Under the pieces are notes generated by a model, which was given only the letters and a program-made list of their open reading frames with translations, did no database searches and had not been told where the DNA came from. From Pseudomonas sp. FP2335 (GTDB lineage: Bacteria; Pseudomonadota; Gammaproteobacteria; Pseudomonadales; Pseudomonadaceae): a DNA stretch of 64,000 nucleotides. Positions 1 through 64,000 of the stretch are shown one piece after another. The DNA lies in contig NZ_CP117437.1 in the NCBI RefSeq assembly GCF_030687535.1, forward strand, positions 1,943,501-2,007,500, in the 5' to 3' direction. How positions within the stretch are numbered: position 1 is the first letter of the stretch; each line of letters starts with the position of its first letter. Both the position numbers and the translations under genes were made by a program.

Positions 1-79
1 TACTTTTTCCTCGAAATTGCCTGCCATTTACGCCTTTTATACCGCCAGCGCAATCAGCTATTAGGGTGAGGCAGGCGCG

Positions 80-108
80 TTGTCATTAGTAACCTAACTG
101 TCTATACT
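80..108 (+). promoter_or_regulatory. sigma-70 promoter of the sdh operon
   Basis: A -35 hexamer TTGTCA (80-85) is separated by exactly 17 bp from a -10 hexamer TATACT (103-108). Transcription should start near 115, giving a leader of about 130 nt before sdhC. No gene lies in 1-243. In other pseudomonads gltA lies divergently upstream of sdhC, but it is outside this window. An A-rich run at 233-240, close to the sdhC start, fits the AANAANAA pattern used by Hfq/Crc for catabolite repression in Pseudomonas; that role is an inference. Confidence 0.7.
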
Positions 109-243
109 CGGCCACCGACCGCCAAGGGCTTTTGGGCTTGCTTTCATTGGGGGTCGCACTCCCTGGGTGGTGCTACCTGACCAGTGCACTCCCCTACAAC
201 TTTGCCCTGATTGTTAGGGGCTCTTCAGTGTGAAAAAAAAGCC

Positions 244-621
244 GTGAAGAATAGCCAACGACCTGTAAACCTAGACCTAAGGACCATCAAACTCCCCATC
301 ACCGGCGTTACGTCGTTCCTGCACCGTGTTTCCGGCATCATCCTGTTCCTGGGCTTGGGCATCATGCTTTACGCATTGAGCAAATCCCTGGGTTCCGAGG
401 AAGGTTACGCCGAGGTGAAGGCATGCTTGACCAGCCCGCTGGCCAAGTTCGTAGCATGGGGCCTCCTGTCCGCTCTGCTGTATCACCTGGTAGCCGGTGT
501 GCGCCACTTGATCATGGATGCGGGTATCGGTGAGACGCTGGAAGGCGGCCGCCTGGGCTCGAAAATCATCATCGCCATTTCCGTGGTGCTGATCGTTCTG
601 GCAGGAGTTTGGATATGGTAA
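244..621 (+). CDS. sdhC: Succinate dehydrogenase cytochrome b556 subunit SdhC
   Basis: Membrane anchor subunit of complex II; with SdhD it binds haem b and ubiquinone and passes electrons from SdhAB to the quinone pool. With the GTG start at 244 it is 125 residues. The HRxSG quinone-site motif is at 27-31, and His81 in the segment YHLVAGVRH corresponds to the haem ligand of the E. coli protein. There are three hydrophobic helices. An in-frame TTG at 211 would add 11 residues but has no clear ribosome-binding site. Eight A residues precede the GTG, and a second GTG at 230 is out of frame because of that tract, so the true start is uncertain. It overlaps sdhD. Confidence 0.93.
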   Translation: MKNSQRPVNLDLRTIKLPITGVTSFLHRVSGIILFLGLGIMLYALSKSLGSEEGYAEVKACLTSPLAKFVAWGLLSALLYHLVAGVRHLIMDAGIGETLEGGRLGSKIIIAISVVLIVLAGVWIW

Positions 622-983
622 CCAGCGTTACGAACCTTTCGCGTTCGGGCCTCTATGACTGGATGGCACAGCGTGTGTCTGCGGTCGTTCTCGCGGCTTA
701 TTTCATCTTCCTGATCGGATACCTCGTCGCAAATCCAGGCATCAGCTATGAGCAATGGCACGGCCTGTTTTCCCATAATGCGATGCGAATCTTCAGTCTG
801 CTGGCCCTTGTAGCCCTGGGCGCTCACGCCTGGGTCGGCATGTGGACCATCGCGACCGACTACCTGACGCCAATGGCGCTGGGCAAGTCCGCGACCGCAG
901 TACGTTTCCTCTTCCAGGCAGTCTGCGGCGTCGCGATGTTCGCTTACTTCGTCTGGGGTGTGCAGATTCTTTGGGGTATCTGA
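615..983 (+). CDS. sdhD: Succinate dehydrogenase membrane anchor subunit SdhD
   Basis: Second membrane anchor of succinate dehydrogenase, 122 residues with three transmembrane helices. His71, Asp82 and Tyr83 fall at the same positions as the haem- and quinone-site residues of E. coli SdhD. The ATG at 615 is chosen because AGGAG (603-607) lies 7 nt upstream; the longer TTG reading at 609 has no such spacing. The start overlaps the sdhC stop, which implies translational coupling and equal stoichiometry. Confidence 0.93.
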   Translation: MVTSVTNLSRSGLYDWMAQRVSAVVLAAYFIFLIGYLVANPGISYEQWHGLFSHNAMRIFSLLALVALGAHAWVGMWTIATDYLTPMALGKSATAVRFLFQAVCGVAMFAYFVWGVQILWGI

Positions 984-986
984 TCC

Positions 987-2759
987 ATGGCTAACATTCC
1001 AACTATTTCATTCGACGCCATCATTATTGGTGGTGGCGGTGCCGGCATGCGCGCTGCGCTGCAGCTGGCACAGGGCGGTCACAAGACTGCCGTGATCACC
1101 AAGGTGTTCCCGACCCGTTCCCACACCGTATCGGCCCAGGGTGGCATCACCTGCGCCATCGCCTCCGCCGACCCGAACGATGACTGGCGCTGGCACATGT
1201 ACGATACCGTCAAGGGTTCCGACTATATCGGTGACCAGGACGCTATCGAATACATGTGTCAGGAAGGCCCGGCTGCGGTGTTCGAGCTGGACCACATGGG
1301 TCTGCCGTTCTCCCGTACCGAACAGGGTCGTATCTACCAGCGTCCATTCGGCGGCCAGTCGAAGGATTACGGTAAAGGCGGGCAGGCTGCCCGTACCTGC
1401 GCCGCTTCCGACCGTACCGGTCACGCGCTGCTGCACACCCTTTACCAGGGCAACCTGAAAGCCGGTACCACGTTCCTGAACGAGTACTACGCGGTTGATC
1501 TGGTGAAGAACTCGCAAGGCGAGTTCGTCGGCGTGATCGCGATCTGCATCGAAACCGGTGAAACCACCTACATCCGCGCCAAGGCTACCGTGCTGGCGAC
1601 TGGCGGTGCAGGCCGTATCTACGCTTCGACCACCAATGCCCTGATCAACACCGGCGACGGCGTTGGCATGGCACTGCGTGCCGGCGTGCCGGTGCAAGAC
1701 ATCGAAATGTGGCAGTTCCACCCGACCGGCATCGCCGGCGCTGGTGTACTGGTTACCGAAGGTTGCCGTGGTGAAGGTGGATACCTGATCAACAAGCACG
1801 GCGAGCGTTTCATGGAGCGTTATGCTCCGAACGCGAAAGACCTTGCTGGTCGTGACGTTGTGGCCCGTTCGATGGTTAAAGAAATCATCGCCGGCAACGG
1901 CTGTGGCCCGAATGGCGACCACGTACTGCTGAAGCTCGATCACCTGGGCGAAGAAGTCCTGCATAGCCGCCTGCCAGGTATCTGCGAGCTGTCCAAGACC
2001 TTTGCTCACGTTGACCCGGTGGTTGCTCCGGTTCCGGTTGTTCCGACTTGCCACTACATGATGGGCGGCGTGCCGACCAACATTCATGGCCAGGCGATCA
2101 CCCAGAACGCCGAAGGCGAAGACGAGATCATCCACGGCCTGTTCGCGGTAGGCGAAGTGGCTTGCGTATCGGTTCACGGTGCCAACCGTCTGGGCGGCAA
2201 CTCGCTGCTCGACCTGGTGGTATTCGGCCGTGCTGCCGGCCTGCACCTGGAAAAAGCGCTGACCGACGGCATCGAATACGATGACGCCACCGACGCCAAC
2301 ATCGAAGCTGCCCTGGCGCGTCTGAACGCTCTGAACGAGCGTACTGATGGCGAAGACGTAGCAACCCTGCGTCGCGAGCTGCAAAGCTGCATGCAGAACT
2401 ACTTCGGTGTGTTCCGTACCGGCGAGTACATGCAGAAGGGCATCGCCCAGTTGGCCGACCTGCGCAAGCGCATCGCCAACGTCAAGATCAACGATAAGAG
2501 CCAGGCGTTCAACACCGCTCGTATCGAAGCCCTTGAGCTGCAAAACCTGCTGGAAGTGGCCGAAGCGACCGCAATCGCTGCCGAGGTTCGTAAAGAATCC
2601 CGTGGTGCCCACGCCCGTGAAGACTTTGAAGATCGCGACGACGAAAACTGGTTGTGCCACACCCTGTACTTCCCGGGTGACAAGCGCGTAACCAAGCGTG
2701 CCGTGAACTTCTCGCCGAAGACGGTTCCGACGTTTGAACCGAAGATTCGGACTTACTAA
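987..2759 (+). CDS. sdhA: Succinate dehydrogenase flavoprotein subunit SdhA
   Basis: Catalytic subunit that oxidises succinate to fumarate, 590 residues, close to the E. coli length. The FAD dinucleotide-binding motif GGGGAG is at 15-20, and His46 in [10 protein letters not shown] is the covalent FAD attachment site. Arg289 in LAGRDVVAR matches the catalytic arginine, and [11 protein letters not shown] carries a substrate-binding histidine and arginine. It lies 3 nt after sdhD in the same operon. It is cytoplasmic and docks on the membrane through SdhB. Confidence 0.98.
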
Positions 2760-2770
2760 GGGTGGCTGCC

Positions 2771-3475
2771 ATGTTGAAAGTCAGTGTTTATCGCTACAAC
2801 CCTGATCAGGACGCTGCGCCGTTCATGCAGGAATTCCAGGTCGATACCGGTGGTAAAGACCTGATGGTGCTGGATGTGTTGGCACTGATCAAAGAGCAGG
2901 ACGAAGGTTTCTCTTATCGTCGCTCTTGCCGTGAAGGTGTGTGCGGTTCCGACGGCATGAACATCAACGGCAAAAACGGCCTGGCGTGCATCACGCCGCT
3001 GTCCGCCGTGGTTAAAGGTAACAAGCTGATCGTTCGTCCGCTGCCAGGTTTGCCGGTTATCCGTGACTTGGTTGTCGATATGAGCATCTTCTACAAGCAA
3101 TACGAGAAAGTTAAGCCGTTCCTGCAAAACGACACGCCGGCTCCGGCCATCGAACGTCTGCAGTCCCCGGAAGAGCGTGAGAAACTTGACGGTCTGTACG
3201 AGTGCATTCTGTGCGCTTGCTGCTCGACTTCTTGCCCATCCTTCTGGTGGAACCCGGATAAATTCCTGGGTCCAGCTGCCCTGCTGCAAGCGTACCGCTT
3301 CCTGGCAGACAGCCGTGACACCAAGACCTCCGAGCGTCTGGCTTCACTGGATGACCCGTTCAGCGTATTCCGCTGCCGCGGGATCATGAACTGCGTCAAC
3401 GTATGTCCCAAAGGCCTGAACCCGACTAAGGCCATTGGTCACATCCGTAACATGCTGCTGCAAAGCGGCGTGTAA
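2771..3475 (+). CDS. sdhB: Succinate dehydrogenase iron-sulfur subunit SdhB
   Basis: Electron-transfer subunit of complex II, 234 residues. It has an N-terminal [2Fe-2S] ferredoxin domain (CREGVCGSDGMNINGKNG followed by AC) and C-terminal cysteine clusters CILCACCSTSC and CRGIMNCVNVCPKG for the [4Fe-4S] and [3Fe-4S] centres. The ATG at 2771 is preferred over the in-frame GTG at 2762 because AAGGGTGG lies at suitable distance and because the family starts with MLKVSVYRY. It is the last gene of the sdh part of the cluster. Confidence 0.97.
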   Translation: MLKVSVYRYNPDQDAAPFMQEFQVDTGGKDLMVLDVLALIKEQDEGFSYRRSCREGVCGSDGMNINGKNGLACITPLSAVVKGNKLIVRPLPGLPVIRDLVVDMSIFYKQYEKVKPFLQNDTPAPAIERLQSPEEREKLDGLYECILCACCSTSCPSFWWNPDKFLGPAALLQAYRFLADSRDTKTSERLASLDDPFSVFRCRGIMNCVNVCPKGLNPTKAIGHIRNMLLQSGV

Positions 3476-3515
3476 CTGACGTTGTAGCAAAGCAGGACCG
3501 TTGTGCCCGTAAATG

Positions 3516-3549
3516 CTGCGGCGCAGGCTTCAACCGGCGCCGTAGTTTT
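3516..3549 (+). terminator. Probable weak terminator or attenuator after sdhB
   Basis: CTGCGGCGC (3516-3524) pairs with GCGCCGTAG (3537-3545), giving a nine-pair stem with one G-U, and is followed by TTTT. It probably ends part of the sdh transcripts before sucA. A second hairpin (TTCGGGT at 3613-3619 with ACCCGAA at 3624-3630, loop TGGT) lies in the sucA leader and has no U-run. Confidence 0.45.
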
Positions 3550-3736
3550 AACTTGAGCAGCGACTTACAAAGCCGCAGCTCTTATTTTGAAGAAATGAGA
3601 CAAGCAGGGGCATTCGGGTTGGTACCCGAACTATCAGCGTGATCCTAAGTGGCTTGTTTTGGTCGCTGCACTTGGCCTTTTGCAAGCAAACTCGGTGTTT
3701 TCGCCGGTGGTGTCCCCAAATCGAGGGTGACCAAGC

Positions 3737-6568
3737 ATGCAAGAAAGCGTGATGCAGCGCATGTGGAACAGCGGCTATCTTTCAGGTGGTAACGCTGCCT
3801 ATGTGGAAGAGCTTTATGAGCTCTACCTGCACGACCCTAACGCTGTGCCAGAAGAATGGCGCACCAAATTTCAGACGTTGTCTTCAGACGGCAACGCTGC
3901 CACCGATGTATCGCATGCAACAATTCGCGATCAATTTGTGCTGCTGGCAAAGAACCAGCGCCGCGCCCAACCGGTTTCCGCCGGCAGCGTGAGCAGTGAG
4001 CATGAGAAGAAGCAAGTTGAAGTACTGCGACTGATCCAGGCTTACCGGATGCGTGGCCACCAGGCGGCCCAGCTTGACCCGCTGGGGCTCTGGCAGCGTC
4101 CTGCACCTGCTGACCTGTCGATCAATCATTACGGCTTGACCAATGCCGATCTTGATACGACCTTCCGTGCCGGAGACCTGTTCATCGGCAAAGAGGAAGC
4201 GAGCCTACGCGAAATTCACGAAGCGTTGCAGCAGACATATTGCCGCACCATTGGCGCTGAGTTCACGCACATCACCGATTCCGAGCAACGCCACTGGTTC
4301 CAGCATCGTCTGGAAGGCGTGCGTGGTCGTCCGGTATTGTCCGCTGACGTACGTAGCCACCTGCTTGAGCGCGTGACCGCTGCCGAAGGCCTGGAAAAAT
4401 ACCTGGGCACCAAATACCCAGGTACCAAGCGTTTTGGTCTGGAAGGCGGCGAAAGCCTGATCCCGATGCTCGACGAGCTGATCCAGCGTTCCGGTTCCTA
4501 TGGCACCAAGGAAATCGTGATCGGCATGGCTCACCGTGGTCGTCTGAACGTGTTGGTCAACACCTTCGGCAAGAACCCGCGTGAACTGTTCGACGAGTTC
4601 GAAGGCAAGAAGAAGGTCGAGCTGGGTTCCGGTGACGTTAAATACCACCAGGGCTTCTCGTCCAACGTGATGACCACCGGCGGTGAAGTTCACCTGGCCA
4701 TGGCCTTCAACCCATCCCACCTGGAAATCGTTTCTCCAGTGGTCGAGGGTTCGGTCCGTGCGCGCCAGGATCGTCGCAACGACGCGACCGGTGAAAAAGT
4801 CCTGCCGATTTCCATCCACGGTGACGCGGCATTCGCCGGTCAAGGCGTGGTCCTGGAAACGTTCCAGATGTCGCAGACTCGCGGCTTCAAGACCGGCGGC
4901 ACGGTTCACATCGTCATCAACAACCAAGTCGGCTTCACCATCAGCAACCCGCTGGACGCACGCTCTACCGAGTACGCCACCGACGTTGCCAAGATGATCC
5001 AGGCACCGATCCTCCATGTGAATGGCGATGATCCGGAAGCCGTGCTGTTCGTGACCCAACTGGCTGTCGACTACCGCATGCAGTTCAAGCGTGACGTGGT
5101 GATCGACCTGGTTTGCTACCGCCGTCGCGGTCACAACGAAGCCGACGAACCAAGCGGCACCCAGCCGTTGATGTACCAGCAGATCACCAAGCAGCGCACC
5201 ACCCGTGAGCTGTACGCCGAAAGCCTGACGAAGGCCGGTGTGGTTGACGATGCACGTGTTCAGGCGAAGATCGATGAATACCGCAACGCGCTGGACAACG
5301 GTCTGCACGTAGTGAAAAGCCTGGTCAAAGAGCCGAACAAAGAGCTGTTCGTCGACTGGCGTCCATACCTGGGTCACACCTGGACCGCGCGTCACGACAC
5401 CTCGTTCGATCTGAAAACCCTGCAGGAACTGTCTGCCAAGCTGCTGGAAATTCCGGAAGGCTTCGTCGTACAGCGCCAGGTTGCGAAGATCTACGAAGAC
5501 CGTCAGAAGATGCAAGCCGGCGGCCTGCCGATCAACTGGGGTTATGCCGAAACCATGGCATACGCGACCCTGGCGTTCGAAGGTCACCCGATCCGCATGA
5601 CCGGCCAGGACATCGGCCGTGGTACGTTCTCGCACCGTCACGCGGTATTGCACAACCAGAAAGACGCGGGCACCTACGTGCCACTCAAGCACCTGTACGA
5701 AGGCCAGCCACGTTTCGACCTGTACGATTCGTTCCTGTCCGAAGAGGCCGTGCTGGCGTTCGAATACGGCTACTCCACCACCACGCCTAACGCGCTGGTT
5801 ATCTGGGAAGCCCAGTTCGGCGACTTCGCCAACGGTGCCCAGGTGGTTATCGACCAGTTCATCACCAGCGGCGAGCACAAGTGGGGCCGCCTGTGCGGTC
5901 TGACCATGCTGCTGCCACACGGTTATGAAGGTCAGGGGCCGGAGCACTCCTCGGCCCGTCTGGAGCGTTACCTGCAGTTGTGCGCCGAGCACAACATCCA
6001 GGTGTGCGTGCCGACTACGCCGGCCCAGATCTACCACTTGCTGCGTCGCCAGGTGATCCGCCCGCTGCGCAAGCCGCTGGTAGTGCTGACTCCGAAATCG
6101 CTGTTGCGTCACAAATTGGCCATCTCGACCCTGGAAGATCTGGCCGAAGGCTCGTTCCAGACCGTGATTCCAGAAATCGATGCATTGGACGCGGCCAAGG
6201 TGACTCGCTTGGTCCTGTGCAGCGGCAAGGTCTACTACGACCTGCTGGAAAAACGTCGTGCCGAAGGCCGCGAAGACATCGCCATCGTGCGTATCGAGCA
6301 GCTTTACCCGTTCCCGGAAGACGACCTGATGGAGGCCATCGCGCCTTACACCAACCTCACCAATGTGGTGTGGTGCCAGGAAGAACCGATGAACCAGGGC
6401 GCGTGGTACAGCAGCCAGCATCACCTGCGTCGCAGCATCGGCAACCATAACAAGGCCCTGGGCCTTGAATACGCCGGTCGTGATGCTTCTGCTGCACCTG
6501 CGTGTGGTTATGCGTCGATGCACGCCGAGCAGCAGGAAAAACTGCTGCAAGATGCTTTCACTGTTTAA
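3737..6568 (+). CDS. sucA: 2-oxoglutarate dehydrogenase E1 component SucA
   Basis: Thiamine-diphosphate-dependent decarboxylase of the 2-oxoglutarate dehydrogenase complex, 943 residues, the usual length. It has the N-terminal E2-interaction region with MQRMWNSGYLSGGNAAYVEELY, then the TPP-binding fold including GDAAFAGQGVV and INNQVGF near residues 365-395, then the transketolase-like C-terminal half. The start is supported by GAGGGTGA a few bases upstream. A 261-bp gap after sdhB holds hairpins but no annotated gene. It is followed by sucB and lpdG, the other two components. Confidence 0.98.
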   Translation: MQESVMQRMWNSGYLSGGNAAYVEELYELYLHDPNAVPEEWRTKFQTLSSDGNAATDVSHATIRDQFVLLAKNQRRAQPVSAGSVSSEHEKKQVEVLRLIQAYRMRGHQAAQLDPLGLWQRPAPADLSINHYGLTNADLDTTFRAGDLFIGKEEASLREIHEALQQTYCRTIGAEFTHITDSEQRHWFQHRLEGVRGRPVLSADVRSHLLERVTAAEGLEKYLGTKYPGTKRFGLEGGESLIPMLDELIQRSGSYGTKEIVIGMAHRGRLNVLVNTFGKNPRELFDEFEGKKKVELGSGDVKYHQGFSSNVMTTGGEVHLAMAFNPSHLEIVSPVVEGSVRARQDRRNDATGEKVLPISIHGDAAFAGQGVVLETFQMSQTRGFKTGGTVHIVINNQVGFTISNPLDARSTEYATDVAKMIQAPILHVNGDDPEAVLFVTQLAVDYRMQFKRDVVIDLVCYRRRGHNEADEPSGTQPLMYQQITKQRTTRELYAESLTKAGVVDDARVQAKIDEYRNALDNGLHVVKSLVKEPNKELFVDWRPYLGHTWTARHDTSFDLKTLQELSAKLLEIPEGFVVQRQVAKIYEDRQKMQAGGLPINWGYAETMAYATLAFEGHPIRMTGQDIGRGTFSHRHAVLHNQKDAGTYVPLKHLYEGQPRFDLYDSFLSEEAVLAFEYGYSTTTPNALVIWEAQFGDFANGAQVVIDQFITSGEHKWGRLCGLTMLLPHGYEGQGPEHSSARLERYLQLCAEHNIQVCVPTTPAQIYHLLRRQVIRPLRKPLVVLTPKSLLRHKLAISTLEDLAEGSFQTVIPEIDALDAAKVTRLVLCSGKVYYDLLEKRRAEGREDIAIVRIEQLYPFPEDDLMEAIAPYTNLTNVVWCQEEPMNQGAWYSSQHHLRRSIGNHNKALGLEYAGRDASAAPACGYASMHAEQQEKLLQDAFTV

Positions 6569-6612
6569 CGCCTTCGCGCTGACTGAAACCGAATTTTAAG
6601 GACACACAGATA

Positions 6613-7833
6613 ATGGCTATCGAAATCAAAGCCCCGTCATTCCCGGAATCGGTTGCCGATGGCACCGTTGCCACCTGGCACAAGAAACCAGGCGACGCTG
6701 TAAAGCGTGACGACCTGATCGTCGACATCGAGACCGACAAAGTTGTTCTGGAAGTGTTGGCCGAGGCTGACGGCGTGCTGGGCGCAATCGTGGCTGAAGA
6801 GGGCGCTACCGTCCTGTCGAACCAGGTTCTGGGCTCGATTGAAGAGGGTAGCGCTGCTGCCGCTGCTCCTGCCGCCGCTGCACCAGCTGCTTCGGCACCT
6901 GCTGCCGCCCCGGCTGCTGGCGCTGAAGACCCGATCGCTGCTCCAGCTGCGCGTCAACTGGCTGAAGAAAACGGCATCAACCTGGCTTCCATCAAAGGCA
7001 CCGGCAAAGACGGCCGTGTGACCAAGGAAGACGTGGTTGCTGCTGTTGAAGCCAAGAAAAACGCTCCAGCTGCCGCGCCTGCCAAGGCTGCTGCCCCGGC
7101 TGCCGCTGCCCCTGTGTTCGCTGCCGGCGACCGCACCGAGAAGCGCGTACCGATGACCCGTGTACGTGCCACCGTGGCCAAGCGCCTGGTTGAAGCACAG
7201 TCGAACATGGCGATGCTGACCACTTTCAACGAAGTCGACATGACCGAAGTCATGGCCCTGCGTTCGAAGTACAAGGATCTGTTTGAGAAGTCCCACAACG
7301 GCGTGCGCCTGGGCTTCATGTCGTTCTTCGTGAAAGCGGCCACCGAAGCGCTGAAACGCTTCCCGGCTGTCAACGCTTCCATCGACGGCAACGACATCGT
7401 TTACCATGGCTACGCAGACGTCGGCGTAGCGGTGTCCAGCGACCGTGGCCTGGTGGTGCCGGTCCTGCGTAACGCCGAACTGATGAGCCTGGCTGAAATC
7501 GAAGGCGGCATCGCCACCTTCGGCAAGAAAGCCCGTGACGGCAAGCTGACCATCGACGAGATGACCGGCGGTACGTTCACCATCACCAACGGTGGTACCT
7601 TCGGTTCGATGATGTCGACCCCGATCGTCAACCCGCCACAAGCTGCGATCCTGGGCATGCACAACATCATCCAGCGTCCGATGGCCATCAACGGCCAAGT
7701 CGTGATCCGCCCGATGATGTACCTGGCACTGTCTTACGATCACCGCCTGATCGATGGTAAAGAAGCCGTGACTTTCCTGGTGACCATCAAGAACCTGCTG
7801 GAAGACCCGGCTCGTCTGCTGCTGGATATCTGA
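6613..7833 (+). CDS. sucB: Dihydrolipoyl succinyltransferase E2 component SucB
   Basis: Core acyltransferase of the 2-oxoglutarate dehydrogenase complex, transferring succinyl from lipoate to CoA; 406 residues. The N-terminal lipoyl domain carries the lipoyl lysine Lys43 in the DIETDK segment. An Ala/Pro-rich swinging linker (about 78-103) precedes the E3-binding domain (about 105-145), and a second Ala/Pro linker leads to the catalytic domain with SYDHRLIDG, where His377 is the active-site residue. It lies 44 bp after sucA, with AAGGACA upstream of the ATG. Confidence 0.98.
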
Positions 7834-7840
7834 TATAAGC

Positions 7841-7900
7841 AGCGTCAAGTTGCGAGCTGCAAGCTGCAGGAAAAAGCAGCTTGGCTTGCAGCTTGACGCT
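7841..7900. repeat. Imperfect inverted repeat between sucB and lpdG
   Basis: The left arm begins AGCGTCAAG (7841) and the right arm ends CTTGACGCT (7900). The interior is rich in AGCTGCAAG-type repeats and also pairs imperfectly, so the transcript can fold into one long hairpin. It has no U-run, so it is more likely an mRNA-stabilising or dispersed palindromic element than a terminator. It could set the ratio of E2 to E3 made from one transcript. Confidence 0.6.
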
Positions 7901-7903
7901 TAA

Positions 7904-9370
<1,467 letters not shown>

Positions 9371-9454
9371 GCGAGATAATAAGAAACCACGGCGGAGTTG
9401 CCCGTCGTGAGCCTTGTGCGCAAGACTCACCGCGGAATATCCGCTGGACGCAGC

Positions 9455-9497
9455 CTTGCGCAGCTTTACGGGCCTTGAGCCCCGCAAGTTGCGCAAG
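9455..9497 (+). repeat. Nested inverted repeat in the lpdG-sucC gap
   Basis: CTTGCGCA (9455-9462) is matched by TGCGCAAG (9490-9497), enclosing a GC-rich inner palindrome around 9469-9484. The 204-bp gap has no gene. A CATAAT at 9523-9528 could be a -10 for sucCD, but no good -35 accompanies it. Confidence 0.4.
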
Positions 9498-9574
9498 CAG
9501 CAGTCACAGGTGGCGCGGCACTCATAATGAGCGCAGCGCCGAATGCGCAGTACCTAACGAAGACGGTAAAAAGC

Positions 9575-10741
9575 ATGAATCTTCACGAGTATCAGGGTAA
9601 GCAGCTGTTCGCTGAATACGGCCTGCCAGTATCCAAGGGCTACGCAGTAGACACCCCGGAAGCAGCAGCAGAAGCTTGCGACAAAATCGGTGGTACCGAG
9701 TGGGTTGTCAAAGCCCAGGTCCACGCTGGTGGTCGCGGTAAAGCGGGCGGCGTTAAGCTGGTTCGCAGCAAAGAAGACGCCAAGGCCTTCGCACAGCAGT
9801 GGCTGGGCAAGCGTCTGGTGACTTACCAGACTGATGCCAATGGCCAGCCAGTCACCAAGATCCTGGTTGAATCGTGCACTGATATCGCTAAAGAGCTGTA
9901 CCTGGGCGCTGTCGTTGACCGTTCGAGCCGTCGCATCGTGTTCATGGCTTCCACCGAAGGTGGCGTGGACATCGAGAAGATCGCTCACGAAACCCCAGAA
10001 AAAATTCTGAAAGCCACTATCGATCCACTGGTCGGCGCTCAGCCATTCCAGGGTCGCGAGCTGGCTTTCCAGCTGGGCCTGGAAGGCAAGCAAGTTGCCC
10101 AGTTCGCCAAGATCTTCGTGGGTCTGGCCAAACTGTTCCAGGATCACGATCTGGCCCTGCTGGAAGTGAACCCGCTGGTGATCAAGGCCGACGGCGATCT
10201 GCATTGCCTCGATGCCAAGATCAACATCGACGCCAACGCCATGTACCGTCAGCCTAAGCTGAAGACTTTCCACGATCCGTCGCAAGACGATCCGCGCGAA
10301 GCGCACGCTGCCAAGTTCGAACTGAACTACGTAGCCCTGGAAGGTAACATCGGTTGCATGGTCAACGGTGCTGGCCTGGCCATGGGTACCATGGACATCG
10401 TCAACCTGCATGGCGGCAAACCAGCCAACTTCCTCGATGTGGGCGGTGGTGCTACCAAAGAACGCGTAACCGAAGCTTTCAAGATCATCCTGTCCGACTC
10501 CAACGTCGCTGCAGTACTGGTCAACATCTTCGGCGGCATCGTTCGTTGCGACATGATTGCCGAAGGCATCATCGGTGCAGTGAAAGAAGTCGGCGTTAAA
10601 ATCCCGGTTGTTGTTCGCCTTGAAGGCAACAACGCTGAACTGGGCGCTAAAGTACTGGCAGAAAGCGGTTTGAACATCATCGCGGCTACCAGCCTGACCG
10701 ACGCTGCTCAACAAGTTGTCAAAGCTGCGGAGGGCAAATAA
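9575..10741 (+). CDS. sucC: Succinyl-CoA synthetase beta subunit SucC
   Basis: ADP-forming succinate-CoA ligase beta subunit, 388 residues, identical in length to the E. coli protein. It has an ATP-grasp domain with the lysine/glycine-rich segment [12 protein letters not shown] near residues 50-60, and a C-terminal CoA-ligase domain with [10 protein letters not shown]. The ATG at 9575 gives the family N-terminus [12 protein letters not shown]; an in-frame ATG at 9527 would add 16 unconserved residues. Its stop codon overlaps the sucD start in TAATG. Confidence 0.97.
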
Positions 10742-11622
10742 TGAGCGTCCTGATCAATAAAGACACCAAAGTTATCTGCCAGGGTATTACCGGTTCCCAA
10801 GGTAGTTTCCACACCCAGCAAGCCATCGAATACGGCACCAAGATGGTTGGTGGTGTAACTCCTGGTAAAGGCGGCACCGAACACCTGGGCCTGCCAGTGT
10901 TCAACACCGTGAAAGATGCTGTAGCTGCCACTGGCGCCACTGCCAGCGTGATCTACGTTCCAGCTCCTTTCTGCAAGGACTCGATCCTGGAAGCAGCATT
11001 CGGCGGCATCAAGCTGATCGTGTGCATCACCGAAGGCATTCCTACCCTGGACATGCTGGACGCTAAAGTTAAGTGCGACGAGCTGGGTGTTACCCTGATC
11101 GGCCCTAACTGCCCAGGCGTGATCACTCCAGGCGAATGCAAGATCGGCATCATGCCAGGTCACATTCACTTGCCAGGTAAAGTCGGTATCGTTTCCCGTT
11201 CCGGCACCCTGACCTACGAAGCGGTCAAGCAGACCACTGACGCCGGTTTCGGTCAGTCGACTTGCGTCGGCATCGGCGGTGACCCGATCCCAGGCTCGAA
11301 CTTCATCGACATCCTGAAACTGTTCCAGGAAGACCCGAAGACCGAAGCGATCGTGATGATCGGTGAGATCGGCGGTTCGGCTGAAGAAGAAGCGGCTGCC
11401 TACATCAAGGCACACGTGACCAAGCCGGTTGTTTCCTACATCGCTGGTGTGACTGCCCCTGCTGGCAAGCGCATGGGCCATGCTGGCGCAATCATCTCTG
11501 GCGGCAAAGGCACTGCAGACGAGAAATTCGCTGCGCTGCAAGACGCAGGCGTTAAAACCGTGCGTTCGCTGGCAGACATCGGCAAGGCCCTGGCCGAGCT
11601 GACCGGTTGGGCTGTCAAGTAA
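10741..11622 (+). CDS. sucD: Succinyl-CoA synthetase alpha subunit SucD
   Basis: Alpha subunit of succinate-CoA ligase, 293 residues, cytoplasmic. It has an N-terminal CoA-binding Rossmann domain with [17 protein letters not shown], and His247 in [14 protein letters not shown] is the phosphohistidine that carries the phosphate from succinyl phosphate to ADP. It overlaps sucC by one base, which implies coupled translation of the two subunits. It is the last gene of the TCA block and is followed by a strong terminator. Confidence 0.98.
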
Positions 11623-11650
11623 GCCTCGCGCTTAACTGACGCTTCACCAA

Positions 11651-11683
11651 CACAAAGGCCACCTTCGGGTGGCCTTTGTGCAT
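11651..11683 (+). terminator. Strong terminator of the TCA cluster
   Basis: CACAAAGGCCACC (11651-11663) and GGTGGCCTTTGTG (11668-11680) form a perfect 13-bp stem closed by the stable tetraloop TTCG. The stem contains the A and T tracts, so it may act in both directions. Confidence 0.85.
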
Positions 11684-11706
11684 TCTGGATCTGGTGAAGA
11701 TCAAAA

Positions 11707-11797
11707 ATGTGGGAGCGGGCTTGCTCGCGAATGCGGAGTGTCAGATTCAGATAAGTTGACTGATACACCGCATTCGCGAGCAAGCCCGCTCCCACAT
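11707..11797. repeat. REP doublet (REPIN), GTGGGAGCGGGCTTGCTCGC type
   Basis: Two REP sequences face each other: the left arm 11707-11736 and the right arm 11768-11797 are perfect reverse complements over 30 bases, with a 31-base spacer. This is the dispersed extragenic palindrome family of fluorescent pseudomonads, thought to be mobilised by RAYT transposases. No RAYT gene is in the window. Confidence 0.9.
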
Positions 11798-12039
11798 TGG
11801 ATTGGTCTGCCAGGTTAAGTATGAAAACGCGACATTTGGATGTCGCTTATCGGACAGTACGCCCCGCAACAGTGCGCTTGTCAGCCAAATTCTGTACCCT
11901 AGCCGCCTCTTTATGCGTGTGCCTCCCAAAAGGAAGCCCCGCGCTAGACCGGTCGACCCCCATCAGGGCCGACAGTAGTTCCCTCATCCACAGGGAATCC
12001 CTCTCTAAATTCCGATTCAGTAGTGTGGTATTTCCCGAA

Positions 12040-13353
12040 ATGAAAGTGTTGAAAAGCCAGGATGTCCTGGCGCTGGGCTTTATGACCTTTGCCCTGTTCG
12101 TGGGCGCCGGCAACATCATCTTCCCGCCTATCGTAGGTTTGCAGTCCGGGCCTCATGTCTGGATGGCAGCGCTGGGCTTCCTGATCACCGCAGTGGGTTT
12201 GCCGGTGGTTACCGTGATCGCCCTGGCCAAGGTCGGCGGCGGTATGGACGCGTTGAGCAGCCCGATCGGCAAGATCGCCGGTGGCCTGCTCGCGGCGGCG
12301 GCGTATCTGGCGGTAGGGCCGCTGTTCGCCACCCCGCGTACCGCGACCGTGTCCTTTGAAGTGGGCCTGGCGCCGCTGACTGGTGAAAGCCCGCTGGCAC
12401 TGTTGCTCTACAGCTCGGTGTACTTCCTGGTGGTGTTCTTCGTTTCCCTGTATCCGGGGCGTTTGCTGGACACCGTTGGGCGTTTCCTGGCACCGCTGAA
12501 GATCATCGCGCTGGCCGTGCTCGGCATTGCCGCGTTTGCCTTGCCGGCCGGTGACGTGGGCGTCGCTACCCCCGAATATGTCGCTGCACCGTTTTCCCAA
12601 GGCTTTATCCAGGGCTACCTGACCATGGATACCCTGGGCGCCCTGGTGTTTGGCATCGTGATTGTCAATGCCATCCGCTCCCGTGGCGTCGAGTCGCCGA
12701 AGCTCATCACCCGTTACGCCATCATTGCGGGCTTGATTGCCGGCGTGGGCCTGGCCCTGGTGTACTTCAGCCTGTTCCGCCTGGGCTCGGGCAGCCATGC
12801 CGTTGCCGCCGGTGCCAGTAATGGCGCAGCGGTGCTCCACGCTTACGTGCAACACACCTTTGGTTCCCTGGGCAGCGGCTTCCTGGCGGTGCTGATCTCC
12901 CTGGCTTGCCTGGTGACAGCTGTAGGCCTGACCTGTGCCTGCGCCGAGTACTTCAGCCGTATCCTGCCGCTGTCCTACAAGACGCTGGTGGTGATTCTGG
13001 CGCTGTTCTCGCTGTTCGTGTCCAACCTGGGCCTGACCAAGCTGATTGCGTTCTCGATCCCGGTACTCACCGCGATCTACCCGCCGTGCATCGTGCTGGT
13101 GGCGTTGAGCTTCTGCAAAGACTTCTGGCAGGAGCAGGGCCGTATCGTGGGGCCGGTGATGCTGGTGTCGTTCATCTTTGGCTGCATCGATGCGCTCAAG
13201 GGTGCAGGTTTCGCCGACTGGTTGCCTGCACAGTTGACCAACCTGCCGCTGAGCGAGCAAGGCCTGGCCTGGCTGGTGCCGTCGGTGATGGTGCTGGGAG
13301 TGGCCGTGGTAATTGACCGTCTGTTGGGCAAGCGCAGCGAAGCGATCGCTTGA
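12040..13353 (+). CDS. brnQ: Branched-chain amino acid transporter, BrnQ/LIVCS family
   Basis: Cation-coupled uptake carrier for leucine, isoleucine and valine in the inner membrane, 437 residues with about 12 hydrophobic helices. The N-terminal signature [21 protein letters not shown] is typical of the LIVCS family. The reading frame extends upstream to 11797, but that extension is basic and non-conserved and overlaps the REP element, so the ATG at 12040 ([14 protein letters not shown]) is chosen. The 242-bp gap upstream holds no convincing gene or promoter pair. The gene is followed by a clear terminator. Confidence 0.93.
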
Positions 13354-13372
13354 TCCGCTGAACGCGCTATCG

Positions 13373-13407
13373 AAAAGCCCTGTATCAATCGATACGGGGC
13401 TTTTTTT
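13373..13407 (+). terminator. Rho-independent terminator of brnQ
   Basis: AAAAGCCCTGTATC (13373-13386) pairs with GATACGGGGCTTTT (13391-13404) around the loop AATC, with one G-T pair, and runs straight into T residues. Confidence 0.85.
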
Positions 13408-13485
13408 ATGGGCGGCTGGCAGTGTCTTTTTGCCTGGGCTAGCGTCGAATAGGTTAAGAAAAATTCAAGTTCAAACGCGGTCAGT

Positions 13486-13572
13486 GTGGGAGCTGGCTTG
13501 CCTGCGATAGCGGACTGTCAGTTGGCACAACAGTGACTGAGCAGACGCCATCGCAGGCAAGCCAGCTCCCAC
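13486..13572. repeat. REP doublet, GTGGGAGCTGGCTTGCCTGC type
   Basis: The left arm 13486-13513 and right arm 13545-13572 are inverted. The core differs from the commoner type (AGCTGGCTTGCCTGCGATAG instead of AGCGGGCTTGCTCGCGAA), so at least two REP subfamilies coexist here. Confidence 0.88.
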
Positions 13573-13600
13573 CCTGATCGCGCTCGTCATAGGGGCCCGC

Positions 13601-14338
13601 ATGTCGTTCATCGAAACCAATCAGATCCACCTGCTTGCCGCCTTCTGGTTCGCCCTGTGCTGGGGTGGCTACACCCGCTATGCCACCTGGAAGGCCCGGG
13701 ACACGGCCTGCCTGGCCAGTGTGCTGCATCTGTATCGCGAAGACTGGATGCGCCGCATGCTGATGCGCGACAACCGCATCGCCGACGCCAGCGTGATCGG
13801 CAACCTGGAGCGTAACGCCTCGTTCTTCGCTTCCAGTACCTTGATCATCCTCGCCGGTATTCTCACGGTGCTGGGCGCCTCGGAGCGGGCGGTGTCGCTG
13901 TTGGCGGACATTCCGATGGTGCAGCAGGCATCCCAGGGTATGTCCGAGATCAAGTTGCTGTGCCTGGCACTGGTGTTCGTCTACGCCTTCTTCACCTTTA
14001 GCTGGTGCATGCGCCAGTACAACTTTGCGGCAGTGCTGGTGGGTTCTGCGCCGATGATCGGTGAGCGGCACGTGTCCGAGCAGGAACGTCAGGCGTTCGC
14101 CCTGCGAGCGGCGCGCGTGATTTCCATGGCCGCCAACCAATTCAACTTTGGCCTGCGCTCTTACTACTTCGGCATGACCATGCTGGCGTGGTTTGTCAGC
14201 CCCTGGTTGTTCATGCTGATGAGCAGCGGGGTGGTGCTGGTGCTGTATCGCCGGGAGTTTCATTCCGACGTACTGCAAGTGATGGTGTTTACCCCGACCG
14301 ATACGGCACAGCCGGAGGCGGTTAAAGAGCTGGCTTGA
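13601..14338 (+). CDS. DUF599 family membrane protein
   Basis: Predicted inner-membrane protein of 245 residues that resembles the DUF599 family; no biochemical function is known to me. It has hydrophobic segments near 8-24, 82-100, 120-140 and 195-220, with charged loops rich in Arg (EDWMRRMLMRDNRIAD). It stands alone between a REP doublet and a bidirectional terminator, so context gives no functional clue. The start at 13601 is the first ATG and gives a plausible N-terminal membrane helix. Confidence 0.8.
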   Translation: MSFIETNQIHLLAAFWFALCWGGYTRYATWKARDTACLASVLHLYREDWMRRMLMRDNRIADASVIGNLERNASFFASSTLIILAGILTVLGASERAVSLLADIPMVQQASQGMSEIKLLCLALVFVYAFFTFSWCMRQYNFAAVLVGSAPMIGERHVSEQERQAFALRAARVISMAANQFNFGLRSYYFGMTMLAWFVSPWLFMLMSSGVVLVLYRREFHSDVLQVMVFTPTDTAQPEAVKELA

Positions 14339-14365
14339 TTAACGTTTCAACTCAAACAGCAGCCG

Positions 14366-14400
14366 CAAAAAAGCCCGCTATCTAAGCGGGCTTTCTTTTT
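14366..14400. terminator. Bidirectional terminator
   Basis: AAGCCCGCT (14371-14379) and AGCGGGCTT (14385-14393) form a 9-bp stem, with an A-run on the left and a T-rich run on the right. It serves the DUF599 gene on the plus strand and the lipoprotein gene on the minus strand. Confidence 0.85.
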
Positions 14401-14427
14401 GCAGTCAGGCTATTTCAAACCGCGGTC

Positions 14428-14679
14428 TCAAGAACCGGTGGCTGGAGTAGCAGGTGCTGCTTCTTTTGCTGCAGCGGCGTTCGATTCAGCCTGAGCTTTG
14501 GCAGCTTCGGCGTTTTCTTTCGCAGCGTCGTTCACTTTATCCTGAGCCTTCGACATGTCTTTCTGAGCTTGCTCGGAATGTGCAGCAGCGTCTTGGGCTT
14601 TGTCTTCGGATTTTTTGTCGCAGGCAGCCAGACCGAGGGCAGCGGCCAGCATCATGGAAATAGCTAAAGTCTTGCGCAT
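14428..14679 (-). CDS. Small alanine-rich lipoprotein
   Basis: 83-residue precursor. Residues 1-19 form a type II signal peptide ending in the lipobox LAAC, so the mature protein is lipid-anchored at the first Cys. The remainder is Ala/Lys/Glu/Gln-rich with heptad-like character (AQKDMSKAQDKVNDAAKENAEAA is longer than needed but typical), which suggests a helical rod in the periplasm. The start at 14679 is chosen because AAGGAG lies just upstream; the longer reading to 14724 would bury the signal peptide. A specific role cannot be assigned. Confidence 0.85.
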   Translation of the reverse strand: MRKTLAISMMLAAALGLAACDKKSEDKAQDAAAHSEQAQKDMSKAQDKVNDAAKENAEAAKAQAESNAAAAKEAAPATPATGS

Positions 14680-14837
14680 GGGTTGTTTCTCCTTATTGAA
14701 GATATCTACTGGCCTTTCGAGCATGGGGCTCCAGCATTAGTTCCTTTTGTTTCACAGATATATAAACCACTGACTTAAAGGAACTTTTTCCGGCGCCACC
14801 GATAGCCTCGATCAACACTAATAAGAGTCTCGAACGA

Positions 14838-15314
14838 ATGACCGAAAACCCTTTGTTAGAGCGCGCGGCGCGCTTTTTATCGGCCTTGCGCCATTGCCAG
14901 GTGCTGGGCATTACCGCCCATGGGGCCAGCGGGGAGGGTATTACGCTGCTCATGCCGTATGCCCCGCACCTGGTCGGCGACCCGCACACCGGCGTGATCC
15001 ACGGCGGCGCCTTGACCTCCTTGATGGACACCGCTTGCGGCATGGCGACCCTGTGCGTCCTGCCGGAGTTCGAGGTGTGTCCAACCCTCGACCTGCGCAT
15101 CGACTACATGCATCCCGCCGAACCCCACAAGCCGGTGTACGGCTTCGCCCAATGCTACCGGGTCACCACCGACGTGATCTTTACCCGCGGCTTCGCCTAT
15201 CAGTATGACCCGCAGCAACCCATCGCCCATGTGGTGGGTACGTTTATGCGTATGGGCAAGCGGCTTAAAGGCACACAAGGATTGGGCAGCACCATCCAGG
15301 GAGCACAGGCATGA
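14838..15314 (+). CDS. Hotdog-fold thioesterase, PaaI type (first of a tandem pair)
   Basis: 158-residue hotdog protein with the PaaI/YbdB-type motif GVIHGGALTSLMDTACG, where the His-Gly-Gly turn and Asp help bind and hydrolyse an acyl-CoA thioester. It is cytoplasmic. It overlaps the next gene by ATGA, and both carry the same fold, so they probably form a co-translated pair or a hetero-oligomer. The substrate cannot be read from the sequence. Confidence 0.85.
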   Translation: MTENPLLERAARFLSALRHCQVLGITAHGASGEGITLLMPYAPHLVGDPHTGVIHGGALTSLMDTACGMATLCVLPEFEVCPTLDLRIDYMHPAEPHKPVYGFAQCYRVTTDVIFTRGFAYQYDPQQPIAHVVGTFMRMGKRLKGTQGLGSTIQGAQA

Positions 15315-15763
15315 CCCATCGATTCAAGACCCGCCTGGAACAGGCCCACGCACGCGGCAACTATGCAGCGCTGCTGGAGCAGATCCCCTACGCCAGACTG
15401 ATCGGCATCGAATGCACCCGTTTGGGCGATGAGTTGCTGTTTCGCTTGCCGGCCAGTAAGGACAATATTGGTAACCCCATATTGCCGGCGCTCCACGGCG
15501 GCGTGATCGCAGGCTTCATGGAATTGTCGGCGGCGCTGCACCTGCTGGTGTTCACCGGCGCGCCGGGGTTGCCGAAAATCATCGATTTCTCCCTGGATTA
15601 CCTGCGCGCGGGCCAGTTTCGCGACACTTACGCCAAATGCCAGGTGTGGCGCCAGGGCCGACGGGTGGCGAATGTCGCGATCACCGCGTGGCAGAGCACC
15701 GCGGCGGAACCGATTGCCACTGCCCGTGCGCATTTCAAAATCGAGGAAGCGAGCCGCCCTTGA
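15311..15763 (+). CDS. Hotdog-fold thioesterase, PaaI type (second of a tandem pair)
   Basis: 150-residue hotdog protein. The active-site turn reads LHGGVIAGFMELSAAL, so an acidic Glu replaces the Asp seen in the first paralogue (MDTACG). This asymmetry suggests the two copies are not redundant. The start overlaps the upstream stop codon (ATGA), indicating translational coupling. Acyl-CoA thioester hydrolysis is inferred from family. Confidence 0.83.
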   Translation: MTHRFKTRLEQAHARGNYAALLEQIPYARLIGIECTRLGDELLFRLPASKDNIGNPILPALHGGVIAGFMELSAALHLLVFTGAPGLPKIIDFSLDYLRAGQFRDTYAKCQVWRQGRRVANVAITAWQSTAAEPIATARAHFKIEEASRP

Positions 15764-15852
15764 AATCCTGGTCTTAGCCCCCAACTTTGATGACAACCCG
15801 CCGCCAACCCTCAAGGGCGCGGCCACTGCCATCCAATTGGAGTTTGATGACC

Positions 15853-17757
15853 ATGAGTGTGGAAACTCAAAAGGAAACCCTGGGCTTCCAGACCGAGGTG
15901 AAGCAGCTGCTGCACCTCATGATCCATTCGCTGTATTCCAACAAGGAAATTTTCCTTCGCGAATTGATCTCGAACGCCTCTGACGCCGTCGACAAATTAC
16001 GTTTCGAAGCCCTGTCCAAGCCTGAGTTGCTGGAAGGTGGCGCCGAACTGAAAATCCGCGTGAGCTTCGACAAGGACGCCAACACCGTCACCCTCGAAGA
16101 CAACGGTATCGGCATGAGCCGTGAAGACGCGATTACCCATCTGGGTACCATCGCCAAATCCGGCACTGCTGATTTCATGAAGAACCTGTCGGGCGACCAG
16201 AAGAAGGATTCGCACCTGATCGGCCAGTTCGGCGTGGGCTTCTACTCGGCCTTTATCGTTGCCGACAAAGTTGAAGTATTCAGCCGTCGTGCCGGCCTCG
16301 CTGCCAGCGAAGGCGTACACTGGTCGTCCAAGGGTGAGGGCGAATTTGAGATCGCCACTATCGAAAAGGCCGACCGCGGTACCCGCATCGTGCTGCACTT
16401 GAAGTCTGGTGAAGATGAGTTCGCCGACGGTTACCGTCTGCGCAACATCATCAAGAAGTACTCCGACCACATCCCTCTGCCGATCGAGCTGCCGAAAGAA
16501 AAGGCTGCCGTCGAAGGCGAGGAACAGCCTGAGCAGGAATGGGAAACCGTTAACCGCGCCAGCGCCCTGTGGACCCGTCCGCGTACCGAGATCAAGGACG
16601 AGGAGTATCAGGAGTTCTACAAACACATCGCTCACGACTACGAAAACCCGCTGAGCTGGAGCCACAACAAAGTCGAAGGCAAGCTGGAATACAGCTCGCT
16701 GCTCTACGTGCCGACCCGTGCTCCGTTCGACCTGTACCAGCGTGAAGCGCCCAAGGGCCTCAAGCTCTACGTGCAGCGCGTGTTCGTGTTGGATCAGGCG
16801 GACTCGTTCCTGCCGCTGTACCTGCGCTTCATCAAGGGCGTGGTCGACTCCAACGACCTGTCGCTGAACGTATCGCGGGAGATCCTGCAGAAAGACCCGA
16901 TCATCGACTCCATGAAGTCGGCGCTGACCAAGCGCGTGCTCGACATGCTGGAAAAACTGGCGAAGAACGAGCCTGAGCAATACAAAAGCTTCTGGAAAAA
17001 CTTCGGCCAGGTCATGAAAGAAGGCCCGGCTGAAGATTTCGCCAACAAAGAAAAAATCGCCGGCCTGTTGCGTTTTGCTTCCACTCAGGGCGACGACGGC
17101 GAGCAGGTGGTGTCCCTGGCCGAGTACCTGGCACGCGCCAAGGAAGGTCAGGACAAGATCTACTACCTGACCGGCGAGAAGTACGAAGCAGTCAAGGACA
17201 GCCCGCACCTGGAAGTCTTCCGCAAGAAAGGCATCGAAGTGCTGCTGCTGACCGATCGTATCGATGAGTGGCTGATGAGCTACCTCAGCGAGTTCGACGG
17301 CAAGTCTTTCGTCGACGTGGCTCGTGGTGACCTGAACCTAGGGAACCTGGACTCCGAAGAAGAGAAGAAAGAAGCCGAAGAAGTCGCCAAGGCCAAAGAA
17401 GGCTTGGTTGAGCGGATCAAGGCGTCCCTGGGCGATGCGGTCAGTGAAGTGCGGGTTTCCCACCGGCTGACCGACTCCCCGGCGATCCTGGCCATCGGCG
17501 AGCAGGATCTGGGCCTGCAGATGCGTCAGATCCTTGAAGCCAGCGGTCAGAAGGTTCCGGACTCCAAGCCGATCTTCGAATTCAACCCGGCTCACCCGCT
17601 GATCGAGAAACTCGACGGCGAGCAGAACGAAGAGCGGTTTGGCGACCTGTCGCACATCCTCTTCGACCAGGCGGCCCTGGCCGCTGGCGACAGCTTGAAA
17701 GACCCGGCTGCCTACGTGCGCCGCCTGAACAAGCTGTTGGTTGAACTGTCGGTCTGA
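15853..17757 (+). CDS. htpG: Chaperone protein HtpG (Hsp90)
   Basis: ATP-dependent Hsp90 chaperone, 634 residues, cytoplasmic homodimer. The N-terminal GHKL ATPase shows [27 protein letters not shown] and [11 protein letters not shown]; the middle domain carries the conserved [10 protein letters not shown]; the C-terminal dimerisation domain follows. The ATG at 15853 ([20 protein letters not shown]) matches the family start, while the frame extends 22 codons upstream without conservation. No heat-shock promoter is evident in the short gap upstream. A terminator follows. Confidence 0.97.
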
Positions 17758-17769
17758 CACCGTTGTAGA

Positions 17770-17795
17770 AAAGCCCGCTTCGGCGGGCTTTTTCG
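17770..17795 (+). terminator. Terminator of htpG
   Basis: AAAGCCCGC (17770-17778), loop TTCG, GCGGGCTTT (17783-17791), then T residues. Confidence 0.88.
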
Positions 17796-17823
17796 TTCTA
17801 GTGCACCTCAACTGGAGTAAATG

Positions 17824-18546
17824 ATGAGCCAAGTCACTGTGCGTTCCGTGGTCTATCAGATTGATGGCCAGTCCTACGAAAGCCGCCTGGCGTTCGATGC
17901 CAGCCACAAGGGTTCGCTGCCGGGCCTGTTGATGGCGCCGAACTGGATGGGGGTGAGTGCGGGTGCCGAGGAGATCGCCAAGAGCGTGGCCAGCAAAGGC
18001 TACGTGGTGCTGATCGCCGACCTGTATGGGCAAACCGTGCGCCCCTCGAATGGCGATGAAGCCGGTGCGGCGATGATGCCGCTCAAGCAAGACAACCCGG
18101 CGCTGATCAAACGCTTGCAGGCGGCCTTTGCGCAACTGCAGGACCAGGCCGAGGTGGATACCTCGAAGCTGGCGACCTTTGGTTTCTGCTTTGGCGGTTT
18201 CTGTGCGCTGGAACTGGCGCGTACCGGAGCACCGTTGAAGGCTGCCGTGTCGTTCCACGGCACTCTCGACACCCAGAACCCGGCAGGCGCCAAGCACATC
18301 CAGGGTTCAGTGCTGGTGCTGCACGGCGCGTCCGATCCATTGGTGCCGAGAGAGCAACTGCCCGCGTTCGAAGAGGAAATGAACGCAGCCGGTGTAGATT
18401 GGCAATTGTTGAGCTACGGCGGTGCGGTGCATTCCTTCACCGATCCGCATGCGAACGTGCCGGGCAAGATGATGTATGACGCGAAGACCGCCAAGCGGGC
18501 GTTCAAGTCGATGCATGATTTGTTGGATGAAGTGTTCCAGGGCTGA
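17824..18546 (+). CDS. Dienelactone hydrolase family protein
   Basis: 240-residue alpha/beta hydrolase. The nucleophile elbow reads GFCFGG, so a Cys takes the place of the usual Ser as in dienelactone hydrolases; LVLHGASDPLVP supplies the Asp and GGAVHSFTDPHA the His. Two adjacent ATGs exist (17821 and 17824); the second is preferred because GGAG at 17814-17817 is then 6 nt away. No aromatic degradation genes are nearby, so classical chlorocatechol metabolism is not indicated and the substrate is unknown. Confidence 0.87.
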   Translation: MSQVTVRSVVYQIDGQSYESRLAFDASHKGSLPGLLMAPNWMGVSAGAEEIAKSVASKGYVVLIADLYGQTVRPSNGDEAGAAMMPLKQDNPALIKRLQAAFAQLQDQAEVDTSKLATFGFCFGGFCALELARTGAPLKAAVSFHGTLDTQNPAGAKHIQGSVLVLHGASDPLVPREQLPAFEEEMNAAGVDWQLLSYGGAVHSFTDPHANVPGKMMYDAKTAKRAFKSMHDLLDEVFQG

Positions 18547-18566
18547 TTGTTCAGCGTCTGTCCTGG

Positions 18567-18642
18567 CCTCATTGCAGGCAAGCCTGCTCCCACATTTGAC
18601 TGTATTCACACATCAAAATGTGGGAGTGGGGCCCCGCGATGG
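18567..18642. repeat. Degenerate REP pair, tail-to-tail
   Basis: GCAAGCCTGCTCCCACATT (ending 18596) and AAAATGTGGGAGTGGGG (from 18616) are inverted, but the cores have diverged. The right arm abuts the stop codon of the pirin gene at 18643. Confidence 0.7.
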
Positions 18643-19509
18643 CTATCTCACCGGCAACTCTATCCTGTCTGTTTCACCGGGCACCGTCGGCCAATCCCCC
18701 GCCGCCCAACGCTGCCGCGCCTGCTCGATAACCGCCGGATCGCTCGCGACAAAATTCCAATTGATCCGCCGCGGCCCATCCAGCGGCGCGCCGCCACATA
18801 TCACCAGGTGGCAATCCGTCTCGGCAAACAACGCCATCTCCTGGCCTGCCGGCAACACCGCCAGGCTGTGCACCTCCAGCGTCTCACCGTCCAATTGCGC
18901 TTCGCCTGCCAGCAGGTACACCGCGCGTTCCTCATGCTCATCCGGAATCAGCAGGGTAGTGGCCGTCTGCATCCGCACTTCGGCATACAGCGTCGGCGAC
19001 AGCACCGGCACCGGTGATTTCAGGCAGAAGCCATTGCCAGCGATCAGCCGGATCTGCACCCCCAGGTTGTCACTCACCGGCAGACTTGCCGCCGGGTGGT
19101 GGCTGTAATGCCCCGGTCCGGTTTCGTGGTCCCTCGGCGAGGCCAGCCACACTTGCAGCCCGTGCAGGCTGAAACCGCTGGCCTGGAGCGCTGCGGGGGT
19201 ACGTTCGACGTGGGCAATCGCGCTGCCGGCGGTCATCCAGCTGACATCGCCGGCCTGCACCAGTTGGTCCGAACCGAGGCTGTCCTTGTGCTGCAAGGCG
19301 CCTTCGAACAGGTAGGTGAGGGTCGACAGGCCGATGTGCGGGTGCTGGCGGATATTCATGCCGCTGCCCGGTGCGTATTGGGTGCGCAGCATATGGTCGA
19401 AAAACACGAAGGGCCCGACACTGCGGCATTCACGCGATGGTAGCGGGCGCAGGATCGGCTGGCCTTCGACATCTTCGGGGCGAGGGCGGATCACGGTGAG
19501 GGTGGTCAT
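18643..19509 (-). CDS. Pirin family protein
   Basis: 288-residue bicupin. The N-terminal cupin has HPHIGLSTLTYLFEG and SAIAHVE, which supply the metal-binding His-His-His-Glu set of pirins. Bacterial pirins include quercetin dioxygenases and regulators of pyruvate dehydrogenase; the exact role here is not shown by the sequence. The C-terminal cupin (about 175-260) lacks an obvious metal set. It is cytoplasmic, with an OsmC-like gene just upstream on the same strand. Confidence 0.88.
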   Translation of the reverse strand: MTTLTVIRPRPEDVEGQPILRPLPSRECRSVGPFVFFDHMLRTQYAPGSGMNIRQHPHIGLSTLTYLFEGALQHKDSLGSDQLVQAGDVSWMTAGSAIAHVERTPAALQASGFSLHGLQVWLASPRDHETGPGHYSHHPAASLPVSDNLGVQIRLIAGNGFCLKSPVPVLSPTLYAEVRMQTATTLLIPDEHEERAVYLLAGEAQLDGETLEVHSLAVLPAGQEMALFAETDCHLVICGGAPLDGPRRINWNFVASDPAVIEQARQRWAAGDWPTVPGETDRIELPVR

Positions 19510-19573
19510 GGTGCATCCCAGTCTGAGCGGGTTGGATGCCGTTGAGCATAACCCGCTCGGGAGGATGTTGCTG

Positions 19574-19990
19574 TTACTGGCTGAACGCGCCTTCGGACAA
19601 TTTCGTGTCGATGCTGATCTCGGCCGTCGTCATCAGCTTGTGCACCGGGCAGCGGTCGGCCACGCGGTGCAGTTCATCGCGCTGGGCGTCGGTGAGCACG
19701 CCCTTGAGGGTCAGCTTGACGTTGAGCTTGTATTTGCCTTTCTGCTCTTCAGTTGCGTCGTGGGTGACTTCCACGGTCACGCCGGTGAGCGGGATGTCTT
19801 TCTTTTGCGCATAGAGCTTGACCGTCAATGCCTTGCACGAGGCCAGGGCGGCGTCGAAGTAGTCGTGGGGGGAGGGCGCCGAGTCATCGCCGCCCAGGCT
19901 CTTGGGCAGGTCGGTGAACAGCTCGTGGTTGTCGATGTTCAGGCTGTGGCGAAAGTTGTCGTGGTTGAGCGTATTGACGGTAACAGGCAT
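19574..19990 (-). CDS. OsmC/Ohr family peroxiredoxin-like protein
   Basis: 138-residue OsmC-fold protein. The two reactive cysteines are visible in ALASCKALT and ADRCPVHK, as expected for thiol-dependent reduction of organic hydroperoxides. The start at 19990 (MPVTVNTLNHDNFRH) has a purine-rich GAGG upstream; a longer reading to 20002 adds four residues. It is co-oriented with the pirin gene 64 bp downstream and may share a transcript. The interval 20003-20173 beyond it shows no gene. Confidence 0.85.
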   Translation of the reverse strand: MPVTVNTLNHDNFRHSLNIDNHELFTDLPKSLGGDDSAPSPHDYFDAALASCKALTVKLYAQKKDIPLTGVTVEVTHDATEEQKGKYKLNVKLTLKGVLTDAQRDELHRVADRCPVHKLMTTAEISIDTKLSEGAFSQ

Positions 19991-20173
19991 GGCGAACCTC
20001 ACAAGGGGGCAGGATGAAGGTCATGCAGTTATAGAGCATGGCGGCGTTCGGGTGTTCCATGTTTTCTACAATCACTTTCGCCGCGATTGTGTTAGGGGTT
20101 TATATCGCGTTTTCGTCTTGGCCAGATTCGCGCAATTGCAGCAGGCGCTCTTGCCACATGGATTCCATACCCC

Positions 20174-20210
20174 CATGAAAAAGCCCCGAACCAGTCGGGG
20201 CTTTTTCATG
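20174..20210. terminator. Bidirectional terminator downstream of fabB
   Basis: CATGAAAAAGCCCCGA (20174-20189) and TCGGGGCTTTTTCATG (20195-20210) form a perfect 16-bp stem with loop ACCAG. A5 and T5 tracts inside the stem allow termination from either side; the fabAB transcript on the minus strand is the main client. Confidence 0.9.
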
Positions 20211-20227
20211 CAATCAAGCTACAGGCT

Positions 20228-21448
20228 TTACTTGCCCTGCCAGCGTTTCAGCACCAGGGTGGCGTTAGTGCCACCGAAGCCGAAGCTGTTGCTCATCACG
20301 GTGTCGATCTTGGCGTTTTCAACGGTCTTGAGCTGGATCGGCATATCAGCGACTGCTGGGTCCAGTTCATCGATGTTGGCCGAGCCGGCGATGAAGTTGC
20401 CTTCCATCATCAGCAGGCAGTAGATCGCTTCGTGAACGCCGGCGGCGCCCAGGGAGTGACCCGACAGGCTCTTGGTAGAGCTGATGGCCGGGGCCTTGTC
20501 GCCGAATACCGCACGCACGCCTTCCATTTCCTTGGCGTCGCCGACCGGAGTCGAGGTGCCGTGGGTGTTCAGGTAGTCGATTGGGGTATCCACGGTGGAC
20601 ATTGCCATCTGCATGCAGCGGATGGCGCCTTCACCGCTTGGCGCAACCATGTCGTAGCCGTCGGAAGTGGCGCCGTAGCCGACGATTTCCGCGTAGATCT
20701 TCGCGCCACGGGCCAGAGCGTGTTCCAGCTCCTCGACCACCACCATGCCGCCGCCGCCGGCGATGACGAAACCGTCACGCTTGGCGTCGTAGGCGCGGGA
20801 GGCCTTTTCCGGGGTTTCGTTGTATTGGGTGGACAGTGCGCCCATGGCATCGAACAGGAACGACTGGCTCCAATGCTCTTCTTCACCACCGCCGGCGAAC
20901 ACGATGTCCTGCTTGCCCAACTGGATCTGCTCGACCGCAGTACCGATGCAGTGAGCACTGGTGGCGCAAGCGGAGGAGATCGAGTAGTTCACGCCCTTGA
21001 TGGCAAATGGCGTGGCCAGGCAGGCCGAAACGGTGCTGCCCATGGTCCGTGTGACACGGTACGGGCCAACGCGCTTCACGCCTTTTTCGCGCAGGATGTC
21101 CAGCGCTTCCATCTGGTTCAGGGTCGATGCGCCGCCGGAACCTGCGATCAGGCCGGTGCGTACGTTGGAAACCTGGTCTTCGCTCAGGCCGGAGTCGGCG
21201 ATGGCGTCTTTCATGGCCAGGTAGGCGTAGGCGGCAGCGTGGCCGACGAAGCGATAGATCTTGCGATCGATCAGTTCTTCGAGGGGCAGGTCAATGGAGC
21301 CGGAAACCTGGCTACGCAGACCCATTTCGGCATATTCCGGGTTGAAGCGGATGCCAGGGCGACTTGCACGCAGGTTAGCGGTGACGGTCTCTTTGTCATT
21401 GCCCAGGCAAGAAACGATGCCCAGACCAGTGATAACGACGCGGCGCAT
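20228..21448 (-). CDS. fabB: 3-oxoacyl-ACP synthase I, FabB
   Basis: Condensing enzyme that elongates cis-3-decenoyl-ACP and so commits acyl chains to unsaturation; 406 residues. Cys161 in [10 protein letters not shown] is the acyl-binding nucleophile, with His residues in [11 protein letters not shown] and GHSLGAAG completing the Cys-His-His site. The gene starts 11 bp after fabA, forming the classic fabAB operon. The terminator above closes the operon. Confidence 0.97.
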
Positions 21449-21459
21449 GCGGATAACCC

Positions 21460-21975
21460 TTAAAAGTTGTCAGTGGAAGTGAATACGCCGACCCGAAGGC
21501 CTTCGGCAGTATAGATCTCGCGACCGTCGACGCTCACCGAACCATCGGCGATGGCCAGGTTCAGCTTGCCCTTGAGGACGCGCTTGATTTGAATGTTGTA
21601 GGTGACTTTCTTGGCGGTCGGCAGGACCTGGCCAAAGAACTTCACTTCGCCCGAACCCAGGGCGCGACCGCGGCCCGGCAGACCCTGCCAGCCAAGGAAG
21701 AAGCCGACCAGCTGCCACATGGCGTCGAGGCCCAGGCAGCCTGGCATTACAGGATCGCCTTCGAAATGGCAGGCGAAGAACCACAGGTCCGGGGTGATAT
21801 CCAGCTCGGCGACCAATTCACCTTTGCCGTACTTGCCACCCTCTTCGCTGATATGGGTGATGCGATCCACCATCAGCATGTTCGGGGCGGGCAGTTGCGC
21901 GTTACCTGGGCCGAACAGCTCACCGCGACTGCAGCGCAGCAGGTCTTCCCGGGTAAAGGCGTTTTGTTTGGTCAT
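21460..21975 (-). CDS. fabA: 3-hydroxydecanoyl-ACP dehydratase/isomerase, FabA
   Basis: Bifunctional enzyme that dehydrates 3-hydroxydecanoyl-ACP and isomerises the trans-2 to the cis-3 product, starting unsaturated fatty acid synthesis; 171 residues, the family length. His70 ([14 protein letters not shown]) and Asp84 (GLDAMWQ) are the catalytic pair. GAGGAGCT-type ribosome-binding sequence lies just before the ATG. It is the promoter-proximal gene of fabAB and lies downstream of a palindrome typical of fatty-acid-sensing TetR repressors. Confidence 0.97.
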
Positions 21976-22107
21976 GCGAGCTCCTCAATAATCCCATGCG
22001 GCAGGGTAGGGTAGATCTTCCCGAACCGACTGAAGCATTACGCTTCATACCGGCAGCCTACACATAGACTATTGCGTTGTAGTGAAAGTCACAGCGGCAA
22101 GGCACTG

Positions 22108-22125
22108 AATGTACACTTGTTCACT
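22108..22125. promoter_or_regulatory. DesT/FabR-like operator upstream of fabA
   Basis: On the plus strand the site reads AATGTACACTTGTTCACT, an 18-bp imperfect palindrome (AGTGAACA facing TGTACATT). It closely fits the AGnGTACA-n2-TGTTCnCT type recognised by FabR in enterobacteria and DesT in Pseudomonas, which tune unsaturated fatty acid synthesis. It lies about 135 bp upstream of the fabA start. Assignment rests on motif recall and location only. Confidence 0.6.
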
Positions 22126-22223
22126 GAAATTTTAAACCGGGCCTGTTTATCGGTCCGTTTGGGTGCCTAAGACTGCCGCACTTTCGTCTTTCACGCCAGT
22201 CGGAGTTGGCTGATGGCGCAGCG

Positions 22224-24125
22224 CTATTGCACCCAGCGCTGCAGAATTTGCTGCAAATCCGTGCGTTTGAATGGCTTGGCCAGGTAATCGTTCATTCCGG
22301 CGGCCAGGCACGCTTCGCGGTCGCCCTGCAAGGCGTTGGCGGTCAGGGCGATGATCGGCAGGTCGGCGCAGCCCGGCAGTTGACGGATTTGTCGGGTCGC
22401 CTCGTAGCCGTCGACCAACGGCAGTCGGCAGTCCATCAGGATCGCGGTGAAAATCAGGCTCTCGGCACTGCGGATCGCCTCGGCGCCATCGATGGCCAGG
22501 CTCACTTCAAAGCCCAGGCTGCGCAGCATGGCTTCGACCACGGTGCGGTTGACCGGGTTGTCTTCCACCAGCAGCACATGGCGGCCATCACCGGCACTGT
22601 TTTTACCTTCGCTATCATGGGCAATCTTCGGCAGGTATTGCTGGTCGATGGCCAACGGGATTTCCAGGGTAAACACCGAACCGCGGCCTTCTTCGCTCTG
22701 CGCACGCAAGGTGCCGCCCATGCGTTCGGCCAGGGTGCGGGCGATCGGCAGGCCCAGGCCGGTGCCGCCGTAACGTCTTGAAATGGAACTGTCGGCCTGC
22801 TGGAACGCATCGAACATCAGCTCCAGGCGCTCGGCCGAAATTCCGATGCCGCTGTCGCGCACAGTGCAGGTAAACCACAACAGCTCGTGATCGAGGACCT
22901 GCCACTGGGGCTCGATCGTCACCGTGCCGTGTTCGGTGAATTTCAGTGCGTTGCCGATCAGGTTCACCAGGATCTGCCGGATTCGCGTCGGATCGCCCTG
23001 TACCTGCAGCGCGTCGATCCCCGCCGGAATCGGCAGCTCCAAGGTCAGCCCGCGTTGCTGGGCGCTGTGCTGGAAGGACTGGGCGCAGCTGTTGATCAGG
23101 TCTGCCAGGTTGAACGGAATATGCTCCAGCTCCAGGGCGGCACGTTCGATACGCGAGAAGTCGAGAATATCGTTGATCACCTTGAGCAGATGTTCGGTGG
23201 ATTCGGACGCCAGTGCCGCGTACTCGGTCTGCTCCTCGGTCATCTCGGTTGTTTCCAGCAGCTGCAACATGCCCAGCACGCCGTTCATCGGCGTGCGCAG
23301 CTCATGGCTCATCATTGCCAGGAAATCCGACTTGGCGTTGTTCGCCCGCTCCGCTTCCTCACGGGTCTGGATCAACTGCGCCATGGCCTGGTGCTGTTCG
23401 CGGCTGGCCTGGTTGAGGCCTTCGGCCAGGTTGTTGATATGCCGCGACAGGTCGCCCAATTCCGAGTCATCGACAATCGGCAGCGGCGTTTTGTAGTCGC
23501 CTTGCTGGATTGCCTTGACCGCATTGCCCATGGCGCTGATCGGCTGCGACAGGCTCGCCGCCAGACGGCGTGCCAGCAGAAAGGTGAATAGCAGGGCAAA
23601 CATCGCCAGGATGCCGGCCTTGAGCAGGATTTCCTGCTGGCGCTGGCTGAACGCATCGTTGGACATGCCAACGATCACTCGGCCCAGGTAATCCGCACGC
23701 GGCGCCTTGGGTTCGTTGAGGTTGTCCTGGAAAAAGTCATTGCCCAGTTGGATATGCTGCAAGCGGATCGGTGCCTGGAAGACTTTGACCGACAGCGAGC
23801 GGTCATGTCTTTCCGACGGCTGCTCGACGTACACCAGGATGTTTTCGGCACTGTCCTGGATCTCCAGGAAACGCACGTGGGGTGTGGCCAGTGTCGCGCG
23901 CAACAGGCTTTCCAGCACATCGTTGTTGCCGGAAATCACCCCGTACTCAGTGGCAGGTGCCAACTGGTTGGCGATCAATTGGCCGGTGTGGTCGAGTTCC
24001 TGGCGCAGGTCCTGGATCCGCACGAAGGTAAAGAAACTGATCAACAGCAACGTCAGCAACAGCGCCGGGCCCAGGGTGATGAGTTGGGTGCGGGTGTTGA
24101 TGTCCCAACGACGGCGTAAGGTCAT
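22224..24125 (-). CDS. Hybrid sensor histidine kinase (PA1611-like)
   Basis: 633-residue inner-membrane hybrid kinase. TM1 is about 14-34, then a periplasmic sensor region of about 130 residues (CHASE8-like by layout), TM2 about 169-186, HAMP about 187-240, a HisKA domain with the phospho-accepting His274 in MSHELRTPM, a HATPase with NLIGNALKF and GTGLGLPI, and a C-terminal receiver with phospho-Asp in [11 protein letters not shown]. There is no HPt domain, so phosphate must go to a separate HPt protein. Location next to fabA matches P. aeruginosa PA1611, a RetS/HptB-linked kinase; orthology is inferred. It overlaps the upstream binding-protein gene by 4 bp (ATGA). Confidence 0.9.
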
Positions 24126-25051
24126 GGGCGTTTTTCTCCTGCGGCCAGCCGGGCGGCGACGTCGCGTTCATCGACCTCTTCGAGCCCCAGCGAACGTGCG
24201 ACTTGCGGGTTGCCCGCGACTTTGAAATGTTCCGGGTACAGCGTGCGCGGCCAGGTGGCCGGTGGCTGGTCGAGCAGGCGGTCGAGCACCGCCAGCCAAT
24301 CGGCCTGATCGCTGTAGGTACTGGCCAGGCTGCCAGCGCGGACAAACCCGGCGTTGGGCCCCACCAGCGGCAATTGCCGGGCGTAGCTGCTCAACAGCAG
24401 GTTCTTCACGGTTTTCGGGTTGTACAGCTGCGGGTCATCAAGGCCGAGCAGCACGTCGCTGCTCTTGAACAGGTTTTGCAGCGGGCGACTGTCGTTGGTG
24501 TTGTCCCACAGCTGTGGCACCACCTCCAGGCCCATGGACTTGGCGTACTCGCGCACCTCTTGCAGCAGGAATTCGCTGTCGGCGGCGTAGAGCACGCCGA
24601 TGCGCCGGGCCTGGGGCAGGATGTGGGTGATCAGGCGCAATTGGCGCGCTAGCGGCGGGTCGCTCCAGAGCAGGCTGATCCGGGCCGGAAGGTGGTTGCC
24701 CAGGCGTTGCCGGGCTTGCAGGCGGCTAATGCGCAGCACCAGGGTTGGAGGGCCCAGGCTGTCTTGCAGGCGCCAGTCGAGGCCGGCCAGGTCCAGCAGG
24801 ATCAGGTGCGTGGCGGCAGGCAGGCGGCTCGGCGCGGGCAGGTCCTTGAGCGGGGTGAAGGTCACGCGGTCTTCCGGGCGCTCTTTGGCCAGGGCGTTGA
24901 CGAAGGCCTGCACGCCGGCACCGTCTTCGGCTGCGGTGAGCAGGATGTCGGCACTCCACGCTGGCGTGCTCGGCAACAGGCACACCAGCAGCAGGGCGCG
25001 CCGCCAAAGCCTGAGTATTGAGAGGAGGGTCATCCTTGACTGTGCGCCCAT
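24122..25051 (-). CDS. Periplasmic ABC-type substrate-binding protein (PF04392-like)
   Basis: 309-residue secreted protein. A signal peptide ([18 protein letters not shown]) is followed by a two-lobed type I periplasmic-binding fold: [18 protein letters not shown] at the start and [23 protein letters not shown] in the middle, as in ABC_sub_bind (PF04392) proteins. No ABC permease or ATPase gene is nearby. Instead it sits between a TonB-dependent receptor (2-bp gap) and a hybrid kinase (4-bp overlap), which suggests a sensory role. The first ATG is used; an internal ATG at 25033 is possible. Confidence 0.85.
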
Positions 25052-25052
25052 G

Positions 25053-27173
25053 TCAGAACTCTAACTCGGCGCTGAAGTAGAGCACGTGGCGGTGGTCGTA
25101 ATTGTTGTCGGCCCAGGTGGTGGGCTGGTTATCGAGGCGTTGTTGCAACATGCCGGCCAGCTCCACGTTGGCTTTGCCCAGGGCAATGCGCTTGGCCACC
25201 CGCAGGTCGACCCGTTCGAAGCGATATTGATTGAGTGCGTCGTCGCCATAGTAGAACAGCGCGCTGGACCAACCCTGGCCCCATTCCCGCAGCCAGCCGG
25301 CCGAACCGCTGTTACGCGCGGTCTGGGCTTTGTCCCGGGGGTTGCTGGTGGTGGCGTCGACGTAAGCATAGGTCAGCCGCAGGCGGTCGGCGCTGCTCAT
25401 GCGCCAGTCGAACTGCGACTCGGCACCGGTAAACCGCGAACTGTTGGCGTTGCTGGCGATGTACTGGTTGTTGCGCAGCGGCGAGCTGATCATCTCGGTG
25501 ATCTCGTCGTAGAACAGCTTCACGTCGAGGTTCAGCCCGAGGTCGGCGAAGAAGCCGTTGTAGCCCAGTTCCCGCGAGCGCATCAGCTCTTTGTCGAGGT
25601 TGCCCGGGCCGCGTGTCACCACGAAGTACTGGCCGGAATTCTGCCCGTAGGTCGGCGAACTGAGGTTGGTGACGCGGTAGCTCCAGTTGACGTTGTTTTC
25701 GAACATGTCCGGCGAACGGATCGCCTCGGAGTACACCGCACGCAGGCCGTGGCGCGGGTTGATCAGGTAGTTGACCGCCACCCGTGGCGTCAGCGAGCTG
25801 CCACTGAGGTGGGTGTCTTCGAACATCGCGCCGCCCTGCAACAACCAGTGTTCGCTGGCGCGCCACTCCAACTGGCCGAACAGGCGCCAGGTGGTGTCGT
25901 CCAGGGTGCCGTTGAAGTAGGTGTCGGAGTCGGCGCGGTCGTAGCGATAATTCACACCGCTGACCAGGCGCAGGCTGTCGGACAGGCTCAGGGTGTCCTG
26001 GATCTCCAGGTCGTAGCGGTTTTCACGGGTACTCTGGTTGATGTCGCCGCACACGCTCTGGCTGGCACCGTTGCGCCACTGGTCCAGGACCTGGTTACCC
26101 AGTGCTTGCTCGTCGGCGCCGCCGGGCGGCGCGACACCCTGGCTGTAGCTGTCCATGTGCCGTGCCAGTTGCTCGGCATAATTGGGATTGAGTTGCCACA
26201 GGCGCGTCAGTTCCGGGCTGAACGAGACCTTGGCGTCGCAGGCCTTCCAGATCTGCCGGCGATCCCACTGCTGGGCGGAGCCCTGGATATACAGGCTGTG
26301 CTCGGGATTGAAATCGAAGTTCCAGCGCAGGGAGCCGGCGTAGTCCTTGGCGGTGACGTCCGAATTGTCGCCACCTTCGGTAATCCCCGCGAAGACCGGC
26401 ATGTAGGTGTAGGGCCGCTGGTTGGTCCCTTCCTTGGCATTCAGCTGCCAGTCGATGCTTTGTTGCGCGTTCAACGTCTGGCTCACGGCCAGGCTGAAGC
26501 GGTTGAGACGGCGACTGTCACGGCGGTCGGCGCCGGCGGCATCGCTGTCAAAGCCGTCGTCCTGTTGCCCCGACAGCGACAGGCGCAAGTCGCCAGTGTC
26601 CCAGCGCACGCCCTGGCTGGCGTAGAAGTCGTTGATCCCGCGTTCGCCACGGATGACCTTGACCCGCGTGCCCTGGCTGTTGGCCGGCGAGCGAGTGAGG
26701 ATATTGACTACCGCCATCAGCGCGTTGGCGCCGTAACTCACGGTATTGGGGCCGCGGAATACTTCGATGCGCTCGATGTCTTCCATGGCCACTGGAATGT
26801 CGCTCCAGTCCACGGTCGCCAGGCCCGCGCGGTACACCGAGCGTCCGTCGATCAACACCTGCATGCGTCGCGCATCGCTGGCGCTGGTGCCGTGGTAGTT
26901 CACCGCCGCCTGGTTGCCGGTGGTGTAGCCGACCATCATCCCCGGCACCAGGCGCAGCAGCTCGCTGATGTCCCGCGCGCCGCTGGCCTTGATCAACTCG
27001 CTGTCGATCACGGTCATGCTGCCCGGCACGGCCGCCGCCGATTGCTTCAGGCGCGTCGCGGTCAGGACCTGCGGCAACGGCTGGTTGTCGAGGAACAGAT
27101 CGTCGGCCATGGCCGCGCCGCTGCACAGCAGCAGCCACAACACTGATGAACGGGGAGGAGGGCCCAAATACAC
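25053..27173 (-). CDS. TonB-dependent outer-membrane receptor
   Basis: 706-residue outer-membrane receptor. A signal peptide precedes ADDLFL, LPQVLTATR is a plausible TonB box, the plug domain follows (PGSMTVIDSELI to VVNILTRSP), and the barrel ends in AELEF with the terminal Phe required for assembly. There is no N-terminal secretin/STN signalling domain, so it is a plain transducer of substrate, not a FecA-type one. Two Cys residues in predicted loops (WKACDAKV, SVCGDINQS) may form a disulfide. It starts with GTG; AAGG lies 7 nt upstream. It is first of a three-gene operon; no Fur box was recognised. The ligand is unknown. Confidence 0.88.
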   Translation of the reverse strand: MYLGPPPRSSVLWLLLCSGAAMADDLFLDNQPLPQVLTATRLKQSAAAVPGSMTVIDSELIKASGARDISELLRLVPGMMVGYTTGNQAAVNYHGTSASDARRMQVLIDGRSVYRAGLATVDWSDIPVAMEDIERIEVFRGPNTVSYGANALMAVVNILTRSPANSQGTRVKVIRGERGINDFYASQGVRWDTGDLRLSLSGQQDDGFDSDAAGADRRDSRRLNRFSLAVSQTLNAQQSIDWQLNAKEGTNQRPYTYMPVFAGITEGGDNSDVTAKDYAGSLRWNFDFNPEHSLYIQGSAQQWDRRQIWKACDAKVSFSPELTRLWQLNPNYAEQLARHMDSYSQGVAPPGGADEQALGNQVLDQWRNGASQSVCGDINQSTRENRYDLEIQDTLSLSDSLRLVSGVNYRYDRADSDTYFNGTLDDTTWRLFGQLEWRASEHWLLQGGAMFEDTHLSGSSLTPRVAVNYLINPRHGLRAVYSEAIRSPDMFENNVNWSYRVTNLSSPTYGQNSGQYFVVTRGPGNLDKELMRSRELGYNGFFADLGLNLDVKLFYDEITEMISSPLRNNQYIASNANSSRFTGAESQFDWRMSSADRLRLTYAYVDATTSNPRDKAQTARNSGSAGWLREWGQGWSSALFYYGDDALNQYRFERVDLRVAKRIALGKANVELAGMLQQRLDNQPTTWADNNYDHRHVLYFSAELEF

Positions 27174-27325
27174 GGAACGGCCTTGATAATGACGGATAGC
27201 CGCCCATGTTAACTGAGGTCGGGCCTTTTGCCAGTCGTAGGACTTGCAATTACTTCACACGGGTGTGGCATTTTCCGACATGTGAACGAATTGACACGGG
27301 GGCTGGCCGCAAGCGGGTCGCCCCG

Positions 27326-27331
27326 TATAAT
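27326..27331 (+). promoter_or_regulatory. Candidate -10 element of gpsA
   Basis: A perfect TATAAT lies about 38 bp before the gpsA start. The TTGACA at 27291-27296 is 29 bp away, too far to be its partner, so the promoter would have a poor -35 or need an activator. Confidence 0.5.
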
Positions 27332-27368
27332 GCGGCCATCGCCATTGGTATGGATTAACGGATTGCAT

Positions 27369-28394
27369 ATGACTGAACAGCGCCCTATTGCGGTCCTTGG
27401 AGGCGGAAGTTTTGGCACCGCCGTGGCTAACCTGCTGGCGGAGAACGGCCACGTGGTACGCCAGTGGATGCGTGATCCCGAGCAGGCCGAAGCCATCCGG
27501 GTGCACCGCGAAAATCCCCGTTACCTTAAAGGCATCAAGATCCACCCGGCGGTCGAGCCGGTGACGGACTTGCTGGCGACACTGACGGACTGCGACCTGT
27601 GCTTCGTCGCGCTGCCGTCCAGCGCGTTGCGCACGGTACTGGCGCCCCACGCCGAGCGCCTGGCGGGCAAGCTGCTGGTCAGCCTGACCAAGGGCATCGA
27701 GGCGCAGACCTTCATGCTGATGAGCGAAATCCTCGCCGAGATCGCTCCCCAGGCGCGTATTGGCGTGCTGTCCGGGCCGAACCTGGCGCGGGAAGTCGCC
27801 GAACACGCGCTGACCGCCACGGTCATCGCCAGTGAAGACGAAGAGCTGTGCGAGCGCGTGCAGGCGGTGTTGCACGGGCGTACCTTCCGCGTCTACGCCA
27901 GTGGCGACCGGTTTGGCGTCGAGTTGGGCGGTGCGTTGAAAAACGTCTACGCGATCATCGCCGGCATGGCGGTGGCGCTGGGCATGGGCGAAAACACCAA
28001 GAGCATGCTGATCACCCGCGCCCTGGCCGAGATGACCCGCTTTGCGGTCAACCAGGGCGCCAACCCGATGACCTTTCTCGGGCTGGCGGGCGTGGGCGAC
28101 TTGATCGTCACCTGCTCGTCGCCGAAAAGCCGCAACTACCAAGTCGGTTTCGCCCTGGGCCAGGGCTTGAGCCTGGAAGACGCGGTGACGCGCCTGGGTG
28201 AAGTGGCCGAAGGCGTCAACACCCTCAAGGTCCTCAAGGCCAAGGCCCAGGAAGTCGGGGTGTACATGCCGTTGGTTGCCGGGTTGCATGCGATCCTGTT
28301 TGAAGGGCGCACCTTGAACCAGGTGATCGAGTTGTTGATGCGCGCCGAACCGAAAACCGATGTCGACTTTATTTCCACCAGTGGTTTCAACTGA
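27369..28394 (+). CDS. gpsA: Glycerol-3-phosphate dehydrogenase [NAD(P)+], GpsA
   Basis: Reduces dihydroxyacetone phosphate to sn-glycerol 3-phosphate for phospholipid synthesis; 341 residues, cytoplasmic. [12 protein letters not shown] near the N-terminus is the dinucleotide-binding motif and [14 protein letters not shown] carries the catalytic Lys. The frame opens upstream at 27228, but the ATG at 27369 gives the family start [13 protein letters not shown]. It heads a small co-directional block with a DUF4389 gene and sixA. Confidence 0.96.
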
Positions 28395-28404
28395 GGAACG
28401 CGTC

Positions 28405-28752
28405 ATGAACGATCCGAAAGCAGCGCCCAAGTACGAATCCATTGTCCTGCGCATCCTGTGGATGCTGGTGTTTGCCCTGGTGTGGCAAGTCGCGCAGTTC
28501 CTGCTCGGCGCGTTGGTGGTGGTGCAGTTGATCTACCGCTTGATCTACGGCGCGCCCAACCTGGGCCTGATGAACTTTGGCGATAGCCTCAGCCAGTTCC
28601 TTGCGCAGATCGGCCGTTTCGGCAGCTTCCATACCGAGCAAAAGCCCTGGCCGTTCGCCGATTGGCCAACCCCGCGCGCACCCGAGGGCGAAGCCGCCCA
28701 CAGCGTGCCGCCGGCACCGCACCCGGTGCGTGATGAAGAGCCGAAACTGTGA
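28405..28752 (+). CDS. DUF4389 family membrane protein
   Basis: 115-residue protein. An amphipathic-to-hydrophobic core (YESIVLRILWMLVFALVWQVAQFLLGALVVVQLIYRLIYG) spans about residues 9-50 and probably crosses the membrane twice; the C-terminal tail is Pro-rich and hydrophilic. GAGG lies 9 nt before the ATG at 28405. It follows gpsA by 10 bp and overlaps sixA by GTGA. This three-gene order is conserved in pseudomonads from memory. No function is known to me. Confidence 0.83.
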   Translation: MNDPKAAPKYESIVLRILWMLVFALVWQVAQFLLGALVVVQLIYRLIYGAPNLGLMNFGDSLSQFLAQIGRFGSFHTEQKPWPFADWPTPRAPEGEAAHSVPPAPHPVRDEEPKL

Positions 28753-29198
28753 AGCTGTGGATTCTGCGCCACGGTGAAGCCGAAGGGCACGCCCGCACGG
28801 ATGCCGAGCGCAATCTCACCGAGCACGGTCGCGGCGAAGTGTTGCGCAGCGCCGCGCACCTGATCGGCCAGCCCATCAGCGCAATCATCGCCAGCCCCTA
28901 TGTGCGTGCGCAGCAGACCGCGCAGCTGGTGCGCCAGGCGCTCGGCTTTGAGCCACAGATCCGTACGGTGCCGTGGCTGACCCCCGAGGGCAATCCGTTG
29001 CAGGTGCTCGAACAACTCGACACGGATGACAATGTGCTGCTGGTCAGCCACCAGCCTTTGGTGGGCAGCCTGATCAGCTTTTTGCAACACGGCCATCAGC
29101 GCCAGCCGCAACCGATGCACACCGCAAGCCTCGCGGAACTGGAAGGGGATTTTCCGCTGGCGGGGCTGATGAGCCTGGTCAGCGTCAAAAATCCGTAG
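28749..29198 (+). CDS. sixA: Phosphohistidine phosphatase SixA
   Basis: 149-residue histidine phosphatase of the RHG family, cytoplasmic. MKLWILRHGEA places the catalytic His at residue 8 next to Arg7, with a second conserved His in LLVSHQPLVG. SixA removes phosphate from phosphohistidine, on HPt domains and PTS-Ntr proteins in E. coli. It starts with GTG overlapping the DUF4389 stop. Its closeness to a hybrid kinase gene that needs an external HPt partner is suggestive but unproven. Confidence 0.9.
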   Translation: MKLWILRHGEAEGHARTDAERNLTEHGRGEVLRSAAHLIGQPISAIIASPYVRAQQTAQLVRQALGFEPQIRTVPWLTPEGNPLQVLEQLDTDDNVLLVSHQPLVGSLISFLQHGHQRQPQPMHTASLAELEGDFPLAGLMSLVSVKNP

Positions 29199-29226
29199 GA
29201 TGGATCGCTGCTTTGTGTGTGATATA

Positions 29227-29256
29227 TAGTCAACCAAGCAAGTGCTTGGTTGGCTA
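29227..29256. promoter_or_regulatory. Palindromic operator upstream of the acyl-CoA ligase gene
   Basis: CAACCAAGCA (29231-29240) and TGCTTGGTTG (29243-29252) are perfect inverted half-sites around the dinucleotide AG, and outer bases TAG/CTA extend the symmetry to 14 of 15 positions per arm. The length and spacing fit a TetR-family dimer. It lies 30-55 bp before the ATG and near TATATA/TATGAT elements, so repression by occlusion is plausible. No regulator gene is adjacent. Confidence 0.75.
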
Positions 29257-29283
29257 TGATCGGACCACACAGGAGCGCGTCCC

Positions 29284-30933
29284 ATGCCCGTCGCTTTTCG
29301 TTTGCCGTTGCAGGTCTTCTTTGAACGCGAAGCGCGCCATCCGCGCCAGACTTTCCTGGTGCAGCCGGTCGGCGGCGGCGAAGTGCAACGCCTGTCCTGG
29401 GCCGAGGTGGGCCATCAGGCCCGTTGCGCCGCGCACTGGCTGCGCGCCCGAGAGTTGCCCCACGGTTCGCACATTGCCCTGATCTCGAAAAACTGCGCGC
29501 ACTGGATCATTGCCGACCTGGCGATCTGGATGGCCGGGCACGTCTGCGTCCCCCTTTACCCCAACCTCACCGCCGATTCCGTCGCCCATGTGCTGACGCA
29601 CTCCGAGGCAGCGCTGGCGTTTATCGGCAAGCTGGACGACTGGCCCGCGATGGCACCGGGCGTGCCGAAGGGGGTGCCGACCATCAGCCTGCCGCTATGC
29701 CCGGTGGGCGCTTTCGATTTCCGCTGGGCCGACTTGCAGGCCTGCTCGCCGATCCAGGATAACCCCACGCCTGCGGCGTCGGACCTCGCGACCATCATCT
29801 ATACCTCCGGCACCACCGGCTTGCCCAAGGGTGTGATGCACAGCTTCGGCGCCCTGGGGTTCGCGGCCACGCGCGGCACTGAATTATTTGGGCTGGGGGA
29901 GGGCGACCGCTTGTTGTCGTACTTGCCGCTGTGCCATGTGGCCGAACGGATGTTTGTGGAAATGGCGGCCATCTATACCGGGCAAACAGTATTTTTCGCG
30001 CAAAGCCTTGATACGTTTCTGACTGACCTGCGCCGGGCGCGGCCGACGGCGTTGTTTGGCGTGCCACGTATCTGGACCAAATTCCAGCTGGGCGTCTACG
30101 CCAAGATCCCGCAAAAACGCCTCGACTTGCTGTTGCGCCTGCCATTTATCGGTAAGCGCATCGGCCATAAAGTGCTGGCAGGCCTCGGCCTGGATCAGTT
30201 GCGCATTGCCCTGTCCGGTGCGGCGCCCGTGCCCGAAGCGCTGCTGCGCTGGTATCAGCGCCTGGGCCTGGATGTGCTGGAGGTGTACGGCATGACCGAG
30301 AGCTGCGGCTACTCCCATGTGTGTCGTCCCGGCCAGCAGACAATCGGCTGGATCGGCCTGCCGTGCCCTGGGGTTGAAGTGCGCATCGACGCCTCGGGCG
30401 AAGTGCAGGTGCGCAGTGGCGCGACCATGCTCGGCTATTTCAAGGACCCCGAGAAAACCGCCGAGACCCTCACTGCCGACGGCTTTCTGCGTACCGGCGA
30501 CAAGGGCGAGCAGGATGCCGACGGCCGCCTGCGCCTGACCGGGCGGCTCAAGGAAATCTTCAAGACCAGCAAAGGCAAATATGTGGCGCCGGCGCCGATT
30601 GAAAACCGCCTGGCCGAACACGCGCACATCGAGCAGGTGTGCGTGGTCGGCGATGGCCTGGGCGCGCCGATAGGCTTGTGCGTGCTGTCGACGCTGGACC
30701 TCGACCGGCAAACCCTGCGCGCCAGCCTGGAGCGCTGGTTGGAACAGGTCAACCAGGCGCTGGATAAACATGAGCGCCTGGGCCAGTTGGTGGTGGTCAA
30801 GGACAGCTGGGCAGTGGAGAACGGGTTCCTGACGCCGACCCTGAAGATCAAGCGCAACGTGATCGAATCGACTTACGGTGCACATTTGCAAACCTGGAGC
30901 GAGCGTTCCGAATCGGTTCTGTGGCAGGATTAG
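29284..30933 (+). CDS. AMP-binding long-chain acyl-CoA ligase
   Basis: 549-residue member of the ANL superfamily, activating a carboxylic acid to acyl-AMP and then acyl-CoA. The P-loop IIYTSGTTGLPKGV is near residue 170, YGMTESCGYSH is the A5 motif, GFLRTGDKGEQDADGRLRLTGR the A7/A8 hinge, and LKIKRN the C-terminal catalytic Lys. The overall arrangement resembles bubblegum-type long-chain acyl-CoA synthetases. GGAG lies before the ATG. A thioesterase gene follows on the same strand, giving an activation/hydrolysis pair. Confidence 0.9.
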   Translation: MPVAFRLPLQVFFEREARHPRQTFLVQPVGGGEVQRLSWAEVGHQARCAAHWLRARELPHGSHIALISKNCAHWIIADLAIWMAGHVCVPLYPNLTADSVAHVLTHSEAALAFIGKLDDWPAMAPGVPKGVPTISLPLCPVGAFDFRWADLQACSPIQDNPTPAASDLATIIYTSGTTGLPKGVMHSFGALGFAATRGTELFGLGEGDRLLSYLPLCHVAERMFVEMAAIYTGQTVFFAQSLDTFLTDLRRARPTALFGVPRIWTKFQLGVYAKIPQKRLDLLLRLPFIGKRIGHKVLAGLGLDQLRIALSGAAPVPEALLRWYQRLGLDVLEVYGMTESCGYSHVCRPGQQTIGWIGLPCPGVEVRIDASGEVQVRSGATMLGYFKDPEKTAETLTADGFLRTGDKGEQDADGRLRLTGRLKEIFKTSKGKYVAPAPIENRLAEHAHIEQVCVVGDGLGAPIGLCVLSTLDLDRQTLRASLERWLEQVNQALDKHERLGQLVVVKDSWAVENGFLTPTLKIKRNVIESTYGAHLQTWSERSESVLWQD

Positions 30934-30964
30934 GCTCATCATAAAACAGACAAGGACTACTCCC

Positions 30965-31408
30965 ATGGGCTTGTGGCGCACCCAACCGAACATCGAACAA
31001 CTCAACGCGATCCAGAAAAACACCATCGGTGAACTGCTGGATATTCGCTTCGAAAGCTTCGACGACGAATCCCTGACGGCCAGCATGGTGGTCGACCCGC
31101 GCACCCATCAGCCCTATGGCCTGCTGCACGGTGGCGCCTCGGTGGTACTGGCGGAAAGCGTCGGCTCCATGGCGGCCTACCTGTGCATCGATGCCAGCAA
31201 GTTCTATTGCGTGGGCCTGGAGGTCAACGCCAACCACCTGCGCGGTGTGCGCAACGGGCGGGTCACGGCGGTGGCGCGAGCGATCCACATCGGGCGTACC
31301 ACCCAGGTATGGGACATCCGCTTGACCAATGATGAAGGCAAAACCAGCTGCGTCTCGCGCCTGACCATGGCCGTGGTGCCCCTGGGCGAGCAGCCGCCGG
31401 CGCGATAG
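30965..31408 (+). CDS. Hotdog-fold acyl-CoA thioesterase (YdiI/MenI type)
   Basis: 147-residue hotdog thioesterase. The motif PYGLLHGGASVVLAESVGSMA contains the His-Gly-Gly turn and the catalytic Glu typical of the YdiI/PaaI class. The start at 30965 is chosen because AAGGA lies just upstream and because the family N-terminus is MGLWRTQPNIEQLN; the frame extends upstream into the ligase gene. It is 31 bp downstream of the ligase and probably in its operon. Confidence 0.88.
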   Translation: MGLWRTQPNIEQLNAIQKNTIGELLDIRFESFDDESLTASMVVDPRTHQPYGLLHGGASVVLAESVGSMAAYLCIDASKFYCVGLEVNANHLRGVRNGRVTAVARAIHIGRTTQVWDIRLTNDEGKTSCVSRLTMAVVPLGEQPPAR

Positions 31409-31505
31409 GCGTGGCGTGAGTGTCATCATTCCTGGCAGTTACAGTCATTGCTGTTGTGGCCGGGCGTGGTGACAATCGATTTCTGTTCAGTCAGATGGAT
31501 CCGGT

Positions 31506-32309
31506 ATGTCGCAGCACGTGTTTTTTGCCCACGCCAATGGTTTCCCTTCGGCTACGTACGGCAAGTTGTTTGCCGCTCTGGCCCCGGAGTATGCGGTGGC
31601 GCATTTGCCGCAGCACGGTCACGACCCCAGGTTTCCGGTGGACGATAACTGGCAGAACCTGGTGGACGAATTGATCCATCATCTGGAGCAACAGCCGGAG
31701 CCGGTATGGGGCGTGGGTCATTCCCTCGGCGGTGTGTTGCACCTGCACGCGGCCATGCGTTGCCCGCAGATGTACCGCGGTGTGGTGATGCTCGACTCGC
31801 CCGTGCTGACCCGCGCCGACCGCTGGGTGATCCGCGCGGCCAAGCGTTTTGGCTTCATCGACCGCCTGACCCCGGCCGGGCGCACCCTGGGCCGGCGAGA
31901 AGAGTTCCACGACCTGGACAGCGCACGCAGCTACTTCGCGGGCAAGACCCTGTTTCGCGGTTTTGATCCGGAATGTTTCGACGCGTACCTGCAACACGGC
32001 TTGCAGCAAGTGGGCGATCGCCTGCGCTTGCGCTTCGACCCGGCCACCGAAATCAGCATCTACCGCGGTGTGCCCCACACCAGCCCCGGCCAGGTCCGCC
32101 AGTTGAAAGTGCCGCTGGCAGTGGTGCGTGGGCGCCAGAGCCGCGTGGTGATGCGTCACCACGCCAGCGGCGTCGACCGCATGCCCATGGGCGAAATGCT
32201 CACCATGCCCGGCGGCCATATGTTCCCGCTGGAACGTCCCCAGGACACTGCGACCTTGATCAAGAACCTGTTCGCCCGCTGGCAGGCCCGCGAGCGCAGT
32301 TGCGCATGA
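31506..32309 (+). CDS. Alpha/beta hydrolase (first of a tandem pair)
   Basis: 267-residue alpha/beta hydrolase, cytoplasmic. HANGFPSATY is the oxyanion region, GVGHSLGGVLHLHA carries the nucleophilic Ser, and MPGGHMFPLERP the catalytic His. Its stop overlaps the next hydrolase start (ATGA), so the two are translated together. The substrate is unknown; the position after the acyl-CoA ligase and thioesterase suggests a lipid ester. Confidence 0.87.
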   Translation: MSQHVFFAHANGFPSATYGKLFAALAPEYAVAHLPQHGHDPRFPVDDNWQNLVDELIHHLEQQPEPVWGVGHSLGGVLHLHAAMRCPQMYRGVVMLDSPVLTRADRWVIRAAKRFGFIDRLTPAGRTLGRREEFHDLDSARSYFAGKTLFRGFDPECFDAYLQHGLQQVGDRLRLRFDPATEISIYRGVPHTSPGQVRQLKVPLAVVRGRQSRVVMRHHASGVDRMPMGEMLTMPGGHMFPLERPQDTATLIKNLFARWQARERSCA

Positions 32310-33160
32310 GTACGCCGGTCGAGGAAGTGCGCCTGAGCCTGCCCCATATCGAGTTGGCGGCTCACTTGTTTGGTCCCGAAGACGGCTTGCCGGTGATCGC
32401 CCTGCATGGCTGGCTGGACAACGCCAACAGCTTTGCACGGTTGGCGCCGCAGTTGCAGGGCTTGCGCATCGTGGCGTTGGACATGGCCGGGCATGGGCAT
32501 TCGGCGCATCGTCCTGCCGGGGCCGGTTATGCCTTGTGGGATTACGTCCACGATGTGCTGCAAGTCGCCGAACAATTGGGCTGGAAACGTTTTGCATTAC
32601 TTGGCCACTCCCTCGGCGCCATCGTCTCCCTGGTGCTGGCCGGCGCGCTGCCTGAGCGCGTGACGCATCTGGGATTGATCGACGGCGTGATCCCGCCGAC
32701 CGCCAGTGGCGAGCACGCCGCCGAGCGCCTGGGCATGGCGCTGCTGGCGCAAATGAACCTGCAGGACAAGCGCAAGCCGGTCTACGGCAGCCTGGATCGC
32801 GCTGTGGAAGCGCGCATGAAAGGCGTGGTCGCCGTCAGCCGTGAAGCCGCCGAACTGCTGGCCCAGCGCGGTTTGATGCCGGTGCCGGGCGGTTACACCT
32901 GGCGCACCGATAGCCGCCTGACCCTGACCTCGCCGATGCGCCTGACGGATGAACAAGCCATGTCTTTCGTGCGGCGGGTGGCGTGCCCTACGCAGTTGGT
33001 GGTGGCTGCCGACGGCATGCTGGCGAAACATCCGGAATTGCTTTCCCAGCTACCCTTCACCGTAACCACACTGCCGGGCGGCCATCATTTGCACCTGAAT
33101 GACGCGCCCGGCGCCGCTCTTGTTGCAGACTGTTTCAATCGGTTCTTCTCCACGCCTTGA
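32306..33160 (+). CDS. Alpha/beta hydrolase (second of a tandem pair)
   Basis: 284-residue alpha/beta hydrolase with HGWLDNANSFARL (oxyanion loop), LLGHSLGAIVSLV (nucleophilic Ser) and LPGGHHLHLND (catalytic His). The sequence is only distantly like its neighbour, so this is not a recent duplication. The ATG at 32306 overlaps the preceding stop. The reading frame extends upstream but is only a shadow of the first hydrolase. Confidence 0.88.
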   Translation: MSTPVEEVRLSLPHIELAAHLFGPEDGLPVIALHGWLDNANSFARLAPQLQGLRIVALDMAGHGHSAHRPAGAGYALWDYVHDVLQVAEQLGWKRFALLGHSLGAIVSLVLAGALPERVTHLGLIDGVIPPTASGEHAAERLGMALLAQMNLQDKRKPVYGSLDRAVEARMKGVVAVSREAAELLAQRGLMPVPGGYTWRTDSRLTLTSPMRLTDEQAMSFVRRVACPTQLVVAADGMLAKHPELLSQLPFTVTTLPGGHHLHLNDAPGAALVADCFNRFFSTP

Positions 33161-33209
33161 CTTGGCGGGGTCAACTGCCGAGGCTGGGCGGATTGAAAGG
33201 GAGTCAACC

Positions 33210-33266
33210 ATGAACCATCTCAACACTGCTATGACCTCCGTTGGCCACGGCTCGTTGATCCTATGA
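33210..33266 (+). CDS. 18-codon leader ORF coupled to the DUF4892 gene
   Basis: MNHLNTAMTSVGHGSLIL, preceded by the strong ribosome-binding sequence AAAGGGAG with ideal spacing. Its TGA overlaps the ATG of the following gene (ATGA at 33263-33266). The downstream gene has no good ribosome-binding site of its own, so ribosomes terminating here probably restart there. Whether the peptide itself matters is unknown; it has no run of one amino acid as in attenuation leaders. Confidence 0.55.
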   Translation: MNHLNTAMTSVGHGSLIL

Positions 33267-34081
33267 GCGTGCGCAACGGCTGTATCCGTATCCTCGGGCT
33301 GAGCCTGCTCAGCCCATTGGTATTCGCCGCCGACGTGCCGGGAAGCCAGGACCTGCCCACCGTAGCCCGTCAAATCGATGCACAGATCGTCGATTACCGC
33401 CCCGCCGAAGAAAAGGAGCGTATCTACCCCATGGGCGCGATCCGCAAGATCAGCGGCCAGTTGCGCTACGAAGGCCAGGCCACCGCACGCGGCCAAGCCA
33501 CCGCGATTACCTATGAATTGCCTGCCGAGCACAGCTCCAGCGCCGCGTTTACCGCGACCCGCGAAGCGTTGCAGGCGAAGGGCGCGCAGCTGTTGTTCTG
33601 GTGCCAGGCCCGCGATTGCGGCGAAAGCAGCCTGTGGGCCAATGAAGTGTTCGGCAACGCCAAGCTGGTGGGTGCTGATGGCCAGCAGGAATACCTGCTC
33701 CTGCGTCTGGCCGCCCCGCAAGACAATGCCCTGATCGCCTTGTACGGCATTACCCGTGGCAACCGGCGTGCCTACCTGCATGTGGAGCAACTGGACGCCA
33801 GCGCGCCACTGGGCGTCCTGCTGCCCACGTCGGCCACCTTGCTGCGTGAACTGAAAAGCACCGGCGAGCTGGACTTCCCAGCCTTGGGCGCCGAGCCCGA
33901 CCCCACCTGGCTGACCCTGATTTCCCGCGGACTCAACCTCGACACCACGTTGCGTGTGAGTTTGACCGGGCCCACGGCCGAAGCCTGGCGCCAGGGCCTG
34001 ATCGACAGCGGCGTACGCGCCGCGCGCCTGGAATCCGGCACCGGCGCTGCCAAGGGCCTGCACCTGCATCTGATACGCTAG
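33263..34081 (+). CDS. DUF4892 family secreted protein
   Basis: 272-residue precursor with a signal peptide (about 1-22, cleavage near VFA-AD), so the mature protein is periplasmic or envelope-associated. It resembles the DUF4892 family: an N-terminal segment DYRPAEEKERIYPMGAIRKISGQLRYEG and a C-terminal OmpA-like stretch (about 180-270) without a clear peptidoglycan motif. Two Cys residues (FWCQARDCG) could form a disulfide. It is translated from an ATG overlapping the 18-codon leader ORF. Function is unknown to me. Confidence 0.8.
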   Translation: MSVRNGCIRILGLSLLSPLVFAADVPGSQDLPTVARQIDAQIVDYRPAEEKERIYPMGAIRKISGQLRYEGQATARGQATAITYELPAEHSSSAAFTATREALQAKGAQLLFWCQARDCGESSLWANEVFGNAKLVGADGQQEYLLLRLAAPQDNALIALYGITRGNRRAYLHVEQLDASAPLGVLLPTSATLLRELKSTGELDFPALGAEPDPTWLTLISRGLNLDTTLRVSLTGPTAEAWRQGLIDSGVRAARLESGTGAAKGLHLHLIR

Positions 34082-34090
34082 GCGTTCCCC

Positions 34091-34115
34091 GGCGAACGGC
34101 CCCGCGCCGTTCGCC
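34091..34115. terminator. Perfect 10-bp hairpin after the DUF4892 gene
   Basis: GGCGAACGGC (34091-34100), loop CCCGC, GCCGTTCGCC (34106-34115). No U-run follows, so it may be an mRNA 3' end stabiliser or a Rho-assisted terminator. Confidence 0.45.
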
Positions 34116-34153
34116 TAAGCTGTCTTCCTAACGCCTTTTTCTAGAGATACCCC

Positions 34154-35215
34154 ATGCTCAATAACGATCGCCTGCTGGTGCAAATCCTGCTGCTGGTGCT
34201 GTTTGGTGCCAGCTTCTGGGTCATGGCGCCGTTCTGGTCGGCGCTGTTCTGGGGCGCGGTGCTGGCGTTTGCCAGCTGGCCGCTGATGCGCTTGCTGACC
34301 CGCGTGCTGGGTGGCCGCGAATCCCTGGCCGCCGGCATCCTGACCCTGGGCTGGATGCTGCTGGTGGCGGTGCCGCTGGTGTGGCTGGGGTTCAACCTGG
34401 CGGATCATGTGCGCGATGCCGTGGCGCTGATCAAGGATATTCAGGTCGATGGCCTGCCCGAGGCGCCGACCTGGCTGGGCTCGATTCCCTTTGTCGGTGA
34501 GCGGCTGGTAGCGATGTGGAACAGCATCGACCAGCAGGGCGCCGCGTTGATGGTCACGCTCAAACCCTACCTGGGCCAGGTCGGCAACTGGTTGCTGGCG
34601 CGCAGTGCGCAGATTGGCGGTGGCATCCTGGAGCTGACCCTGAGCCTGGTGTTCGTGTTCTTTTTCTACCGTGACGGGCCGCGCCTGGCGATGTTCGTGC
34701 ACCGTTTGCTGGAGCGCCTGATCGGCGAGCGTGCGGGCTATTACATCGAACTGGTGGCAGGCACCGTGCAGCGGGTGGTCAACGGCGTGATCGGTACCGC
34801 CGCCGCCCAGGCCCTGCTGGCGCTGATTGGCTTCCTGATCGCCGGGGTCCCGGGCGCGCTGGTATTGGGCATCGTCACCTTCCTGCTCAGCCTGATCCCC
34901 ATGGGGCCGCCGCTGGTGTGGATCCCGGCCACGGCCTGGCTGGCGTGGAAGGGCGACTACACCTATGCGGTGTTTCTGGGGGTGTGGGGTACGTTCATCA
35001 TCAGCGGCGTGGACAACGTGCTCAAGCCGTACCTGATCAGCCGAGGTGGCAACCTGCCGTTGGTGATCGTGCTGCTTGGGGTGTTCGGCGGCCTGATTGC
35101 GTTTGGGTTTATCGGATTGTTTATCGGCCCGACGTTGTTGGCGGTGGCGTATAGCTTGCTGATGGATTGGAGTGCGACCCAGGCCCAAAGCCGCCGGGAA
35201 GACAAGCCTCTGTAA
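34154..35215 (+). CDS. AI-2E family transporter (YdiK/PerM-like)
   Basis: 353-residue inner-membrane protein with about eight helices, including an N-terminal pair (LLVQILLLVLFGASFWVMAPFW), a helix in LSLVFVFFFYRDG, and C-terminal helices with IPMGPPLVWIPA and GVDNVLKPYLISRG, which are signatures of the AI-2E/PerM family. Members include the autoinducer-2 exporter TqsA and Na+/H+ antiporters; which applies cannot be told from sequence. Confidence 0.88.
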   Translation: MLNNDRLLVQILLLVLFGASFWVMAPFWSALFWGAVLAFASWPLMRLLTRVLGGRESLAAGILTLGWMLLVAVPLVWLGFNLADHVRDAVALIKDIQVDGLPEAPTWLGSIPFVGERLVAMWNSIDQQGAALMVTLKPYLGQVGNWLLARSAQIGGGILELTLSLVFVFFFYRDGPRLAMFVHRLLERLIGERAGYYIELVAGTVQRVVNGVIGTAAAQALLALIGFLIAGVPGALVLGIVTFLLSLIPMGPPLVWIPATAWLAWKGDYTYAVFLGVWGTFIISGVDNVLKPYLISRGGNLPLVIVLLGVFGGLIAFGFIGLFIGPTLLAVAYSLLMDWSATQAQSRREDKPL

Positions 35216-35235
35216 CCTAGCGAGTGCAGATCAGT

Positions 35236-35323
35236 GTGGGAGCGGGCTTGCTCGCGAAGGCGGTGGTTCAGTCACCAGATGTGTTGACTGGCACGCTGCT
35301 TTCGCGAGCAAGCCCGCTCCCAC
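35236..35323. repeat. REP doublet, GTGGGAGCGGGCTTGCTCGC type
   Basis: Inverted arms start at 35236 and end at 35323 with a spacer of about 35 bases. It sits between convergent genes. Confidence 0.9.
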
Positions 35324-35345
35324 ATTATTGGCCTGCGCCAGCCTG

Positions 35346-36383
35346 CTAGGTCCGTGGTAGCCACATCACTGCGGTTAACCCGCCCCCTGGAGTTTCCTCC
35401 AGGCTCAGGCGCCCGCCCAGGCGCTCCGCCGCATCCCTGGAAATCGTCATGCCCAGGCCGACCCCGCCGGAGTTGCGGTTGCGCGAGCCTTCCAGGCGAT
35501 AGAACGCCTCGAACACTGTCTCACGCTGATCGGCGGCAATCCCCGGGCCGTGGTCGATCACGCGGATGATCAGGGCCTCACGGCTGTCCTCCAGTTCCAC
35601 CCGCGCCGTGCCGGCGTAGCGCAACGCGTTGTCGATCAGGTTGTTGAGGCACGAGCGCAAGGCCATCGGCTGCACCTGCAACGGCACGCAGGTGCCGGCG
35701 AATTGCACGTCGCAGCCCTGGTCCTGGGCGTTCTCGCTCATGGACTCGACCAGTGCCTGCACGTCGAGCCAATGCCGGGTCTCGCTGGTGCGTTGCTCGT
35801 GCAGGTAGCTCAGGGTCGCGTCGAGCATGCCGATCATGTCGTTGAGGTCCTGGCGCATCTGGCCCTGCAACTTGGGGTCTTCAATCTGCTCCAGGCGCAG
35901 CTTGAGGCGCGACAGCGGCGTGCGCAGGTCATGGGACACGGCGCCGAGCATGCGCGCACGTTGGCTGACCTGTTCGCGGATACGCCGTTGCATCAGGTTG
36001 AAGGTCGATGCCGCTTGTTTCGCTTCACGTGGCCCGGACTCGTCGAGGGGCGGGCTGTCGAGGTCCAGACTCAGGCGTTCGGCCGCTTCGCTCAGGCGCT
36101 GGATCGGCCGGCTCAGCAGCTTGGCGCCGTACCAGGCGGCAATGATCAGTGAGATGAACTGGAACGTCAGCGGCACCACCGGGCCGCCAAACCAGGGGCG
36201 GCGATGTTCCTTGTTCAGCGGCACCATGCGGCCGTCCGGCTGTTCGACAAAGGTCTCCTGGGGCGGCGGCGGTGGCGGGCCGTAGTGGCGGAACCAGGCG
36301 ATCGCCAACACGTGGGCCAGGATGATTGCCACCAGCAATACGCCGAACAGTCGCCCAAACAGCGTATTGAAGGGGGCGCGCAT
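35346..36383 (-). CDS. Two-component sensor histidine kinase (EnvZ type)
   Basis: 345-residue inner-membrane kinase. TM1 is about 9-30, the short periplasmic loop is Pro-rich (GPPPPPPQETFVEQPDGRMV), TM2 is about 70-88, then HAMP, a HisKA domain with LGAVSHDLRTPLSRLKL, and a HATPase with NLIDNALRYA and GGVGLGMTIS. The ATG at 36383 overlaps the stop of the response regulator (TGATG). The Pro-rich loop is too short for a folded ligand domain, so the signal may come from the membrane or a partner. Confidence 0.9.
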   Translation of the reverse strand: MRAPFNTLFGRLFGVLLVAIILAHVLAIAWFRHYGPPPPPPQETFVEQPDGRMVPLNKEHRRPWFGGPVVPLTFQFISLIIAAWYGAKLLSRPIQRLSEAAERLSLDLDSPPLDESGPREAKQAASTFNLMQRRIREQVSQRARMLGAVSHDLRTPLSRLKLRLEQIEDPKLQGQMRQDLNDMIGMLDATLSYLHEQRTSETRHWLDVQALVESMSENAQDQGCDVQFAGTCVPLQVQPMALRSCLNNLIDNALRYAGTARVELEDSREALIIRVIDHGPGIAADQRETVFEAFYRLEGSRNRNSGGVGLGMTISRDAAERLGGRLSLEETPGGGLTAVMWLPRT

Positions 36384-37147
36384 CAACCGATGTCCCGCGC
36401 GTCGAACAGGTAACCCTCGCCGCGCACGGTCTTGATCAACTGCGGTGCTTTTGGGTCATCGCCCAGTTTCTGGCGCAGGCGCGAGACCAGCAAGTCGATG
36501 CTGCGGTCGAAGGCTTCGATGGAGCGGCCACGGGCAGCGTCCAGCAGTTGCTCGCGGCTCAACACCCGGCGCGGGCGTTCGATAAATACCCACAACAGGC
36601 GGAATTCGGCGTTGGACAGCGGCACCACCAGGCCATCGTCGGCCACCAGTTGGCGCAGCACGCTGTTCAGGCGCCAGTTGTCGAAGCGGATGTTGGCGCG
36701 TTGTTCGGTGCGGTCATCGCGCACCCGACGCAGGATGGTCTGGATGCGCGCGACCAGTTCGCGCGGTTCGAACGGCTTGGACATGTAGTCGTCGGCGCCC
36801 AGTTCCAGGCCGATGATGCGGTCGGTGGGTTCGCAGCGGGCGGTGAGCATCAGGATCGGGATGTCCGATTCCGCACGCAGCCAACGGCACAACGACAGGC
36901 CGTCTTCGCCCGGCAGCATCAGGTCGAGCACCACCACATCAAAGGTTTCGGCCTGCATCGCCACGCGCATGGCCGCGCCGTCGGTCACGCCGGTGGCGAG
37001 GATATTGAAGCGTGCCAGGTAGTCGATCAGCAGTTCGCGGATCGGCACATCGTCGTCGACAATCAGCGCACGGGTGTTCCAGCGCTTGTCATCGGCGGTC
37101 ACCGCGCCTTTGTGCTCGTCATTCGTAGAGACGGGAGAGGTATGCAT
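36383..37147 (-). CDS. OmpR-family response regulator
   Basis: 254-residue cytoplasmic regulator. The receiver shows VDDDVPIREL, the phospho-acceptor Asp in VVLDLMLPGEDGL and the Lys in MSKPFEPREL; the C-terminal winged helix has LSNAEFRLLWVFIERPRRVLSREQLLD and VSRLRQKLGDDP. The start at 37147 is the first ATG that leaves a short tail before the receiver; a longer reading to 37261 is unlikely. It is the first gene of the operon with the kinase above. Confidence 0.9.
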   Translation of the reverse strand: MHTSPVSTNDEHKGAVTADDKRWNTRALIVDDDVPIRELLIDYLARFNILATGVTDGAAMRVAMQAETFDVVVLDLMLPGEDGLSLCRWLRAESDIPILMLTARCEPTDRIIGLELGADDYMSKPFEPRELVARIQTILRRVRDDRTEQRANIRFDNWRLNSVLRQLVADDGLVVPLSNAEFRLLWVFIERPRRVLSREQLLDAARGRSIEAFDRSIDLLVSRLRQKLGDDPKAPQLIKTVRGEGYLFDARDIG

Positions 37148-37406
37148 AGTGCGATCATCTGCCTGGTCGTTGCGGTCAGCATAGGCGCCCAACCCCATGG
37201 CTGGAAGTGCTGGTCGGTGGGTCGTGCGGGCGAGGCTAGTCGTGGGGCGTGTTGCAGGCATGTCGTGAATGTATCAGCTTTGAAATAATTGGCTGAAATG
37301 CCCGTTGCCATGCGCTCTGTCAGTATTTACCGATCATCGGATCCCGCAACGGCGCCGCTTGCGCTACAATCCGCGCCGATTTCGACTTGCCTGAGAGCCC
37401 ATTCCA

Positions 37407-38105
37407 ATGTCCGTCTGCCAGACTCCTATCATCGTCGCCCTGGATTACCCCACTCGTGACGCCGCACTGAAGCTGGCTGACCAGTTGGACCCGAAGCTTT
37501 GCCGGGTCAAGGTCGGCAAGGAACTGTTCACCAGCTGCGCCGCAGAAATTGTCGGCACTCTGCGTGACAAAGGCTTCGAAGTGTTCCTCGACCTGAAATT
37601 CCACGACATCCCCAACACCACCGCCATGGCCGTGAAAGCCGCGGCCGAGATGGGCGTGTGGATGGTCAATGTGCACTGTTCCGGCGGCCTGCGCATGATG
37701 ACCGCGTGCCGCGAAGTGCTGGAGCAGCGCAGCGGCCCCAAACCGTTGTTGATCGGTGTGACCGTGCTGACCAGCATGGAACGCGAAGACCTGGCCGGCA
37801 TCGGCCTGGACATCGAGCCCCAGGAGCAGGTCCTGCGCCTCGCAGCCCTGGCACAGAAAGCCGGCCTTGATGGTTTGGTGTGCTCGGCGCTGGAAGCCCA
37901 GGCACTGAAGACCGCACACCCGTCGTTGCAACTGGTGACCCCGGGGATTCGTCCGGCGGGCAGCGCCCAGGACGACCAGCGTCGCATCCTGACTCCGCGC
38001 CAGGCGTTGGATGCCGGTTCCGACTATCTGGTGATCGGCCGTCCGATCAGCCAGGCGGCCGATCCGGCCAAGGCGTTGGCGGCAGTCGTCGCTGAGATCG
38101 CCTGA
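37407..38105 (+). CDS. pyrF: Orotidine 5'-phosphate decarboxylase PyrF
   Basis: Last step of UMP synthesis; 232-residue TIM barrel, cytoplasmic. The signature [13 protein letters not shown] contains the catalytic Asp-Lys-Asp arrangement, with [11 protein letters not shown] and YLVIGRPI lining the phosphate site. It is a single gene. A TACAAT element at 37365-37370 may be its -10; no matching -35 was recognised. Confidence 0.97.
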
Positions 38106-38124
38106 CCATCACCGATCTAAACGG

Positions 38125-38224
38125 TAGGAGCGGGCTTGTGTGGGAGCTGGCTTGCCTGCGATAGCATCACCTCGGGTTGACTGATACACCGAGGCGCTTG
38201 CATCGCGGCAAGCCCGACTCCCAC
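38125..38224. repeat. Composite REP element
   Basis: A doublet of the GTGGGAGCTGGCTTGCCTGC type occupies 38140-38224 with imperfect arms, and a truncated GAGCGGGCTTG remnant of the other subfamily precedes it at 38127-38138. It looks like one REP inserted beside or into another. Confidence 0.75.
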
Positions 38225-38256
38225 ACGGTCTATGCTCACGTTTACCGCGTGGCGCC

Positions 38257-39264
38257 TCAGTTAACCTTCAGCACCAACTTCCCAAAATTCTCGCCGTTGA
38301 ACAGCTTCATCAGCGTCTCCGGGAACGTCTCCAGCCCTTCCACAATATCCTCCTTGCTCTTGAGCTTGCCCTGGGCCATCCAGCCGCCCATCTCTTGCCC
38401 GGCGGCGGCAAAGTTGGCCGCGTGGTCCATCACCACAAAACCCTCCATGCGCGCGCGATTGACCAGCAGTGACAGATAGTTGGCCGGGCCTTTCACCGCT
38501 TCCTTGTTGTTGTATTGGCTGATCGCACCGCAAATCACCACCCGGGCCTTGAGCGCCAGGCGGCTGAGCACCGCGTCTAGAATGTCGCCGCCGACGTTAT
38601 CGAAATACACATCCACGCCCTTGGGGCACTCGCGCTTGAGCGCGGCGGGTACGTCTTCGTGTTTGTAGTCGATGGCGGCGTCGAAGCCCAGTTCATCCAC
38701 CAGGAACTTGCACTTGTCGGCCCCCCCGGCAATGCCCACCACGCGGCAGCCTTTGATCTTGGCGATCTGCCCGGCAATGCTGCCTACCGCACCGGCTGCG
38801 CCGGAGATCACCACCGTTTCGCCCGCCTTGGGTGCGCCGGTATCGAGCAGCGCGAAGTAGGCGGTCATGCCGGTCATGCCCAGGGCCGACAGGTAACGCG
38901 GGAGTGGCGCCAGTTTCGGATCGACTTTGTAGAAGCCGCGCGGCTCGCCAAGGAAGTAATCCTGCACGCCCAGGGCGCCGTTCACGTAGTCGCCGACCGC
39001 AAACTTCGGGTTGTTCGAGGCAATCACTTTGCCTACGCCGAGCGCACGCATCACTTCACCGATGCCGACCGGGGGGATGTAGGACTTGCCCTCATTCATC
39101 CAGCCACGCATGGCCGGGTCGAGGGACAGGTATTCATTGCGCACCAGCACTTGCCCGTCCTGCGGCGTGCCCACCGGGACCTCCTGATACGTAAAGGTGT
39201 CCCGCGTGGCGGCACCGACCGGGCGTTTGGCGAGCAGGAATTGGCGGTTGGTCTGGGCAGGCAT
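38257..39264 (-). CDS. NADP-dependent oxidoreductase (zinc-independent MDR, CurA/YncB-like)
   Basis: 335-residue medium-chain reductase of the leukotriene B4 12-hydroxydehydrogenase-like group. The N-terminal domain has LSLDPAMRGWMNEGKSY; the Rossmann motif GAAGAVGSIAGQIAK is near residue 155, followed by GGADKCKFLVDELGF. No zinc-binding cysteines are present, consistent with the family's reduction of activated C=C bonds. The start at 39264 (MPAQTNRQFLLAKRP) is the conserved one; the frame extends upstream to 39399 without conservation. Confidence 0.9.
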   Translation of the reverse strand: MPAQTNRQFLLAKRPVGAATRDTFTYQEVPVGTPQDGQVLVRNEYLSLDPAMRGWMNEGKSYIPPVGIGEVMRALGVGKVIASNNPKFAVGDYVNGALGVQDYFLGEPRGFYKVDPKLAPLPRYLSALGMTGMTAYFALLDTGAPKAGETVVISGAAGAVGSIAGQIAKIKGCRVVGIAGGADKCKFLVDELGFDAAIDYKHEDVPAALKRECPKGVDVYFDNVGGDILDAVLSRLALKARVVICGAISQYNNKEAVKGPANYLSLLVNRARMEGFVVMDHAANFAAAGQEMGGWMAQGKLKSKEDIVEGLETFPETLMKLFNGENFGKLVLKVN

Positions 39265-39492
39265 GGCAAGGACTCTTTTAGAAGTGAGCCTAGATTGATA
39301 GACCCGCAACGGCTCCGGAGCAAGGTTCACCGTCGGTGCGAATGCCCCTCGATAGGTCATGTTGATAGTCACGCCGGTGGCTTTATCACTGTGATCCATG
39401 CAGCGCCAACCGGCCTTCTGATAGTGCTGACGCGCCCGGCGCCGCGTTGGCTAGACTCGCCGCACGGCAATTTCTAACAAAGGACATCCCCC

Positions 39493-40254
39493 ATGAGCAT
39501 GACGTTTTCCGGCCAGGTCGCCCTGGTGACTGGCGCCGCTGCCGGTATCGGCCGCGCCACCGCGCTGGCGTTCGCCGCTGAAGGCTTGAAGGTAGTGGTC
39601 GCCGACCTGGACGAGGCGGGCGGCGAGGGCACTGTGGCGCTGATCCGGCAGGCCGGCGGTGAGGCGCTGTTTGTGCGCTGCAACGTCACCCTCGAGGCGG
39701 ATGTGCAGCAACTGATGGCGCAGACGGTTGCCGCTTATGGCCGGCTGGATTACGCGCTCAACAATGCCGGGATCGAGATCGAAAAAGGCAAGCTGGCCGA
39801 CGGCAGTCTGGATGAGTTCGACGCCATCATGGGCGTCAACGTCAAAGGCGTGTGGTTGTGCATGAAGTATCAGTTGCCGCTGCTGCTGGCCCAGGGCGGC
39901 GGGGCAATCGTCAACACCGCGTCGGTGGCCGGTTTGGGGGCGGCGCCGAAGATGAGCATTTATGCGGCGTCCAAGCATGCAGTGATCGGCCTGACCAAAT
40001 CGGCGGCCATCGAGTATGCGAAAAAGCAGATCCGCGTGAACGCAGTGTGCCCGGCGGTGATCGACACCGATATGTTCCGTCGTGCCTATGAAGCCGACCC
40101 GCGCAAGGCGGATTTCGCGGCAGCCATGCACCCGGTCGGGCGCATCGGCAAAGTCGAGGAAATCGCCGCCGCGGTGCTTTACCTGTGCAGCGATGGTGCG
40201 GCGTTCACCACCGGCCATGCGCTGGCGGTGGACGGCGGCGCGACCGCCATTTAG
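39493..40254 (+). CDS. Short-chain dehydrogenase/reductase
   Basis: 253-residue classical SDR. TGAAAGIG (about 14-21) binds the cofactor, NNAG is near residue 91, and the catalytic Ser and YAASK are at about 143 and 156-160, with the VCPAVIDTDM loop after. The Asp in VVADLDEAG favours NAD(H) over NADP(H). It is a single gene whose downstream hairpin (40266-40293) lacks a U-run. The substrate is unknown. Confidence 0.9.
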   Translation: MSMTFSGQVALVTGAAAGIGRATALAFAAEGLKVVVADLDEAGGEGTVALIRQAGGEALFVRCNVTLEADVQQLMAQTVAAYGRLDYALNNAGIEIEKGKLADGSLDEFDAIMGVNVKGVWLCMKYQLPLLLAQGGGAIVNTASVAGLGAAPKMSIYAASKHAVIGLTKSAAIEYAKKQIRVNAVCPAVIDTDMFRRAYEADPRKADFAAAMHPVGRIGKVEEIAAAVLYLCSDGAAFTTGHALAVDGGATAI

Positions 40255-40456
40255 GACCTGTAAACGCACCCCAATCGAAAAGGATCGGGGTGCTGTGGGG
40301 CGTTTCCATAGCTGGCAAAACGCCGTGCGCTAATATGTATCAGCAGGTAAATAATTCAATAAAATCAATACTTTAATAAAACTTGTAAGCCGGCTGCGCC
40401 GAACTTCTGTGCTTAACTCTTGTGGGTTGAATAACAGACAGTGAAGTGAGTGGTTC

Positions 40457-41869
40457 ATGGATTTAGGGATAGATCGACAAGCCCTTGTACCAGTGGTGCA
40501 GCAAATCATCAGCGCGGTGGCGGACTGGATTCGCAAGAGCGGGGCAAGCCCTGGCACGCGCCTGCCGTCCATCCGCCAATTGGCCCTCGACAACCTCCTC
40601 AGCCAGTCCAGTGTCATCGAGGCCTTCGAGCGCATGGTCGCCCAAGGGCTGCTGGCCTCCAGGCCGGGTTCGGGGTATGTGGTGGCCGAGCCCCCGGCCC
40701 ATCATGAACAGCACTGGTATGAAGGGGCGGAGCAGGGCTGGGGGGCGTTCACCGACAGCCCCCTGGGCGAATTGAAGCTGGGCTGCGGTTGGTTGCCGGA
40801 TGCCTGGCGCGAAAGCGATGACATCAGCTACGCCATCCGTGAAGTCAGCCGCACCGACACCGCCGCCGTGTTCAACTACAGCACGCCGTTGGGGCTGCTA
40901 GCGCTGCGTGAGCAATTGCTCAAGCACCTGGCCCGCATGCGCGTGGCGACCAGCCTGGACCGCATCCTCACCACCCAGGGCGCCAGCCAGGCCCAGGACC
41001 TGTTGATACGTACGCTGCTCAGGGCCGGCGACACGGTGGTGGTCGAGACCCCAGGCTACGGCAACCTGTATCGCCAGTTGGTGTTTCATGGCGTCACACT
41101 GCTGGAAGTACCGCGTACCCGAGGCGGGCCGGACCTGTCGGCGTTGGAAGCGTTGCTTGCGGTGCATCGCCCCAAATGCCTGTTCATCAGCAGCCTGTAC
41201 CACAACCCCACCGGCACCAGCCTGTGCCTCGCGGTGGCCGAGCGTTTGCTGCAACTGGCCCGGGCCAAGGATTTCCTGATCATTGAAGAAGACGTCTACG
41301 GCGACCTGCAACATGCCAGTTGCACACGCCTGGCGGCGCTGCCCCATGATGATCGGGTGATCTATGTCTCGAGCTTTTCCAAGACCTTGAGCAGCGCCTT
41401 GCGGGTCGGCTATCTCTGTGCCAGCAGTGCGCTTATCCCGCAATTGGTCAACCTCAAGACCCTGACCGGCATCGGTACGTCGCGTTTCGCCGAGGCGGTG
41501 GTGGCGACGCTGTTGGCCAACGGCACCTATCGCAAGTGGGTGCAACGCCTGCGCAAACGCCTGGGCACGCAAATGGCGGCGACCCTGCAAGTGCTGGAGG
41601 ATGAAGAGTGGCAGGTGTTTGCCGCCCCCGCCGGAGGCATGTTCCTGTGGGCGCGCCCCGGGGTGGAGGATTGTTCGCAGTTGCAGGCCAGCGCGCGGCG
41701 CCTCGGTGTGTTGCTGTCACCGGGGGCACTGTTCAGCCCGACGGCAGAGCACAGTGACTGGCTGCGCATCAATGTAGCCTATGCTACTGATCAGCGTGCC
41801 GTGGCGTTGCTGCGCGCCATGGGGCCGGCCAGATCGACCTCGACCATTCTGAAAACGACGAGCGTGTAG
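40457..41869 (+). CDS. MocR-type GntR regulator with aminotransferase domain
   Basis: 470-residue PLP-dependent regulator. Residues about 8-75 form a GntR winged helix (SGASPGTRLPSIRQLALDNLLSQSSV); the rest is a class I aminotransferase-like fold with YHNPTGTS and the PLP Lys in SSFSKTLSSALRVGY. MocR proteins usually regulate an adjacent gene in response to PLP or an amine. The neighbours here are an SDR gene upstream and a chemoreceptor downstream. The 202-bp AT-rich leader (40255-40456) is unusual for this genome and may hold its own operator. Confidence 0.92.
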   Translation: MDLGIDRQALVPVVQQIISAVADWIRKSGASPGTRLPSIRQLALDNLLSQSSVIEAFERMVAQGLLASRPGSGYVVAEPPAHHEQHWYEGAEQGWGAFTDSPLGELKLGCGWLPDAWRESDDISYAIREVSRTDTAAVFNYSTPLGLLALREQLLKHLARMRVATSLDRILTTQGASQAQDLLIRTLLRAGDTVVVETPGYGNLYRQLVFHGVTLLEVPRTRGGPDLSALEALLAVHRPKCLFISSLYHNPTGTSLCLAVAERLLQLARAKDFLIIEEDVYGDLQHASCTRLAALPHDDRVIYVSSFSKTLSSALRVGYLCASSALIPQLVNLKTLTGIGTSRFAEAVVATLLANGTYRKWVQRLRKRLGTQMAATLQVLEDEEWQVFAAPAGGMFLWARPGVEDCSQLQASARRLGVLLSPGALFSPTAEHSDWLRINVAYATDQRAVALLRAMGPARSTSTILKTTSV

Positions 41870-41983
41870 CTTTTTGCCATTATTCCGGCGCCAACGGCTT
41901 GTGTCGGCGGCCCGTGGTTGCGAATCTCGCTACTGGTAAATCGGGCTTGATGGCATCTGCCATTGCTAGAGGACTCAAGTGCA

Positions 41984-43951
41984 ATGATGACGGGCGTGCA
42001 ACGACGTTTCGCCAACCTCGGTATGGCGAAGAAACTGGGCTTGGGCTTCCTCTTGGTGCTGTTGCTGACGGCAGTGGTCGCGGCGATTGGCGTATGGTCG
42101 CTGCAAACCGTGGGGCAGCGTTTTGAAGGCCTCAACAGCATGTCTTCGCTCAACAGTGGCTTGCTCAAGGTGCGTTTGATCGAGCAGGACTACGCACTGC
42201 ATGCCGACCCCAAGTCCGTCGACGCCTTGCATGAGAGCGTCGACGCCCTGGCGGCCCTGGCGGCCGCTCTCAAGATCCAATCGGCGGCCAATGTGCCGGC
42301 GATGACGGACGTCGAGCAGGCCCTGGCCGCCTACCGCAAGGCGTTTGACGAGTTTGTCGAGCTGACCCAGACCAAGGATCTGGCACTGGAAATGGCCAGT
42401 TGGTCGGTGTCCAGTGTGGCGAATAACCTCGATGTGCTGCAGGCCGGCCTGGCGGACGATGGCGCCTATGGCCTCAAGGAGAGCCAGGGCAAGGAGGGCG
42501 CAGAGTTTATCGAGCAAGCGGGGCAGGTCAGCCAGGTGTCGCGCTTGATGTTGCAAGCCATGAACGAAGCCCATGTGCGCCTGGACCAGAGCCGCAAGGG
42601 CGATGAGGACGGCGCCGAGCAAGGCAAGATCGAACAGGCTGACCAGGCCTTGGCGCAGGTCGAACAGTTGAAGACTTCAGTCAAGGACCCTGGCTACCAG
42701 ACGGTGCTGAACGAAGTCTCCGGGCATATTGCCGCCTTCAGCGAAAAACTCGGTGAGTACACCGGCCTGTTGGCGCAGGAAAAGATCGTCTACAAACAGC
42801 TGCATGATCGGGCCGGGGAAGTGGTCAGCCGGGTCAACCAGGCGTATGCCGCCGAAGACCAGTCGATGCAGGAACAATTGAAGAAAAGCACTCTGCTGAT
42901 CATCGCTTCGTCGGCCCTCGCGCTACTGGTGGGGTTGATTGCAGCGCTGGTGATCACACGCTTGATCGTCGCGCCACTGCGCCGGGTGATCGCGGTGGCG
43001 CAGCAGATTGCAGCGGGTGATTTGAGCGGGCGGATGGAGGTCAGCCGGCGTGATGAAATCGGCCAGCTGATGCAGGCGATGCAACAGATGGGCAATGGCC
43101 TGAGCGAGATGGTCAGCGGGTTGCAGGCTGGTATCGAACAATTGGCCAGCTCGGCGCATTCGCTGTCCAGCGTCACCGAGCAGACCAATGTCGAGGTCAG
43201 CAGCCAGAAGGAAGAAACCGAGCAGGTGGCCACGGCGATGAACCAGATGACCGCCACGGTGCACGACGTGGCGCGCAACGCTGAACAAGCCGCACAGGCC
43301 GCGCAGACCGCCGATGACAAGGTCGACAGTGGCCAGCAGGTGGTGCGCCAGAGTCTGCAGCGCATCGAGCAGCTTGCCAGTTCGAGTGCCAGCGCCAGTG
43401 CGAGTATCGACAGCCTCAGTGCCGAGATCCAGAACATCGGCACCGTGCTGAGTGTGATCAAGAGCGTGGCCGAGCAGACCAACCTGTTGGCGTTGAACGC
43501 CGCTATCGAAGCGGCCCGCGCCGGTGAACAGGGCCGGGGCTTTGCGGTGGTGGCCGATGAGGTGCGGGCGCTGGCCAAGCGCACGCAACAGTCCACCGAA
43601 GAGATCGAGCGCCTGGTCAGCACCTTGCGCAACGCCGCGCAGTCTTCGGTGCAGCAGATCCAGCAAAGCGGCGAGTTGGTGAAGCTGGCCGTCAGCGATG
43701 CGCTGGAAACCGAAAGCGCCCTGGGCAGCATCGCCACGGCGGTGTCATTGATCCAGCAGATGAACCAGCAGATCGCGGCGGCGGCCGAGGAGCAGAGCTC
43801 GGTGGCCGAAGAGATCAACCGTAGCGTCACCAGCATCCGCGCGAGTGCCGACCAATCGGCGTTGAGCATGCAGGGTAATGCCGCGTCGAGCATTCAGTTG
43901 GCGCAACTGGGGGCGGAACTCAAAGGCATGGTCGGGCACTTCCGCCTCTGA
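41984..43951 (+). CDS. Methyl-accepting chemotaxis protein
   Basis: 655-residue chemoreceptor. TM1 is about 22-42; a long periplasmic region (about 43-300) is all-helical and of the size of HBM (helical bimodular) sensors, as in McpS-type receptors for organic acids; TM2 is about 303-325, then HAMP, then the signalling domain with the hairpin tip [20 protein letters not shown]. The ATG at 41984 is preferred because AGAGGA lies 10 nt upstream. An 11-bp hairpin (43950-43973, no U-run) overlaps the stop codon. The ligand class is inferred from size. Confidence 0.9.
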
Positions 43952-43987
43952 TCGCTGCACAGGTGCAGCGATCAAGGGGCAGGGCGC

Positions 43988-44800
43988 TCAGGCGTGGTTG
44001 GCGAGGAAGGTCAGCAGCGCTTCATTGACGAAATCCGGGTTCTCCAGGGCGCTGATGTGTCCCGCGTCCGGGATCAGGATCAGACCGCAGCCGATCAGCT
44101 CGGCCATCTCCCGGGACTCGGCGGGTGGCCGGGGTTTGTCCTGCTCGCCGCACAGCACCAGCGTGGTGTCGGCGTCCAGCCGTGGCAGTTGTTCCAGTAC
44201 ATCCTCGCGACTGAAGATCAGCCGACCCAGGGGCACGATACTGTCCAGCAGGCGCTCGCGGGAAAAGCCTTGCAGCGCTTGGCGAAAACCCTGATACAGC
44301 GCTGACTCACGGTCGATGGTCGGACGAAAGAAGATCGGTGCGATCACATCCAGCAACGGCTCGGGAATGGCGCCGGCGTCTTCGATCAGCTTGAACAGCG
44401 AGAAGTAATACTGGCGCGTGGCCTCGGGCTCGGCGCCAAGGTGGGTGTCCATCAGCACCAGGCTGTTGACGCGCTCGGGTGCCAGCAATGCCAGGCGGGC
44501 GCCCCACATGCCGCCGACCGACAGGCCCACCAGGTTGACCTGGGCGACGTCCAGATGGTCGAGCAGCGCCAGGGCCTGGCGCGCCAGGTCATCAAGGGAT
44601 TGGGTGTGTGCGGGCAGCGGGCCCGATTCGCCGTGGCCCCACAACTCGGGGACGATCACGCGGTATTGTTGCGACAGGGCTTCGATCTGCGGGGTCCACA
44701 TGGCGCGGTCCCACAGGTAGCTCGAACCAAGCAGGACGGCGGGGCCGTTGCCTTGGTCGAGGTAGTGCAGCGGTTGTCCATCTATCACGGTGACAGGCAT
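43988..44800 (-). CDS. Alpha/beta hydrolase
   Basis: 270-residue alpha/beta hydrolase of the 3-oxoadipate enol-lactonase-like group. GSSYLWDRAMW gives the oxyanion region, VGLSVGGMWGARLA the nucleophilic Ser, and IPDAGHISALENPD the catalytic His. No aromatic degradation genes are near, so the substrate is unknown. Followed by the chemoreceptor in convergent orientation. Confidence 0.88.
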   Translation of the reverse strand: MPVTVIDGQPLHYLDQGNGPAVLLGSSYLWDRAMWTPQIEALSQQYRVIVPELWGHGESGPLPAHTQSLDDLARQALALLDHLDVAQVNLVGLSVGGMWGARLALLAPERVNSLVLMDTHLGAEPEATRQYYFSLFKLIEDAGAIPEPLLDVIAPIFFRPTIDRESALYQGFRQALQGFSRERLLDSIVPLGRLIFSREDVLEQLPRLDADTTLVLCGEQDKPRPPAESREMAELIGCGLILIPDAGHISALENPDFVNEALLTFLANHA

Positions 44801-44884
44801 AGCAGGCCTCTGACTTCACGGAGTGAGGGGCACTTTTTTACGCTACTCGGCGCGCCATGGATAGTTGTAGTGAGCGGGCTTGCC

Positions 44885-44981
44885 CCGCGCCGGGTGGCGA
44901 AGCCGCCCTAAACCCAGGCACCTGGGTCTTACTGAAACACCGCGGTGCCTGGGTTTGGGGCGGCTTCGCCACCCGGCGCGG
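44885..44981. repeat. GC-rich inverted repeat with 38-bp arms
   Basis: Left arm 44885-44922 and right arm 44944-44981 match at 37 of 38 positions, with a 21-base loop containing CTTACTGAAACACC. Each arm includes GGTGGCGAAGCCGCCC, itself palindromic, so the element can fold into a cruciform with side hairpins. It differs in sequence from the GTGGGAGC REP types. A diverged half copy lies at 49548-49613. Confidence 0.88.
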
Positions 44982-44990
44982 AACAAGCGG

Positions 44991-45761
44991 TCAGTCGTAG
45001 ATGACTTTCTTTTTCCACTCGGCGTCGGCGTCGTCCGCCTTGAGGCCTTGGGTCAGTTCGTTGACTTCATCCTCGGCAGGCTTGCTGTTGGTCAGCACCG
45101 TGGAGTTGGCGCGGGCCAGTTGGCCTTCCAGGTGTTGCAACTGCGCGCTGTAGAGCACGGGTTCCGGCTGTTTGCGCAGGTACTGCACGCCACGTTCGAA
45201 TGCCAGGCGTGCCTGGCCAGGCTGGCCTTGTTGCAGGGCATGTTGGCCGAGGTTGTTGAAGAACTCGATATGCAGCAGTACCAGGATGTGGCGAATTTCC
45301 TTGATCCAGTGCTTGGCTTCGTTGGACGGCAGGAAGCCATCCTGGGCGGCGCGGGTGACTTGGCCGTGCAGGGCTTCGAGGAGGAAACGCACGTCCTTGG
45401 CCTTGGCTTCGGTCTGGATCGGCGCCGGCGGATTGTTCACCGGGATCGATTCGCCCTGGGAGACCAGTGCATTCAGTTCGGCGATGCGGGCCTTGAGCGG
45501 TGCGCTGGTCTTGTCGAGGTTGAGCAGGCGCTGGTTGACGTTCAGTTCCAGGCGGGTCATCAACAGCTTGAGCGCCGGGTTCATCAACTGGCCAGGGAAT
45601 GTCTCGGTGATTTCACCGCAACGACGCAGGCGATCATTGAGCTCGATCACGGTGCGCTGTTTTTCCAACTTGTTGTTTTCCACCACGTGGTTCATGTAGC
45701 CAATGGCGATCAGTATTGCGATCCCGGCTATTACCAGCAGGGTGATCATGAGTGGTGTCAC
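44991..45761 (-). CDS. Membrane-anchored protein of unknown function
   Basis: 256 residues. One N-terminal helix (about 4-23, LMITLLVIAGIAILIAIGYM) anchors it, and the rest is helical and charged, with a segment resembling tetratricopeptide pairs (LGQHALQQGQPGQARLAFERGVQYL, about 170-195). I do not recognise a named family beyond conserved pseudomonad protein. It lies between a GC-rich palindrome and the tRNA array promoter; its C-terminus is 9 bp from the palindrome. Confidence 0.7.
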   Translation of the reverse strand: MTPLMITLLVIAGIAILIAIGYMNHVVENNKLEKQRTVIELNDRLRRCGEITETFPGQLMNPALKLLMTRLELNVNQRLLNLDKTSAPLKARIAELNALVSQGESIPVNNPPAPIQTEAKAKDVRFLLEALHGQVTRAAQDGFLPSNEAKHWIKEIRHILVLLHIEFFNNLGQHALQQGQPGQARLAFERGVQYLRKQPEPVLYSAQLQHLEGQLARANSTVLTNSKPAEDEVNELTQGLKADDADAEWKKKVIYD

Positions 45762-46028
45762 CGGTGTGACCTCTTTATAGGGTTTGCAGTGGAGTGTAGT
45801 GACTGGGCTGGCCGGCGGATAGGACTGATCGACCAGTTGCCCAGGTAGATTCTTCTATATAGGTGAACGTTCCATGTATGGATGCACATTGCCATCATCG
45901 GCTGCAGCGAACTATAGCGTCTTGTGGGGTGCCAGAATATAGGCGTCAAAGCCCTGCTGTACAGAATGCGTGCCCGGTCTCGTAAAGAGGGGCGAAGTCA
46001 TTGATTTTAATAAATTTATCCTTGGGGG
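45762..46028. other. Intergenic stretch upstream of the tRNA array
   Basis: About 270 bp without a supported gene, RNA or repeat. It becomes AT-rich toward the tRNA promoter (ATTTTAATAAATTTAT near 46000-46015), consistent with an UP element. Confidence 0.5.
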
Positions 46029-46057
46029 TTGACGACCTCCCAATCCATCCATAGAAT
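46029..46057 (+). promoter_or_regulatory. Promoter of the tRNA array
   Basis: TTGACG (46029-46034), a 17-bp spacer, and TAGAAT (46052-46057), followed by a GC-rich discriminator GCGCGCC as in stringently controlled stable-RNA promoters. AT-rich sequence lies just upstream. Confidence 0.85.
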
Positions 46058-46119
46058 GCGCGCCACTTAAAGCGTAAAGCACACAGCGAAACGCGGCGAG
46101 TAGTGAATGTTGTACGTGT

Positions 46120-46195
46120 GTCCCCTTCGTCTAGTGGCCTAGGACACCGCCCTTTCACGGCGGTAACAGGGGTTCGAGTCCCCTAGGGGACGCCA
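46120..46195 (+). tRNA. tRNA-Glu(TTC), copy 1
   Basis: 76 bases with encoded CCA. GTCCCCT pairs with AGGGGAC in the acceptor stem, the anticodon loop is CTTTCAC with anticodon TTC, and the T-loop reads TTCGAGT. It is the first of three Glu-Gly pairs. Confidence 0.97.
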
Positions 46196-46198
46196 TAT

Positions 46199-46274
<76 letters not shown>

Positions 46275-46282
46275 AATTTAAG

Positions 46283-46306
46283 CAGTGTTGCCCTCGGGTG
46301 GCACTG
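46283..46306 (+). other. Conserved spacer hairpin 1 in the tRNA array
   Basis: CAGTGTTGCC pairs with GGTGGCACTG around CTCG, using G-U pairs. The same hairpin recurs after copy 2 with a pairing-preserving change. Confidence 0.5.
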
Positions 46307-46378
46307 AGTGAAACCAGGGCATGATCTTCGGATCTAACCTCTGGGCACTGGAATACACACCATGTGTTTCAGTAGCGT

Positions 46379-46454
46379 GTCCCCTTCGTCTAGTGGCCTA
46401 GGACACCGCCCTTTCACGGCGGTAACAGGGGTTCGAGTCCCCTAGGGGACGCCA
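46379..46454 (+). tRNA. tRNA-Glu(TTC), copy 2
   Basis: Identical to copy 1 over 76 bases. The repeat unit is 259 bp here. Confidence 0.97.
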
Positions 46455-46457
46455 TTT

Positions 46458-46533
<76 letters not shown>

Positions 46534-46540
46534 ATTTAAG

Positions 46541-46564
46541 CAGTGTTGCCCTCGGGCGGCACTG
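46541..46564 (+). other. Conserved spacer hairpin 2 in the tRNA array
   Basis: CAGTGTTGCC with GGCGGCACTG around CTCG. Relative to hairpin 1, one T is C, turning a G-U pair into G-C. Confidence 0.5.
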
Positions 46565-46636
46565 AGTGAAACCAGGGCATGATCTTCGGATCCAACCTCT
46601 GGGCACTGGAATACACACCATGTGTTTCAGTAGCGT

Positions 46637-46712
46637 GTCCCCTTCGTCTAGTGGCCTAGGACACCGCCCTTTCACGGCGGTAACAGGGGTTCGAGTCCCC
46701 TAGGGGACGCCA
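46637..46712 (+). tRNA. tRNA-Glu(TTC), copy 3
   Basis: Identical to copies 1 and 2. The repeat unit from copy 2 is 258 bp. Confidence 0.97.
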
Positions 46713-46715
46713 TTT

Positions 46716-46791
<76 letters not shown>

Positions 46792-46800
46792 TATTCAACG

Positions 46801-46831
46801 AAAACGCCGATCAGCGATGATCGGCGTTTTT
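46801..46831 (+). terminator. Terminator of the tRNA array
   Basis: AAAACGCCGATCA (46801-46813), loop GCGA, TGATCGGCGTTTT (46818-46830), followed by T residues. A perfect 13-bp stem. Confidence 0.9.
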
Positions 46832-46855
46832 GTTTGTGCGTGATTGATGGCCGAT

Positions 46856-46882
46856 GAAAAAAGCCCGCCATCGCGGCGGGCT
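46856..46882 (-). terminator. Terminator of the M20 peptidase gene
   Basis: On the minus strand AGCCCGCC and GGCGGGCT form an 8-bp stem, then TTTTTT (plus-strand A-run at 46857-46862). It faces the tRNA terminator. Confidence 0.85.
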
Positions 46883-46894
46883 CCCTTGTCGAGG

Positions 46895-48634
46895 TCAGAG
46901 CTTCGGTAACTGCCCGACACGCCCCATCATTTCAGTGACGATCTGCAAGTCCAGCAGGAACTGCTCGACTGTCTTGAACTCATTGTCGGTGTGCCCGGTG
47001 TACTTCACTTCGGGCCGCGCCAGGCCGAATTGCACGCCATTGGGCAGTTCATGCACCGAGGTCGCCCCGGCCGACGTGCCGAACTTGTGCTCCATGCCCA
47101 GGTTTTCGCTGGCCACTGCCAGCAGCGCCTTGACCCACTCGCCTTCCGGGTTGCGGTACATCGGCTCGGCCACCGAGTAGGTGAAATCCACCTTGACCTT
47201 GGTGTGCTTGTCCCAGGCGCTGAGTTTGTCGGCGATTTCCGCTTTCAACGTCTCTGGGGATTTACCCTTCGGCACCCGCAGGTTCACTGCCAGTTTGAAG
47301 GCGTTGTCATCCTGGCCGACAAACGTCAGCGAGGTGGTCAGCGGCCCCATGAACTCGTCGGAGAAACCCACCCCCAGCTTGCCGCCCAGGTAATCCAGGC
47401 CCCAGTTGTCGGACGCATAACGCGCGGCGTCGGTGATGTGGTTGTGCTTGAGGGCGATCTTGCCGTCGATGCTGTGGATCAACTCGAGCATGCGCGCCAC
47501 CGGGTTGATGCCGGATTCAGGCTCGGAGGAGTGCGCTGAAACACCGGTCACCGTCAGCTTCACTTCTTTACCGGCCGCCTTGGCTGCCACCTCGAAGTCG
47601 CCACCATTAGCCTTGGCATACGCCGCACCGGCTTTTTGCAGGCTGGCCGCCAGTTCGGCGGGCTTGTCGCTGACAAAGGTCGCCACCGAGGCCGATGGAA
47701 TCTGGTTGGTCGCCATGCCCCCGGTCATCGCAATGATTTCCGCACCCTTGCCTTCGCCTTTACGGCGCGGGAAGGTGGCCATCACGGTGCCGTAGCCTTT
47801 CTCGGCAATCACCACCGGATAGCCACCGTCCAGCGCTAGGTTGTACTGCGGTGTCGGGTTCTTTTCGAAGTAATACGGGATCGCATCGCCGGAAGTTTCC
47901 TCGGTGGTGTCCACCAGCAGTTTGAACGTGCGCGCCAACGGCAGCTTCTCTTCCTTGATCACCTTCATGGCATACATCGCCACCACGATGCCGTTCTTGT
48001 CATCCTCGGTGCCACGGCCGTACATGCGGTCGCCGATCAGCGTGACCTTGAACGGGTCGAGCTTGGTGCCATCTTTCAACACCCAGTTTTCCGGCGTGAC
48101 CGGCACTACGTCGGCATGGGCGTGAATGCCGACCACTTCATCGCTGGCGCCTTCCAGGGAAACTTCATACACGCGGTTGTCGATATTGCGGAAGTTCAGG
48201 TTGAAGGCCTCTGCCAGGTCCTTGAGCTTGGCCGCGATCCTGAGGAACTCCGGGTTTTTGTACTGCGGCATACCGTCGATGTTGAAGGTCGGAATTTCCA
48301 CCAGCTCGCGCAGGGTTTCGGTGGCGGCTTTGCCGTACTTCACGCGGCTATAAATGCCCAGCAGGCGATTGATCTCGTTCTGCTGGTCGGCGTTCAGCGG
48401 CTTGTTGTCGAGAAAGGCGCTGATCGCCGGGCCCACGTCGGCGGTCTTGCCCAGGTCGCCCTTGGCCAGGGTGCCGAGGAAACCACGGAAATCAGTGACG
48501 GAGGTTTCGTTGAAATTCTTGAGAATCGCGGTGCTTTGCTCGGCGGAGATGTTGGCGAAGGCGGGGGTGACGATCGCCGAGAGGCTGGCTGCGAACAGGC
48601 TGGCAGCCGCCAGTTGCTTGAGTGGGAAGTGCAT
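46895..48634 (-). CDS. Secreted M20-family metallodipeptidase
   Basis: 579 residues. A signal peptide (about 1-27, ending TPAFA) directs export to the periplasm. The M20 catalytic domain has GIHAHADVVPV (metal ligand His and Asp), GRGTEDDKNG (second Asp), DTTEETSGD (catalytic Glu and Glu ligand) and a distal His in GHTDNE. A bacterial dimerisation domain is inserted in the middle. An unusual N-terminal helical stretch (about 28-110) precedes the peptidase core. It probably cleaves periplasmic peptides for nutrition. Confidence 0.92.
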   Translation of the reverse strand: MHFPLKQLAAASLFAASLSAIVTPAFANISAEQSTAILKNFNETSVTDFRGFLGTLAKGDLGKTADVGPAISAFLDNKPLNADQQNEINRLLGIYSRVKYGKAATETLRELVEIPTFNIDGMPQYKNPEFLRIAAKLKDLAEAFNLNFRNIDNRVYEVSLEGASDEVVGIHAHADVVPVTPENWVLKDGTKLDPFKVTLIGDRMYGRGTEDDKNGIVVAMYAMKVIKEEKLPLARTFKLLVDTTEETSGDAIPYYFEKNPTPQYNLALDGGYPVVIAEKGYGTVMATFPRRKGEGKGAEIIAMTGGMATNQIPSASVATFVSDKPAELAASLQKAGAAYAKANGGDFEVAAKAAGKEVKLTVTGVSAHSSEPESGINPVARMLELIHSIDGKIALKHNHITDAARYASDNWGLDYLGGKLGVGFSDEFMGPLTTSLTFVGQDDNAFKLAVNLRVPKGKSPETLKAEIADKLSAWDKHTKVKVDFTYSVAEPMYRNPEGEWVKALLAVASENLGMEHKFGTSAGATSVHELPNGVQFGLARPEVKYTGHTDNEFKTVEQFLLDLQIVTEMMGRVGQLPKL

Positions 48635-48794
48635 TGTTGGAGCATTCCTTTGCAGGTGGTGAGTAAGAGGTTTCTGACTGAAGTGTCAGAAACATTTCCA
48701 CACACTAACACTGCAAAGGAGGGGGTGGGAGACCCGAGTGAGGGAATTTTACTGCTTCGCTCTGCAATCACTGCCCGATCAGAAGCGGCGATTT

Positions 48795-49268
48795 TCACGG
48801 TTGATGGCTAACCAAATACAGGGTTTGGGTGAACGTTCCATCGAGGTTGGGCGCGGAAGTCATTGTGCCGGTAACCCCGGCATATTTTCCCGTGCTGCCG
48901 AGGACGGCGACTGTGGATTGACCCGCTTCAAGCTCCTGCCCGCCTACGACGATGGTGCCTATGACGGTTTTATCGGGACCGAAGAACAGCAGTGTCCATT
49001 GGCATTGGCTGTGTACCCCCGGCAGGGTGGTGACGCAGTAGCCACTGTTGCTGCCGATGTCTTTGCGGTCCTGGTCCATCAAGGGTTGATCGAATACAAA
49101 AAGATCGCCTTGGGAGGGGCCCACAGGCCCGATATCGACTGCGTTTTTGAGGCCGCGCGTACCGTCGGCGAGGGTGACGAGGGTCAGTGTTTGCACGTTG
49201 TTGACGCAGGCGCTCAGAGGGATAAGCAACAGCAACATGCAAGAAAAGCGAAGGGCGGCGGTTTTCAT
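48795..49268 (-). CDS. Lipoprotein with AOC/dirigent-type beta-barrel
   Basis: 157-residue precursor. The signal peptide ends in the lipobox LSAC, so it is probably lipid-anchored. The mature part (GDLFVFDQPLMDQDRK, GYCVTTLPG, QCQWTLLFFG, IVVGGQELEAG, VAVLGSTGKYAGVTGTM) has the strand pattern of allene oxide cyclase/dirigent barrels, a fold known mainly from plants. Two Cys (YCVTT and QCQW) may form a disulfide. Ligand and role are unknown. Confidence 0.72.
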   Translation of the reverse strand: MKTAALRFSCMLLLLIPLSACVNNVQTLTLVTLADGTRGLKNAVDIGPVGPSQGDLFVFDQPLMDQDRKDIGSNSGYCVTTLPGVHSQCQWTLLFFGPDKTVIGTIVVGGQELEAGQSTVAVLGSTGKYAGVTGTMTSAPNLDGTFTQTLYLVSHQP

Positions 49269-49395
49269 GGGCGGGCTCTCATGTGAGTGACCTGAACGCG
49301 CAGCACCGCTAAAGCTGCGCCCAGAGAGTGCAAGGCTAGCAAGCGAACGACATTTTACAAGGTGCCTGGGGTGGGGCTGGATACTCGTCTGTCAC

Positions 49396-49547
49396 CTACA
49401 GCGCTTTGGCAGAGGGCCCGTCCCACAACTGCTCATGCAGTTGCCCTACACGTTTAGCCATCGCTTCATTGCGCATCACCACCTCCAGGTTGCGTGAATT
49501 ATCCAGGTAGCCGCCCAACCAGTTGCTGGTGCCAATCCAGGCGCCTC
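49396..49547 (-). pseudogene. 3' remnant of a phospholipase D-like gene
   Basis: There is no start codon. In the minus frame ending at the TAG (49396-49398) the last 50 codons read GAWIGTSNWLGGYLDN, then SRNLEVVM and more, the classic sequence after the second HKD motif of phospholipase D-like proteins. Upstream, the frame runs straight into the GC-rich repeat at 49548 and meets a stop, so the catalytic part is gone. The interval 49269-49395 beyond it holds no gene. The remnant and repeat mark a deletion or insertion junction. Confidence 0.75.
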
Positions 49548-49613
49548 GGTCTTTCTGAAATACCGCGGTTTACGGTTTTGGGGCGGCTTCGCCCCCCGGC
49601 GCGGGGCAAGCCT
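49548..49613. repeat. Half copy of the 38-bp-arm GC-rich repeat
   Basis: It matches the loop and right arm of the element at 44885-44981 (CTTTCTGAAATACCGCGG, then GGGGCGGCTTCGCC and CCGGCGCGG), with several changes. The left arm is absent; in its place is the phospholipase D remnant. It also contains the 3' end and stop codon of alaX. Confidence 0.75.
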
Positions 49614-50244
49614 GCTCACTGCAAAGCTCGTAGCGGACGCAGAGGGCGCCTTTTTTTTCCGAGAGGGCGAGGATTTTTACCTGGCCCAGTTCGCTCAGGG
49701 CCTGGACGTGTGTGCCGCCACAGGCGTAGGCGGGCAATTCGCCGAAGCCGACTTCGCGGGTGCCTTCATCCAAGGCCATATGGCGCGAGTAATCCGCGGC
49801 GATCCATTGGTTGACCTGTTGCTGGATGGTCTCGGCGTCGATGGTTTGTGCCGCTTCACCACGGATAAAAGTGATCTTGCCTTCGCCCGGCCAGTGATGG
49901 GCCTTGATCGGCATCCAGCCGAGGCTTTCGCCGGCGTTGCCGATCAGGTGCCCGGCAGAATGCAGGCGGGTGTGCAGGGCGCGGCGTGTCTCATCGACGC
50001 GCGCGCTGATCGGACCAAGGGCGACCGCTTGATCAACGTAGTGCACCACCTGGTCGGCTTCCTGGATGACGCGCAATACCTGGCTGTCACCGAGCCAGCC
50101 GGTATCGAATGGCTGGCCACCGCCTTGGGGATGGAAGATCGTCGACTGCAGGATGACTGCAAAATGCGCCTCGTGGGGCGTGCAACTGAGCACTTCGAGC
50201 TCGGCCGTCAGGTGGTCATGGGTGAAAAACAGGCGCTCGGTCAT
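49570..50244 (-). CDS. Alanyl-tRNA editing protein, AlaX family
   Basis: 224-residue free-standing editing domain that deacylates mischarged Ser- or Gly-tRNA(Ala). HSAGH and CGGTH provide the zinc ligands (HxxxH and CxxxH) of the AlaX/AlaRS editing site. The last 15 residues (QACPAPGGEAAPKP) and the stop codon are encoded inside the GC-rich repeat, so the original C-terminus was probably replaced. It is divergent from a LysR gene 89 bp away, which may control it. Confidence 0.9.
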   Translation of the reverse strand: MTERLFFTHDHLTAELEVLSCTPHEAHFAVILQSTIFHPQGGGQPFDTGWLGDSQVLRVIQEADQVVHYVDQAVALGPISARVDETRRALHTRLHSAGHLIGNAGESLGWMPIKAHHWPGEGKITFIRGEAAQTIDAETIQQQVNQWIAADYSRHMALDEGTREVGFGELPAYACGGTHVQALSELGQVKILALSEKKGALCVRYELCSEQACPAPGGEAAPKP

Positions 50245-50333
50245 TTTCTACATCCGCATCAGGGTTCTGCGCGCAGTATAAATAGTGCGTTAATACGTGA
50301 TAATCCGCTCAACTATCAATGGACCTGTGCGTC

Positions 50334-51266
50334 ATGAGCATCAATCTTCCTTTGCCGCTGTTGGGCGAAATGGCGATTTTCGTCAAGGTGGTGGAAACCG
50401 GCAGCTTTTCCGCGGCCGCCCGGCAAATGGGCGCTTCGCCGTCATCGGTCAGCCGCAGCATTTCGCGCCTGGAAAAAGCCCTGGCCACGCGTTTGCTGCA
50501 ACGCACCACGCGCAAATTGCGTTTGAGCGAGGGCGGTGAAGAGGTATTCAAGCGTTGCCAGGACATGGTCAACGCGGCGCGCTCGGTGATGGAGGTCAGC
50601 GGCCAATTTACCCATGAGGCCGAAGGCCTGGTACGGGTCAGCGTGCCCAAGGCGGTGGGGCGGTTTGTGGTGCATCCCCATGTGCCGGAGTTCTTGCGGC
50701 GTTATCCCAAAGTGGATGTGCAGTTGATCCTGGAAGACCGGCCGGTGGATTTGATCGACGACAACCTGGATCTGATCCTGCGCATCTCCGAAAGCCCGCC
50801 GCCGGGGTTGGTGGGGCGGCCATTGTTTCCCATCGAACACTTGCTGTGCGCGACGCCGCATTATCTGGCTGAGTACGGCACGCCGGAGCATCCCCATGAC
50901 CTGCTGGAGCACAGTTGCATCTACCTGGGAGAAACTGCCGCGGATGCGCGCTGGAAGTTTCGCCAGGCTGGCAAGACGGTGACGGTCGGGGTGCGTGGGC
51001 GTTATGCGGCGAACCATACCGGCGTGCGGTTGGATGCGGTTTTGCAGCATGTGGGTATTGGCAGTCTGCCGTACTTTACGGCGCGCCATGATCTGGACGC
51101 GGGGAGGGTCGTGCAGGTGTTGCCGCAGTGGGATTTTATTGCGTCGTACCACGGCGATGTGTGGCTGCTGCATTCGCCAACGCGGTATCTGCCGCCCAAG
51201 CTGCGGGTGTTTATTGATTATCTGGTGGAGTGCATGGCCAAAGAGCCGACGTTGCGCCGACGGTAG
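50334..51266 (+). CDS. LysR-family transcriptional regulator
   Basis: 310-residue regulator. The N-terminal helix-turn-helix has MAIFVKVVETGSFSAAARQMGASPSSVSRSI; the C-terminal effector domain (about 90-300) is of the periplasmic-binding type. The start at 50334 (MSINLPLPLLGEM) is preferred, though an ATG at 50319 is in frame. Divergent arrangement with alaX suggests that gene as its target. A REP doublet follows. Confidence 0.9.
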   Translation: MSINLPLPLLGEMAIFVKVVETGSFSAAARQMGASPSSVSRSISRLEKALATRLLQRTTRKLRLSEGGEEVFKRCQDMVNAARSVMEVSGQFTHEAEGLVRVSVPKAVGRFVVHPHVPEFLRRYPKVDVQLILEDRPVDLIDDNLDLILRISESPPPGLVGRPLFPIEHLLCATPHYLAEYGTPEHPHDLLEHSCIYLGETAADARWKFRQAGKTVTVGVRGRYAANHTGVRLDAVLQHVGIGSLPYFTARHDLDAGRVVQVLPQWDFIASYHGDVWLLHSPTRYLPPKLRVFIDYLVECMAKEPTLRRR

Positions 51267-51284
51267 ATACGCGGTCTAAAAAAT

Positions 51285-51372
51285 GTGGGAGCGGGCTTGC
51301 TCGCGAAAGCGGTCTGCCAGTTGATGAATATATTGACTGACACTCCGTATTCGCGAGCAAGCCCGCTACCAC
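51285..51372. repeat. REP doublet, GTGGGAGCGGGCTTGCTCGC type
   Basis: Inverted arms with one mismatch in the right arm (CTACCAC for CTCCCAC). Confidence 0.9.
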
Positions 51373-51397
51373 ATTGGGTTCTGCGGTGTTTCGACTA

Positions 51398-51805
51398 TCA
51401 GTGCTTGCTTTGGTCTTCAGGCATGGCCAGCAGCTGCTTTTCCTGGTTCCAGTCGAACGGTTCGTCGTTCTGTTCGGCTTCGAAGCGACGCTCTTCCAGG
51501 GCCTGGTACATGTCCAGTTCTTCGTCCGGCATGAAGTGCAGGCAATCGCCGCCAAAGAACCACAGCAAGTCGCGTGGCACCAGATGGGCGATTTGTGGGT
51601 AGCGCAAGATGACCTGGCTCATCAGGTCCTGGCCCAGGTACTGGCTTTCGATCGGGTCGATCGGTAGCAGGGCGCGCAATTCGTCGAAACGCTCCAGAAA
51701 CAAGGTGTGGCTTTCCTCGGGCACCTGTTCGGCTTCGCCGACGGCAACCAGGATGCTGCGCAGGTGGTCGAGCAAGACGAGATGATCGGCAACGACGTTG
51801 GACAC
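51398..51805 (-). CDS. PA2817 family protein
   Basis: 135-residue acidic cytoplasmic protein resembling the PA2817 family, found next to fadE-like genes in pseudomonads. Helical N-terminal half (LVLLDHLRSILVAVGEAE) and a conserved RDLLWFFGGDCLHFMPDEE. No catalytic motif is visible. It lies downstream of fadE but is separated from it by a terminator, so it probably has its own promoter near 51810-51825. Function unknown. Confidence 0.82.
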   Translation of the reverse strand: MSNVVADHLVLLDHLRSILVAVGEAEQVPEESHTLFLERFDELRALLPIDPIESQYLGQDLMSQVILRYPQIAHLVPRDLLWFFGGDCLHFMPDEELDMYQALEERRFEAEQNDEPFDWNQEKQLLAMPEDQSKH

Positions 51806-51824
51806 GAGATAAGTCCTCTAAAGC

Positions 51825-51861
51825 AAAAACGGGCGCGAGAGTATATAGCCCTCGCGCCCGT
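51825..51861 (-). terminator. Terminator of fadE
   Basis: On the minus strand ACGGGCGCGAG and CTCGCGCCCGT (plus-strand 51829-51839 and 51851-51861) form an 11-bp stem, followed by TTTTT (plus-strand AAAAA at 51825-51829). Confidence 0.87.
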
Positions 51862-51880
51862 ATTTATATGACCGCCGGTA

Positions 51881-54328
51881 TCAGCGGACTGTGCCCTCTG
51901 CCTGGGCCAGCTCTTCCTTGCTGAAATCATCCACGTCGATCACCTTGCGCCGCGCCGCTTCGGCGTCGCGCAGGGTTTGCGCTTCGGCCGGTTGCAGCAC
52001 GCCCGCTTCCAGCGCCGCGTCGATGGCATGCTCGCCAGCCGCCGGTTTGACCTGGCCGCTCTTGAGCGCGGTATGCAGTTTCTTCTGCAACGCATGGCTG
52101 GCGCCCAGGAGGTCGTAGGCATGTTGCAGGGCGCCGACCGGGTCTTGCGCCGATTGCGGGCGGTAGCAGCCAGCCAGCAACTCTTCCAGGGTCGGATCGC
52201 CCTTGGCGCGGCCGATCACTGCGGCGACTTCGGCATCCAGCGCATCGGATGGCCCGGTATGCCGACGGCCGAACGGGAACACGATCACCCGCAGCAGGCA
52301 ACCGAGCACCTTGTTCGGGAAGTTGCTGAGCAGTTCGTCCAGTGCGCGCTCCGATTCACCCAGGCTTTCCTCCATGGCCCAGGCGAACAGCGGCTCCATG
52401 TGGCCCGGCGAGTCCAGGTCGTGGTAACGCTTGAGCGCCGCCGAGGCCAGGTACATGTGGCTGAGTACATCGCCCAGGCGTGCCGACAGGCGTTCGCGGC
52501 GTTTGAGTTCGCCACCCAGCAGCATCATGCTCAGGTCGGCGAGCAGGGCGAACGCCGCGGCCTGACGGTTCAGCGCGCGGAAATAACCTTGGCTCAAGCG
52601 GTTGCCCGGTGCTTTCTCGAAGTGACCGATGCCCAGGTTCAACACCAGGGTGCTGGCGGCGTTGCTCACGGCAAAACCAATGTGTTGCATCAACAGGCTG
52701 TCGAATTCCTTCAGCGCCTGATCGTGGTCTTCACGACCGGCCAAGGCCATTTCCTTGAGCACGAACGGATGGCAGCGGATCGCGCCCTGGCCGAAGATCA
52801 TCAGGTTGCGCGAGAGGATATTCGCGCCTTCCACGGTGATGAAGATCGGCGCACCTTGCCAACTGCGCCCCAGGTAGTTGTTCGGGCCCATGATGATGCC
52901 CTTGCCGCCGTGCACGTCCATGGCGTGGCCGATGCACTCGCGGCCGCGTTCGGTGAGGTGGTACTTGAGGATCGCCGACAGCACCGAGGGTTTCTCCCCG
53001 AGGTCCACCGCGTTGGCGGTGAGCATGCGCGCACTGTCCATCAGCCAGGCATTGCCGCCGATCCGCGCCAGGGCTTCCTGGATACCTTCGAACGCCGACA
53101 GCGGGACGTTGAACTGCTCGCGGACCTGGGCATATTGGCCGGTGACCAGGCTGGTGAACTTGGCGGCGCCGGTGCCCACGGCAGGCAGGGAAATCGAACG
53201 GCCCACGGACAGGCAGTTCATCAACATCATCCAGCCCTTGCCGAGCATCTCCTGGCCGCCAATCAGGAATTCCAGGGGGATGAACACGTCCTTGCCGGAG
53301 TTGGGACCGTTCATGAACGCGGCGCCCAGCGGCAGGTGGCGACGGCCGATTTCCACACCCGGTGTATCGGTGGGGATCAGCGCGAGGCTGATGCCCAGGT
53401 CTTCCTCTTCACCCAGCAGGTGATCCGGGTCATGGGCCTTGAACGCCAGCCCGAGCAGGGTCGCGACCGGGCCGAGGGTGATGTAGCGTTTTTCCCAGTT
53501 CAGGCGCAGGCCGAGGGTTTCCTTGCCTTGCCATTCACCTTTGCAAATCACCCCGGTGTCGGGCATGGCACCGGCGTCGGAGCCGGCCAGCGGGCCGGTG
53601 AGGGCGAAGCACGGAATGTCGTCGCCCCGGGCCAGGCGCGGCAGGTAGTGGTTGCGTTGCTCGTCGGTGCCGTAGTGCAGCAACAGTTCGGCCGGGCCGA
53701 GGGAGTTGGGCACCATCACGGTGGACGCCAGGTCGCCGCTGCGGGTCGCGAGTTTCATCGCCACCTGGGAGTGGGCGTAGGCCGAGAAGCCCTTGCCGCC
53801 GTATTCCTTGGGGATGATCAGGGCGAAGAAGCCATGGGTCTTGATGTGCTCCCAGGCGGCGGGCGGCAGGTCCATGGCCTGGCCGATGTCCCAGTCGCTG
53901 ACCATTGCACAGAGTTCTTCGGTGGGGCCGTCGATAAACGCCTGTTCTTCTTCAGTCAGTTGGGCCTTGGGGTAAGCGAGCAGCTTGTCCCAGTCCGGGC
54001 GGCCGCTGAACAGTTCGCCATCCCACCACACGGTGCCGGCGTCGATGGCATCGCGTTCGGTCTCGGACATCGGTGGCAGGACTTTCTGGAACCAGCTGAA
54101 CAGCGGCTTGGTGAAGTATTGGCGGCGCAGGTCGGGCAGCAGCAACGGCACGGCGACAACGGCGATCAGTATCCAGAAAACCAGCAGCAGCCAGCCCGGC
54201 GCGTGGCTCCATGCGCCCATCGCCAGCAGGTAGACGGCGACCACGCCCAGGGCGGGCAGGGGCGCGGTGCGGCGGTGTGCCAGGTAGGCAATGCCGACCA
54301 CCAGAACCAGTATCCACAACAACAGCAT
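51881..54328 (-). CDS. fadE: Acyl-CoA dehydrogenase FadE
   Basis: First step of fatty-acid beta-oxidation; 815 residues, the length of the large FadE type. Two N-terminal hydrophobic segments (about 1-17 and 25-65) anchor it to the membrane, followed by the flavin-binding acyl-CoA dehydrogenase domains (CFALTGPLAGSDAGAMPDTG) and a long C-terminal extension. The ATG at 54328 is selected because GGAGGA lies 6 nt upstream; the alternative TTG at 54334 would touch that sequence. It is divergent from a transglutaminase-like gene. Confidence 0.93.
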   Translation of the reverse strand: MLLLWILVLVVGIAYLAHRRTAPLPALGVVAVYLLAMGAWSHAPGWLLLVFWILIAVVAVPLLLPDLRRQYFTKPLFSWFQKVLPPMSETERDAIDAGTVWWDGELFSGRPDWDKLLAYPKAQLTEEEQAFIDGPTEELCAMVSDWDIGQAMDLPPAAWEHIKTHGFFALIIPKEYGGKGFSAYAHSQVAMKLATRSGDLASTVMVPNSLGPAELLLHYGTDEQRNHYLPRLARGDDIPCFALTGPLAGSDAGAMPDTGVICKGEWQGKETLGLRLNWEKRYITLGPVATLLGLAFKAHDPDHLLGEEEDLGISLALIPTDTPGVEIGRRHLPLGAAFMNGPNSGKDVFIPLEFLIGGQEMLGKGWMMLMNCLSVGRSISLPAVGTGAAKFTSLVTGQYAQVREQFNVPLSAFEGIQEALARIGGNAWLMDSARMLTANAVDLGEKPSVLSAILKYHLTERGRECIGHAMDVHGGKGIIMGPNNYLGRSWQGAPIFITVEGANILSRNLMIFGQGAIRCHPFVLKEMALAGREDHDQALKEFDSLLMQHIGFAVSNAASTLVLNLGIGHFEKAPGNRLSQGYFRALNRQAAAFALLADLSMMLLGGELKRRERLSARLGDVLSHMYLASAALKRYHDLDSPGHMEPLFAWAMEESLGESERALDELLSNFPNKVLGCLLRVIVFPFGRRHTGPSDALDAEVAAVIGRAKGDPTLEELLAGCYRPQSAQDPVGALQHAYDLLGASHALQKKLHTALKSGQVKPAAGEHAIDAALEAGVLQPAEAQTLRDAEAARRKVIDVDDFSKEELAQAEGTVR

Positions 54329-54486
54329 ATTCAATCCTCCGTGAAACCAGGGGCGAAACCACCAGGGAGCTTAGTCGGCATCCGAGCAAGCGGGGTGATC
54401 CGGGTGTAACGAGATTTGGCCGATTCGTCGTTATCTCGATGGCAGGCCTGTGGTTAGACTCCAGGCTTCCTTCGGAGATAACGCTC

Positions 54487-55146
54487 ATGGATACGTACCT
54501 GAGTCCCAGCCGCTTCATCGATAGTGACCACCCTGCGGTGGTGGAGTTCGCCGAAAAGCATCGCAGTACCAGTGCGGATTTTAATGACCAGGCAGTCAGT
54601 CTTTATTACGCCGTACGTGAGGCGATTCGCTACAACCCCTATACCTTCAGCCGCGATCCCAGCACCTTGAATGCCAGCTTCGCCTTGGCCAGCGGTGAAA
54701 GCTATTGCGTGCCCAAGGCCAACCTGCTCGCTGCCTGCGCCCGCCACTGCGGCATCCCGGCGCGTATCGGCCTGGCGGATGTGCGCAATCATCTGTCGAC
54801 GCCGCGCCTGCTCGCTTTACTCAAAAGCGATGTATTCGCCATGCACGGTTACACCGAACTTTACTTGCGCGGGCGTTGGGTCAAGGCCACCCCGGCGTTC
54901 AACAGGCAGTTGTGTGACGTGTTCGATGTGCCGCCGCTGGAATTCGATGGGATCAATGACAGTGTGTTCCACGCGTTCAACCGCCAGGGGCAGCGCTCGA
55001 TGGAGTACATCGTCGACCATGGGCAGTTTTCCGATGTGCCTGAAGCGTTTTTCTTCGAGCATATTCGTACGTGTTACCCGCATCTGTTTGCCGCAGACAG
55101 TCCGCCGCTGCTCGGTGACATGCACACCGATTCAAGCCGTGGGTGA
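54487..55146 (+). CDS. Transglutaminase-like cysteine hydrolase
   Basis: 219-residue transglutaminase-fold protein, probably cytoplasmic. SGESYCVPKANLLAACARHCGIPARIG contains the catalytic Cys segment, MHGYTELYLRGRWVKATPAFN the His segment, with Asn in place of the usual Asp of the triad. GGAG lies before the ATG. The substitution may reduce activity or indicate peptidase-like use. It is divergent from fadE. Confidence 0.85.
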   Translation: MDTYLSPSRFIDSDHPAVVEFAEKHRSTSADFNDQAVSLYYAVREAIRYNPYTFSRDPSTLNASFALASGESYCVPKANLLAACARHCGIPARIGLADVRNHLSTPRLLALLKSDVFAMHGYTELYLRGRWVKATPAFNRQLCDVFDVPPLEFDGINDSVFHAFNRQGQRSMEYIVDHGQFSDVPEAFFFEHIRTCYPHLFAADSPPLLGDMHTDSSRG

Positions 55147-55189
55147 ACCGGCGTATGCTGCTGCGCTCACCACACAATAAGGCACTGTC

Positions 55190-55807
55190 ATGCTGAAAAT
55201 CTGGGGTCGTAAAAATTCATCAAACGTCAGGAAAGCACTGTGGTGCGCCGAAGAACTCGGCCTGGACTATGAGTCAATCGATGCGGGCGGGGCGTTTGGT
55301 GTGGTCGACACCCCGCAGTATCGGGCGCTGAACCCCAACGGCCGAGTGCCGATGATCGAAGACGGCGACTTTGTACTGTGGGAGTCCAATACCATCGTGC
55401 GTTACCTCTGCGCCAAGCAGGGGGGGAGTTGGTATCCCAGTGATGTGAAGGCGCGCGCCAGCGCCGAGAAGTGGATGGACTGGACCACTTCCACTCTCGC
55501 CGAGCCGTTCAAGACGGTGTTCTGGGGCATCCTGCGCACCCCGGCGGAAAAACAGAACTGGGACAGCATTCACGCCGCGCGCCAAGCCTGCATCGATGTG
55601 CTCGGCACCGTGGAAAAAGCCCTCGCCGAGCAGCCGTATCTGTCGGGCAGCGAATTCGGCATGGGTGATATTCCCCTGGGCTGCTTTATCTACGCCTGGT
55701 TCGAAATGCCTATCGAACGGCCTGCGATGCCCAATCTAGAGGCCTGGTACCAACGCCTGCAACAGCGCCCGGCCTATCGCAAAGCGGTCATGACCGCGTT
55801 GACTTAA
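55190..55807 (+). CDS. Glutathione S-transferase family protein
   Basis: 205-residue cytosolic GST. Thioredoxin-like N-terminal domain (LKIWGRKNSSNVRKALWCAEELGLDYE) with a Ser-rich active-site turn, the conserved VPMIEDGDFVLWES containing cis-Pro and the glutathione-binding E-S pair, and an all-helical C-terminal domain (about 85-200). It is 43 bp after the transglutaminase gene. The electrophilic substrate is unknown. Confidence 0.9.
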   Translation: MLKIWGRKNSSNVRKALWCAEELGLDYESIDAGGAFGVVDTPQYRALNPNGRVPMIEDGDFVLWESNTIVRYLCAKQGGSWYPSDVKARASAEKWMDWTTSTLAEPFKTVFWGILRTPAEKQNWDSIHAARQACIDVLGTVEKALAEQPYLSGSEFGMGDIPLGCFIYAWFEMPIERPAMPNLEAWYQRLQQRPAYRKAVMTALT

Positions 55808-55941
55808 TACTGACTATTAATACAGGTGACTGTACTTGTGCGGCGCGGGCAGCCACCATGCCCGTCATGCGCCGCCGTTGAACTTCGTGGCGTGCGCCTT
55901 CATCTATTCTTCCTCTTCTCTTCTTTGGTGCGTAATCCGAT

Positions 55942-56874
55942 ATGAGTTCCGCTCTGTCCATCCGGCAGCTAACCAAAACCTACGGCAACGGTTTCCAGGC
56001 CCTGAGTGGTATCGATCTGGACGTTGCCGAAGGTGACTTCTTCGCCTTGCTCGGCCCCAACGGTGCCGGCAAGTCCACCACCATCGGCATTCTGTCGACC
56101 CTGGTCAATAAGACCAGCGGCACAGTGAACATCTTCGGTCATGACCTGGACACATCCCCGGCCGCGCTCAAGCGTTCCATCGGCGTGGTGCCCCAGGAGT
56201 TCAACTTCAACCAGTTCGAAAAGACCTTCGACATCGTCGTGACCCAGGCCGGTTACTACGGCATCCCGGCGAAAATCGCCAAGGAACGTGCCGAGCAATA
56301 CCTGACCCAACTGGGCCTGTGGGACAAGCGCGACGTCCCCTCGCGCTCGCTGTCCGGCGGCATGAAGCGGCGCCTGATGATTGCCCGCGCGCTGGTGCAT
56401 GAACCGCGCCTGCTGATCCTCGATGAGCCCACCGCCGGCGTGGACATCGAACTGCGCCGCTCGATGTGGACCTTCCTCACCGAACTGAACGAGAAGGGCA
56501 TCACCATCATCCTCACCACCCATTACCTGGAAGAGGCTGAGCAGCTGTGCCGCAACATCGGCATCATCGACCACGGCACCATTGTCGAGAACACCAGCAT
56601 GCGTAACCTGCTGGGCCAGTTGCATGTGGAAACCTTCCTGCTCGACTTGAAGAGCAATCTGTCGGTGCCGCCGCAGCTGCTCGGTTACCCGAGCCGCCTG
56701 GTCGACAGCCACACCCTGGAAGTGCAGGTGGACAAAGCCATGGGCATCACCGCGCTGTTCACGCAGTTGGCGACCCAGAACATCGAAGTGCTGAGCCTGC
56801 GCAACAAAACCAATCGCCTTGAGGAGTTGTTCGTGTCCCTGGTGGAGAAAAATCTGGCGAAGGTGGCGTTATGA
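55942..56874 (+). CDS. ABC transporter ATP-binding protein (YadG-like)
   Basis: 310-residue ATPase. Walker A GPNGAGKST, the signature LSGGMKRRL, Walker B LLILDEPTAG and H-loop LTTHYLEE are all visible. The C-terminal extension after residue 230 is typical of ABC-2 exporters. It overlaps the permease gene by 4 bp (ATGA). It should form a half-size exporter complex with it; substrate not evident. Confidence 0.94.
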   Translation: MSSALSIRQLTKTYGNGFQALSGIDLDVAEGDFFALLGPNGAGKSTTIGILSTLVNKTSGTVNIFGHDLDTSPAALKRSIGVVPQEFNFNQFEKTFDIVVTQAGYYGIPAKIAKERAEQYLTQLGLWDKRDVPSRSLSGGMKRRLMIARALVHEPRLLILDEPTAGVDIELRRSMWTFLTELNEKGITIILTTHYLEEAEQLCRNIGIIDHGTIVENTSMRNLLGQLHVETFLLDLKSNLSVPPQLLGYPSRLVDSHTLEVQVDKAMGITALFTQLATQNIEVLSLRNKTNRLEELFVSLVEKNLAKVAL

Positions 56875-57650
56875 GTTCCGAACTGCAACCCAACCTCGTC
56901 GCGCTGCAAACCATCATCTATCGCGAAGTGAAACGCTTTACCCGGATCTGGCCGCAGACCCTGCTACCGCCGGCGATCACCATGGTCCTGTACTTCGTGA
57001 TCTTCGGTAACCTGATTGGCCGGCAGATCGGCGACATGGGTGGTTTTACCTACATGGAGTACATCGTGCCGGGGCTGATCATGATGTCGGTGATCACCAA
57101 CGCCTACGGCAACGTGGTGTCGAGTTTCTTCGGCAGCAAGTTCCAGCGTTCGATCGAGGAACTGATGGTGTCGCCGGTGTCGCCGCATACCATCCTGATC
57201 GGCTACACCGTGGGCGGCGTGCTGCGTGGCCTGATGGTCGGCGTGATCGTGACGTTGCTGTCGCTGTTCTTCACCCACCTGCAGGTGCATCACCTCGGGG
57301 TCACCATTCTGGTGGTGGTGTTGACGGCGACGATTTTCTCGCTGCTGGGCTTCATCAACGCCGTGTTTGCACGCAACTTCGATGATATTTCGATCATCCC
57401 GACATTCGTGCTGACGCCGCTGACCTACCTGGGCGGGGTGTTCTATTCGATCACCTTGCTGCCACCGTTCTGGCAGACCGTGTCGTTGGCCAACCCGGTG
57501 CTGCATATGGTCAACGCGTTCCGTTACGGCATTCTGGGGGTGTCGGACATCAAGATCAGCGTGGCGATCACCTTCATGCTGGTGGCGACCGTGGTGCTGT
57601 ATATCGGCTGCGCGAAGCTGCTGGTGAGCGGGCGTGGGATGCGTACCTGA
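56871..57650 (+). CDS. ABC-2 type permease (YadH-like)
   Basis: 259-residue inner-membrane permease with six hydrophobic helices (LPPAITMVLYFVIFGNLIG near 35-55 through VAITFMLVATVVLYIG near the end). The ABC-2 signature motif IPTFVLTPLTYLGGVFY is near 175-195. Translationally coupled to the ATPase. The C-terminal helix follows SDIKISVAI. Confidence 0.92.
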   Translation: MSSELQPNLVALQTIIYREVKRFTRIWPQTLLPPAITMVLYFVIFGNLIGRQIGDMGGFTYMEYIVPGLIMMSVITNAYGNVVSSFFGSKFQRSIEELMVSPVSPHTILIGYTVGGVLRGLMVGVIVTLLSLFFTHLQVHHLGVTILVVVLTATIFSLLGFINAVFARNFDDISIIPTFVLTPLTYLGGVFYSITLLPPFWQTVSLANPVLHMVNAFRYGILGVSDIKISVAITFMLVATVVLYIGCAKLLVSGRGMRT

Positions 57651-57677
57651 CTCACTGACTGAATGCGGTCAGAAAAT

Positions 57678-57764
57678 GTGGGAGCGGGCTTGCTCGCGAA
57701 GACGGTGTATCAGTCAAAGATGTATTCACTGACCCACCGCTTTCGCGAGCAAGCCCGCTCCCAC
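57678..57764. repeat. REP doublet, GTGGGAGCGGGCTTGCTCGC type
   Basis: Inverted arms 57678-57701 and 57741-57764, located between convergent genes. Confidence 0.9.
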
Positions 57765-57784
57765 ATTTGGTTATGTGCAAGGCA

Positions 57785-58324
57785 TTATGGCTTTAGTGCC
57801 AACTCGATCAGCGCATGCAGCTCTTCCACCGGCAACGGCGCATCCGCAAACAAGATCCTGAACACCGTCGGCGCCGCCAGCAGGTTGATCAACCGCTCCA
57901 CGCTGGGCGCCTGTTCGCCGGGATAGCGATCCACGATCACCTGCAACTGCCCGCCAATCAGCGCCACGCAATACCCCGGCGTCTGGCTGCATTGCACGTC
58001 GCGCATCATGTGGCGTCCCGGCTCTGAACTCATCTCATCCAGATACTGCTCGGCCCAGGCTTGCAGGTCGCCGCGCAGGCTGCCGGTGTTGGCCGGTTCG
58101 CTGTCCGGGCGCAGGCGTGCCAGGGCCACATCGGCCAGCAGCACCGAAAGGTCGCCCCAGCGCCGGTAGATGGTCGACGGCGTGACGCCTGCGCGCGCGG
58201 CAATCATCGGCACGGTGACGCTGGAACGCTCATGGGCTTCCAGCAATTCGCGCACCGCCGTATGGACGGATTCTTGGACCCGGGCACTACGGCCCCCCGG
58301 GCGGAGGCCTTCTTTTATCGCCAT
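57785..58324 (-). CDS. TetR-family transcriptional regulator
   Basis: 179-residue repressor. The N-terminal helix-turn-helix has VTVPMIAARAGVTPSTIYRRWGD; the C-terminal ligand domain matches the TetR_C_33 type by pattern (AEQYLDEMSSEPGRHMMRD). It is divergent from an MFS transporter gene 91 bp away. The gap holds an interrupted AAAGC-n9-GCTTT inverted repeat (58383-58401) that may be the operator. Confidence 0.9.
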   Translation of the reverse strand: MAIKEGLRPGGRSARVQESVHTAVRELLEAHERSSVTVPMIAARAGVTPSTIYRRWGDLSVLLADVALARLRPDSEPANTGSLRGDLQAWAEQYLDEMSSEPGRHMMRDVQCSQTPGYCVALIGGQLQVIVDRYPGEQAPSVERLINLLAAPTVFRILFADAPLPVEELHALIELALKP

Positions 58325-58382
58325 GTTTGCGACCTTAACACAAAGAATTTGCTTTAAGCGCCGGCCAGTAGCACACTCAGCA

Positions 58383-58401
58383 AAAGCAAAATATTAGCTT
58401 T
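58383..58401. promoter_or_regulatory. Candidate TetR operator between tetR and MFS genes
   Basis: AAAGC (58383-58387) and GCTTT (58397-58401) are inverted around an AT-rich centre, just upstream of the MFS ribosome-binding site. A similar AAAG-n6-CTTT lies at 58341-58354. Confidence 0.4.
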
Positions 58402-58415
58402 AGCGGAGCGTGCCC

Positions 58416-59600
58416 ATGTCCAGCAACCCTTCTAACCGTTCCAGCCTGGTGTTCCTGGCGATCACCTTGCTGACCTTCCTCGCCGCTTCCAGCGCGCCGA
58501 CGCCGTTGTATCACCTGTATCAGGAAGGCCTGCATTTTTCCGCGGGCATGCTTACGCTGATCTTTGGGGTCTATGCCATCAGCCTGCTGGCGGCGTTGTT
58601 GACCGTGGGCTCGCTGTCGGACCACCTGGGGCGCAAGCCGGTGATTTTCGCCGCGCTGGTCCTGGATATGCTGGCGATGTTGCTGTTTATCAATGAGGGC
58701 AGCGTGGCCTGGCTGATTGCTGCACGCACGTTGCAAGGTTTCGCCACTGGCATGGCCACCGCCGTGCTCGGTGCCGCGCTGCTCGACCACGATCGCCAGC
58801 AGGGGCCGCTGGTCAACAGTGTGGCGCCGTTGCTGGGTATGGCGTGCGGTGCGATGGGCAGCAGCGTGCTGGTGGAGTTCGCGCCGCTGCCGACGCAGTT
58901 GATCTACTGGACACTGTTCGTGCTGATGCTGTTGCAGGCGCTGTACGTATGGCGCCTGCCGGAAACCGTGAGCCGCATTCCGGGAGCCTTGGCCTCGTTG
59001 CGCCCGACCTTGCATGTGCCGCCCCAGGCGCGCCGGGCGTTGTGGTTGTCGCTGCCGGTGGATGTGGCGGTGTGGGCGATGGGCGGGTTCTATCTGTCGT
59101 TGGCGCCCTCGCTGGTACGGGCAGCGACCGGTTCCACGTCCAACCTGATCGGCGGTGGGCTGGTGGCGGTGCTGACCTTGAGCGGCGCGCTGATGATCTT
59201 CAGCCTGCGCAATCGGCCTGCCGACAAAGTCCTGCGCCTGGGGGCAAGCCTGCTGGCCGTCGGTGTGGGGCTGATCCTCATGGCGGTGCACAGTGCCAGT
59301 CTGCCGCTGTTTTTCATGGCCACGCTGGTTGCGGGCAGCGGTTTCGGCGCCGGTTTTCTTGGCGCGTTGCGCAGCGTGGTGCCCCTGGCGCTGCCCCACG
59401 AGCGGGCCGGCCTGATGTCGGCGTTTTATGTGTTGAGCTACCTGGCGTTCTGCCTGCCGTCGCTGCTGGCGGGCAACCTGATCCGCAGTTTCGGCCTGAT
59501 CGCCACCACCGATGGCTATGGCGTTGTGCTGATCCTGCTATCGCTTGGTGCCCTGGGCGGTCTGCTGGTACAGGGCTCGGTAAAACGTGCTTATAGGTAA
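58416..59600 (+). CDS. MFS transporter
   Basis: 394-residue major facilitator with 12 predicted helices. The loop 2-3 motif DHLGRKP is the family A-motif, and LQGFATGMATAVLGA resembles drug exporters. The ATG at 58416 has GGAG 7 nt upstream; a GTG at 58410 is in frame but too close. It is paired with a divergent TetR gene, the usual arrangement for an inducible exporter. Confidence 0.9.
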   Translation: MSSNPSNRSSLVFLAITLLTFLAASSAPTPLYHLYQEGLHFSAGMLTLIFGVYAISLLAALLTVGSLSDHLGRKPVIFAALVLDMLAMLLFINEGSVAWLIAARTLQGFATGMATAVLGAALLDHDRQQGPLVNSVAPLLGMACGAMGSSVLVEFAPLPTQLIYWTLFVLMLLQALYVWRLPETVSRIPGALASLRPTLHVPPQARRALWLSLPVDVAVWAMGGFYLSLAPSLVRAATGSTSNLIGGGLVAVLTLSGALMIFSLRNRPADKVLRLGASLLAVGVGLILMAVHSASLPLFFMATLVAGSGFGAGFLGALRSVVPLALPHERAGLMSAFYVLSYLAFCLPSLLAGNLIRSFGLIATTDGYGVVLILLSLGALGGLLVQGSVKRAYR

Positions 59601-59693
59601 AACAGATAACAGTTAGAGAAATTACCCGTTATATAGATATTCGATTGGGTTCTACCATGGTCTCAACCTCATGCGAGGAAGAGGATAACCATC

Positions 59694-60842
59694 ATGACCT
59701 GCTCGAATACCATCAGTTACAAACCCTTCAGTCACCTGGCCCGGCCACGGGAAGTGATTCGCCAGTTCACCCCCAACTGGTTTGCCGCGACCATGGGCAC
59801 CGGCGTGCTGGCGCTGGCCTTGGCGCAGGTGCCGGTCAACCTGCCGGGCTTGTACGCCATCGCCGAAGGCTTGTGGTGGTTCACCATCGGCCTGTTTGTA
59901 TTGTTCAGCGGATTGTATGCGGCCCGCTGGGTGATGTTTTTCCACGAGGCGCGGCGGATCTTCGGGCACTCCACGGTTTCGATGTTCTTCGGCACCATCC
60001 CCATGGGCCTGGCGACCATTCTCAACGGTTTGCTGCTGTTCGGCTTGCCGCGCTGGGGCGGCGATGTGATACCGCTGGCCGAAGCCCTGTGGTGGCTGGA
60101 CGTGGCAATGGCCCTGGCCTGTGGCGTGTTGATCCCCTTCATGATGTTCACCCGCCAGGAACACAGCATCGACCAGATGACGGCCGTGTGGCTGCTGCCC
60201 GTGGTCGCTGCTGAAGTGGCCGCTGCCAGCGGTGGCCTGTTGGCGCCGCACTTGGCCGATGCCCATGGGCAACTGGTGATGCTGGTGACAGGCTACGTAC
60301 TGTGGGCGTTTTCCTTGCCGGTGGCGTTCAGCATCCTGACCATCCTGATGTTGCGCATGGCCCTGCATAAACTGCCCCACGCCAATATGGCTGCGTCGAG
60401 CTGGCTGGCCCTTGGCCCGATCGGCACTGGTGCCCTGGGTATGTTGCTGCTCGGCGGCGACGCCCCGGCGATCTTTGCTGCCAACGGCATGCCCGGTGTC
60501 GGCGAGATGGCCAACGGCCTGGGCCTGGTGGCCGGTATTACCCTGTGGGGCTTCGGTTTGTGGTGGATGCTGATCGCCGTGTTGATCACCCTGCGTTACC
60601 TGCGTGCGGGCATCCCATTCAACCTCGGCTGGTGGGGGTTTACCTTTCCACTGGGCGTGTATGCGCTGGCCACGTTGAAGCTGGCGAGCCTGCTGCATCT
60701 GGGGTTCTTCAGTGTGTTCGGCAGTGTGCTGGTGCTGACGTTGGCGTTGATGTGGCTGATCGTCGCCAGGCGCACCGTGCAGGGCGCCTATAAAGGTGAG
60801 CTTTTTGTTTCGCCGTGTATTGCAGGACTAGGGAATAAGTAA
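59694..60842 (+). CDS. TDT/SLAC1-family transporter
   Basis: 382-residue membrane protein with ten predicted helices. TPNWFAATMGTGVLALAL is the family N-terminal signature of the tellurite-resistance/dicarboxylate (TDT) group, which includes TehA anion channels, malate carriers and sulfite exporters; which substrate applies is not clear. AGAGGA lies upstream of the ATG. The gap before it (59601-59693) holds AT-rich sequence but no recognised promoter pair. Confidence 0.88.
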   Translation: MTCSNTISYKPFSHLARPREVIRQFTPNWFAATMGTGVLALALAQVPVNLPGLYAIAEGLWWFTIGLFVLFSGLYAARWVMFFHEARRIFGHSTVSMFFGTIPMGLATILNGLLLFGLPRWGGDVIPLAEALWWLDVAMALACGVLIPFMMFTRQEHSIDQMTAVWLLPVVAAEVAAASGGLLAPHLADAHGQLVMLVTGYVLWAFSLPVAFSILTILMLRMALHKLPHANMAASSWLALGPIGTGALGMLLLGGDAPAIFAANGMPGVGEMANGLGLVAGITLWGFGLWWMLIAVLITLRYLRAGIPFNLGWWGFTFPLGVYALATLKLASLLHLGFFSVFGSVLVLTLALMWLIVARRTVQGAYKGELFVSPCIAGLGNK

Positions 60843-60860
60843 GCCGGATTAGGTAAAGTC

Positions 60861-60894
60861 GTGGCCTGAATGCTTTTACAAAAAAACAGGCCAC
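60861..60894 (+). promoter_or_regulatory. Leader hairpin before the LplT-PlsC gene
   Basis: GTGGCCTG (60861-60868) pairs with CAGGCCAC (60887-60894) around an 18-nt loop rich in A (ACAAAAAAACA). The ribosome-binding sequence CAGGA follows within a few bases, so folding could influence initiation; the A-rich loop suits Hfq. Confidence 0.45.
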
Positions 60895-60909
60895 GCAGGA
60901 ACACGGACG

Positions 60910-62778
60910 ATGAGCCACCCCTCGCAATTCACCTTGCTGCGCACACGGCGCTTCCTGCCGTTTTTCATTACCCAGTTGCTGGGTGCTTTCAACGACAACA
61001 TCTTCAAGCAATCGCTGATCCTCGCCATTCTCTACAAGCTGACCATCGACGGTGACCGTTCGATCTGGGTCAACCTGTGCGCGTTGCTGTTCATCCTGCC
61101 GTTCTTCCTGTTCTCGGCGCTGGCCGGGCAGTTTGGCGAGAAATTCAACAAGGACGCGTTGATCCGCGCGATCAAGATCGGCGAGATCGTGATCATGGCC
61201 GTGGGCGCCGCGGGCTTCTTGACCAACCATCTGGAATTGATGCTGCTGGCGTTGTTTGCCATGGGCACCCATTCGGCGCTGTTCGGGCCGGTGAAGTACT
61301 CGATCATGCCCCAGGCCCTGCACGAAGATGAGCTGGTGGGCGGCAACGGCCTGGTGGAGATGGGTACGTTCCTGGCGATCCTGGCCGGCACCATTGGCGC
61401 CGGGATCATGATGTCGTCGACCCATTACGCGCCAGTGGTAGCGGTGGCGATTGTCGGTGTGGCGGTGCTCGGTTACCTGGCCAGCCGCAGTATTCCGCGG
61501 GCGGCGGCGTCGACGCCGGGGCTGCGTTTGAACTGGAATATCTTCAGCGAATCCTGGGCCACTTTGCGCCTGGGCCTGGGGCAGACACCCGCGGTGTCAC
61601 GGTCCATTGTCGGCAACTCGTGGTTCTGGTTTGTCGGTGCGATCTACCTGACGCAAATCCCGGCCTACGCCAAGGAATGGTTGTACGGCGACGAAACCGT
61701 AGTGACGCTGATCCTCACCGTGTTCTCGGTGGGTATCGCCCTCGGTTCGATGCTCTGCGAAAAACTCTCCGGGCGTAAGGTGGAAATCGGCCTGGTGCCG
61801 TTCGGTTCATTCGGCCTGACGGTGTTTGGCCTGCTGCTGTGGTGGCACTCCGGCGGCTTCCCGCAGAACGTACAGGCCAACGATTGGCTCGCGGTGTTGA
61901 GCCATGGCCAGGCGTGGTGGGTGTTGTTCGACATCCTCGGGCTGGGCGTGTTTGGCGGCTTTTATATTGTGCCGCTGTATGCGCTGATCCAGTCGCGTAC
62001 TGCCGAGAACGAACGCGCACGGGTGATCGCGGCGAACAACATTCTCAATGCGTTGTTCATGGTGGTGTCGGCGATTGTCTCGATCCTGCTGCTCAGCGTG
62101 GCCAAGCTGTCGATTCCGGAGTTGTTCCTGGTGGTGTCGCTGCTCAACATCGCGGTGAACACCTACATCTTCAAGATCGTGCCCGAGTTCACCATGCGTT
62201 TCATGATCTGGCTGCTCAGCCATTCCATGTACCGCGTGGAGCACCGCAACCTGGAAGCGATCCCGGATGAGGGCGCGGCATTGCTGGTGTGCAACCACGT
62301 GTCGTTTGTCGATGCGCTGTTGATTGGCGGCGCGGTGCGTCGGCCGATTCGCTTCGTCATGTACTACAAGATCTACCACTTGCCGGTGCTGAACTTTATC
62401 TTCCGCACGGCCGGAGCGATTCCGATTGCCGGGCGGCATGAGGACATTCAGATCTACGAAAAGGCCTTCACGCGGATTGCGCAGTATCTGAAGGACGGCG
62501 AGTTGGTGTGCATCTTTCCGGAAGGCAAGTTGACGGCTGACGGCGAGATGAATGAGTTTCGCGGTGGGGTGACGCGGATTCTGGAGGAGACGCCGGTGCC
62601 GGTGATTCCGCTGGCGTTGCAGGGGTTGTGGGGGAGCTTTTTCAGTCGCGATCCGAACAAGGGCTTCTTTCACCGGGTCTGGTCGCGGGTGGTGTTGGTG
62701 GCGGGTGAGCCAGTGCCAGAGCCGACGCCTGCAAGATTGCAGGAGGTGGTTGGTGGGTTGCGGGGAAGTGTCAGGTAG
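60910..62778 (+). CDS. LplT-PlsC fusion: lysophospholipid flippase/acyltransferase
   Basis: 622-residue fusion. Residues about 1-420 are an LplT-type major facilitator (FITQLLGAFNDNIFKQSL, AGQFGEKFNKDAL), which flips lysophospholipids inward; about 440-622 are a PlsC-type acyltransferase with NHVSFVDALL (the H-x4-D motif, near 462), VMYYKIYHLP, and FPEGKLTADGEMNEF in place of FPEGTRS. The acyl-ACP synthetase domain of enterobacterial Aas is missing, so the acyl donor must come from elsewhere. It should recycle lysophospholipids in the inner membrane. Confidence 0.93.
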   Translation: MSHPSQFTLLRTRRFLPFFITQLLGAFNDNIFKQSLILAILYKLTIDGDRSIWVNLCALLFILPFFLFSALAGQFGEKFNKDALIRAIKIGEIVIMAVGAAGFLTNHLELMLLALFAMGTHSALFGPVKYSIMPQALHEDELVGGNGLVEMGTFLAILAGTIGAGIMMSSTHYAPVVAVAIVGVAVLGYLASRSIPRAAASTPGLRLNWNIFSESWATLRLGLGQTPAVSRSIVGNSWFWFVGAIYLTQIPAYAKEWLYGDETVVTLILTVFSVGIALGSMLCEKLSGRKVEIGLVPFGSFGLTVFGLLLWWHSGGFPQNVQANDWLAVLSHGQAWWVLFDILGLGVFGGFYIVPLYALIQSRTAENERARVIAANNILNALFMVVSAIVSILLLSVAKLSIPELFLVVSLLNIAVNTYIFKIVPEFTMRFMIWLLSHSMYRVEHRNLEAIPDEGAALLVCNHVSFVDALLIGGAVRRPIRFVMYYKIYHLPVLNFIFRTAGAIPIAGRHEDIQIYEKAFTRIAQYLKDGELVCIFPEGKLTADGEMNEFRGGVTRILEETPVPVIPLALQGLWGSFFSRDPNKGFFHRVWSRVVLVAGEPVPEPTPARLQEVVGGLRGSVR

Positions 62779-62804
62779 GTTTGTGTTGAAGGGGCGGGCC
62801 TCTT

Positions 62805-62889
62805 CGCGAGCAAGCCCGCTTCCACATTTGACCGCGTTCCACTTTTGGAATACGGGCGAATGTGGGAGCGGGCTTGCTCGCGAAAGCGG
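62805..62889. repeat. REP pair in reverse (tail-to-tail) orientation
   Basis: CGCGAGCAAGCCCGCTTCCAC (from 62805) and GTGGGAGCGGGCTTGCTCGC (from 62862) are arranged oppositely to the other doublets, with about 36 bases between. Confidence 0.88.
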
Positions 62890-62896
62890 TAGTGGC

Positions 62897-63211
62897 CTAA
62901 GTGCTGATCTTGAGCCCAATGAGCCCGCAAATAATCAACGCCACACTGGCCAACCGAAACAACGCCATGGATTCGCCAAACAGGATAATCCCGGCAATCA
63001 CCGTACCCACGGCGCCCACGCCGGTCCAGACTGCATAGGCGGTGCCCAGCGGCAGTTCCTTCACGGCCAGCCCCAGCAGGCCAAGGCTGATGGCCATGGC
63101 GACAATCGTCAGGGCGGTGGGCAGGGGCTTGCTGAAGCCATCGGTGTATTTCAAGCCGACGGCCCAGCCGACTTCAAACAATCCGGCAAAAAACAGAATG
63201 ATCCAGGACAT
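62897..63211 (-). CDS. sugE: Guanidinium exporter SugE/Gdx, small multidrug resistance family
   Basis: 104-residue SMR protein with four helices: [21 protein letters not shown] (with the essential Glu of helix 1), [30 protein letters not shown] (the SMR signature), and two C-terminal helices. SugE-type SMR proteins export guanidinium in exchange for protons. The guanidine-II riboswitch directly upstream supports this substrate. GAGGG lies 7 nt before the ATG. Confidence 0.94.
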
Positions 63212-63229
63212 GCTGACCCTCTTCTATAT

Positions 63230-63290
63230 AGACGTGGGGTCGTCCCCGGATTAGGCGCTTGAGAGCGTCGCGGGGTCGTCCCCGCGAAGT
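63230..63290 (-). ncRNA. Guanidine-II (mini-ykkC) riboswitch
   Basis: On the minus strand two hairpins carry the diagnostic ACGA loop. P1 (63286-63269) is CGCGGGG-ACGA-CCCCGCG and P2 (63247-63236) is GGGG-ACGA-CCCC, joined by a linker of about 21 nt. ACGR loops on two GC stems define this class, which binds guanidinium. The P2 3' strand GACCC can pair with GGGTC over the sugE ribosome-binding site, so translation control is likely. Confidence 0.9.
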
Positions 63291-63320
63291 TCGTTAGAGT
63301 GCCGAACTGTGCCCGGCGGA

Positions 63321-64000
63321 TCAAGTTTGTGGGGTGTTTTCCAGTATGCGACGGTCTTCTTTCTCGCTCATGCGGCGGAAGTAGGTCGACAGCAATGCCC
63401 CGGAAATATTGTGCCAGACGCTGAACAGCGCACTCGGCACCGCCGCCAGCGGCGAGAAATGTGCACTGGCCAATGCGGCGCCCAGCCCGGAGTTCTGCAT
63501 GCCGACTTCCAGCGCCAACGACTTGCGCTGCGCCAATGGCAGCTTGAACACGCGGCCGGTGAAGTAGCCCAGCAGGTAGCCGAAGCTGTTATGCAGCATC
63601 ACCACGGCCATGATCAGCAGGCCCGATTCGGCGATCTTCGCCTGGCTGGCGGCCACCACCGCGGCGACTATGATCACGATGCTCACCACCGATACCAATG
63701 GCAACACGTCCACCGCATGCCTTACGCGTTCGCCGAGCACACGCTGCGCGACTACGCCGAGCACGATCGGCAGCAGCACCACTTGCAGGATCGACCAGAA
63801 CAGCTCCATGAACGATACCGGCAGCCAGGCCGAGGCCAGCAACCAGATCAGCGCCGGGGTGAGCAGCGGGGCGAGGAGGGTAGTGACGGCGGCGATGGCC
63901 ACCGACAGCGCCAGGTCGCCACGGGCCAGCCAGGTCATCACGTTGGACGAGGTGCCGCTTGGGCAGCAACCGACCAGAATCACGCCGACGGCAATTTCCG
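63321..64000 (-). CDS. Bile acid:sodium symporter (BASS) family protein, partial
   Basis: The 5' end lies beyond the window; 226 codons are visible. It is an inner-membrane carrier with repeated helices. [12 protein letters not shown] and [14 protein letters not shown] are the two signature motifs of the BASS family, which imports sodium-coupled organic anions. The gene lies 110 bp upstream of sugE on the same strand, but the riboswitch separates them. The substrate is unknown. Confidence 0.88.

Follow-up and report, generated by a model that had tools for sequence, protein, structure and literature searches.

The window analyzed here is a 64,000-nucleotide stretch of the genome of Pseudomonas sp. 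FP2335, and it contains three tightly packed genes on the minus strand that are located between fabA and gpsA. The first gene (25053..27173, 706 aa, GTG start) encodes a TonB-dependent receptor that is PA1613-type by position; PA1613 itself we take to be a TonB receptor. The second (24122..25051, 309 aa) encodes a PF04392/TrpX-like periplasmic substrate-binding protein (PA1612-type by position) and the third (22224..24125, 633 aa) encodes a hybrid histidine kinase without an HPt domain (PA1611-type by position). gpsA lies upstream of the trio and is divergently oriented, and fabA (21460..21975, minus strand) is the neighbor on the downstream side. The earlier note described a packed minus-strand trio with a 4-bp overlap and a 2-bp gap; the three genes and the overlap, which joins the binding-protein and kinase reading frames (24122-24125), are as described, but the spacer between the receptor and the binding protein is 1 bp (25052). 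No ABC permease or ATPase gene is found between fabA and gpsA, as that note had stated. A consensus scan of positions 21400-27500 detected no sigma-70-like promoter, whether inside the trio, where it would separate the genes, or outside it, and no minus-strand terminator was detected in the same interval, so nothing seen splits the three genes. No Fur box was found in the window with up to three mismatches allowed. A chance arrangement is excluded because most genomes of the genus have the trio in this order at this locus.

The receptor matches the Pfam plug (85.7 bits) and barrel (94.7 bits) domains, which alone are above the Pfam cut-off; an N-terminal signaling (STN) domain was unmatched. 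The binding protein matches PF04392 at 33.6 bits (cut-off 25.9), with the match spanning residues 133-249 only, and it is the single PF04392 match in the 6.06 Mb genome at E-values up to 0.001. The AlphaFold model of the binding protein has a mean pLDDT of 77.5, and Foldseek returned 3lft, which is Trp-bound, as the best match to this model and LuxP as a weak fold match. The Trp in the best match is a weak hint that the ligand could be an aromatic amino acid.

The kinase contains sCache_4, HAMP, HisKA, HATPase, and REC domains according to Pfam, and Hpt (PF01627) was unmatched in the kinase at E-values up to 0.1, in agreement with its original description as a hybrid kinase with a periplasmic sensor and no HPt. 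The periplasmic sensor (23631..24026, minus strand) comprises residues 34-165, and residues 36-101 match sCache_4 (PF09984), the BarA/GacS sensor family, at 29.1 bits (cut-off 22.1). The phospho-acceptors are H274 in the HisKA domain (23145..23336, minus strand) and D565 in the receiver domain (22242..22577, minus strand). The structure model of the kinase was poor (pLDDT 46.9) and was left out of the analysis. The sCache_4-HAMP-HisKA-HATPase-REC order is common to BarA, GacS, and the window kinase, but the window kinase has no C-terminal HPt and is located between fabA and gpsA, not beside rlmD/relA. It scores 450.5 bits against the NCBIfam BarA equivalog, below the cut-off of 890, and the genome's own best BarA match, a GacS-like protein, is likewise under this cut-off at 837 bits. 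In the kinase tree, the window kinase and its genus orthologues form a separate clade (SH-aLRT 100), and E. coli BarA and the strain's own GacS are interspersed among trio kinases. Neither a receptor nor a binding protein adjoins the genes encoding E. coli BarA and the strain's own GacS. Kinases of the GacS/BarA family regulate secretion, biofilm, and secondary metabolism throughout the Gammaproteobacteria and, to our knowledge, the signal of GacS and BarA is still debated.

Among 149 Pseudomonas genomes, the kinase is present in 148 (match E <= 1e-100), the binding-protein gene in 109 (substantial match), and the receptor in 99 (match E <= 1e-60), and the presence of the three is strictly nested in this order. 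The count of 109 leaves out two weak hits and includes one gene with an internal stop and one that is frame-split. Across the genus, the fabA-gpsA interval most often contains the trio; receptor remnants adjoin the binding-protein genes of loci L051, L276, and L278, and L045 has a binding-protein remnant and no receptor. On a neutral fabB+fabA+gpsA tree, from which seven rows with missing or short neighbors were skipped, there are 8 changes for the receptor and 7 for the binding protein. The pattern in the genus is that of partners lost repeatedly, not of genes added. The trio had been thought to be an accessory addition between fabA and gpsA; an accessory insertion in one lineage is ruled out by the genus counts and the neutral tree. 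Independent occurrence of the genes had been raised as a point against a single unit and it is observed in part, as 39 of the 148 genomes with the kinase lack a substantial binding-protein match, but the three genes are strictly nested and not randomly distributed. PA1611 had also been described as standing without the two partners, and this is not supported by the available passages of PMC3462791, in which P. aeruginosa has a PA1612-PA1611 operon upstream of fabA with PA1613 beyond. All 80 of the loci kept from the 377 in the related-loci scan belong to Pseudomonas.

The loss of the binding protein is accompanied by changes in the kinase sensor. These were examined in an alignment of 81 kinases selected from the retrieved loci: the window kinase, L032-L090, L186-L200, L276-L279, and one in ten of L121-L185. 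L072, where only the kinase gene is present and its reading frame is broken, was dropped. At matched kinase-core distance, sensor divergence is 1.4-1.8 times greater in the kinases without a binding protein, and the terminal sensor/core ratio is 4.37 without the binding protein and 1.15 with it (p 9e-5), with the REC/core control also differing slightly between the groups (p 0.04). The six catalytic positions are intact in all 38 kinases lacking an intact binding protein. A sensor loop, residues 119-146 of the window kinase, has a length of 28-29 where the binding protein is present and 13-33 where it is absent. In the window kinase it carries the motif L127-G-N-D130-F131 (23733..23747, minus strand), a candidate site for docking of the binding protein. 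D130-F131 is found in 42 of 43 kinases with a binding protein versus 2 of 37 without; L045, which keeps D-F, is not among the 37, and the other comparisons place it in the group without an intact binding protein, which numbers 38 kinases (35 on the tree). A Pagel test of D-F against the binding protein gave p 1e-7. Independent-pair tests, with 4-5 supported pairs, never ran in the opposite direction and gave p 0.06-0.5 for D-F and p up to 1 for a looser motif, and on a kinase-core-only tree there are fewer supported pairs and the correlated-evolution tests are underpowered. At the class level, a strict motif regex matched 30 of 58 trio kinases versus 1 of 26 without a binding protein; locus L300 has the receptor and the loop motif, and its binding-protein gene was not found. 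Taken as a sequence pattern, the divergence of the sensor and the loss of the motif with partner loss suggest a putative contact between the binding protein and the sensor.

These changes could also be read as regulated uptake, in which the sCache_4 pocket senses the ligand directly, the two partners only raise the ligand concentration in the periplasm, and the motif changes when the ligand is absent. Small ligands are often bound by sCache domains, and the GacS detector-domain paper, in the passages available, proposes a putative pocket involving mainly the major loop. However, when the receptor is absent and the binding protein is present D-F is kept in 9 of 10 rows (14 of 14 when both are present), so the motif tracks the binding protein and not import across the outer membrane. 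Most conserved sensor positions are also kept without the binding protein, as only 4 of 60 fall below 60% in these kinases. We regard direct sensing as unlikely, though it is the most probable of the rivals.

Related loci outside Pseudomonas were collected as a class-level set of 74 binding-protein loci from Gammaproteobacteria. A TonB receptor is located upstream of the binding protein in 54 of the 74, and no receptor was found in 14 loci uncut by a contig end. A sensor kinase or cyclase (HK/GGDEF/sensor) is downstream in 63; in L239, L260, L264, and L269 the receptor and the binding protein are present and the kinase was not found. sCache_4 comes directly after the binding protein at 55 of 75 binding-protein places, and these 55 are among 98 sCache_4 places in total. 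Versions with GGDEF and the same kind of sensor occur at L209, L219, and L240, and HPt is present in 34 of the 40 trio kinases scanned outside the window. The E. coli barA neighbor rlmD is upstream on the opposite strand in 28 of the 74 loci, 22 of which have all three genes, and in 23 of these 28 genomes the linked kinase is the sole one with a BarA/GacS sensor domain. The receptor and binding-protein distances are correlated after control for rlmD (partial r 0.85, 22 loci); for the binding protein, the correlation of distances is stronger with the kinase core (partial r 0.64) than with the sensor (0.48). The named examples come from plasmid records only (4 matched, 2 examined); a Massilia plasmid trio, which was not used in defining the motif, has the motif (VDDF) before a different-looking kinase core.

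The class-level loci also bear on whether the trio is a nutrient uptake operon, with transport through an ABC permease whose gene is at another locus, the kinase being a mere neighbor or an indirect reporter of the nutrient. PF04392 proteins are normally parts of ABC importers, and there is room for a permease gene elsewhere in the genome; the window gene differs from the genes of importer binding proteins in having no permease or ATPase genes alongside. An ABC-ATPase-like ORF is found in only 4 of the 74 loci (by motif search, not Pfam) versus the 63 with a sensor kinase or cyclase following, and the evolution of the kinase sensor tracks the binding protein. An ABC uptake operon was set aside as the main reading on this gene content, and we consider it improbable. 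Genomic hitchhiking, in which a fabAB readthrough transcript holds the genes together without functional coupling, would fit the readthrough and co-transcription of PA1612-PA1611 into fabA in P. aeruginosa that passages of PMC3462791 describe. It is contradicted by the class-level loci, where the trio recurs in the same order at sites other than fabA, close to rlmD or on a plasmid, and by the nested losses and the sensor change with partner loss; we give it hardly any weight.

The earlier proposal of one sensing unit is strengthened by the constant order in most class-level loci, the nested losses, the sensor change, and the scarcity of ABC-ATPase-like ORFs. We consider it likely, with a probability of about 0.7, that the trio is an old trans-envelope sensing relay that runs from the receptor to the binding protein, the kinase sensor, and the Gac/Rsm network. 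The TonB receptor would import a scarce ligand to the periplasm, and the PF04392-type binding protein, judging by its fold and family, would capture it. The loss pattern indicates that the loaded protein may dock on sCache_4 via the long loop and its L-x-x-D-F motif. The HPt-less kinase would then signal to the Gac/Rsm network, either via an external HPt or via RetS, as others report for PA1611. The unit is probably old, as many Gammaproteobacteria have a receptor-binding protein pair of this kind ahead of a BarA/GacS-type kinase; the fabA-gpsA copy would be a divergent HPt-less member of this wider family whose partners, the receptor first, were presumably lost in several Pseudomonas lineages.

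A broader reading, to which we give slightly less than even odds, is that kinases of the BarA/GacS type, which head the Csr/Rsm switch, began as the third component of a TonB receptor-binding protein-kinase relay and that their signal arrives at the sensor loop in the form of a loaded binding protein. E. coli BarA and Pseudomonas GacS would be derived orphans that have lost both partners and the docking motif, and a related relay would survive at PA1613-PA1612-PA1611 and report to the Gac network through RetS/HptB. If many GacS/BarA-family kinases are fed by a dedicated receptor and binding protein, the hunt for the ligand could be carried out with a soluble protein instead of a membrane kinase, and the orphan kinases become cases of loss with a predicted missing contact. 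The recurrent partner loss in Pseudomonas can be viewed as a natural mutagenesis series, and it points to two residues.

In LuxP-LuxQ, TorT-TorS, and NspS-MbaA, a periplasmic binding protein is the co-receptor of a membrane signaling enzyme; we know of no dedicated TonB receptor in these modules, whereas the window trio adds one. In FecA-FecR-FecI, the trans-envelope signal begins at a TonB receptor, as proposed for the trio. The window receptor differs in having no matched N-terminal signaling domain, and its signal would be passed by a soluble binding protein to a kinase, not to an anti-sigma factor. The window trio resembles PA1613-PA1612-PA1611 in being beside fabA (by position, with the P. 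aeruginosa side taken from the literature), and the window kinase shares with PA1611-type kinases the fabA-gpsA position, the HPt-less hybrid architecture, and one clade. In the P. aeruginosa papers, as far as their available passages go, PA1611 acts on RetS/GacS and, by phosphotransfer, on HptB, has very low expression, and interacts with RetS without needing the phosphorelay residues, and PA1613 is analyzed among iron-acquisition proteins. The passages available from the open-licence literature never tie BarA, GacS, or PA1611 to a sensing unit of a TonB receptor and a binding protein; an apparent link between BarA and VpvB was a false match to VpVbrR. The nearest known system is VpvABC of Vibrio cholerae, which has a cyclase output and consists of an outer-membrane protein, a periplasmic binding protein, and a membrane signaling enzyme (PMC12456836). 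The available passages of that paper propose import, capture, and sensing for VpvABC and suggest that vpvAB is a conserved sensing unit to which vpvC was linked later; BarA, GacS, and PA1611 are absent from its section 14 and the other passages available. Compared by gene order, the window trio has the same succession of receptor, binding protein, and membrane signaling protein, and its output is an HPt-less HisKA-HATPase-REC kinase with sCache_4 instead of a diguanylate cyclase.

The trio consists of three minus-strand genes encoding a TonB-dependent receptor (25053-27173; Pfam plug and barrel), a binding protein (24122-25051; partial but above-threshold match to PF04392), and a hybrid histidine kinase (22224-24125) with Pfam sCache_4, HAMP, HisKA, HATPase, and REC domains and without HPt. 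These coordinates and domains confirm the gene set of the earlier note; the 4 bp overlap that it described also stands, but the gap that it put at 2 bp was measured as 1 bp. The trio is flanked by fabA and the divergent gpsA, and a scan of 21400-27500 found neither a promoter-like site nor a minus-strand terminator. The window spans 1943501-2007500 of a Pseudomonas genome. A PF04392 search of this genome gave no second match besides the trio binding protein, which is 99% identical to a relative in Pseudomonas sp. PDM05, the closest named among the best 80 of 377 loci.

It had been suggested that the trio is an accessory addition and that PA1611 of P. aeruginosa stands beside fabA without partners. 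The second claim is wrong because PMC3462791 describes PA1612-PA1611 as an operon, possibly transcribed together with fabA, and gives PA1613 as the gene beyond. The first is not borne out across 149 Pseudomonas genomes. The kinase was found in 148 of these, the window genome counted (E up to 1e-100), the receptor in 99 (E up to 1e-60), and the binding protein in 111, or 109 after two weak matches were set aside (a remnant at the locus in G060 and a match in G123 on a contig other than the kinase's). Presence is nested, as all receptor genomes fall within the 109 and all 109 also have the kinase; the loci taken from the 37 genomes that have the kinase but gave no binding-protein match all show it between fabA and gpsA. 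Receptor remnants of 95-103 aa adjoin the binding-protein genes at L051, L276, and L278, a binding-protein remnant of 137 aa lies at L045, and two of the 109 binding-protein genes are damaged, one by an internal stop (G001) and one by a split between frames (G052). On a neutral fabB, fabA, and gpsA tree (66 rows kept, 7 skipped) the state changed at least 8 times for the receptor and at least 7 times for the binding protein, and gain and loss are not separable from this tree alone. Loss of the partners is favored over gain because remnants are visible and because of the class-level gene order. In G001 (L034) the receptor is absent beside the gene with the single stop, a further stage of decay. 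G041 is the sole genome of the 149 without a kinase of the fabA-gpsA type at the threshold used, and G090 carries locus copies of equal score on three contigs of one assembly (L181-L183), probably an assembly artefact.

At the class level, the binding-protein profile (E up to 1e-10) gave matches in 70 of 369 Gammaproteobacteria, 75 places in all; the 74 that lie outside the window genome were all annotated, with neighbors called by an automatic rule. The rule placed a TonB receptor ORF immediately upstream at 54/74 loci; no receptor was found upstream in 14, and in 6 more the upstream side ends at the contig end. An output protein lies directly downstream in 63 (58 kinases, 3 GGDEF proteins, and 2 sensor only), and one more at L208 was overlooked by the rule through its ORF start. 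A motif search found an ABC-ATPase-like ORF in 4/74. An independent search for sCache_4, the Pfam BarA/GacS sensor, gave 98 places in 88 of the 369 genomes; 55 of these stand right behind a binding protein, or 55 of the 75 binding-protein places, and with a wider profile 13 of the 40 sCache_4 places examined among the remaining 43 also showed a gene resembling that of the binding protein in their locus. Receptor and binding protein without a detected kinase at L239, L260, L264, and L269 count against a relay. In L239 and L260 (both from another family, f130) the pair lies upstream of fabA-fabB with the kinase slot filled by a gene that looks TsaA/TrmO-like, and the fabA link may predate Pseudomonas. 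There is also a second binding-protein group, more distant in sequence, which is followed by sCache_4-type kinases of about 540-680 aa or by larger hybrids (L301, L302, L306, L311, L319, and others).

The kinase sensor differs with the state of the binding protein. A subset of the loci supplied 81 fabA-gpsA kinases for alignment; the binding-protein gene accompanies 43 of them, and the other 38 have no intact copy beside them. At matched kinase-core distance, sensor divergence was 1.4 to 1.8 times higher among the partner-less kinases. With the tree held fixed, the terminal sensor/core ratio was 1.15 for the 24 rows with the partner and 4.37 for the 35 rows lacking it (p 9e-5), against 1.01 and 1.25 (p 0.04) for the REC/core control. 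Five positions reach at least 95% conservation in kinases with the partner and less than 60% in those without (I64, L127, D130, F131, and F176), and none by this rule falls in the kinase core or receiver. D130-F131, part of the loop motif L127-G-N-D130-F131, was found in 42/43 kinases with the partner and in 2/37 without; 3 more of the 37 have D then another bulky residue, and the one kinase with a binding-protein remnant also keeps the pair. The loop measures 28-29 residues in partnered kinases, and its length in the others is 13-33. H274, E275, N392, D565, T595, and K617 are intact in 38/38 kinases without an intact partner, which therefore show no sign of catalytic decay. D130-F131 is kept in 9/10 kinases with only the receptor gone and in 14/14 with the receptor, and is therefore tied to the binding protein. 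A Pagel test of motif against binding protein gave a p of 1e-7. The more careful independent-pair test gave 4-5 pairs with support (7 when every branch is used), none of them in the opposite direction, with p of 0.06-0.5 for D130-F131 and up to 1 for a looser motif, the kinase-core tree being uninformative.

At the class level, a strict form of the motif was found in 30/58 trio kinases and in 1/26 without a binding protein (p 1.5e-5, uncorrected for kinship). Near rlmD the counts are 16/27 and 0/13, the 13 including the window strain's GacS and E. coli BarA. By eye the motif is present in two of three cyclase-type outputs, L209 (VTVDDF) and L240 (LPVDDY), and absent in the third (L219) and in L253, another non-kinase output; the strict motif was not matched in kinases of the second binding-protein group, which may dock differently. 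The sole motif-bearing kinase of the 26, at L300, is an sCache_4 hybrid directly behind a receptor; no binding-protein gene was found between them, and the same genome has one elsewhere (L256). Two plasmid loci outside the set that defined the motif also carry it. A complete trio in Massilia sp. H6 (L322 3402-8088, NZ_CP103372.1; sensor ALPVDDF) lies on a plasmid typed mobilizable, and therefore the module can travel. Partition genes and conjugation genes flank it, a response regulator gene lies upstream, and its kinase core looks to be of a different type, judging from a motif. On a Teredinibacter purpureus plasmid, a pair for which the stretch examined showed no receptor carries the loop motif by eye (VVPDFDE).

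The barA gene of E. coli K-12 has rlmD-relA as its divergent neighbor. Of the 74 binding-protein loci, 28 have rlmD upstream, on the opposite strand and no more than about 8.5 kb away; all three genes are present in 22 of these, 27 have the kinase directly downstream, and 23 of the 28 genomes have no sCache_4 place other than the linked kinase. Of the 63 output proteins, 40 linked kinases were scanned; HPt was found in 34 and sCache_4 in 35. In 22 class genomes picked for having the locus, the linked kinase was the best match to the BarA model in 21 (exception G493); none of the 22 genomes' matches, nor the window strain's best match, reached the strict BarA cut-off. A kinase tree of 109 rows, made by a quick method and with several long branches, places E. 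coli BarA and the window strain's GacS in a 25-row group (SH-aLRT 92) of 11 trio kinases and 14 kinases without a binding protein. A single clade elsewhere in the family (SH-aLRT 100) holds the Pseudomonas fabA-gpsA kinases, and therefore the window kinase is a relative of BarA/GacS and not an orthologue. Divergent from the window strain's GacS gene is a two-component kinase and regulator pair (L283 4592-6704) that resembles PirRS by synteny. PMC4866733 describes PA1611 as structurally related to GacS.

We propose, as the most likely mechanism, that the receptor would import a ligand, that the binding protein would capture it and, loaded or empty, would dock on the sensor loop, as the loss pattern suggests, and that kinase output would then go to RetS/HptB/Gac, as is reported for PA1611. 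PA1611 is also reported to interact with RetS without need of phosphorelay residues and to be expressed at a very low level, and because of this the output step may be sequestration rather than phosphotransfer. The predicted structure of the binding protein (mean pLDDT 77.5) is similar, at a TM of about 0.5, to 3lft, which is Trp-bound, and to related binding proteins; the kinase structure prediction was poor. At 22 rlmD-linked loci, with rlmD controlled, the binding-protein partial r was 0.64 with the kinase core, 0.48 with the sensor, and 0.85 with the receptor, and the stronger correlation with the core than with the sensor counts against the proposal.

The relay concept is not new, since PMC12456836 describes VpvABC of V. 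cholerae as a module of three components whose output is a cyclase; in that paper vpvAB is suggested to be a conserved sensing unit. VpvABC shares the three-component layout of the window trio, whereas the output of the latter is a hybrid histidine kinase. In the open-licence literature searched we found neither a relay attached to PA1611 or BarA/GacS-type kinases nor a partner-dependent loop motif.
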